NCBI GenBank assembly: GCA_030603245.1
Contig: JAUVYE010000006.1
Coordinates: forward strand, 1-34,967
DNA: 34,967 bases
From: a bacterium
GTDB taxonomy: Bacteria > Patescibacteriota > Minisyncoccia > Minisyncoccales > DG-74-3
Direction of reading: 5' to 3'
Each line of letters begins with the position of its first letter. The first letter of the stretch is position 1. The translations under genes and the position numbers were made by a program. The notes beneath the pieces are model-generated. The model was given only the letters and a program-made list of their open reading frames with translations. It did no database searches and was not told where the DNA came from. Of this stretch, positions 1 to 34,967 are shown in pieces.

Positions 1-1148
1 AAAACTTTTATTGTTTTTCCAACATATTTTTTATTATTTTCCAAAGCAGTTTGTTTGATAATATCAGTTAATATTTTATGTCTTCTTTGTTTTTCATGGT
101 GGGGGACAATGCGCTTAAATTTAAAAGCAGTTGTTTCAGTCCTTGGAGAGTAAATAGAAATATAGGCCATATCATATTTTATTTCTTTTAAAAGCTTAAC
201 AGTATTTTCAAACTGTTTTTTTGTTTCTCCAGGAAAGCCAACGATTACGTCAGTAGATAAACAAATGTTTGGAATTTTTTTTCTGATTCTTTTTATCAAT
301 CTTTTATATTTTTCAACAGTATAGGGACGATTCATTTTTTTTAAAATCTTATTGTTTCCTGATTGAACTGGCAAATTAAGGTATGGGGTCATTTTTTTAC
401 AACTTGCCATAGCATCAATTAGTTCTTTAGAAAAATTTTTAGGATGAGGAGAAGTAAAACGAATCCAGAAACGACCTGGAACATCATTAACCATTTTTAA
501 AAGTTTTGGAAAGTTTACTGATTTATCAACAGGAGATGCATAATCATTAACATTTTGACCTAAGAGCCATGTTTCTTTAAATCCTTTTTTAATAAAACTA
601 CGTATTTCTTTCAAAATTTCCTTATGAGATCTACAAACTAAAGGTCCTCTAACATATGGCACAACACAATAAGCGCAAAAATTATTACATCCAGAAGAAA
701 TTGGAACTTGTATTGAAAAATCATTTATAGGTTTGGTTTGAACAAAGAAATAATTAGTAGAGAATTGTTTGTTGAATTGATTTTCTCTAGGGGTAGGATA
801 ATAAAAATAAGTTTTCTTATTAAAAATTACAGGCCATTTTTTTAAAGTTTTAATTGAAAGGATAAAATCGAATTGTTGTTTAAACTTTTTTAAATCTTTT
901 TTTAAAATACACCCAGTAAGTAGTGTTTTAATATTTGGTTTTTTGTTTTTCAGCTTAATGAAATTTTGGATTTTACCATAAACCCTATCAACTGCTGATT
1001 GTCTGATAGAACACATATTAATCACAATTAAATCAACCCCGTTCATTGTCGGGGCTGATTGATATCCTGCAGTTTCTAATACTGAAGCAATTCTTTCGCT
1101 ATCAGATTGATTTAGCTGACAGCCATAAGTGATTACAAAATATTTCAT
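1..1148 (-). CDS. miaB: tRNA-2-methylthio-N6-dimethylallyladenosine synthase (MiaB-like radical SAM methylthiotransferase), partial at window edge
   Basis: Minus-strand translation from ATG at 1148: MKYFVITYGCQLNQSDSERIASVLETAGYQ..., radical-SAM motif GCNNFCAYCVVPYVRG; runs off position 1. Confidence 0.93.
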   Translation of the reverse strand, partial: MKYFVITYGCQLNQSDSERIASVLETAGYQSAPTMNGVDLIVINMCSIRQSAVDRVYGKIQNFIKLKNKKPNIKTLLTGCILKKDLKKFKQQFDFILSIKTLKKWPVIFNKKTYFYYPTPRENQFNKQFSTNYFFVQTKPINDFSIQVPISSGCNNFCAYCVVPYVRGPLVCRSHKEILKEIRSFIKKGFKETWLLGQNVNDYASPVDKSVNFPKLLKMVNDVPGRFWIRFTSPHPKNFSKELIDAMASCKKMTPYLNLPVQSGNNKILKKMNRPYTVEKYKRLIKRIRKKIPNICLSTDVIVGFPGETKKQFENTVKLLKEIKYDMAYISIYSPRTETTAFKFKRIVPHHEKQRRHKILTDIIKQTALENNKKYVGKTIKV

Positions 1149-1153
1149 TTGCT

Positions 1154-2365
1154 TTATTCAAGATCTGTTGATTGTCTGACTCTTTCTTTGATTTGTTCAA
1201 GATTAATAGGTTCTGTTATACTCTCCTGTTGACAGGCCCTTCTGTATTTTATGTTTACCCCAGCTATTCTAGCAAAACATTCATTAGAATAAGTTCTTCC
1301 ATCACTGCCACAAACAGGATCCCACAAGCTTACACAAACTTGTTTTCTTTCTTGAACCCTTTCTTGGGTTTGTTCTTGGAGTTCATTCTCTGTTCTTTGC
1401 TGAACTTGCTCTAGAGCTTTATCTCTGGACTGAATAATGTTTTGCTCAATTTCTGGTGTTTCTTTTAATTTCATTCTTAGACTTTCCAAGACCCTGACTT
1501 GATTTTCTTCTACTCCACTAGTTTTTTCTAAGTAATTACCAAACCTTTCTTGATCCTGAACAGTCATTTTTTCTAAATCAGCCTTGAATTTCATTAGTAT
1601 ATTTTCTTGAACCCTTCTGATAGTTTCTTTTGCTTGCTCGGGAACTACTTGTTCTAGTTCTGATAGAATTTCTAAATTCTTGAAATTTTTATATTTTGAG
1701 CCCTCAATTTCTTCCATTTTAGTTTCTAATGTTTCTTCAAGATTTTCTGATCTATCTTCCAGTTTAGTCATTACTTCGCCAAATTTCTCTAAATGATTTT
1801 CTCGCATTTCTCTTATTTTTTCCATGTTTTCAGCAGGAACCTGATCTTCTAATTTTTGTAGAATCCTTTGATGCAAAACCTGATGCTTTACAAACTTATC
1901 TAAAAACTTTTCAACCTCAGGACTTTCTTGAGCTTTTTCTTTGATTTTACCGGTAATATCTTTTATCTTTTCAATTTCTTCTTCATAATTATCAGCAGCT
2001 CTTTTAATAGCTTCTACGCTTTTTTGTCTTTTGACCATTTCTTTAAGTTCTATTAGCTTTTCATTAGCAAATCTTTCTGTTAATTCTGCTTTAACAACAT
2101 TTCTAAAAGCAAAAGCCTGTCTAATGTTTCTCATCCAAGTTTTTAAGAAATAAAAAGGATTATCAGGAAGAATGATTGGTTTTCCGATTCCCAAATCTTC
2201 TGCTTCAATATCTTCATCAAGAGCTATTGCTTGGTCAATAATTTGATCGTTTTCCTGATTTTCTTCGAGTATTACTGTATCTTCTTGGGCCAAGGCAAGA
2301 CCACCAAGCATTAAACCGCCCAAAAGAATAATGCTCAGAAAAAACACTCTTTTTTTGTTTAACAT
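1154..2365 (-). CDS. Secreted/anchored coiled-coil DUF5667-like protein with C-terminal Kazal-type domain
   Basis: N-terminal hydrophobic signal; 'DNPFYFLKTWMRNIRQAFAFRNVVKAELTERFANEKLIELKEM' resembles DUF5667; C-terminal 'CVSLWDPVCGSDGRTYSNECFARIAGVNIKYRRAC' matches the Kazal signature. Confidence 0.8.
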   Translation of the reverse strand: MLNKKRVFFLSIILLGGLMLGGLALAQEDTVILEENQENDQIIDQAIALDEDIEAEDLGIGKPIILPDNPFYFLKTWMRNIRQAFAFRNVVKAELTERFANEKLIELKEMVKRQKSVEAIKRAADNYEEEIEKIKDITGKIKEKAQESPEVEKFLDKFVKHQVLHQRILQKLEDQVPAENMEKIREMRENHLEKFGEVMTKLEDRSENLEETLETKMEEIEGSKYKNFKNLEILSELEQVVPEQAKETIRRVQENILMKFKADLEKMTVQDQERFGNYLEKTSGVEENQVRVLESLRMKLKETPEIEQNIIQSRDKALEQVQQRTENELQEQTQERVQERKQVCVSLWDPVCGSDGRTYSNECFARIAGVNIKYRRACQQESITEPINLEQIKERVRQSTDLE

Positions 2366-2383
2366 AGTTTAAATAATTATTAA

Positions 2384-4132
2384 TTATTTTTTCGATTCTT
2401 GTTCTATTTTAACTTTTTTTAGAAATTTAGACAATTTAATTATTCCTATGTCTCCCTTGCCTCTTTTTCTTACTCTAACTGATTGACTTTTCATTTCTTT
2501 ATCACCAACAACTAAGAGATAGGGGATTTTCTGAATTTCTCCCTCCCTTATCTTTTTTGAAACAGTTTCGGTTTCATCTTTTACTATTGCTCTGAAGCTT
2601 TGCTCCTTTAAACTTTTGGCAACCTTTTTTGCAAAGCTTCTATGTTTTGAACCCACTGGAATAATCATGAATTGGATGGGTGATAACCACAAAGGAAAAG
2701 CTCCTTCATAATGTTCAATCAGCACTCCAATAAATCTTTCTAAAGAACCCAATAGTGCTCGGTGAAGCATAATTGGTCTCTTCTTTTTCCCTTTGTTATC
2801 AATATAATTGAGATTAAATTTTTCTGGGAAATTGAAATCCACCTGAATAGTGGTTAATTGCCACTTTCTACCAATAGCATCTGAAACTAAAAAATCAATT
2901 TTAGGTCCATAAAATACTGCTTCTCCTATATAACGAGTATAAGAAAGTTTTTTGCTTTTTAAAGCGCTTTCTAAGGCTTTTTCAGCCAATTTCCAATCCT
3001 TATCTGAACCCAAATACTCTTTCTTTTTCTTAGAGTCCCTAATTGAAAGTGAAATCTCAAACTCTTTAAAACCAAAGCTATTTAAAATATATTTGGTTAA
3101 GTCAATCATGTCCACTATTTCAGAATGAAGCTGTTCTGGGGTGCAGAAAATATGAGCATCATCTTGAGTGAAACTCCTTACCCTGATTAGACCGTGCAGG
3201 GTTCCTGATCTCTCATACCTATACACAGTTCCCATTTCAGTGAGTCTTAAAGGTAGGTTTTTATATGATCTTATTTTTGAATCATAGATTTTAACATGAC
3301 CAGGACAATTCATTGGTTTGAGCTGATAATCATCTTTTTCTTCTTTAGCAATTTCTTTCATACGCATTGGAGGGAACATACTTTCTTTATAGAAATCAGT
3401 ATGACCAGATCTTTTCCATAATTTTAGGTTTGCAATATGGGGAGTAGAAACCAATTCATACCCTCTGTTTAAATATGTGTTTAGGGCAAAATCCATAACA
3501 ATTTTTCTGAGAATTGCTCCTTTGGGAAGCCATAAAGGCAATCCTTGCCCAAATTCTTCATCAATCATAAAAAGTTCTAATTTTTTGCCTAATTTACGAT
3601 GATCTCTTTTCTCTGCCTCAGCTTCTTTCTTAAGAAATTCATCCAATTCTTTCTTAGAACTAAAAGCAAGAGCATAAACTCTTTGAAGCATTTGGTTTTT
3701 TTCACTTCCCTTCCAATAAGCTCCAGCAATTTTAGTTAGTTTAAAAACATCTGATGGTAAATCTTTGGTAGATTTAACATGAGGTCCTTTACATAAGTCT
3801 ATAAAATCCCCAGTTTCATACACATGAATCTTACCACCTTTCATTTCCTTAATTAATTCCAGCTTGTATGGTTGACCTTTGAATAGTTTTTGAGCCTCTT
3901 TTTTGGATATCTTTCTTTTTTTGAAAGCCAGACCTTTTTTAATAAGTTGTTTTGCTTTTTTCTCAATCTTTGGCAAATCTTCAGGAGTTAAGCTCCTTTT
4001 CAATTCAAAATCATAATAAAAGCCATTATCAATGGCTGGTCCAATACCAAACTTTGCTTTTGGAAAAAGCTCTTGAACTGCTGCTGCCATAATATGAGAC
4101 AGCGAATGTCTAATAGTTTCTAATTTAGCCAT
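2384..4132 (-). CDS. thrS: Threonyl-tRNA synthetase lacking the N-terminal TGS domain
   Basis: Editing domain 'RHSLSHIMAAAVQELFP', class II motifs and zinc ligands (MNCPGH, DDAHIF, LHRALLGS); starts directly at the editing domain. Confidence 0.95.
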   Translation of the reverse strand: MAKLETIRHSLSHIMAAAVQELFPKAKFGIGPAIDNGFYYDFELKRSLTPEDLPKIEKKAKQLIKKGLAFKKRKISKKEAQKLFKGQPYKLELIKEMKGGKIHVYETGDFIDLCKGPHVKSTKDLPSDVFKLTKIAGAYWKGSEKNQMLQRVYALAFSSKKELDEFLKKEAEAEKRDHRKLGKKLELFMIDEEFGQGLPLWLPKGAILRKIVMDFALNTYLNRGYELVSTPHIANLKLWKRSGHTDFYKESMFPPMRMKEIAKEEKDDYQLKPMNCPGHVKIYDSKIRSYKNLPLRLTEMGTVYRYERSGTLHGLIRVRSFTQDDAHIFCTPEQLHSEIVDMIDLTKYILNSFGFKEFEISLSIRDSKKKKEYLGSDKDWKLAEKALESALKSKKLSYTRYIGEAVFYGPKIDFLVSDAIGRKWQLTTIQVDFNFPEKFNLNYIDNKGKKKRPIMLHRALLGSLERFIGVLIEHYEGAFPLWLSPIQFMIIPVGSKHRSFAKKVAKSLKEQSFRAIVKDETETVSKKIREGEIQKIPYLLVVGDKEMKSQSVRVRKRGKGDIGIIKLSKFLKKVKIEQESKK

Positions 4133-4159
4133 ATTTTTATTAATTTTTTTTAGGTTTTT

Positions 4160-4543
4160 TCACAACGACATTTTTTGACGGAATTCCTCCGTGGTCATAC
4201 TAGAGATAATAACTTTTGGCCAGTATTCGACCTTAGTGTCGGCTAATTGCTGAACCATATCATCACTAATAACGCCAAGCACAGCAAGTCTTACAGCACC
4301 CGATTTTGCCATTTCAGCAAAAGGTTTGTTTAGTATACTGAACAGAGCGGGCAGAATCACGGAATTGATTATCCATATACCAACTAAAAGAACAAACACT
4401 CCAAGGATTCCGAGGTGCCATTTCCACCAGAAATAAATCAACAACAAGATTGATACTAGACCCAAGAGGTTATTTAATAACCAGCCCCAAGCAAGGATAG
4501 TGGCCGCCTTTTCTACTTTTTTATAAGCTTGTAACGCATTCAT
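4160..4543 (-). CDS. Small membrane protein, hypothetical
   Basis: 127 aa ORF with two hydrophobic segments; no family recognised. Confidence 0.6.
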   Translation of the reverse strand: MNALQAYKKVEKAATILAWGWLLNNLLGLVSILLLIYFWWKWHLGILGVFVLLVGIWIINSVILPALFSILNKPFAEMAKSGAVRLAVLGVISDDMVQQLADTKVEYWPKVIISSMTTEEFRQKMSL

Positions 4544-4589
4544 ATTTTTGTTAATTTATTTTATCATAGATTAAATGACCTTTTAAAAC

Positions 4590-4610
4590 AAAAACCTCTT
4601 TTTGAAGAGG
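4590..4610 (-). terminator. Rho-independent terminator downstream of dnaE
   Basis: Minus strand CCTCTTCAAAAAGAGGTTTTTGTTTT: 6-bp stem plus U tract. Confidence 0.75.
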
Positions 4611-4728
4611 CCAGCTGAAAATTAAAAATATCCTCAGTTGGCCTAAAAAGAAGTTGTTGTGGTTGTTATATTGAATTTTCTTAGACAACTTAACATCTGT
4701 TTTTATTTTAAGATATCAGAAATGTTTG

Positions 4729-7700
4729 TCAACCCTCTGTAATTTCTTCAATACTATTACAGATTAGTTTTTTCTCTCCTCCTCTATCATCTAATTTGCC
4801 CTGGATTAAAACAACCTTATTTTCCCGGAAAGCAGCTGGATTTTGTTCCATAACTTTTGGGAAAACAACAACCTCAATTTTATCTGTTAAATCTTCTAAT
4901 TTGATAAAAAGCATTGGCTTTCCATTTTTAGTGATAATTTTTTTGATTTTAGAAATGATTCCTCCTATTCTAACTTGATTATAATGAAAAGATGGGCTCA
5001 GTTCAGAAATTCTAACTGCATTTTTTGCCAAAATAGCCTGGAAGCCCTCTAAAGGATGGCTTGTTACGAAAAGTCCTAACAATTCTTTTTCCCAATTTAA
5101 TTTTTCACTTTTTTTGGCTGGACGAGCGGGTTCAAGATAAAACTCTGAGTTAAAAGTTTTTTTAGAAAAAAGATTTTTTTGTCCTGAAATCTTCTGCTTT
5201 TTATTTTCTCGAGCATAACTTAGTAATCTTTCAATGTTATGTAAAAGTTGATTTCTTTCTGCGAATTTATCAAAAACCCCAGCTTTAACCAGGCTTTCTA
5301 AGGATTTCTTATTAATAACCTGAGAATCAATTCTGGAAATGAAATCTGTTATTGATTTATATGGACCATCAGTCTTTCTTTCAGAAATAATTGAATTAAC
5401 AATGTTTTCGCCAACATTTTTAATCGCAAACAAACCAAACCTTATTTTATTGGTTTTGGGAACGACTGAAAAGTTTCTAAAACTTTCATTTATGTCTGGA
5501 GCCAAGACCTCAATCTTCATTTTTTTACATTCATCAATTATAAAACCAATTCTTTCAGTATCTGATTTTTCAGAAGTAAGAAGAGCTGACATAAATTCTA
5601 CTGGATAGTGTGCTTTTAAATAAGCTGTTTGGTAAGCAATAGTGGCATAAGCCGCACTATGGGCGCGGTTGAAACCGTATTTGGCAAAAGGCAAAATCCA
5701 ATTCCAGACTTTAAAAGCAATTTCTTTTTTAACCCCGTTTTTTATTGCACCATCAATAAATTTTTCTTTTTGGGATATAAGTAAACTTTCTATTTTTTTA
5801 CCAACTGCTTTTCTTAATATGTCAGCCTCAGTAAGGGAAAAACCAGACAATTCTTGGGCAATTTGCATAAGCTGTTCTTGAAAAACCATTATTCCATAAG
5901 TTGGTTTTAGAATAGTTTCTAAGCTGGGATGAATATATTCAATTTTTGTCTTCCCATCTTTTCTTTTAATATAATCTGGGATAAGAGATATTGGACCAGG
6001 TCTATAAAGAGCTATCATGACAATAATATCTTCAAACTTATTGGGTTTTAATTGTTTCAAATATCTTCGCATTCCTTCTGATTCCAATTGAAACACACCT
6101 ACTGTTTCAGCTTTTTGCAATAAGTGGTATGTTTTTCTGTCTTCTGGAGCAAGCTTTTCAATATCAATGCTTTTTTTTCTAATTGCATATATTCTGGCTA
6201 AAGTATCCTCAATAATGGTTAGATTTTTTAATCCCAGCAAATCCATTTTTAAAAGACCAAGATCCTCAATAGCATGCATTTCATATTGAGTAACAATAGA
6301 TGTATCATCTTGAGTTGGATATTGAAGAGGAACAATATTGTCTAAGCGTTCAGCTGAAATTACAATACCGCAGGCATGAGTTGATACGTGGCGAGCTGTT
6401 CCTTCTAATTTTCTGGCAAAATCAATAAGCTTTCTTGCTTGTTCTTCAGTATCATAGAGTTGACGAAATTCAGCTATTTTTTCAAGAGTACGGTCTAATT
6501 TAAAACCAAAGGGAATTAATTTAGCAATTCTGTCACAATATCCATAAGAGTATCCCAAAGCCCTTCCTACGTCTCGAATTGCAGCTCGAGCAGCCATTGT
6601 TCCAAAGGTGATAATTTGAGCCACCCTATCTTTTCCATATTTTTGACTTATATAATCAATAACTTCATCCCTTCTTCTGTCAGTAAAATCTAAATCAATA
6701 TCAGGCATTGAAATACGAGAAGGATTTAAAAATCTTTCAAAAAGAAGATTGTGTTTTAAAGGATCAACAGTAGTGATGTTTAAAGCATAAGAAGTAATTG
6801 AGCCGGCCACACTTCCTCGTCCAGGCCCAACAACAATTCTGTTTTCTTTTGCCCAATTAACAAAATCTTGGACAATTAAGAAATAAGAGGCAAACCCCAT
6901 TTTTTTGATTATTGAAAGTTCATACTCTAACCTTTCCATTGGCTCTTTTTGTTTAATAATCTGATATCTCTTTTTAATGCCAATTAAGCATAATTCTTTT
7001 AAATAATCATCTGGTGTTTTTCCGTTAGGGACTTTAAAATTAGGAAGTTTTGTTTTACCTAAACTAAATTCAAAATTACATTGCTCAACAATTTTTTGAG
7101 TATTTTCAATTGCTTGAGGTACATGTTTGAAGTTTTTAATCATTTGTTGAGGAGCTGTTAAAGAAAAATCATCTGCTTTAAGAGTTAATCTCTCAGGATC
7201 ATTAGGATCGCCTCCAGTATTAATAAGCATTAAAATGTCTTGAGCTTCAGCGTCTTCTGATTTTAAGTAATGACTATCATTAGTAGCTACCAAAGGAATA
7301 TTTAATTTTTTAGAGATTTTAATTAATTCTTGATTAACAATCCCTTGTTCTTTAATATTAGGATGGTTTTGGAGTTCTAAGTAAAAATTACCTTTTCCAA
7401 ACATTTTTTGATATTTTAAAGCCAATTTTTCTGCTTCTTTTATTTTTTTAGATAGAATTAATTTGGGAATTTTACCCTGAAGACAGGCTGAGCAAGCAAT
7501 TAAGCCTTCTGAATATTGGGCCAATAATTCTTCATCAACCCTTGGCCTATAATAAAAACCCTCTAAATGGGCTTTGGTTATTAGTTTTACTAAATTTTTA
7601 TAACCTTGTTCATTTTTAACCAATAAAATTAAATGGAATCTCTTGTCGTCAATATTTGGTCTCTTTTGAGACATTTTTTCGTAAGACAAATAAATCTCAC

Positions 7701-7893
7701 ATCCAATTATTGGTTTAATTCCTTTTGCCTTAGCTTTTTTGTAGAACTCTACTGCTCCATAAATATTTCCATGATCTGTCACTGCTACTGAATCCATACC
7801 TAATTCTTTAACATAATCTAAAAGGTCATCGATTTTGGACAAACCATCAAGTAAAGAATAATGGCTATGAACATGGAGATGGGTAAATTTCAT
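4729..7893 (-). CDS. dnaE: DNA polymerase III subunit alpha
   Basis: PHP domain 'THLHVHSHYSLLDGLSKIDDL', catalytic 'PDIDLDFTDRRRDEVIDYI', 'GVFQLESEGMRRYLK', OB domain at the C terminus. Confidence 0.97.
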   Translation of the reverse strand: MKFTHLHVHSHYSLLDGLSKIDDLLDYVKELGMDSVAVTDHGNIYGAVEFYKKAKAKGIKPIIGCEIYLSYEKMSQKRPNIDDKRFHLILLVKNEQGYKNLVKLITKAHLEGFYYRPRVDEELLAQYSEGLIACSACLQGKIPKLILSKKIKEAEKLALKYQKMFGKGNFYLELQNHPNIKEQGIVNQELIKISKKLNIPLVATNDSHYLKSEDAEAQDILMLINTGGDPNDPERLTLKADDFSLTAPQQMIKNFKHVPQAIENTQKIVEQCNFEFSLGKTKLPNFKVPNGKTPDDYLKELCLIGIKKRYQIIKQKEPMERLEYELSIIKKMGFASYFLIVQDFVNWAKENRIVVGPGRGSVAGSITSYALNITTVDPLKHNLLFERFLNPSRISMPDIDLDFTDRRRDEVIDYISQKYGKDRVAQIITFGTMAARAAIRDVGRALGYSYGYCDRIAKLIPFGFKLDRTLEKIAEFRQLYDTEEQARKLIDFARKLEGTARHVSTHACGIVISAERLDNIVPLQYPTQDDTSIVTQYEMHAIEDLGLLKMDLLGLKNLTIIEDTLARIYAIRKKSIDIEKLAPEDRKTYHLLQKAETVGVFQLESEGMRRYLKQLKPNKFEDIIVMIALYRPGPISLIPDYIKRKDGKTKIEYIHPSLETILKPTYGIMVFQEQLMQIAQELSGFSLTEADILRKAVGKKIESLLISQKEKFIDGAIKNGVKKEIAFKVWNWILPFAKYGFNRAHSAAYATIAYQTAYLKAHYPVEFMSALLTSEKSDTERIGFIIDECKKMKIEVLAPDINESFRNFSVVPKTNKIRFGLFAIKNVGENIVNSIISERKTDGPYKSITDFISRIDSQVINKKSLESLVKAGVFDKFAERNQLLHNIERLLSYARENKKQKISGQKNLFSKKTFNSEFYLEPARPAKKSEKLNWEKELLGLFVTSHPLEGFQAILAKNAVRISELSPSFHYNQVRIGGIISKIKKIITKNGKPMLFIKLEDLTDKIEVVVFPKVMEQNPAAFRENKVVLIQGKLDDRGGEKKLICNSIEEITEG

Positions 7894-7941
7894 AAAATTA
7901 TATTACTATACCATCTTAACAGAAAAAGTAAAAAAATGAGA

Positions 7942-7970
7942 TTGATAGTGAAATTATTATCCACTATTAT
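7942..7970 (+). promoter_or_regulatory. Promoter for rnhB, predicted leaderless transcript
   Basis: TTGATA (7942-7947), 17-nt spacer, TATTAT (7965-7970); ATG at 7977 sits at the expected +1. Confidence 0.6.
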
Positions 7971-7976
7971 TAAACA

Positions 7977-8609
7977 ATGAATCTTAGGAAAGAAAAATAC
8001 TTGTGGAAAAAAGGATATAAACATGTGGCTGGTTTAGACGAGGCTGGTCGCGGACCATTAGCTGGGCCAGTGGTAGCAGCAGCAGTAATTATAAGCACAA
8101 AGCGCAAAAAGAAAAATGCAAAACTACAATTTAAAGCCAAAAGCTTATTAAAAGAGGTAAAAGATTCAAAGAAGCTTAACCCTAAGAGGAGAGAAACACT
8201 TTATAAGCTTTTGGTAAAAGAGCCAAATATAGAATGGGGGATAGGTAGGGTTTCAGAAAAGATGATTGATAAAATTAATATTTTAAAAGCAACTAAATTC
8301 GCAATGAAAAAAGCAGTAAGTAATTTAAAAATTGACTATTTAATTTTAGATGGAAATTTTAAAATCGATTTACATATTCCTCAGAAATCAATTAGAAAAG
8401 GGGATAGTAAAGTTTTTTCAATAGCAGCTGCTTCCATAATTGCTAAAGTAACAAGAGATAGAATGATGAAAAGATATCACAAAAAACATCCTGAATATGG
8501 ATTTGATAAGCATAAAGGATATGCTACTAAATTTCATAGACAAGCACTTAAAAAACATGGGCCATGTAAGATACATCGGATGAGTTTTAGACCAATTCGG
8601 CTCTTGTAA
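7977..8609 (+). CDS. rnhB: Ribonuclease HII
   Basis: 'VAGLDEAGRGPLAGPVVAAAVI', 'DSKKLNPKRR', 'HKGYATKFHRQALKKHGPCKIHRMSF'. Confidence 0.96.
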   Translation: MNLRKEKYLWKKGYKHVAGLDEAGRGPLAGPVVAAAVIISTKRKKKNAKLQFKAKSLLKEVKDSKKLNPKRRETLYKLLVKEPNIEWGIGRVSEKMIDKINILKATKFAMKKAVSNLKIDYLILDGNFKIDLHIPQKSIRKGDSKVFSIAAASIIAKVTRDRMMKRYHKKHPEYGFDKHKGYATKFHRQALKKHGPCKIHRMSFRPIRLL

Positions 8610-8632
8610 AGTATAAGAATCTCTGGTATATT
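8604..8632 (+). promoter_or_regulatory. Promoter for rpmF overlapping the rnhB stop codon
   Basis: TTGTAA (8604-8609), 17-nt spacer, TGG-TATATT (8627-8632), 9 nt to ATG at 8642. Confidence 0.5.
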
Positions 8633-8641
8633 AACGACATT

Positions 8642-8935
8642 ATGGCTGTTCCTAGAGGAAAACATACAAAAGGGAAAAGAAATGATATAAGAAGAAACCT
8701 CTTTATCAAAGAGCCAAATTTGGTTTCTTGTCCCAAGTGCGGCAAACCAAAGAAATCACACATTGTTTGCCCAAGTTGTGGATACTACAAAAATAAGGAA
8801 GTCATTAATGTTTTAGAAAGGTTAACCAAAAAGGAAAGAAAGGTTAAGGAAAAGGAAATAGCTATTAAAGAGAAAGGAAAGCAAAAAGAAGGGACAAACA
8901 AACCTTTAACTTTGAGAGACTTATCCCATAAATAA
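8642..8935 (+). CDS. rpmF: 50S ribosomal protein L32 with charged C-terminal extension
   Basis: '[19 protein letters not shown]...[20 protein letters not shown]'. Confidence 0.92.
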
Positions 8936-8967
8936 TTATTGTTTACCATTTATTAATTACTAATTTT

Positions 8968-9390
8968 ATGTCTTCTAGGCACTTATCGAGATCAATAGCA
9001 ATGCAAAGTTTATACGAATGGGATTTCTTTGACCAAAAAGAAGATTTAAAAAAAATAGTTGAGAAAAATATTAAAGAATTTGGACCAGGATTAGAAAATA
9101 ATGATGGATTTGTCTGGCAATTAGTAACTGGTGTGATTCAATATCTTAAAGAAATTAATAGTATTATTGAAAAAGCTGCTCCTCAGTGGCCCATAGATCA
9201 GATTAATATAGTTGACAGAAACATTCTGAGACTTGGCCTTTATGAACTATTGTTTGGAGATAAAGAAGCTGTTCCTCCCAAAGTGGCTATTAATGAGGCG
9301 ATTGAATTAGCTAAGGGTTTTGGAGGAGAAAGTTCAGGAAGATTCATTAATGGTGTTTTAGGAACAGTTTTTAAAGAAATAGAGAAATAA
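8968..9390 (+). CDS. nusB: Transcription antitermination protein NusB
   Basis: '[18 protein letters not shown]', '[15 protein letters not shown]', '[28 protein letters not shown]'. Confidence 0.95.
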
Positions 9391-10082
9391 TGAAAAAAGA
9401 TTTTTCACCACTTGAAAAGAAAACAGGATTAAAATTTAAAAACAAAGATTTATTGGTGCAATCCTTTTGTCACCGTTCTTTTTTAAATGAAAATCCAGAT
9501 TTTGATTTAAATCATAACGAAAGATTAGAGTTTCTGGGAGATGCTGTTTTAGAATTAGTTGTAACTGAATATTTATTTCAGCAATATCCAAGTGAGTCAG
9601 AGGGACAATTAACTAATTGGAGAGCTTCTTTGGTTAATGCTAAGCAACTTTCTAAAATAGCTGGAGAATTAAATTTTAATAATTTTTTATTGCTCTCAAA
9701 AGGAGAAACAAAAGAAACAGGAAAAGCCAGGCAATATATTTTAGCTAATGCTCTTGAATCTTTTATAGGAGCAGCTTATCTTGACTTGGGATATAAAAAG
9801 TGTAAAGAATTTATTAAAAAACATCTGATAAAAGATTTGCCTCATATAATTGAAGCTGGATTGTATAAAGATTCTAAATCTCTTTTTCAAGAACAGTCAC
9901 AGGAAAAGGTTGGAATTACTCCTATTTACAAAGTTTCAAAAGAATGGGGCCCAGACCATGTTAAACATTTTATTATCGGAGTTTATTTGGAAAAAGAATT
10001 AGTAGCTGAAGGCGAAGGGTCTTCAAAACAAGAGGCAGAAGAAGATGCTGCTAAAAAGGCACTGGAAATAAAAGGCTGGTAA
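9390..10082 (+). CDS. rnc: Ribonuclease III
   Basis: 'HNERLEFLGDAVLELVV' catalytic signature, 'ALESFIGAAYLDLG', C-terminal dsRBD. Confidence 0.97.
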   Translation: MKKDFSPLEKKTGLKFKNKDLLVQSFCHRSFLNENPDFDLNHNERLEFLGDAVLELVVTEYLFQQYPSESEGQLTNWRASLVNAKQLSKIAGELNFNNFLLLSKGETKETGKARQYILANALESFIGAAYLDLGYKKCKEFIKKHLIKDLPHIIEAGLYKDSKSLFQEQSQEKVGITPIYKVSKEWGPDHVKHFIIGVYLEKELVAEGEGSSKQEAEEDAAKKALEIKGW

Positions 10083-10116
10083 ACTAATAATATTACTTAA
10101 TACTTGATACTTATTT

Positions 10117-10587
10117 ATGTTAGTTATTCGCTTATTGAGAACTGGTAAAAAAAATCAACCATTTTTTAGAATTGTTGTTACTGATAAAAGAAATCCGCCC
10201 AGGGCTGGTCGATTTGTAGAAAAGGTTGGTTTTTGGAACCCCTTAACAAAAGAAAGAAAAATTAATGGTGAAAGAATTAAGTACTGGCTTTCAAAAGGAG
10301 CTCAGACATCAGACACTGTTCACAATTTTTTAATTGATGAAAAAATTATTGAAGGAAAAAAAATTGCTAAGCACAAAAAAGCTAAGAAGAAAAAAGTTGT
10401 TGAAAAAGAAGTAAAGGCAGTAAAGCCAGAAGAGAAAGCAAAACCAGAAGAGAAAGTAGAAATTAAACCAGAAGAAAAGCCAGAAAAGGCTCAGAAAGAG
10501 AAAAAAGAAGTTGAAGAAAAACCACAAAAAAAGGAGAAACAAGAACCAGAACCTGAACTAAAACCAAAAGAGAAAAAACCGGGTTGA
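10117..10587 (+). CDS. rpsP: 30S ribosomal protein S16 with long Lys/Glu-rich C-terminal tail
   Basis: 'MLVIRLLRTGKKNQPFFRIVVTDKRNPPRAGRFVEKVGFWNP' followed by a low-complexity KPEEK-type tail. Confidence 0.95.
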   Translation: MLVIRLLRTGKKNQPFFRIVVTDKRNPPRAGRFVEKVGFWNPLTKERKINGERIKYWLSKGAQTSDTVHNFLIDEKIIEGKKIAKHKKAKKKKVVEKEVKAVKPEEKAKPEEKVEIKPEEKPEKAQKEKKEVEEKPQKKEKQEPEPELKPKEKKPG

Positions 10588-10611
10588 CAGAGACTAAAAA
10601 CAGAGTATACT
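10584..10611 (+). promoter_or_regulatory. Sigma70-like promoter overlapping the rpsP stop codon, reading into khpA-like gene
   Basis: TTGACA (10584-10589), 16-nt spacer, TATACT (10606-10611). Confidence 0.65.
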
Positions 10612-10669
10612 AATAAATAGTATAAATGAAAGGTCGATCTATGAATAAACGAACAAATCAGAAAAGACT

Positions 10670-11002
10670 ATGGCAAAAGAATTTAGTGATAAAGATTTTC
10701 TCGAATTTATTGTAAAAGCTTTAGTTGATAACCCAGAGGATGTTAAAGTTGACCGTAAGGTTGATGAAATGGGAGTTTTACTCTCATTAAGAGTACATGC
10801 CGAAGATATGGGTCAGATTATTGGTAAAGCAGGAAGTACTGCTCGTTCCATTAGAAGCTTGGTTCGTATTGTTGGTCTTAAAAATCACGCAAGAGTGAAT
10901 TTAAAGATTGAAGAACCAGAAGGTGGTAGAGCAGCTCCAGCTGAAGCTCCAGCAAAAGAAGCAGCTCCTGCTAAAGAAGAGCTAGAAGATCTAAAATTAT
11001 AA
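10670..11002 (+). CDS. KhpA-like KH-domain RNA-binding protein with Ala/Glu-rich tail
   Basis: 'FIVKALVDNPEDVKV...GQIIGKAGSTARSIRSLVRIVG'; located between rpsP and trmD. Confidence 0.9.
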   Translation: MAKEFSDKDFLEFIVKALVDNPEDVKVDRKVDEMGVLLSLRVHAEDMGQIIGKAGSTARSIRSLVRIVGLKNHARVNLKIEEPEGGRAAPAEAPAKEAAPAKEELEDLKL

Positions 11003-11073
11003 TCTGTGCTAGATTAACAAGAACTGTGCTGCCCAAGGTAGCCAGTTTTTGTTTTCTGTGCTATTATTTTGGT

Positions 11074-11745
11074 ATGATTCAGTTTGATATTATTACAATT
11101 TTTCCTCAAATCTTTGATTCTTATTTTAAAGAATCTCTTATTAAAAAGGCCCAAAAAGAGAAAAAAATCAAAATAAAAGTTCATAATTTAAGAAATTGGG
11201 CCAAGGATAAACATCAAACTATTGATGATCGTCCTTTTGGCGGAGGATTGGGTATGGTTTTTAAAATTGAACCAATTTATAAAGCAGTAAAAAAGATTAA
11301 AAAACCAAATACAAAATCAAAAATCATTCTTTTTACACCAAGAGGCAAACAATTTAATCAAAAAATAGCTTACCAACTTTCTAAATTGAATCAAATAATA
11401 ATGATTTGTGGTAGATATGAGGGAGTAGACGAAAGAGTAGCTAAGAAAATGGCTGATATTGAGTTATCTGTTGGCCCTTACGATTTAATGGGAGGAGAAA
11501 TACCAGCCATGATAATAGTTGAAACAATATCTAGATTAATTCCTGGTGTTTTAGGGAAAAAACAATTATTAAAACAAAGAATTACTAAAGAAAAAGGTTT
11601 TATTGAATATCCTCAATATACCAGACCCGAAATTTTTGAACCGATTAGAGGTAAAAAATGGAAAGTTCCTAAAGTTCTTTTGTCGGGTCATCACAAAAAG
11701 ATTGAAGAATGGAGAAAAAAACATCAGAAAATCATTGAAAAATGA
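11074..11745 (+). CDS. trmD: tRNA (guanine37-N1)-methyltransferase
   Basis: 'MIQFDIITIFPQIFDSYF', 'DDRPFGGGLGMVF', 'GRYEGVDERV', 'SVGPYDLMGGEIPAM'. Start placed at ATG 11074 rather than ORF start 11026, whose extra 16 aa are non-conserved and overlap a -10-like element. Confidence 0.94.
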   Translation: MIQFDIITIFPQIFDSYFKESLIKKAQKEKKIKIKVHNLRNWAKDKHQTIDDRPFGGGLGMVFKIEPIYKAVKKIKKPNTKSKIILFTPRGKQFNQKIAYQLSKLNQIIMICGRYEGVDERVAKKMADIELSVGPYDLMGGEIPAMIIVETISRLIPGVLGKKQLLKQRITKEKGFIEYPQYTRPEIFEPIRGKKWKVPKVLLSGHHKKIEEWRKKHQKIIEK

Positions 11746-11775
11746 TTAATTGTTTGATAAGATAAGCATTGCTCA

Positions 11776-11859
11776 GGGTGGTTGGCGGAGTAGTCAAACG
11801 CATCAGTCTGTAAAACTGACGGCCTCGGGCCTACGGGGGTGCAAATCCCTCACCACCCA
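11776..11859 (+). tRNA. tRNA-Tyr (anticodon GTA), long variable arm, CCA not encoded
   Basis: Acceptor GGGTGGT/ACCACCC, anticodon stem-loop TCAGT-CTGTAAA-ACTGA, class II variable arm. Confidence 0.93.
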
Positions 11860-11867
11860 CATTTGTT

Positions 11868-11944
11868 GCCTAGATAGCTCAGACGGTTAGAGCACATGCA
11901 TGGTAAGCATGAGGTCGGGAGTTCGACTCTCCCTCTAGGCTCCA
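11868..11944 (+). tRNA. tRNA-Thr (anticodon GGT), CCA encoded
   Basis: Acceptor GCCTAGA/TCTAGGC, anticodon stem-loop CATGC-ATGGTAA-GCATG, followed by TCCA. Confidence 0.95.
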
Positions 11945-11965
11945 AAATTAATATTTGAAATAATT

Positions 11966-12127
11966 ATGGCTAAAAAAAATCCATTTGTTAAACTTCAGTG
12001 CCAAGAATGTAAAAGGATAAATTACTTTACTCGTAAATCCAAAATGCTCAACAAAAAAGGTAAATTAGAGTTGAAGAAGTTTTGTAAATGGTGCAGAAAA
12101 CATACTTTGCACAAAGAAATTAAGTGA
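11966..12127 (+). CDS. rpmG: 50S ribosomal protein L33 (53 aa, below the ORF-track cutoff)
   Basis: Translation MAKKNPFVKLQCQECKRINYFTRKSKMLNKKGKLELKKFCKWCRKHTLHKEIK*; two CxxC pairs. Confidence 0.93.
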   Translation: MAKKNPFVKLQCQECKRINYFTRKSKMLNKKGKLELKKFCKWCRKHTLHKEIK

Positions 12128-12129
12128 TC

Positions 12130-12200
12130 GGGGACGTGGTGAAACGGTATCATGAGAATCTCCAAAATTCTTGTTTCAGGTTCGAATCCTGACGTCCCCG
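12130..12200 (+). tRNA. tRNA-Trp (anticodon CCA)
   Basis: Acceptor GGGGACG/CGTCCCC, anticodon stem-loop AGAAT-CTCCAAA-ATTCT, T arm CAGG-TTCGAAT-CCTG. Confidence 0.93.
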
Positions 12201-12208
12201 CTAATCTT

Positions 12209-13741
12209 ATGAATAAAAAACAAATTGTCATATTAATTATTATTTTTACTTTAGTTTTATTATTTCGTAACTTTTTTAGAAATGAGGAAACTTCTTTTGT
12301 TTTAGTTGAAGTTTATCAAGGAACTATTTCCCAAGAAGTTTCAGAAACAGGTCAGGTTAAAAAAGGAAACAAGATAAATCTGAGCTTCAAAAGCACAGGT
12401 GAAATTAAGAGTATTTACACTGAGGTTGGTCAAGAAGTGAATATTGGACAGGTTCTGGCAAAATTAGAGATAAGTAAGCTTGAAATTCAGCTTAAGGAAG
12501 CTGAATCAGCATTAATTATTGCTCAAGCCGAGTTGGACAAACTATTGGCTGGCTCTTCTAATCAAGAAATTAAAGTTGCTCAGACCAAGGTTGATAATGA
12601 AGACATTGACCTGAAGATAGCTGAGCAAAATCTGGATGATACTTATGAAGATGCTTTGAATGTTTTAGAAGATTCTTTTTTGAAAACTTATAATGCTCAA
12701 AATTCAGTCGATACAGTTCAGAGAAACTACTTTACAGGGAATAATCAAGAGGGGATTGTTGTTAGGGAAGAAGAGGAGAAAATTAGAAGAGCTGTTTTTC
12801 AAATTAAGTCTTCTCTTGACACAATTAAAGAAAGTGGATTGGATGAAGACATTGAAACAGCTTTATCTCAGGCAAAAGACGAGTTAGCTAATATTTCAGA
12901 CGGTTTAAAGGTTATTCGTGAGATTTGTGAAATGGTTGCTTATCGTGATTTAGTTTCCTCTGTTGATAAAACTTCTCTTAACACTGAGCGGGACAATATT
13001 AATGATGTGCTGACTGATATTGTTAATGCCCAACAAACGACTATTGCTAAAAAATTGGCTGTTATTACAGCTCAAGGTGAACTTCAAAAAGCTAAAGATG
13101 ATTTATCTTTATTAACAGCTCCAGCCAGACAAGAAGACATCACTCTTTATGAAGCTCAATTAGACCAAGCTCAAGCTCAGGTTGACATTCTGGAAAATCA
13201 AATAGAAGATACTAATTTACGTAGTCCTGTTAAGGGACAGATAGCAAAAATAGAAAAGAGAGTAGGAGAGATAGCTCAATCACAAGATACAATTATTACT
13301 CTCTTGCCAGCTGATCCTTTTGATATAGAAGTAGATATTTACGAAGAAGATATTGTTAAGGTTAAGATTGACAACCCAGTAGATATTTCCTTGATTGCTT
13401 TTCCAGATGATATTTTTCCTGGCAGAGTAATATCAATTGACCCAGCCGAGAAGTTGATTGAAGAAGTTGTATATTACAAGGTAGTTATTGTTTTTGAGGA
13501 AACACCAGAAAGAGTAAGATCCGGGATGACAGCTGATTTAATAATTAAGGTTGATTATAGGGAAAACGTCTTAGTTATTCCAGAAGATGCTATTCAGAAA
13601 AAGAATGGTCAGGAGATTGTTAAAATCTTTGAGAACGGGGTTGTTGAAGAAAAAGAAATACAAACAGGTCTTTTGGGAAGTGATGACATGATTGAGGTTA
13701 TTTCCGGATTAGAAGAAGGGGAGCAAGTTATCATAGAATAA
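12209..13741 (+). CDS. Efflux RND/ABC periplasmic adaptor (HlyD/MacA-like)
   Basis: N-terminal TM, biotinyl-lipoyl-like 'GTISQEVSETGQVKKGNKINLSFKSTGEIKSIYTEVGQEVNIGQVLAKLE', long coiled coil, 'LRSPVKGQIAKIEKRVGEIA'. Start moved to ATG 12209 because ORF start 12152 lies in tRNA-Trp. Confidence 0.9.
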   Translation: MNKKQIVILIIIFTLVLLFRNFFRNEETSFVLVEVYQGTISQEVSETGQVKKGNKINLSFKSTGEIKSIYTEVGQEVNIGQVLAKLEISKLEIQLKEAESALIIAQAELDKLLAGSSNQEIKVAQTKVDNEDIDLKIAEQNLDDTYEDALNVLEDSFLKTYNAQNSVDTVQRNYFTGNNQEGIVVREEEEKIRRAVFQIKSSLDTIKESGLDEDIETALSQAKDELANISDGLKVIREICEMVAYRDLVSSVDKTSLNTERDNINDVLTDIVNAQQTTIAKKLAVITAQGELQKAKDDLSLLTAPARQEDITLYEAQLDQAQAQVDILENQIEDTNLRSPVKGQIAKIEKRVGEIAQSQDTIITLLPADPFDIEVDIYEEDIVKVKIDNPVDISLIAFPDDIFPGRVISIDPAEKLIEEVVYYKVVIVFEETPERVRSGMTADLIIKVDYRENVLVIPEDAIQKKNGQEIVKIFENGVVEEKEIQTGLLGSDDMIEVISGLEEGEQVIIE

Positions 13742-13742
13742 A

Positions 13743-14456
13743 ATGCCAAAGCCTATTATCAAACTGGAGAATATCTGGAGGACTTATCAATTAGGCAAGA
13801 CAGAAGTGCATGCACTCAGAGGATTAAGCCTGGAAATTTTTCCAGGCACTTTTGTTACAATAATGGGTTCTTCTGGTTCTGGCAAATCTACTCTTTTAAA
13901 TATGATTGGCTGTTTGGATTTCCCAACTAAGGGGAAGGTTTATTTGAAAGGGAAAAACATTTCAGAAATGCCAGAGAGTCAACTCTCCCAATTCAGGGGA
14001 AAAACATTGGGTTTTGTTTTTCAGGATTTTAATTTGTTGCCTAATTTAACTGCCGTAGAAAATGTAATGCTTCCCATGGTCTTTCAGGGGATACCTTTAG
14101 TCGAAAGAAAGAAAAAAGCAGAAAATCTTTTGGAAAGAGTGGGTCTAAAACAAAGAATGTCTCACCAGCCCTCAGAGCTGTCGGGTGGAGAAAGACAAAG
14201 AGTGGCTTTAGCCAGAGCTTTTGCTAATGATCCAGAAGTAATTGTTGCTGATGAACCAACCGGTAATCTGGACTCTATTACGGGCAAGATGATCATGGAG
14301 AATTTAAAAGATTTTCATAAAAAAGAAGGAAAAACAATGGTCATAGTAACCCATGATCCTAAGATTGCAGAATATGCTGAAAAAATAGTAAACATTAAAG
14401 ACGGCCAAATAGTAAAAAATCATTTAAAGGCCAAAGATTATTTGTGGAAGAAATAA
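13743..14456 (+). CDS. ABC transporter ATP-binding protein (MacB/LolD type)
   Basis: Walker A '[15 protein letters not shown]', signature '[14 protein letters not shown]', Walker B '[12 protein letters not shown]'. Confidence 0.96.
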
Positions 14457-15661
14457 GAGAATACTTTAATATTGCTTTAAGGAACATTAGAACCAGACTT
14501 TTGAGAAGCTGGCTGACTATTTTAGGTATTGTTATTGGTGTTTTTTTGATAATTTCCTTGCTTTCTTTGAGTGAAGGAATGAGAACAACCATTAATCAGC
14601 AATTGCAAGCCTTGGGGGGAGAAATGATTATGATTGTGCCAGGAGAAAATGTTTTCTCAAGCATGATGTTTGGCGGTGATAAATTGCAAAAAGAGGATAT
14701 TGAGGCGATTAAAAAAGCAAAAGGAGTAGATCAAGTCTTAGGTTTTTCTTATACTGGAACCATTGGCAGGTATGAAAATGAATCAAAACAGATTGTCATA
14801 GCTGGTTATGATCCTTGGAAAGAAGCTGTAGATATTTTGAGTGTTTTCCAAGGCTGGAGTTTGGCTGATGGTAAATGGCCTAGTAAGGGAAACCAAATTA
14901 TAATTGGACAACAAGTAGCTTATGAGATTTTTTCAAAAAAAGTAAAGACAGGGTCGGAAATCACAATAAAAGGAAGAAAGTTTGAGATGGTTGGTATATT
15001 GAATTCTTTAGGCAATCGACAGGATGACAGTATGGTTTATATGGACATGAAGGTTTATCAGGATTTAACTGGAGAAAAACGAGGGACAGTCGCTTATGCT
15101 ATGGCTAAGCTTGAAGAGGGAGCGGATGAAAATGTGGTGGCAGAAAAGATTAAAGAAACGCTTAAAGAGACAAGAAAAAGAAGGTCTGGCACGGATGAGG
15201 CTGATTTCTCTGTTATTACCTCAGAAAAGATGGGGGAGATAACTGGTACGATTTTGGGCATAATTCAAATTGTCATTATTGCTTTTGCCAGCATTGCTAT
15301 TCTTGTTGGTGGTATTGGAATTATGAATAGCATGTTTACCTCGGTCAAAGAAAGAACCAAGGAAATTGGCATCATGAAGGCCATAGGAGCAACTAATTCG
15401 GCTATTCTTTCAATTTTCTTGATTGAGGCAGGTATCATAGGTATTCTAGGAGGTTTGGGCGGTTTATTATTAGGCAGTCTTTTAGCTAAAGGAATAGATT
15501 ATTATGCCTCTATCAATCCATCTTTTTATTTTACTACAACTATTGCTCCTTGGATGATTATTTTTGCTTTAGTTTTTTCTTTTTCTATGGGTTGTCTGGC
15601 TGGATTTTTCCCAGCTAGACAAGCAGCTAAACTTAAACCAGTTGATGCTTTACGCCATTAA
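14444..15661 (+). CDS. ABC transporter permease (MacB/FtsX family)
   Basis: GTG start overlapping the ATPase gene; MacB-PCD-like N terminus, FtsX-like C terminus 'GGIGIMNSMFTSVKERTKEIGIMKAIGATNSAI'. Confidence 0.95.
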   Translation: MEEIREYFNIALRNIRTRLLRSWLTILGIVIGVFLIISLLSLSEGMRTTINQQLQALGGEMIMIVPGENVFSSMMFGGDKLQKEDIEAIKKAKGVDQVLGFSYTGTIGRYENESKQIVIAGYDPWKEAVDILSVFQGWSLADGKWPSKGNQIIIGQQVAYEIFSKKVKTGSEITIKGRKFEMVGILNSLGNRQDDSMVYMDMKVYQDLTGEKRGTVAYAMAKLEEGADENVVAEKIKETLKETRKRRSGTDEADFSVITSEKMGEITGTILGIIQIVIIAFASIAILVGGIGIMNSMFTSVKERTKEIGIMKAIGATNSAILSIFLIEAGIIGILGGLGGLLLGSLLAKGIDYYASINPSFYFTTTIAPWMIIFALVFSFSMGCLAGFFPARQAAKLKPVDALRH

Positions 15662-15663
15662 GT

Positions 15664-15693
15664 AAAGACACGGCCCAAAGCCGCGTCTTTTTA
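15664..15693 (+). terminator. Rho-independent terminator after ABC permease
   Basis: AAAGACACGGC-CCAAA-GCCGCGTCTTT followed by TT; one mismatch in the stem. Confidence 0.75.
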
Positions 15694-15717
15694 TTATGTT
15701 TATTTTGAACTCTTCTC

Positions 15718-16041
15718 TTAATCTCTTCTTAAACAGTTTGGTACGGGCAATCCCATCTTTGCTAAATTATTGAAAACTGAACCAACCAGAGCTAAAACCA
15801 CTAAAACATAAGCCATCTGAGCTACGATTATTAAAGAAGGCAATGCCAGAACCACTATTTGTAAAACCACAAAACCAAGAACATATCCTAAAACAGGTTT
15901 TACCATAAATTTAGCCAGTTTTCCCAAACGAAAATTTCCTTTCATAAGAGCAGCAATAATTCCCAACACAACATCTATCATTATTAAAATTACAATACAT
16001 TGAATTTGAGAAGTTCCAAATAAAGCAATTAATTCTGTCAT
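15718..16041 (-). CDS. Small membrane protein, phage-holin-4-like
   Basis: 'VILIMIDVVLGIIAALMKGNFRLGKLAKFMVKPVLGYVLGF' resembles the toxin-secretion/phage-lysis holin family; remote similarity by eye. Confidence 0.5.
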   Translation of the reverse strand: MTELIALFGTSQIQCIVILIMIDVVLGIIAALMKGNFRLGKLAKFMVKPVLGYVLGFVVLQIVVLALPSLIIVAQMAYVLVVLALVGSVFNNLAKMGLPVPNCLRRD

Positions 16042-16157
16042 ATTTTTTTGTTTAAAATAAAAACCTTAAAACAAAAATCTTCGACCTTTAGAATATTACT
16101 TTATTTTAAAGCATTTCTCCAAGTTAATACAACTAGGTTTTCCACAGTTCTTAAATA

Positions 16158-16166
16158 TGTTAAAAT
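16158..16166 (+). promoter_or_regulatory. Extended -10 element (TGT-TAAAAT) 9 nt upstream of pcm ATG
   Basis: Read directly: ...aaatatgttaaaatcacattaaaATG. Confidence 0.5.
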
Positions 16167-16175
16167 CACATTAAA

Positions 16176-16793
16176 ATGGATTTCATTCAAAAATTAATTA
16201 AACAGGAATGGTTGAAAAGCCCTAGCATTATTCAAGCCTTTCAAAAAATTAAAAGGCAAGATTTTTTGCCAGAAGACATGAAAAGACTGGCTGATTTAGA
16301 TCGAGCTTTACCAATTGGTTTTGGCCAGACAATATCTCAACCCTTGGTGGTAGCCTTTATGTTAGAGCAACTTGATCCTCAGCCTGGACATAAAATTTTA
16401 GACATTGGATCGGGCTCTGGTTGGACAAGTGCTTTATTGGCTGAAATTATTGGTTCTAAGGGTAAAGTTATTGCAGTTGAAATTGTGCCTGGATTAAAAG
16501 AATTTGGAGAACATAATGCAGGTAAATACAATTTTATAGAAAAAGGAATTCTTGAATTTGTTTGTGTTGATGGGTCTAAGGGATATTCTCAGGAAGCTCC
16601 TTTTGATAGGATTTTAGCCTCAGCTTCGGGCAGAGAATTGCCATTGGCTTGGAAAGAACAATTGAAAATCAAAGGTAAAATAGTTGCCCCAATTGAGACC
16701 TCAATTTGGACATTTATTAAAAAATCAAAAAACAGTTTTGAACAAATTGAACATCCAGGTTTTGCTTTTGTGCCTTTAATAACAAAAGATTAG
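16176..16793 (+). CDS. pcm: Protein-L-isoaspartate O-methyltransferase
   Basis: 'RALPIGFGQTISQPLVVAFMLEQL', 'HKILDIGSGSGWTSALLA', 'PFDRILASASGRELPLAWKEQLKIKGKIVAPI'. Confidence 0.92.
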   Translation: MDFIQKLIKQEWLKSPSIIQAFQKIKRQDFLPEDMKRLADLDRALPIGFGQTISQPLVVAFMLEQLDPQPGHKILDIGSGSGWTSALLAEIIGSKGKVIAVEIVPGLKEFGEHNAGKYNFIEKGILEFVCVDGSKGYSQEAPFDRILASASGRELPLAWKEQLKIKGKIVAPIETSIWTFIKKSKNSFEQIEHPGFAFVPLITKD

Positions 16794-17726
16794 GTGAAAA
16801 AATCTTTAATTACAATTTTGCTCTTTTGCTTGTTTATCTTTATATTAGTTCAAGGATTTTATTTTTCTAAAAACCCACAAGGTCAAGGAGAATTCTTTTT
16901 AGTCAAAAAAGGGGATAGTGTTTTTCAAATTGGTCAAAACTTAGAACAAAGAGGGTTTATTAAAAATAAATATCTTTTTAATTTGTATGTTCTTGCTTCA
17001 GGAAAACAATCCAAGCTTCAGGCAGGAGAATATGTTTTAAGTTCTTCTATGAGTATTTCTAAAATTTCTCAGAAACTTATTTCAGGAAATATTGCTAAAG
17101 AAATAATCACTATTCCTGAGGGTTGGAATTTAAGAGACATTGCTTGGTATTTTGAAAATAAAGGAATGTTTCAAGCAGAAGAATTATATGAAATGACAGA
17201 GTTGGAAGGATATCTTTTTCCTGACACTTATGAAATTAACCGAGGAGCAAGTTTGGAAGAAATTATTAAAAAAATGACTGATAACTTTAACAAAAAACTC
17301 ACTCCCGAATTAATAGAAGATATTCAAAAGCAAGAAAAAACAGTTTCTGAAATTGTCATTATAGCCTCTTTGTTAGAAAAAGAAATTCAAACTCTGGAAG
17401 ATAAGAAAATGGTGGCTGGAGTTTTATTGAACAGATTGCAAATCGGAATGCCACTACAGATTGATGCAACGATTACCTATATTACTAAGAAACAAACTAC
17501 TAACATTTCCAAAGAAGACACTCAAATAGATTCTCCATATAATACATATATGTATACAGGTTTGCCATTAGGTCCAATTTGTAATCCTGGAATGGAAAGC
17601 ATTAAAGCTGCAATATATCCTCAGCCTAATTCATATTGGTATTATCTCTCTACTCCAGAGGGTGAAACTATTTTTAGTAAAACCCTAGAAGAACATAACA
17701 TTGCCAAGGCAAAACATCTCAAATAA
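16794..17726 (+). CDS. mltG: Endolytic transglycosylase MltG (YceG-like); GTG start
   Basis: N-terminal TM, 'ASLLEKEIQTLEDKKMVAGVLLNRLQIGMPLQIDATITY', 'SPYNTYMYTGLPLGPICNPGMESIKAAIYP'. Confidence 0.96.
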   Translation: MKKSLITILLFCLFIFILVQGFYFSKNPQGQGEFFLVKKGDSVFQIGQNLEQRGFIKNKYLFNLYVLASGKQSKLQAGEYVLSSSMSISKISQKLISGNIAKEIITIPEGWNLRDIAWYFENKGMFQAEELYEMTELEGYLFPDTYEINRGASLEEIIKKMTDNFNKKLTPELIEDIQKQEKTVSEIVIIASLLEKEIQTLEDKKMVAGVLLNRLQIGMPLQIDATITYITKKQTTNISKEDTQIDSPYNTYMYTGLPLGPICNPGMESIKAAIYPQPNSYWYYLSTPEGETIFSKTLEEHNIAKAKHLK

Positions 17727-17731
17727 TCTTC

Positions 17732-17750
17732 GGATAAACTAAGTTTATCC
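17732..17750. repeat. Perfect 9-bp inverted repeat abutting the rplJ -35 box
   Basis: GGATAAACT-A-AGTTTATCC, immediately followed by TTGACA. Confidence 0.75.
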
Positions 17751-17779
17751 TTGACAGATTTTCTAAAAAGTGATATTTT
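17751..17779 (+). promoter_or_regulatory. Promoter for rplJ-rplL
   Basis: TTGACA (17751-17756), 17-nt spacer, TATTTT (17774-17779). Confidence 0.65.
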
Positions 17780-17791
17780 TATTAATACTAA

Positions 17792-17875
17792 GCTGTAGAC
17801 AAGGGGCATACAATAAGACCTCTCGAAGCAAGAATTTAGAAATCTATTTTTTGCCTGTCTACGTGACAGGTTTTT
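17792..17875 (+). promoter_or_regulatory. L10-leader-like attenuator: long-range stem mutually exclusive with an intrinsic terminator
   Basis: GTAGACA (17795-17801) can pair with TGTCTAC (17856-17862); terminator CCTGTC-TACGT-GACAGG-TTTTT (17854-17875) shares TGTC. Confidence 0.7.
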
Positions 17876-17882
17876 GATTTAA

Positions 17883-18404
17883 ATGGCCAAAACAAAAGAA
17901 CAAAAGAATAAAATTTTACAAGAATTAAAAGAAAAAATTGCTGAACAAAAAGCAATGATTTTTGTTGATTTTACTGGCTTAAAAGTTAAAGATTTATTTA
18001 GATTAAGAAATGAATTAAGAGAAAAAAATTCTCAATTTCTTGTTAGTAAAAAAACTTTAATAAAAAAAGCTCTTCAAGAAAACAAGATTGAAGCTAATCC
18101 TGAAGAAATGAATGGAGAAATAGCTTTAGTTTTTGGTTTTGAAGATGAGTTAGCTCCAATAAAAATAATATATAATTTCTCTAAACAAAACGATAATTTA
18201 AAGATTTTGGGAGGTTATATTGAAAGTCAGAAACAAGAGTTTTTGAATTCTGAAGCAATTATTACTTTAGGACAATTACCAAGCAAGCAAGAACTTTTGG
18301 CACGATTTGTTGGCACTATTTCAGCACCAATTTCCAATTTCAACCATGTTTTACAAGCAAATATTAAAGGTCTAATTTACGTTTTGGCTAAAGTCAAAAC
18401 GTAA
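17883..18404 (+). CDS. rplJ: 50S ribosomal protein L10
   Basis: 'FVDFTGLKVKDLFRLRNELREKNSQFLVSKKTLIKKAL'; upstream of rplL. Confidence 0.95.
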   Translation: MAKTKEQKNKILQELKEKIAEQKAMIFVDFTGLKVKDLFRLRNELREKNSQFLVSKKTLIKKALQENKIEANPEEMNGEIALVFGFEDELAPIKIIYNFSKQNDNLKILGGYIESQKQEFLNSEAIITLGQLPSKQELLARFVGTISAPISNFNHVLQANIKGLIYVLAKVKT

Positions 18405-18433
18405 ATCTTAATTATTATTTAATTTATAAAAAT

Positions 18434-19006
18434 ATGGCAGAAGAAATTAAAAAAGAAGAGATTCAAGAAACTCCTCAAGAACAAGTTCAAGGACAACCCA
18501 AACCAGAAATAGGTAAAATTAAAATCACTAAGCCCAAAATAGACATGGCCGTGAAACCTAAAGAAAAGGAAGAGAAACCGTCCGTCGCTAAAACTTTGGA
18601 GGGCAAACCTATTAAGGTTCCTGCAAAATTTAAAAAGCTGGTTGAAGAAATAGGAAAGATGAGTGTTTTAGACTTGGCTGAACTGGTTAAGCTTTTGGAA
18701 AAGAAATTCGGAGTTTCAGCCGTAGCTCCTGTGGCAGTCACAGCAGATCTCGTTTCCGCTGAAGCTGCAACGGGTAAGGAAGCAAAAAGTAAATTCAATA
18801 TTGAATTAACTGCAATTGGAGAGAAAAAGATAGATGTTATTAAAGTGGTAAGAGATATTACTCAAAAAGGATTAAAAGATTCAAAAGATTTAGTTGATGC
18901 CGTTGCTTCTGGTGCTCAGGTTGTGAAAGAAAACGTAAAGAAAGAGGAGGCAGAAGAGCTAAAAAAGAAATTTGAAGCTGCTGGTGCCACAGTAGAATTG
19001 AAGTAA
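18434..19006 (+). CDS. rplL: 50S ribosomal protein L7/L12 with an N-terminal extension of roughly 55-60 aa
   Basis: 'IGKMSVLDLAELVKLLEKKFGVSA' and 'KIDVIKVVRDITQKGLKDSKDLVDAVASGAQVVKENVKKEEAEELKKKFEAAGATVELK'. Confidence 0.95.
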   Translation: MAEEIKKEEIQETPQEQVQGQPKPEIGKIKITKPKIDMAVKPKEKEEKPSVAKTLEGKPIKVPAKFKKLVEEIGKMSVLDLAELVKLLEKKFGVSAVAPVAVTADLVSAEAATGKEAKSKFNIELTAIGEKKIDVIKVVRDITQKGLKDSKDLVDAVASGAQVVKENVKKEEAEELKKKFEAAGATVELK

Positions 19007-19022
19007 AGTTTTAATGAAAAGC

Positions 19023-19051
19023 AAAAGGGGGCTCTTAAGAGCCCCCTTTTT
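19023..19051. terminator. Bidirectional terminator between convergent rplL and the DHH-like gene
   Basis: AAAAGGGGGCTCTTAAGAGCCCCCTTTTT, near-perfect palindrome with A/T tracts on both sides. Confidence 0.9.
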
Positions 19052-19057
19052 GATTGT

Positions 19058-20365
19058 TTAATGTAATTTTTTGAAATAAAAAAAAGAGAGGTTGGAAGAT
19101 TTATTTTTTTGTGTTTTTCTTTTGTAGTTACATTTAGCCATTAGCCAGGGAAACAGACTACAGGATGGCCCGACACAAGTTTCTCCTTCACAGTCTTTTG
19201 GGAAAAATTCAGTATCAAGTGTAATAGAGGCAACTCTAATAATGGTGTCGATTTCGATGTCAATTGGTGGTACTGATGACCTTGTTAGTGTTCCCCAAAA
19301 AATCATTTGATATTCTCCGACATGATAATAAAGGGGATCTGTGCCCGGTATTGTGCCACCTCGTTTGAGTTCCTGCCAGGACTTGGGGATTTCTTTGTTT
19401 CTTTGTTTAAGTATTTCTGCTCGAAGTCCAGCAGCTACGTCTGCCAGACTTTTATTTCTGCGATTACAAGATAGTTGGAAAGTTCCAGTCTTTGGTTGTA
19501 TCTGTAATATATACAGCATTATTCCTTTTTGTACTTGGCTCCTGGTGTAATGTGTGAACTTAACATTGTCTGTGGTACCGATGATTAATATCGTGTTCTC
19601 GCTGAATTTCATTTTTTGTGCTTCATCGAAAGCCTTTTGCGCTTCCAGGAATAGACGTCGATCTGATTCAACAGCTCTTATAATCATCGTTATCCATTCT
19701 TTAGTTTTTTCCGGTCCATTAATTATTAAGTTAATGGTTGCCGAATAAACAATGTTCATTGTGTCTTCATGGGCGTTGTGCATCCTATCAAGCCACCCAG
19801 TAAGCCTGTCTTTTACTATAAATCCATTGTTTGTTTCAAGGAATTTCTGAACGACTGAAGCAAAAAAATCTTTTCCTTTTGTCCAGTCTATTTGTTCGAG
19901 ATCTACCGCATAGTGAGCGTCAGCAATCATCCACGTCCAAGCTTGTATTTGTTGATCAGAATATATTGAGTGCATCAACTTGATTATCAACGAGATGTTC
20001 ATTGGGTCTTTGATAGGATGGAAATCGGATCTTGATGCCCATCTGGATAATGTGAAACTCTTTTCGTCGGTGAGCCCTAAGTATACGTCCACATAGCTAC
20101 TAGCAGTTTTTCCTGGATGATCTACGTGAGGATGGTGATCAAACACCAAAACGTTTTGGTGTGAATCATTAGTTACATTTTCTGGAGAAGTGTCCACGAA
20201 TATAACATTTTTTCGAGGTACAGTTGTATTGTCTCCATTCCAGTAGATAATTTCAGCTTCATTTATGCCTGGAATTTTACCCCCATCACAATGCGTTAAT
20301 TTGTACATGGCCATTAGACCATCTAAATCAGGCTTTGTGTGGGTCACAATTTCTGGTACAGTCAA
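19058..20365 (-). CDS. DHH-family-like phosphoesterase with Cys-rich C-terminal tail; TTG start
   Basis: DHH-like motifs 'VTHTKPDLDG', 'VIFVDTSP', 'VLVFDHHPHVDHPG'; C-terminal C-x4-C-x4-C-x8-C; SD GGAGAG 9 nt upstream of TTG. Confidence 0.7.
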   Translation of the reverse strand: MTVPEIVTHTKPDLDGLMAMYKLTHCDGGKIPGINEAEIIYWNGDNTTVPRKNVIFVDTSPENVTNDSHQNVLVFDHHPHVDHPGKTASSYVDVYLGLTDEKSFTLSRWASRSDFHPIKDPMNISLIIKLMHSIYSDQQIQAWTWMIADAHYAVDLEQIDWTKGKDFFASVVQKFLETNNGFIVKDRLTGWLDRMHNAHEDTMNIVYSATINLIINGPEKTKEWITMIIRAVESDRRLFLEAQKAFDEAQKMKFSENTILIIGTTDNVKFTHYTRSQVQKGIMLYILQIQPKTGTFQLSCNRRNKSLADVAAGLRAEILKQRNKEIPKSWQELKRGGTIPGTDPLYYHVGEYQMIFWGTLTRSSVPPIDIEIDTIIRVASITLDTEFFPKDCEGETCVGPSCSLFPWLMAKCNYKRKTQKNKSSNLSFFYFKKLH

Positions 20366-20374
20366 TTTTATTTT

Positions 20375-20435
20375 CTCTCCGAATAAGTAAATTATTTACA
20401 TTAGTTATATATAAACAATTTACTTACTCGGAAAG
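20375..20435 (-). promoter_or_regulatory. 27-bp stem / 7-nt loop in the leader of the DHH-like gene, containing its SD
   Basis: Minus-strand RNA CUUUCCGAGUAAGUAAAUUGUUUAUAU-AUAACUA-AUGUAAAUAAUUUACUUAUUCGGAGAG; every position pairs (4 G.U). Confidence 0.8.
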
Positions 20436-20494
20436 TCTTCCTCTCTTTTATAGGTCTTTTATTAAAATGTTAAGAGCTACTTTATTGTAGCTAA

Positions 20495-20523
20495 ATTATA
20501 ACACCTCATCTTGATTTTGTCAA
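20495..20523 (-). promoter_or_regulatory. Perfect-consensus sigma70 promoter for the DHH-like gene
   Basis: Minus strand TTGACA-AAATCAAGATGAGGTGT-TATAAT (17-nt spacer). Confidence 0.9.
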
Positions 20524-20533
20524 GCGTTTTGGG

Positions 20534-22627
20534 TTAAAACTGTATTTTATAAAGCTTCAAACTATTTAAAAGATAAATAGTTTTTCCGTTAGTTGATACA
20601 GAGAAATCCAAAAGATTATCAAATTTTTCACTCTGGAATTGTTTGATAACTTCGTCCGATTTATTAATAATGATTATTCTGTTTTGAGCTGGTTCTAAAA
20701 TATAAAGATAGGGAAGAACAGTATTAGTAAAAATCTTAGACAGATTTTCAGCATAAGGAAAAAGGTTTGAACCTAAGGTTTCTCGAAATATCCCTGTTGA
20801 GTATCTACTAATAGAATCTTTATTCAGGGTCCAAATTGAACCATCAATCGATAAAGAATTAGACTGAGTGGGTTTTGGAGTTTGATCGTTTAGCCATAAC
20901 TCTGCAAAGCCCCATGTTAAATCTTCAATATAAGGATATTTTACTATTTGACCTGCTTTTTTATCTAAAAAGTAAAGGTTTGATTTAAAAATAGCAAAGT
21001 CATTAAAATCAAAATTTGGATATGGGGTTTCAAGAAAAAAGACTTGGTCAAACTGGTCGTTTTTGAAACTAATTATTTTATTTGGTTTTGAAAAAAACAA
21101 AATTGAATCTTCCCAAAGACTTGCTGAATTAAATTCTTGGGTAGATTGTATAATTTTTCCCTCATTGCTCTCGTTCAATTTTAAAATATTTTTACTATAA
21201 GGGCTAAAGAAATAAATATTTTTCTGATAAGCTATCATTTTTTGAGGGACAAATTCTCCTATTTTAAACTCAAACAAAACTTCGGGTTGTTTAATCTCTT
21301 CTAATTTATTAAATTGATAAAGCTTTTCTAATATTTTTTCTTTTAAAGAAATAACTTGATTATTAAAATCTTTAGATAGACTGGGGGCGATTTTAACCAT
21401 AGGACTAATTTCTTCCCAACTTTCTCTTAAGAGAAGTTGAGCCTGTTTTAAAGCTTCAGGAGATTCTAAAATTAACAAACCTTCAGCTAAATCAATCTTT
21501 TCTTCAATCTCGGATATTTGAATTTGATATTCTTTTAATTGTTTTTCTGTTTGTTTTTGAAAGATCAAAGAGCCTAAAAACAAAACTAAAACCAAGCTCA
21601 AAATCAAAATTGTATTTTTGTGCTTAACAAAAATTTTAATTCTTTTTTTAAATTTTTTGATGGAAACGAGATAACTCCTTATATTAAAAGAAATTCTTGG
21701 TTTTGGAAAAGATATTTTGGGAATAGTAAGTTTAGCTAATTTTTTAAATCTCAATTTCTGTTTTTCTGGCTTTTCGATTGGTTTCTTTGCTCTTTTTGGT
21801 AATTCTATTTTAGGTAAATTAATCTTAGGAATCTTAGGAACACGGATTTTCTTAAAAGCATTCAAAACTGGATTCAATAGAGAAACAAGAGCTTTTTTAA
21901 AAGAAAAATCTCTGGTTTTTTCTCGTCTTACAATAGTTGTTTTCTTGCGTTCTTGTGTCTTTTCTCTGGAAAGAATTAATAAACAAATACCAGAAAGCTC
22001 TTCAGCTTTTTTAATCTTGCCATTTAAAAGTTCTACCAATCTTTTTTCTTTTAAAAAAGGTTCTTTAGCAATTTCATTTAAAATAGCTTGTTTTTCAAAA
22101 AACTCAGCAATTTCTTCGCTCAAAATTAAAAATATATCATCTTCAACCAGTTTGCCAGAAACAATATTTAAAAATACTTTGAGAGGATATGGTTCAATGT
22201 CTTGAAACTTTACTTTTTTATCAATATCAACTATTTTTCCATTTCTGATTAAAAATATTTTTAAATTACCTACTTTTGAAAAATTAAACTCTGATTGTTT
22301 GATCGAAAGAGTAACAAAACTTAGATTTCCTAACCAACCAGTATTTCCTCTTTGAATTAAGTCTTCTAAAAAACGATTAGCGCTTTTTAGACTTTCTTTG
22401 AGCGACTTTTCAGGAGAACGAACTCCTGGAGTATAATATCTATCTTTGATTTTTTTTGATAATTTGTCTAAAAAGCTAAGATCTTGAGGCAGAATGTTTT
22501 TTAAAAATCCAACCATATACAAACTTCCTACTCTTTTTTCATAAATATTTTCTGGTTCATAACAAAAACTCTGAAAAACCACATCAGGTTTTAGTTTTGG
22601 GTTAAAATAAAACTCAAAAATCTTCAT
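20534..22627 (-). CDS. Membrane protein with PP2C-like N-terminal domain, single TM and propeller-like C-terminal domain
   Basis: N-terminal 'GNLSFVTLSIKQSEFNFSKVGNLKIFLIRNGKI' (PP2C-like by eye), basic Pro-rich linker, TM 'TILILSLVLVLFLGSLIF', C-terminal repeats such as 'IWTLNKDSISRYSTG' and 'IYLLNSLKLYKIQF'. Confidence 0.55.
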   Translation of the reverse strand: MKIFEFYFNPKLKPDVVFQSFCYEPENIYEKRVGSLYMVGFLKNILPQDLSFLDKLSKKIKDRYYTPGVRSPEKSLKESLKSANRFLEDLIQRGNTGWLGNLSFVTLSIKQSEFNFSKVGNLKIFLIRNGKIVDIDKKVKFQDIEPYPLKVFLNIVSGKLVEDDIFLILSEEIAEFFEKQAILNEIAKEPFLKEKRLVELLNGKIKKAEELSGICLLILSREKTQERKKTTIVRREKTRDFSFKKALVSLLNPVLNAFKKIRVPKIPKINLPKIELPKRAKKPIEKPEKQKLRFKKLAKLTIPKISFPKPRISFNIRSYLVSIKKFKKRIKIFVKHKNTILILSLVLVLFLGSLIFQKQTEKQLKEYQIQISEIEEKIDLAEGLLILESPEALKQAQLLLRESWEEISPMVKIAPSLSKDFNNQVISLKEKILEKLYQFNKLEEIKQPEVLFEFKIGEFVPQKMIAYQKNIYFFSPYSKNILKLNESNEGKIIQSTQEFNSASLWEDSILFFSKPNKIISFKNDQFDQVFFLETPYPNFDFNDFAIFKSNLYFLDKKAGQIVKYPYIEDLTWGFAELWLNDQTPKPTQSNSLSIDGSIWTLNKDSISRYSTGIFRETLGSNLFPYAENLSKIFTNTVLPYLYILEPAQNRIIIINKSDEVIKQFQSEKFDNLLDFSVSTNGKTIYLLNSLKLYKIQF

Positions 22628-22688
22628 GGTATCATTTTTAATTTTACCCCTTTTCTAATAAAAATAAAACTGTTAAACTAAATTAAAA

Positions 22689-22760
22689 GGACGGTTAGCT
22701 CAGTGGCAGAGCATTGCATTCACATTGCAGGGGTCACAGGTTCAAATCCTGTACCGTCCA
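22689..22760 (+). tRNA. tRNA-Val (anticodon CAC)
   Basis: Acceptor GGACGGT/ACCGTCC, anticodon stem-loop TTGCA-TTCACAT-TGCAG, T arm CAGG-TTCAAAT-CCTG. Confidence 0.93.
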
Positions 22761-22765
22761 CTCCT

Positions 22766-23092
22766 ATGAAAAAAGCTTTTGACGAACAATTATACAAAAG
22801 AGTGTCAATTAATAATTTAATTCTTTTTGTTATTTATTTAATAGTTCTTAATGATACAAAATGTAGTTTTCAAGCATTGGTTAAAAAATGTTTTAACTTG
22901 TTTCCAAAGACTTTTGCTTTATCTGGTAATTCTAAATGGCCTGATACTCGTAAATTAGATAGACCATTAAGAACACTTAGAGATAAAAAATTAATTTCAG
23001 GAGATCCACAAACTACATTTTCTTTGACCAAAAAGGGCAAGAAAACAGCTTTACAGATTGCTAAAATATTTACTCAAAGAAAATTATTATGA
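22766..23092 (+). CDS. Hypothetical protein, possibly winged-helix
   Basis: ATG 5 nt after tRNA-Val; 'RPLRTLRDKKLISGDPQTTFSLTKKGKKTALQIA' resembles a wHTH wing. ORF-track start 22703 lies in the tRNA. Confidence 0.6.
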   Translation: MKKAFDEQLYKRVSINNLILFVIYLIVLNDTKCSFQALVKKCFNLFPKTFALSGNSKWPDTRKLDRPLRTLRDKKLISGDPQTTFSLTKKGKKTALQIAKIFTQRKLL

Positions 23093-23370
23093 ATAAAGTC
23101 AGGATGCATGTCTTTGTAACAGGCATAGTTCAGAATGTGTTTTTTAGAGTTAATACAGTTGAAAGGGCTCAAGAGTTGGGAGTTACTGGTTGGGTTAAAA
23201 ATTTACCAGACGGAAGGGTAGAAGTTGTTTTTGAGGGCCCCAAAGAAAATGTTGAAAAAATCGTTGAATGGACAAAAAAAGGACCCCTTGATGCTGGGGT
23301 TAAAAATGTAGAAATACATCAAGAAAAATATTCTGGAGAATTTAATGATTTTAAAATTAAATATAATTAA
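23089..23370 (+). CDS. Acylphosphatase
   Basis: 'MHVFVTGIVQNVFFRVNTVERAQELGVTGWVKNLPDGRVEVVFEGP' retains catalytic Arg and Asn positions. Confidence 0.92.
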   Translation: MNKVRMHVFVTGIVQNVFFRVNTVERAQELGVTGWVKNLPDGRVEVVFEGPKENVEKIVEWTKKGPLDAGVKNVEIHQEKYSGEFNDFKIKYN

Positions 23371-24122
23371 TGTCTCAGTATTACAATCCCAAAAGAACCA
23401 GTAATTTATTTGACCCAAACTCAAAAGAGTCATTTAAGATAAGCAGATCTAAGATTGATTTGTTTTTAGGATGTGCTCGTTGTTTTTATCTTGATAGGCG
23501 TTTAGGTACAGGTCGTCCTCCTGGATTTCCTTTTAATCTTAATAGGGCTGTAGATACTTTATTAAAAAAAGAATTTGATGCCCACAGGGTTGCTAAATCT
23601 CGTCATCCTTTAATGGAAGAGTATGGTATTGATGCTGTACCTTTTCAACATGAAAAAATTGATGAGTGGAGAGACACTAGAAAAGGAGTGCAATATTTTC
23701 ATGAACTCACTAATTTATTAATTATGGGAGCTGTTGATGATGTTTGGGTTAATCCTCAAGAAGAATTAATTGTGGTGGACTATAAAGCAACTTCTAAGAA
23801 TGGTGAGGTTTCAATTGATGCTGATTGGCAAATTGTTTATAAGCGTCAGATGGAAATCTATCAATGGTTATTAAGAAAAAATGGCTTTAAGGTTTCTAAG
23901 ACAGGATATTTTGTTTATTGTAATGGCAGAACTGATAGAAGAGCTTTTGATAAAAAGATTGAATTTGATATTAAAATCATTCCCTATAAGGGTGATGATT
24001 CCTGGATAGAAAAAGCTTTATTAGATATTAAAGAGTGTTTAATGTCTGATCAAATTCCAAACTCAGGGCAAGATTGTGATTATTGTAAATATAGACAGGC
24101 GGTCAAAGATTTAGAAAAATAG
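23370..24122 (+). CDS. PD-(D/E)XK nuclease superfamily protein (RecB-like)
   Basis: 'ISRSKIDLFLGCARCFYLDRRLG', 'AVDDVWVNPQEELIVVDYKATSK', 'QMEIYQWLL', C-terminal CDYC. Confidence 0.85.
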   Translation: MSQYYNPKRTSNLFDPNSKESFKISRSKIDLFLGCARCFYLDRRLGTGRPPGFPFNLNRAVDTLLKKEFDAHRVAKSRHPLMEEYGIDAVPFQHEKIDEWRDTRKGVQYFHELTNLLIMGAVDDVWVNPQEELIVVDYKATSKNGEVSIDADWQIVYKRQMEIYQWLLRKNGFKVSKTGYFVYCNGRTDRRAFDKKIEFDIKIIPYKGDDSWIEKALLDIKECLMSDQIPNSGQDCDYCKYRQAVKDLEK

Positions 24123-24138
24123 ATTTATCTTAAAAAAG

Positions 24139-24169
24139 AATCGCTGACAAGGCGATTTTTTGTTAAAAT
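24139..24169 (+). promoter_or_regulatory. Terminator hairpin fused to extended -10 upstream of rarA
   Basis: AATCGC-TGACAAG-GCGATT-TTTT then TGT-TAAAAT (24164-24169), 8 nt to ATG. Confidence 0.6.
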
Positions 24170-24177
24170 AAACATAT

Positions 24178-25452
24178 ATGGAGGACCTGTTTGAACAACA
24201 ATTTAAAAAGAATTTGAAAGAGAAAGCGCCTTTAGCTGACAAAATAAGGCCTCAAGATTTTGATGGGTTTTTTGGACAGGATGAACTCATAGGAAAAGGT
24301 AGCCCTTTACGTCGCGCTATTCAGGATGACAATTTAAGTTCTTTAATTTTATGGGGACCACCAGGTTCTGGAAAAACTACTTTGGCCCGAATAATTGCTC
24401 AAAAAACTAAAGCTCATTTTGTAAGATTTTCAGCTGTTAATGCTAGCGTTCAAGATGTTAGAAAAGCAGTTAAAGATGCTAAAGAACGTCTCAAGCTTTA
24501 CAATAAAGAAACCATTCTTTTTATAGATGAGATTCATAGATTCAATAAAGCGCAACAAGATACTTTTTTACCTTTCGTTGAAGATGGAACAATTATCTTA
24601 ATTGGAGCTACTACTGAGAACCCTTCTTTTCAGGTGATTTCTCCTCTTTTGTCCCGTTCAGCAGTTTATGTTTTAAAGCCGATTAATGAAAAAGCAATGG
24701 AATCAATTTTATTAAAGGCCTTAATTGATAAAGAAAATGGATTGGGTAAATCAAAAATGAAAATCACTAAAAAAGCTTTACAAAGATTAATTAATTTTGC
24801 TGATGGAGATGCTCGGGCTGGTTTAAATGGTTTAGAGTTTATTGTTAATTTTTTGAAAACAAAAGAAGAGAACAAGATTAATGAAAAGCATGTTTCAGAA
24901 ATTCTGAAAGAGCATGCTTTGCGATATGATAAAAAAGGTGAAGAGCATTATAATGTAATTTCCGCCTTTATTAAAAGTATGAGAGATTCAGACCCTGACG
25001 GAGCTCTTTATTGGTTGGCTCGAATGGTGGAATCTGGCGAAGATCCAAGGTTTATTGCTCGAAGAATGGTTATTTTTGCGTCTGAAGACATTGGCAATGC
25101 TGATTCTAATGCTTTAAGAGTAGCTGTTTCAGTAGCCCAAGCAATAGAATATGTTGGTATGCCTGAAGCTCAGATTAATTTAGCTCACGGTGTTACTTAT
25201 TTAGCTTCTGCCCCTAAAAGCAATGCTTCTTATGTTGCTCTATTAAAAGCTAAACAAGATGCTCAAAAAGGATCTTTTGGAGTACCTTTACATTTAAGAA
25301 ATGCTGTTACTAAATTGATGAAAAGCCTTAGTTATGGTAAAGATTATAAATATGCTCATGATTTTCCTAAGGCTAAAACTGGACAGACTCATTTTCCTAA
25401 AGAAATGGGGGAGCAGAAATATTATTATCCTGAAAAAGATAAAAAACAATAA
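24178..25452 (+). CDS. rarA: Replication-associated recombination protein A (RarA/MgsA AAA+ ATPase)
   Basis: 'LADKIRPQDFDGFFGQDELIG', Walker A 'GPPGSGKTTLARIIA', 'ILFIDEIHRFNKAQQD', 'MVIFASEDIGNADSNAL'. Confidence 0.96.
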   Translation: MEDLFEQQFKKNLKEKAPLADKIRPQDFDGFFGQDELIGKGSPLRRAIQDDNLSSLILWGPPGSGKTTLARIIAQKTKAHFVRFSAVNASVQDVRKAVKDAKERLKLYNKETILFIDEIHRFNKAQQDTFLPFVEDGTIILIGATTENPSFQVISPLLSRSAVYVLKPINEKAMESILLKALIDKENGLGKSKMKITKKALQRLINFADGDARAGLNGLEFIVNFLKTKEENKINEKHVSEILKEHALRYDKKGEEHYNVISAFIKSMRDSDPDGALYWLARMVESGEDPRFIARRMVIFASEDIGNADSNALRVAVSVAQAIEYVGMPEAQINLAHGVTYLASAPKSNASYVALLKAKQDAQKGSFGVPLHLRNAVTKLMKSLSYGKDYKYAHDFPKAKTGQTHFPKEMGEQKYYYPEKDKKQ

Positions 25453-25464
25453 ACCAATTTAAAT

Positions 25465-26511
25465 ATGTCAATTAAAAAAAGAAAAGCCGAGCACATAGAG
25501 ATTTGTCTAAATGAAAAAGTTGATTCTGACCATAATTATTGGAACGATGTACGTCTTGTTCATAATGCCTTGCCTGAAATCAATAAAAATGAGATTAATA
25601 CCAGAATTGATTTCTTGGGCAAACAATTAGAATATCCAATCTTTATTGGAGCAATGAGTGGGGGATACGAAAAAGGCAAAATTCTAAATGATAATTGTGC
25701 TAAAGTTGCTTCAGAATTAAAAATTGGTTTTTGTATTGGCAGCCAAAGAGCTGCTTTAGAAAATCCAGAATTAATAGAATCATATTCTATTGTTAAACAA
25801 TATGATATTCCTTTTGTTGTGGCCAATATTGGAGGTGTTCAATTAATTCAGCAAGATGACAAATCTCCTTTAACGCTTGATCAAATAGAAAAAATTATTA
25901 ATATGATTGGAGCTGACGCTGTTGCTATTCATTTAAATCTGGCTCATGAAACAGTTCAACCAGAAGGTGATCAAAATGCTAAAGGCATTCTAAAAGCTAT
26001 TACTCAGGTGGCTCAAAGATTCCCAGTAATTGTCAAAGAGGCTGGTTCTGGTATTTCTAAAGAAGTTGCTTTCTTGTTAAAAGATGCTGGGGTAAAAGCA
26101 ATAGAAGTTAGTGGCCTTAGTGGTACTAGTTGGACTGCAGTAGAATATTACAGAGCTAAAGCACAAAAGAATAAAAACAAAGAAAGGCTTGGTAAATTAT
26201 TTTGGAATTGGGGCATTCCTTCACCAATTAGTGTTTTAGAGTGCAAAGCAACTAATTTGCCAGTCATTGGATCAGGGGGAATAAGAAATGGGTTAGATGT
26301 TGCTAAAGCAATTGCTTTGGGTGCTGATTCAGTATCAATAGCAAAATCTTTATTAAAGAATGCACTTAAAAGCTCTGAAGATGTGAAAAAACAGATTGAA
26401 ATTATTGGAGAAGAATTGAAAGTAGCAATGTTTTTGACTGGTTGTAAGAATATAGAGGAATTACAGAAAACAAGATATGTTCTAACTCGTAAATTAAAAA
26501 GTTGGAACTAA
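25465..26511 (+). CDS. fni: Type 2 isopentenyl-diphosphate delta-isomerase
   Basis: 'RKAEHIEICL', 'IGAMSGG', 'GSQRAAL', 'VVANIGG', 'HLNLAHETVQPEGD', 'VIVKEAGSGIS', 'EVSGLSGTSW', 'GSGGIRNGLDVAKAIALGAD'. Confidence 0.94.
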   Translation: MSIKKRKAEHIEICLNEKVDSDHNYWNDVRLVHNALPEINKNEINTRIDFLGKQLEYPIFIGAMSGGYEKGKILNDNCAKVASELKIGFCIGSQRAALENPELIESYSIVKQYDIPFVVANIGGVQLIQQDDKSPLTLDQIEKIINMIGADAVAIHLNLAHETVQPEGDQNAKGILKAITQVAQRFPVIVKEAGSGISKEVAFLLKDAGVKAIEVSGLSGTSWTAVEYYRAKAQKNKNKERLGKLFWNWGIPSPISVLECKATNLPVIGSGGIRNGLDVAKAIALGADSVSIAKSLLKNALKSSEDVKKQIEIIGEELKVAMFLTGCKNIEELQKTRYVLTRKLKSWN

Positions 26512-26536
26512 AGTTCTTTGCTTTAGTCAAAGAACT

Positions 26537-26562
26537 AAAGCTCTTTTCGACAGAGCTTTTTC
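26537..26562 (+). terminator. Rho-independent terminator after fni
   Basis: AAAGCTCT-TTTCGAC-AGAGCTTT-TT; preceded by a second hairpin AGTTCTTTG/CAAAGAACT (26512-26536). Confidence 0.75.
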
Positions 26563-26593
26563 AAATAAAATTTATTTTTGTAGAGCTTTGTTC

Positions 26594-26621
26594 TTGACAA
26601 GTTTTTTGATTTTGCTAATAT
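26594..26621 (+). promoter_or_regulatory. Promoter for EF-Tu-domain-2-like gene
   Basis: TTGACA (26594-26599), 16-nt spacer ending TGC, TAATAT (26616-26621). Confidence 0.55.
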
Positions 26622-26647
26622 TTTTATTATCGTCCTTTAACAAGGAG

Positions 26648-26920
26648 GTGACTGAAATCAAAGAAGGAGAATTGGTTGGGAAAGTTGTTCATTATTATCC
26701 CAAGGTAGGGGTAGCAATGGTTAAGCTTTCTGGCACCCTAGAAATGGGGGATACTGTCAGAATTGTTGGCGGCAAGCATAAGAGCACTGACTTTGAACAA
26801 GAGGTTGAGTCAATCAGACTTGACGACAAACCAATAAACACGGCTAATACTGACGACCTGATCGGGCTCAGGGTTCCAAAAAAAGTTCCAAAGAATAGCA
26901 AGGTTTACAAAATAACATAG
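26648..26920 (+). CDS. Translation elongation factor-like protein (EF-Tu domain 2-like); start codon uncertain
   Basis: 'EGELVGKVVHYYPKVGVAMVKLSGTLEMGDTVRIVGGKHKSTDFEQEVESIRLDDKPI...GLRVPKKVPKNSKVYKIT'. The ORF-track TTG at 26588 lies in the promoter; SD AAGGAGG at 26642-26648. Confidence 0.8.
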   Translation: MTEIKEGELVGKVVHYYPKVGVAMVKLSGTLEMGDTVRIVGGKHKSTDFEQEVESIRLDDKPINTANTDDLIGLRVPKKVPKNSKVYKIT

Positions 26921-26937
26921 AACTCCTTTTCTTTTAT

Positions 26938-26966
26938 AGACACAAAAATGTGTCTTTTTATTTTTT
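26938..26966 (+). terminator. Rho-independent terminator
   Basis: AGACAC-AAAAAT-GTGTCT-TTTTATTTTTT. Confidence 0.85.
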
Positions 26967-26971
26967 CTAGG

Positions 26972-27000
26972 TCGCCAAACAGGCGATTTTTTGATACAAT
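26972..27000 (+). promoter_or_regulatory. Second terminator-hairpin/extended -10 module, upstream of the FAD oxidoreductase gene
   Basis: TCGCC-AAACA-GGCGA-TTTTTT then TGA-TACAAT (26995-27000), 5 nt to ATG. Confidence 0.6.
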
Positions 27001-27005
27001 AAACG

Positions 27006-28403
27006 ATGAAATACGATGTCATTATCATAGGTGGCGGACCAGGTGGTTTATTTGCTAGCTATAAGCTTCCCAAAGAACTGAAAGTTGCTATTTTCGAATT
27101 AGGAAAAGATATTGAAAAAAGAATATGTCCCAGCGAACTAAATAGTGGCTATTGTCTAAAATGTTCTCCTTGTAACATAAGGGCTGGTATTGGTGGAGCA
27201 GGCGGTTTATCTGATGGTAAGCTAAATTTTATAAACTCTGAATATTCGTCAAGTTATACTGTTGGAGGGAATTTTCGTTTTTTAGATAAAAATTATTTAG
27301 TAGAAAAAATGAAAGAGGTGGACAAAATATTTTTAGAGCATGGAGAACCAAATAAGTTATACGGAGAAGATAAAGACAAAATCGAGCAACTAATCAAAAA
27401 GGCAAATAAAGTTGGTATAGAGTTTGTACCATTAAAGCAAAGACATTTGGGAAGTGATAATTTGCCAAAAGTTGTAAAAAGTATTGACAATTATTTAAGG
27501 AAAAAAAACGTTGAGATTTTCACTGGAGAAACTGTTTTAGATATAAATCCAAAGGAGAAAAAAATAACAACAAAGGGAGGGAAGGAGTATGAATATAATT
27601 TCTTGATTATTGCTGTTGGAAGAGGAGGGGCGCAATTTCTTGAAAAATGGACAAGAGAATATAATCTTGCATTAAATAGCGAACTGAAATCTATTGATGT
27701 TGGAGTGAGAGTAGAGGTGCCAGCTTCAATCATGCAAGAAATAACCTCTACAATTTATGATCCCAAACTTAGGATGGTTACCAAAAAGCACGATGATTAC
27801 TTGAGAACATTTTGCACCTGTCCCCAGGGATGGGTTATTAGAGAAGATTATAATGATTTTTGTTTAATAAATGGTCATAGCAAAGCTAAAGAAAAAACAA
27901 ATAATACTAATTTTGCCCTGTTAGGGAATTATAAATTTACTGAACCCTTTAAATATCCCAATGAATGGGGAAGAGATTTGGCTAGATTAACAACAAAGCT
28001 TGGTGGAGGAAGTCCAATTGTTCAAAGGCTTAAAGACCTGAGATTAGGCAGAAGAAGCACTGAAAGCAGGATTAAAAGTAATAGATTAGTTCAGCCTAGC
28101 TTAAAAACAGCTGTTCCTGGAGATATAAGTTTGGCTTATCCAGGTAGGTTAATGGAGAATATTTTAGATTCTTTAGAACAGCTTAATAAGCTTTTACCAG
28201 GCATAGCTGAGGGCTCAACTCTGCTTTATGCTCCCGAGATAAAGTTTTATTCATTAAAAGTAAAAGTTGATCAAAACATGCGAACAAGCATACCTTTTGT
28301 TTATGCAATTGGAGATGGAGCAGGAATAACTAGAGGAATAGTTGGGGCAGCAGTAACTGGATTAATTGCAGGAGAGGATATAATTAAGACTTCTAAACTT
28401 TAA
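27006..28403 (+). CDS. NAD(P)/FAD-dependent oxidoreductase (COG2509-like)
   Basis: 'YDVIIIGGGPGGLFASYKL', 'GIGGAGGLSDGKLN', C-terminal 'VYAIGDGAGITRGIVGAAVTGLIAGEDI'. Confidence 0.9.
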   Translation: MKYDVIIIGGGPGGLFASYKLPKELKVAIFELGKDIEKRICPSELNSGYCLKCSPCNIRAGIGGAGGLSDGKLNFINSEYSSSYTVGGNFRFLDKNYLVEKMKEVDKIFLEHGEPNKLYGEDKDKIEQLIKKANKVGIEFVPLKQRHLGSDNLPKVVKSIDNYLRKKNVEIFTGETVLDINPKEKKITTKGGKEYEYNFLIIAVGRGGAQFLEKWTREYNLALNSELKSIDVGVRVEVPASIMQEITSTIYDPKLRMVTKKHDDYLRTFCTCPQGWVIREDYNDFCLINGHSKAKEKTNNTNFALLGNYKFTEPFKYPNEWGRDLARLTTKLGGGSPIVQRLKDLRLGRRSTESRIKSNRLVQPSLKTAVPGDISLAYPGRLMENILDSLEQLNKLLPGIAEGSTLLYAPEIKFYSLKVKVDQNMRTSIPFVYAIGDGAGITRGIVGAAVTGLIAGEDIIKTSKL

Positions 28404-28405
28404 AC

Positions 28406-28837
28406 GTGGATCATATAGCCATAATGAAAAAATCCTGGGGACTAATTCCCAAGATTCTTAACAAAACAAAGGTAGCAGAATCAAGATGGTACAGGTCTAG
28501 AATTGCTCCTTGGAACAGAATCAAAAAAGGACATAATCTTTATTTTAAAAACTCAGGAGAGGCAATAACTGTTAAGACAAAAGTCACTAAAGTAATACAA
28601 TATGAAATACCAAATAATAGTAAGGCTTTGAAAATAATGAAAAAACATGCTGAAAAAGACTTGGGATTTAAAAAAATTCCTCCTGAAGTCTTAAACTATA
28701 TTCGAAATAAAAACTATGCAATTTTCATTCATTTTGACTCAGTAAAAGAAATTAAACCATTTAATGTTGATAAAACTGGATTTGGAGCTATGGCAGCTTG
28801 GATAACTGTTAATAATATTAATAAAATTAAATTATGA
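28406..28837 (+). CDS. PUA/ASCH-like domain protein, hypothetical; possible GTG start
   Basis: 'RIAPWNRIKKGHNLYFKNSGEAITVKTKVTKVIQYE' resembles ASCH/PUA folds by eye. Confidence 0.5.
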   Translation: MDHIAIMKKSWGLIPKILNKTKVAESRWYRSRIAPWNRIKKGHNLYFKNSGEAITVKTKVTKVIQYEIPNNSKALKIMKKHAEKDLGFKKIPPEVLNYIRNKNYAIFIHFDSVKEIKPFNVDKTGFGAMAAWITVNNINKIKL

Positions 28838-29160
28838 TTAGTTTTGAAGAGTTTAAAAAAGTAGATTTAAGGGTTGCTAAGATAATAGCAGCTGAAAAAG
28901 TAGAAGAATCTGAAAATCTTATAAAATTAGAAATTGATTTAGGTGCAGAATTAGGAAAAAGACAAATCTTGGCTGGAATTCAAAAATATTACAAACCAGA
29001 AGAACTAATAGGCAAACAAATAATAGTGGTAGTTAATTTAGAGCCCAAAAAAATGATGGACATGGAAAGCCAAGGCATGCTTTTAGCAGCCGATATTAAT
29101 GGAGAACCAATTCTTTTAATGCCTGACAAACAGGTGCCCCCTGGTTCTAAAATTCATTAA
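28834..29160 (+). CDS. Free-standing tRNA-binding (Trbp111/CsaA/MetG-beta-like) protein
   Basis: 'FKKVDLRVAKIIAAEKVEESENLIKLEIDLG...RQILAGIQKYYKPEELIGKQIIVVVNLEPKKMMDMESQGMLLAA'. Confidence 0.93.
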   Translation: MISFEEFKKVDLRVAKIIAAEKVEESENLIKLEIDLGAELGKRQILAGIQKYYKPEELIGKQIIVVVNLEPKKMMDMESQGMLLAADINGEPILLMPDKQVPPGSKIH

Positions 29161-29179
29161 AAATATAATTTAAAAATAT

Positions 29180-29842
29180 ATGCTAACTTTAAATCAAGTT
29201 AAAAAGAACTCTAAGATATTAGAGTTCATTAAACAAACAGAAAAAAGTCTAAAAGCCTCTGGCTATACTGAACATGGATTGGATCATTCAACTTTAGTTG
29301 CTAAACGAGCCAGAAAAATTGCTAAGGATATTAGTCTTTCAGAAAAAGAACAAGAATTATCTGCTATTGCTGGTTTTTGTCATGATATGGCTTCTTTTAT
29401 CAGCAGAAGTGAGCATCATTATTTTGGTTCTTTGCTTTTTCATCAGGTTTTTCAAAATGATTTTTCTCCTTCTGAAATATCCAAGATTATGAGAGCTATT
29501 AGTATGCATGACAGAGATGAAATGGAGTTTTCAAACCCTATTTCAGCTGTTTTAATTTTAGCTGATAAATCAGACGTGCATAGAAGCAGAGTGCTTGTTA
29601 AAAAAATGAATAGAATTAAAGCTGATATTCATGATAGGGTCAATTTTGCTACTACAATGTCTAAATTATTGGTTGATAAAAAGAAAAAAAGAATTACCCT
29701 TATCCTAAAGATTGATGCTAATTTTGTGCCAGTAATGGAGTATTTTGAAATCTTTACTAAACGTATGGTTTATTGCAGAGGAGCAGCTAAATACTTGGGT
29801 TATCAATTTGGTTTAGTTATCAATAATTTCAAGCTTCTTTAA
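29180..29842 (+). CDS. HD-domain phosphohydrolase
   Basis: 'HGLDHSTLVAKRARKIA', 'IAGFCHDMAS', 'ILADKSDVHRSRV'. Confidence 0.85.
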   Translation: MLTLNQVKKNSKILEFIKQTEKSLKASGYTEHGLDHSTLVAKRARKIAKDISLSEKEQELSAIAGFCHDMASFISRSEHHYFGSLLFHQVFQNDFSPSEISKIMRAISMHDRDEMEFSNPISAVLILADKSDVHRSRVLVKKMNRIKADIHDRVNFATTMSKLLVDKKKKRITLILKIDANFVPVMEYFEIFTKRMVYCRGAAKYLGYQFGLVINNFKLL

Positions 29843-29843
29843 A

Positions 29844-30062
29844 ATGCTAATTAAGGTTAGGGCTTTTCCCGAAGCTGGAGAAAACAGGATTGTTGAAAAA
29901 ACCAAAGACAGTTTTGATGTTTTTGTTAAAGCAAAACCAGTTAAAGGTTTAGCTAATATTGCTATTAAGCAAGTTTTAGCTGGTTACTTCAAGATTTCAG
30001 AATCTAAATTAAGATTGGTAAGAGGTTTTAAACAAGGCAATAAAATTTTTGAAATTAAATGA
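29844..30062 (+). CDS. DUF167/YggU family protein
   Basis: 'VRAFPEAGENRIVEKTKDSFDVFVKAKPVKGLANIAIKQVLAGYFKISESKLRLVRGFKQGNKIFEI'. Confidence 0.9.
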   Translation: MLIKVRAFPEAGENRIVEKTKDSFDVFVKAKPVKGLANIAIKQVLAGYFKISESKLRLVRGFKQGNKIFEIK

Positions 30063-30877
30063 AAAAGATTGATTTTTCGAAAATTTATTCTTATTCCAAG
30101 CTTAGTCTTTTTGAAAAATGTCCCAAACAATACTATTTTAACTATCTTGACCCAGAAATTGCTCCTATAAAAAAGCAATTTTTAAAACCTCGGGATTACA
30201 AAACCAAAGGTCAGGCAGTTCATGGAGCAATTACTCTTTTTTATCATTTACCTGAACCAGAACGAACTTTTGAAAATCTGAAGAAGTGTTTATCAAGAGC
30301 ATGGTTTTCAGAGCTTGATTTGTCTCAAAGCATGCCTTTAGGTAAATTAGGGGGTTTTCGTGATTTACATCATGAAAGAACTTCTTATGTTCAAGTTCTA
30401 ATAATGCTTAAAAAATTCTTTGATGTAGAAGAACCAAATCCTTGTCTATTTTATATTCCAACTCAGCAAATCAAAGATTCTTTTTGTGATTATGAAGAAA
30501 TGATTAAACCATTGAACGATCATTTTTCGATTTCAGGCAAGTTTGACCGAATTGATAAACTAGAAGACAACACTTTAAGAATTATTGATTTTAAAACTAA
30601 TAAAAATGAATCTGATAAATTTCAGCTTATCTTTTATAAGTTTTTAGCTGAATTAAATTTTCAAACACCAGTAAGAATTGTAAGTTTTTATTATCTTAAT
30701 AGGGGAGAAATAGTAGATTTTGATGTTTTAAATACGAGTCAAGATCAAGTTAAAGATCAGGTTTTGAAAAAAATTAATAAAATTCAGGAGACTAAAGATT
30801 TTCTTCCTCAAAAAAATAAATATTGTTATCATTGTGATTTTCTTGAAATATGCAAAAAACAACAAAAAATTACGTAA
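30059..30877 (+). CDS. PD-(D/E)XK nuclease with Cas4/AddB-type Fe-S cysteine pattern
   Basis: 'YSKLSLFEKCPKQYYFNYL' (1 Cys), 'LRIIDFKTNK', C-terminal 'YCYHCDFLEICKKQ' (C-x2-C-x5-C). Confidence 0.88.
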   Translation: MKKIDFSKIYSYSKLSLFEKCPKQYYFNYLDPEIAPIKKQFLKPRDYKTKGQAVHGAITLFYHLPEPERTFENLKKCLSRAWFSELDLSQSMPLGKLGGFRDLHHERTSYVQVLIMLKKFFDVEEPNPCLFYIPTQQIKDSFCDYEEMIKPLNDHFSISGKFDRIDKLEDNTLRIIDFKTNKNESDKFQLIFYKFLAELNFQTPVRIVSFYYLNRGEIVDFDVLNTSQDQVKDQVLKKINKIQETKDFLPQKNKYCYHCDFLEICKKQQKIT

Positions 30878-31707
30878 TAAATTTACAAGGGGAAAAAGAG
30901 CCTTTTTCTTTTCAAAAGGTTTATCGATCTGCAAGGCGGGTGGGGGCTTCTAAAAAAGTAGCTCAAAAAATTGCTGATAGCATTAAAAAAGACTTGCGTA
31001 TTGATGGAATAAAAACCAGTGAAATTTTTAAGAAAGTTAAAAAACAGCTTAGACAACAAGAACCCCAAGCTGCTTTAAGGTTTAATTTAAAGCAAGGAAT
31101 GAGAAAACTAGGACCAACTGGTTTTCCTTTTGAGAAATATGTTGGAAAGATTTTCAATAGAAATGGCTTTCGAGTTCAATTAAATCAACATATTCCTGGT
31201 CTTTGCACTTCTTATGAAATAGATTTCTTGGCCAAAAAAGGCAATCTATTGTATATTGGTGAATGCAAATATCGTAATGATCCTGGTGGGAGAACACACC
31301 TAGATACTGCTTTGGCTAATTATGCTCGTTTTTTGGATATTAAAAAGGGAAGGTTTTTTCAAAAAACATTTAAAAATCTGAGGATCAAAAGCTTGCTTGT
31401 TACCAACACTAAATTAACTAGTCGGGCTATTCGTTATTCAGAATGTGTAGGAGTTGAATGTTTGGGTTGGAAATATCCTAAAAATCAAGGATTAGAACAT
31501 ATAATAGATACCAAGGAATTATATCCAATTACTATCTTGCCTTCTTTAAGAAATTATTTAGCTAAGATTTTTGTTTCTCAAAACATAATGATGGCCGAAG
31601 ATATTTTAAAGCTTGATATAGAAAAGTTTGCTAAAAAAACAAGAGTTCCTCTAAAGCATTTAATACCTTTGGTTAGAGAAGCAAGAATCTTATTGGAAAA
31701 AAATTGA
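30850..31707 (+). CDS. ATP-cone domain fused to Mrr-like PD-(D/E)XK restriction endonuclease domain
   Basis: N-terminal ATP-cone-like 'INLQGEKEPFSFQKVYRSARRVGASKKVAQKIADSI'; nuclease core 'GFRVQLNQHIPGLCTSYEIDFLAKKGNLLYIGECKYRND'; helical C-terminal tail. Confidence 0.82.
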   Translation: MQKTTKNYVINLQGEKEPFSFQKVYRSARRVGASKKVAQKIADSIKKDLRIDGIKTSEIFKKVKKQLRQQEPQAALRFNLKQGMRKLGPTGFPFEKYVGKIFNRNGFRVQLNQHIPGLCTSYEIDFLAKKGNLLYIGECKYRNDPGGRTHLDTALANYARFLDIKKGRFFQKTFKNLRIKSLLVTNTKLTSRAIRYSECVGVECLGWKYPKNQGLEHIIDTKELYPITILPSLRNYLAKIFVSQNIMMAEDILKLDIEKFAKKTRVPLKHLIPLVREARILLEKN

Positions 31708-31746
31708 GAAAAAGATAAAATAGATTAAGTAAATAAAATTGATAAA

Positions 31747-32262
31747 ATGCAAATACATGAAGCTATAAAAAATAGAAGAAGCGTAAGAGCTTATAAGTCA
31801 GACCCAGTCCCAGAACAAAGTTTGAGAAAAGTTTTAGAAGCTGCCAGATTAGCTCCTTCAGCCCATAATGATCAGGATTGGAAATTTATAATTATTAAAG
31901 ATATTAAAAAAAGAAAACAATTGGCTCAAGCAGCTCGATCCCAAAGCTTTATTGCAGAAGCTCCAGTTGTAATAGCGGCTGTAGCTTTAAACCCAGAAAG
32001 AGTTATGAGTTGCGAAATTCCAGCTTATGCAATCAATCTAACTATTGCTGTAGACCATATGACCTTACAAGCCTGTGAACAGGGGTTGGGAACTTGCTGG
32101 ATAGGTGCTTTTTCCCAAGAAGAAGTAAAAAAGATTTTGAAGATTCCAGATAAATATAAAGTTGTGGCCTTATTGCCCCTTGGATTCCCAGCTGATTCTC
32201 CTAGGCCAAAAACAAGAAAAAGTCTTGAAGAAATTATTTGTTATGAAAATTTTAATGAATAA
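31747..32262 (+). CDS. Nitroreductase family protein
   Basis: 'MQIHEAIKNRRSVRAYKSDPVPEQSLRKVLEAARLAPSAHNDQDWKFIII', 'QACEQGLGTCWIGAF'. Confidence 0.94.
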   Translation: MQIHEAIKNRRSVRAYKSDPVPEQSLRKVLEAARLAPSAHNDQDWKFIIIKDIKKRKQLAQAARSQSFIAEAPVVIAAVALNPERVMSCEIPAYAINLTIAVDHMTLQACEQGLGTCWIGAFSQEEVKKILKIPDKYKVVALLPLGFPADSPRPKTRKSLEEIICYENFNE

Positions 32263-32265
32263 AAC

Positions 32266-32709
32266 ATGTCTCAATTAAAATCAGTATTGTCTAATAAAGC
32301 ATTGATAATTGCTATTATAGCTTGGTTTATTGCTCAATTTTTTAAATTTATCATAACTGCTGTTAAAAAAAGAAAGTTTGATTTTACTTTACTTGTATCC
32401 ACAGGTGGTTTTCCAAGTTCGCACACTGCGATTGTTGGTGCTTTAGCTACAAGTATTGGGCTTAATTTTGGACTTGGTTCTCCTTTTTTTGCTATTTCAG
32501 TAGTCATGGCTTCAGTTGTAATGTCTGACGCTCGAGGCATCAGGAGAGCAGCTGGAAAACAGGCCCAGATTTTAAATAAAATTATTGATGATTTATATCA
32601 AAAAAGAGAATTAAAAATAGAGAGATTAAAAGAACTTTTAGGACATACTCCTTTTGAAGTGTTTTCTGGAGCAATCTTGGGAATTTTTATAGCTCTTTTA
32701 TTAAATTAA
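32266..32709 (+). CDS. Divergent PAP2 family protein (DUF212)
   Basis: 'STGGFPSSHTAIVGALATSIGLNFG', 'SDARGIRRAAGKQAQILN', 'LKELLGHTPFEVFSGAILGI'. Confidence 0.93.
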   Translation: MSQLKSVLSNKALIIAIIAWFIAQFFKFIITAVKKRKFDFTLLVSTGGFPSSHTAIVGALATSIGLNFGLGSPFFAISVVMASVVMSDARGIRRAAGKQAQILNKIIDDLYQKRELKIERLKELLGHTPFEVFSGAILGIFIALLLN

Positions 32710-32729
32710 TATTAATAAACTTAAACAAT

Positions 32730-33518
32730 ATGGATCAAACAAGTAAAAAATGGACAAAACATCATAAATACATCAAAAGCAAAAAACATTGTTTTTTTGC
32801 CTTACTTAGTATTTTAATAATCATTGTTATTCTTTCTGTTTCTGTTGATGTTTATAATAAAATTAAAGTTGATTCTGAAAACAGAATTACTGTTTCTGGA
32901 ACAGGTAAGGTTTATTCAAAGCCAGATTTAGCTCTAACAAGTTTTTCAGTTATTACAGAAGCTAAAACAGTAGCACAAGCTCTTACTCAAAATACTGAAC
33001 AAATGAATCAAATAATAAGCTTTATAAAGGGGCAGGGAGTAGAAGATAAAGATTTAAAAACTATTGATTTTAATATTTATCCTCGTTATGAATGGCAGGA
33101 AAAAACAGAGATTCCTCCATATCCATCAGGAAAAAGGGTTTTGGTTGGGTATGAAGTACGTCAATCTCTTCAGGTTAAAATAAGAGAATTAACAAAAATA
33201 GGAGAGATTATTCAGGGAGCAGCAGATTCTGGGGCTAATGAGGTGGGAAGCTTACAATTTACTGTTGATGATCAAGATGAATTAAAAAATCAAGCTAGAG
33301 AAAAAGCTATTGAACAGGCAAAAGAAAAAGCTAAAGAATTAGCCTCTCAATTAGGAATAAAATTAGTAAGGATTACCAGTTTCAATGAAAGCGGCATTAT
33401 TCCCCGTACTTATTTATTAGAAGGGTCAGAAGCTGCAATGGGAGGGGGAGCGCCTGAAATAGAAATAGGGGAAAGTAAAATAGAAGTAACAGTAACTCTT
33501 ACTTACGAAATTAAATAA
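32730..33518 (+). CDS. SIMPL domain (DUF541) protein, membrane-anchored
   Basis: TM then 'ITVSGTGKVYSKPDLALTSFSVITEAKTVAQALTQNTEQMNQIISFIKGQGVEDKDLKTIDFNIYPRYEW'. Confidence 0.92.
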   Translation: MDQTSKKWTKHHKYIKSKKHCFFALLSILIIIVILSVSVDVYNKIKVDSENRITVSGTGKVYSKPDLALTSFSVITEAKTVAQALTQNTEQMNQIISFIKGQGVEDKDLKTIDFNIYPRYEWQEKTEIPPYPSGKRVLVGYEVRQSLQVKIRELTKIGEIIQGAADSGANEVGSLQFTVDDQDELKNQAREKAIEQAKEKAKELASQLGIKLVRITSFNESGIIPRTYLLEGSEAAMGGGAPEIEIGESKIEVTVTLTYEIK

Positions 33519-33519
33519 T

Positions 33520-33885
33520 ATGCGTTTTAGTTTGCCCAAAGATGAAAAGAATATGCTTTGGACAAGTCATGTTAAGAGAAAGATGCGATATTATGGATTA
33601 TCAGAAAAGAGATTAAAACGAGTTTTGCGAAATCCCATCAGAATTGAGAAAGGTATTGCTCCCAACACACTTGCTGTTATGCAGTCTACTGGCACTAAAA
33701 AACATCCTACTGAGATTTGGTTGATGTACCAAACAATAAGCGAAAAACGAAAAGCGAAAAACACAAAATTTAAAAGAATTAGAATTATAAGTGCTTGGAG
33801 ATATCCTGGAATAAGCCCAAAAAGGGAACCGCCTCCAATACCAGAAGACATATTAAGAGAACTAAATACATTAATTAGTCAATAA
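33520..33885 (+). CDS. Hypothetical protein with DUF4258-like pattern
   Basis: 'WTSHVKRKMRYYGLSEKRLKRVLRNPIRIEKG...EIWLMYQ...IRIISAWRYPG' resembles DUF4258-type small proteins by eye. Confidence 0.45.
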   Translation: MRFSLPKDEKNMLWTSHVKRKMRYYGLSEKRLKRVLRNPIRIEKGIAPNTLAVMQSTGTKKHPTEIWLMYQTISEKRKAKNTKFKRIRIISAWRYPGISPKREPPPIPEDILRELNTLISQ

Positions 33886-33891
33886 CATTTT

Positions 33892-34215
33892 ATGTTTAAA
33901 AAGATTCTTGGTTTAACTTTATTGGCATTTGGACTTCTAATCATTGTTTGGTCGCTTTATTCTTCTTACAATATTTTTACGGGTCAAGCTGAAATACCTG
34001 AGGTTTTCACAATGTCTGAAAAAGAAAACTTGCAAGGTCCAGAAAGCGAATTTGAAAAAATAATTAATCAAGCCATGGGTGAACAATTAAAAGGTATTTT
34101 GTCTTTAGATTTTCTACCTCAGCTTTTTAGTCTAATGGCTTGGGCAATGTTTAGTGGTTTGGCAATATTTGCTGGAAGCCAAATCTCTGGCCTAGGCATT
34201 AATCTTTTAAAATAG
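33892..34215 (+). CDS. Small two-TM membrane protein, hypothetical
   Basis: Hydrophobic N- and C-terminal segments. Confidence 0.65.
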   Translation: MFKKILGLTLLAFGLLIIVWSLYSSYNIFTGQAEIPEVFTMSEKENLQGPESEFEKIINQAMGEQLKGILSLDFLPQLFSLMAWAMFSGLAIFAGSQISGLGINLLK

Positions 34216-34216
34216 C

Positions 34217-34615
34217 ATGATTCAAATAGTTCAAAAACAAAATATTCTGGTTCAATGGGTTTTTTGGCATTTTATTGAAATGCCTAAAAATATTTTAAAG
34301 AGCTGGAAAGATATTTTTAGATTTTATCTCAATTATTTTTCTATACCATTGCTTTTAAAAACTCTTTTTGCTCCCTGGAGACATAATCTTTCATCATACC
34401 CAAAAGGATTTGATCTTGGCGAGTATTTTGAAATTTTTATTTTTAATCTTATATCTCGAACCATAGGAGCTATTTTGAGATTTTTTTTGATACTAATTGG
34501 TATTTTGATAGAAATTTTGATAATCTTTTTTGGTCTTATTATGTTTTTAGCATGGTTTATATTGCCGATATTTTTAATTTTTGGTCTTTATCATAGTTTT
34601 AGAATTTTCTTTTGA
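34217..34615 (+). CDS. Small membrane protein, hypothetical
   Basis: Hydrophobic C-terminal half; 2 nt from the preceding ORF. Confidence 0.65.
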   Translation: MIQIVQKQNILVQWVFWHFIEMPKNILKSWKDIFRFYLNYFSIPLLLKTLFAPWRHNLSSYPKGFDLGEYFEIFIFNLISRTIGAILRFFLILIGILIEILIIFFGLIMFLAWFILPIFLIFGLYHSFRIFF

Positions 34616-34618
34616 ATT

Positions 34619-34967
34619 ATGAAAAATAAAAAAGCGTTTACACTTATTGAACTTTTAGTGGTTATTGCTGTAATTGGAATGTTGGCTAGTATTGTGTTAG
34701 TTTCTCTAGGTCCAGCTAGAGAAAAGGGTCGAATTGCCAGGGGTTTACAATTTGAAGATTCAGTAAGAGCAGGGCTGCAAGATTCAATTGTTGGTTGGTG
34801 GAGTTTTGATGAAAACCAAGGAAACTCTGCTCACGATAGTTGGGAAGGTAATGATGTAAATCTTAGTGGTGGTTGGGTAGAAGGTATTCGGGGTTCTGCT
34901 TACCAATTTGTTGGAACCGGTTGGGTTTCAACAGATTTTGGAAAAGGCATTGGAGAGGGAACAACTT
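34619..34967 (+). CDS. Type IV prepilin-like protein with LamG/concanavalin-like domain, partial
   Basis: Translation MKNKKAFTLIELLVVIAVIGMLASIVLVSLGPAREKGR...DSIVGWWSFDENQGNSAHDSWEGNDVNLSGGWVEGIRGSAYQFVGTG; runs off window end. Confidence 0.88.
   Translation, partial: MKNKKAFTLIELLVVIAVIGMLASIVLVSLGPAREKGRIARGLQFEDSVRAGLQDSIVGWWSFDENQGNSAHDSWEGNDVNLSGGWVEGIRGSAYQFVGTGWVSTDFGKGIGEGTT

Follow-up and report, generated by a model that had tools for sequence, protein, structure and literature searches.

Most work on the boxA element outside rRNA operons concerns gammaproteobacteria and lambdoid phages, and in phage lambda the boxB is a short hairpin of 5 bp with a 5-nt loop that is bound by N. 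In bacterial mRNA leaders, boxA has been described for suhB and other genes, with the consensus GYTCTTTAANA (Baniulyte et al. 2017, PMC5725501). Gammaproteobacterial genomes carried 0 to 7 boxA instances each when boxA was required within 50 bp of a start; the suhB boxA represses translation and then promotes Rho termination, and the boxA of rRNA prevents Rho termination (PMC5725501). In the LoaP/dfn system, a leader hairpin is needed by a specialised antitermination or elongation factor (PMC12691694). Here we describe a Patescibacterial leader in which a long hairpin follows a boxA-like site. This hairpin is one copy of a previously uncatalogued leader module consisting of a promoter, boxA, a purine run and a long hairpin with a conserved core.

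The window, that is, the whole stretch of DNA analyzed, covers positions 1 to 34,967 of the forward strand of JAUVYE010000006.1 (assembly GCA_030603245.1), from a host of the order Minisyncoccales, class Minisyncoccia. The original prediction described a 27-pair hairpin without mismatch, containing four G·U wobbles, in the leader of a DHH-like gene. Reading and folding of the minus strand from 20435 to 20375 confirmed this structure (27 pairs, a 7-nt loop, four G·U, zero mismatches), which was also the top inverted repeat in a search of the window. As predicted, GGAGAG forms the final six nucleotides of the 3' arm and lies 9 nt ahead of the TTG at 20365. Folding favored the sense strand: the 124-nt leader reached a minimum free energy (MFE) of -35.9 kcal/mol (z = -7.9; 0 of 200 shuffles equaled it), compared with only -20.8 kcal/mol (z = -2.6) for the same region on the opposite strand. 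The promoter is the sole 12/12 sigma-70 site within 19000-23000, and its predicted transcription start site (TSS) at about 20488 lies upstream of the hairpin, not downstream of 20435, so that the whole hairpin is inside the predicted transcript. The boxA-like site, the purine run and the membership of the hairpin in a repeated family were all missed at that stage. The features are listed in Table 1.

Table 1. Positions of the leader elements, the led gene and related features in the window
Feature	Position	Strand	Basis
nusB, factor required by the boxA model	8968..9390	+	Pfam PF01029 at 8986-9369, E 4.6e-35
RNase III-like gene (rnc)	9390..10082	+	Translation read by eye, not family search
12-pair stem between the convergent rplL-like and DHH-like genes; probable shared terminator	19023..19050	Both strands reported	T-rich tail better on +
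DHH-superfamily phosphoesterase-like gene, TTG start, Cys-rich C-terminal part	19058..20365	-	Pfam DHH 20.8 bits, under the 28.1 cut-off
GGAGAG, possible Shine-Dalgarno sequence within the 3' arm	20375..20380	-	Direct reading; mean unpaired probability 0.009 at 37 C
Hairpin 3' arm; inner part 20401-20389 contains conserved core AUGUAAAUAAUUU	20375..20401	-	Fold and alignment
Hairpin loop AUAACUA	20402..20408	-	Fold
Hairpin 5' arm; outer part covaries, inner part 20421-20409 contains conserved core AAAUUGUUUAU	20409..20435	-	Fold and alignment
Purine run AAAAGAGAGGAAGA in the boxA-hairpin interval	20436..20449	-	Direct reading
boxA-like site UAGCUCUUAACAU (candidate NusB/S10 site by resemblance)	20467..20479	-	10/13 vs best family consensus
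Sigma-70 promoter TTGACA-17-TATAAT with TG ahead of the -10; predicted TSS about 20488	20495..20523	-	12/12 consensus

We investigated the leaders of homologous DHH genes and found homologous hairpins in which compensatory changes have occurred. Of the six closest DHH family members found, the window gene counted, five carry long leader hairpins. The hairpins of the window, L004, L005 and L008 align across a common core, in which 12 of 30 pairs have changed on both sides, while the leader of L002 has boxA, the purine run and its position as in the window together with a different stem. A covariance model built from the DHH-leader hairpins (R1) was run on 247 genomes of the order and matched in 32 of them, as many as 8 times in a single genome, and the genes that follow the matches are unrelated. 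These genomes contained more than 50 distinct copies. In an alignment of 52 distinct hairpins, 92% of cells pair and 22 of 26 pairs have changed on both sides. The covariation score was 0.623; shuffling gave 0.253 (0/500), and sliding gave no more than 0.147.

Stems across the family are near-perfect and comprise 22-30 pairs. In the 52-hairpin alignment, the outer stem is free in sequence but pairs, whereas the inner stem is conserved and keeps recurrent wobbles (U19·G50 in 23/52, G21·U48 in 40/52 and U26·G43 in 38/52). Counting on the sense strand of four hairpins with a fixed structure gave 15 G·U against 4 A·C; MFE folds of 55 hairpins gave 211 against 40, a ratio that is supportive only, since MFE favors G·U. 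Because of the compensatory changes, with which the G·U counts agree, selection appears to act on the sense RNA, and this part of the original prediction is strongly supported. The covariation suggests that the structured RNA family is almost certainly real. As a separate observation, three leaders (L004, L005 and L087) have a second small stem past the hairpin with an AGACC loop and paired stem changes (GAUGA-AGACC-UCAU vs GGUAA-AGACC-UUACC).

A DNA-level palindrome, such as a mobile-element end or a recombination site whose RNA appearance is accidental, would fit the position of the copies ahead of accessory genes and the composition of the DHH gene, whose GC3 of 0.344 was the highest among the 14 window genes checked (others 0.155-0.332). 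However, the sense strand has more G·U than A·C, the hairpins keep a fixed orientation and distance behind promoter and boxA, and the outer stems vary between copies, all of which speaks against it, as does the sequence search of the host genome, in which the 61-nt window hairpin had no second sequence copy. We consider this reading extremely unlikely.

To describe the wider distribution, we used a refined hairpin model (R2), of which boxA is not a part. Among genomes sampled from the class it matched in 16 of 387, and among those from the phylum in 10 of 384, with the host genome included each time; it gave no match to the differing stem of L002. The host genome has four copies: that of the window, C5:43326-43386, C16:16382-16436 and C16:17377-17430. 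At the curated gathering score, no Rfam family covered the window leader or the elements in 17 further loci; a further Rfam comparison gave below-threshold matches only, and no paper naming a boxA-hairpin element was found among open-licence literature. rRNA leaders were rejected as a source of the hairpin after R2 gave no convincing match at any of 9 rRNA loci from the order.

Nine of the new model matches, most of them outside the class, are probably false and have no convincing boxA. Any long hairpin gains some score from a model of this kind, and therefore matches without boxA are untrustworthy and may be generic long hairpins. Six hits were left out for want of a clear boxA or gene (L106, L110, L111, L113, L137 and L123:2811), and L112 was also left out despite its boxA-like CAGTTCTTTTACA. 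Four of these loci (L106, L110, L111 and L113), from other genomes of the order, have model-scoring hairpins with no clear downstream gene, possibly a non-coding version and possibly chance.

Most hairpins have a UAGUUCUUUGAAAA-like sequence upstream. Among the copies outside the R2 training set, 16 of 31 reached at least 11/13 matches to TGTTCTTTGAAAA, which we take to be the rrn boxA of B. subtilis. None of 61 control windows reached at least 11/13 (placed 140-210 nt upstream, 0/30 at ≥10/13, and downstream, 0/31), and shuffles did so at 11/13 in 0.8% of cases. The gap between boxA and hairpin has a median of 20 nt, with the middle half at 16-24 nt. A promoter matching at least 10/12 was present just upstream of boxA in 35 of 77 copies compared with 7 of 75 control windows; this count and the start-codon counts below exclude loci with no clear boxA (L189, L192-L195, L197-L199 and L178), and both are not independent of boxA. 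The window site UAGCUCUUAACAU is a weaker match than most copies, and it fits the gammaproteobacterial GYTCTTTAANA but for one U fewer (PMC5725501). With boxA assigned through sequence resemblance, the window leader would count as a boxA-containing mRNA leader, more weakly than the family does.

Several arrangements of these elements were observed, and some copies lie within strings of genes. At L121 (G019:C8), four successive cistrons within 2 kb each have boxA, purines and hairpin, and a near-consensus promoter precedes only the first; in the later copies, a CTTTTTTTCGAGCTC...GAGCTGGAAAAAG-type stem takes the place of a promoter upstream of boxA. At L179 (G000:C5:43326), a GGGAGG-TTTTTT terminator-like stem leads straight into the boxA AGTTCTTTCACAA, and the led genes have metG-like and tatD-like neighbors on either side. 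In the host genome, the RNase P RNA gene has a boxA-hairpin copy on each side (L186, G000:C16), and no ordinary start codon could be assigned to the gene behind the second copy. A subfamily ahead of secreted-looking proteins with amidase/CHAP or NlpC/P60 domains (L092, L100, L125 and L128) has TAGAACTTTTACA as boxA in some members. The 5' arm is repeated further downstream (e.g. TTGGATAATCGTTGAATG), and pairing of this repeat with the 3' arm would be a possible alternative fold.

Purine runs lie between boxA and hairpin in most copies. A folded hairpin could bridge such a run to a start codon right after the stem, so that the run itself serves as the Shine-Dalgarno (SD) sequence. A C16 copy of the host genome, with purines GGGGAAGGAGGAAATCT before the hairpin and ATG immediately after it, has this layout, and L121 (2 copies), L088, L101, L122 and L131 look similar. 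However, the run is also found where a good SD sits downstream, the folded spacing in the window copy is long and the anti-SD core is missing in the order (see below), which makes this bridging role improbable.

We further analyzed SD sequences and start codons. Only 2 of 31 window genes, one of them the DHH-like gene, match AAGGAGGTGA over at least 4 nt near the start, and the SD of this gene is thus as unusual in the window as had been claimed. Across loci, an SD of at least 4 nt precedes 23 of 29 led genes compared with 33 of 139 other genes in the same loci. A gene could be assigned to 73 copies, based on heuristic start-codon assignments; of these, 48 have the SD downstream of the hairpin, 18 have it overlapping the 3' arm and 3 have it only before the hairpin. 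Several of the 3'-arm cases, GGTGA among them, are probably incidental. The distance from hairpin to start ranges from -2 to 121 nt in these copies, in contrast to the tight gap between boxA and hairpin.

These data bear on the idea of a translational switch, in which the hairpin keeps GGAGAG hidden and is opened by a ligand, a protein, a small RNA or cleavage. The SD is fully paired, with a predicted opening cost of about 7 kcal/mol at 37 C, and DHH-gene leaders with differing stem sequences (the window, L002 and L093/L008) each have an SD of the GGAG type within the 3' arm and a TTG start behind it. Sequestering is therefore geometrically real in these leaders, for the window copy as originally predicted, but it does not extend to L084, L086 and most of the family: the SD lies downstream in 48 of 73 copies and the distance to the start is loose, and thus occlusion of the SD is not the shared function of the element. 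In addition, an SD may matter little where CCUCC is not seen at the 16S 3' end. Such a switch appears unlikely as the main role. An RNA thermometer, one of the functions first proposed, is disfavored because the predicted stem is too stable: the predicted SD unpaired probability goes from 0.002 at 20 C through 0.009 (37 C) to 0.056 at 55 C.

The anti-SD core CCUCC was absent from the 16S 3' ends of the host genome and seven others of the order (L149 3810-3850 for the host, and L152, L153, L154, L156, L158, L160 and L162). These tails read GGAUUAAAUCAUUUC, GGAUCACUUCAUUU, GGAUCAUUUCAUUU and similar, two of them with possible partial wobble pairing to some SDs, and the absence of the core is in keeping with window genes being almost devoid of SDs. 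A boxA-like TTTCTTTGAAAAAT is located directly 3' of the host 16S gene, and boxA-like sites ahead of 16S genes across the order are weak and variable. The host 16S gene is also split by an insertion of about 0.9 kb (L149, about 2905-3770) with a LAGLIDADG-type ORF (LIDGEGSF) and an Rfam match to group II intron D1-D4.

The concentration of canonical SDs on led genes in genomes whose 16S tails lack CCUCC is a puzzle. Together with the GC3 of the DHH gene, it suggests that the led genes may be laterally acquired accessory genes. One speculative extension is that the module acts as a portable expression signal for such genes, with canonical SDs kept where the 16S rRNA lost its anti-SD core and with boxA/S10 or the hairpin core recruiting the ribosome or a specialised elongation complex. 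We regard this as a long shot; if true, it would constitute a dedicated expression channel apart from the SD-less housekeeping genes.

The protein encoded behind the window leader belongs to the DHH phosphoesterase superfamily, judging from predicted fold and H/D motifs and despite its Pfam score below the cut-off. The AlphaFold model (pLDDT 84.8, pTM 0.81) had its top PDB fold matches among DHH-family enzymes, such as PAP phosphatase, RecJ-Cdc45, PggH and NrnA, and H9, D15, D76, H78 and D114 are invariant across 12 DHH homologues. The family has a large insertion and a C-terminal Cys-rich motif, and DEH replaces DHH in some members. In single-sequence searches, the protein proved rare, being found in 12 of 196 genomes of the order and in 0 of the other three genomes of the host's family. 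With a single-protein query, no homologues were detected by peptide patterns in GTDB contigs and IMG/VR or by tblastn in phages and plasmids.

The other led genes are diverse. A Pfam scan of 30 led proteins other than DHH placed only five above the curated cut-off (PGF-CTERM, amidase/CHAP, NlpC/P60, quinolinate phosphoribosyltransferase-like and DapA), with a DUF1385-like protein just under it. By eye, many led proteins resemble small proteins that are membrane-bound or secreted, and many led genes are single short genes. With respect to a viral link, ten led proteins gave weak matches only in PHROGs, and a phage collection yielded only a 50-base match.

The length of the stems raises another possibility, namely that the duplex is cut by RNase III or protects the 5' end of the mRNA, as in the leaders of E. 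coli pnp and rnc, with boxA aiding co-transcriptional folding as in pre-rRNA. The DHH-fold, nuclease-like protein of the window recalls the autocontrol of pnp. The near-perfect stems have a suitable duplex length for a possible RNase III substrate, an RNase III-like gene lies in the window, and the single near-consensus promoter before the four module-bearing cistrons of L121 is expected if a polycistronic RNA is cut apart. However, to our knowledge RNase III needs no conserved apical sequence with recurrent wobbles, yet the apical core is conserved, and most led genes are not recognizable nucleases. Processing or 5'-end stability as the principal function is therefore, in our view, quite unlikely.

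The reading that we prefer over a one-gene ribosome-site switch is that boxA and hairpin together form an RNA signal resembling nut sites and rrn leaders, which we consider somewhat more likely than not. In the leader, a sigma-70 promoter is followed by boxA, a stretch of about 20 nt with a purine run at its end, and the 22-30-pair hairpin, whose outer stem may be any paired sequence and whose apical core GAAUUGUUUAUC ... GGUAGAUAGUUC is conserved and rich in recurrent U·G/G·U. The module heads separate accessory genes, several per genome and mostly without recognized identity. The boxA of the nascent leader would be bound by NusB-S10, loading the Nus complex on RNA polymerase; the hairpin core may be bound by a further putative factor, as the boxB or dfn hairpin is; and the loaded complex would then alter elongation, Rho sensitivity or translation of the downstream gene.

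We favor the loading of a Nus complex because boxA and a conserved upper stem occur with tight mutual spacing, loose spacing to the start and ahead of many genes. Covariation, the sense-strand bias, the boxA neighbor, promoters, repeated occurrence, the presence of nusB in the genome and the published suhB and LoaP/dfn precedents were counted for this reading; the weak window boxA and the weak, variable boxA-like sites in the rrn leaders of the order count against it. On balance, we lean towards an action of boxA and Nus factors on the module. That the effect is antitermination in particular is a more tentative suggestion, to which we give less than an even chance: processive antitermination gains little where led genes are single and short, which counts against it. 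By analogy, the precedents would permit either sign of effect. In the window copy, the hairpin buries the only SD-like sequence near the start. With GGAGAG hidden in this way, the DHH gene may be controlled at translation as well, and its translation probably hinges on whether the hairpin is bound, is cut or stays folded.

That a covarying RNA family missing from Rfam occurs several times per genome points to a control system shared by the led genes. Patescibacteria are a huge and nearly uncultured group in which gene regulation is almost unknown. If the interpretation is true, a set of boxA and hairpin leaders would extend Nus-factor regulation to this group, and the conserved hairpin core could serve as a handle for finding an RNA-binding partner.

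Compared with known systems, the module differs from suhB-type boxA leaders, for which no hairpin is mentioned (PMC5725501), in that the Patescibacterial copies have a covarying hairpin about 20 nt past boxA and lead genes mostly without recognized identity. The likeness to the lambda nut sites lies in a promoter-proximal boxA, an RNA hairpin with a conserved apical part close behind it at a short, regular distance, and several sites per genome. However, a short hairpin of the boxB type was not found, the module hairpins having 22-30 pairs with the conserved part in the upper stem, and many led genes are single accessory genes. The resemblance is therefore a suggestion that the module may work like a nut site, and we do not class it as one. 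The LoaP/dfn system offers a model for the hairpin half of the module, although dfn is a UNCG-type hairpin ahead of long biosynthetic operons and differs in sequence, size and gene context (PMC12691694). Leaders of rRNA operons likewise have boxA close to the 5' end, and the RNA behind it folds into a long duplex of the RNase III type, but rrn processing stems join distant arms. Finally, the E. coli pnp/rnc leaders share a long hairpin just ahead of the start codon, and the window gene is also DHH-fold and nuclease-like. We know of no boxA in the definitions of those leaders, and the module differs from them in its conserved core and its distribution across multiple genes.
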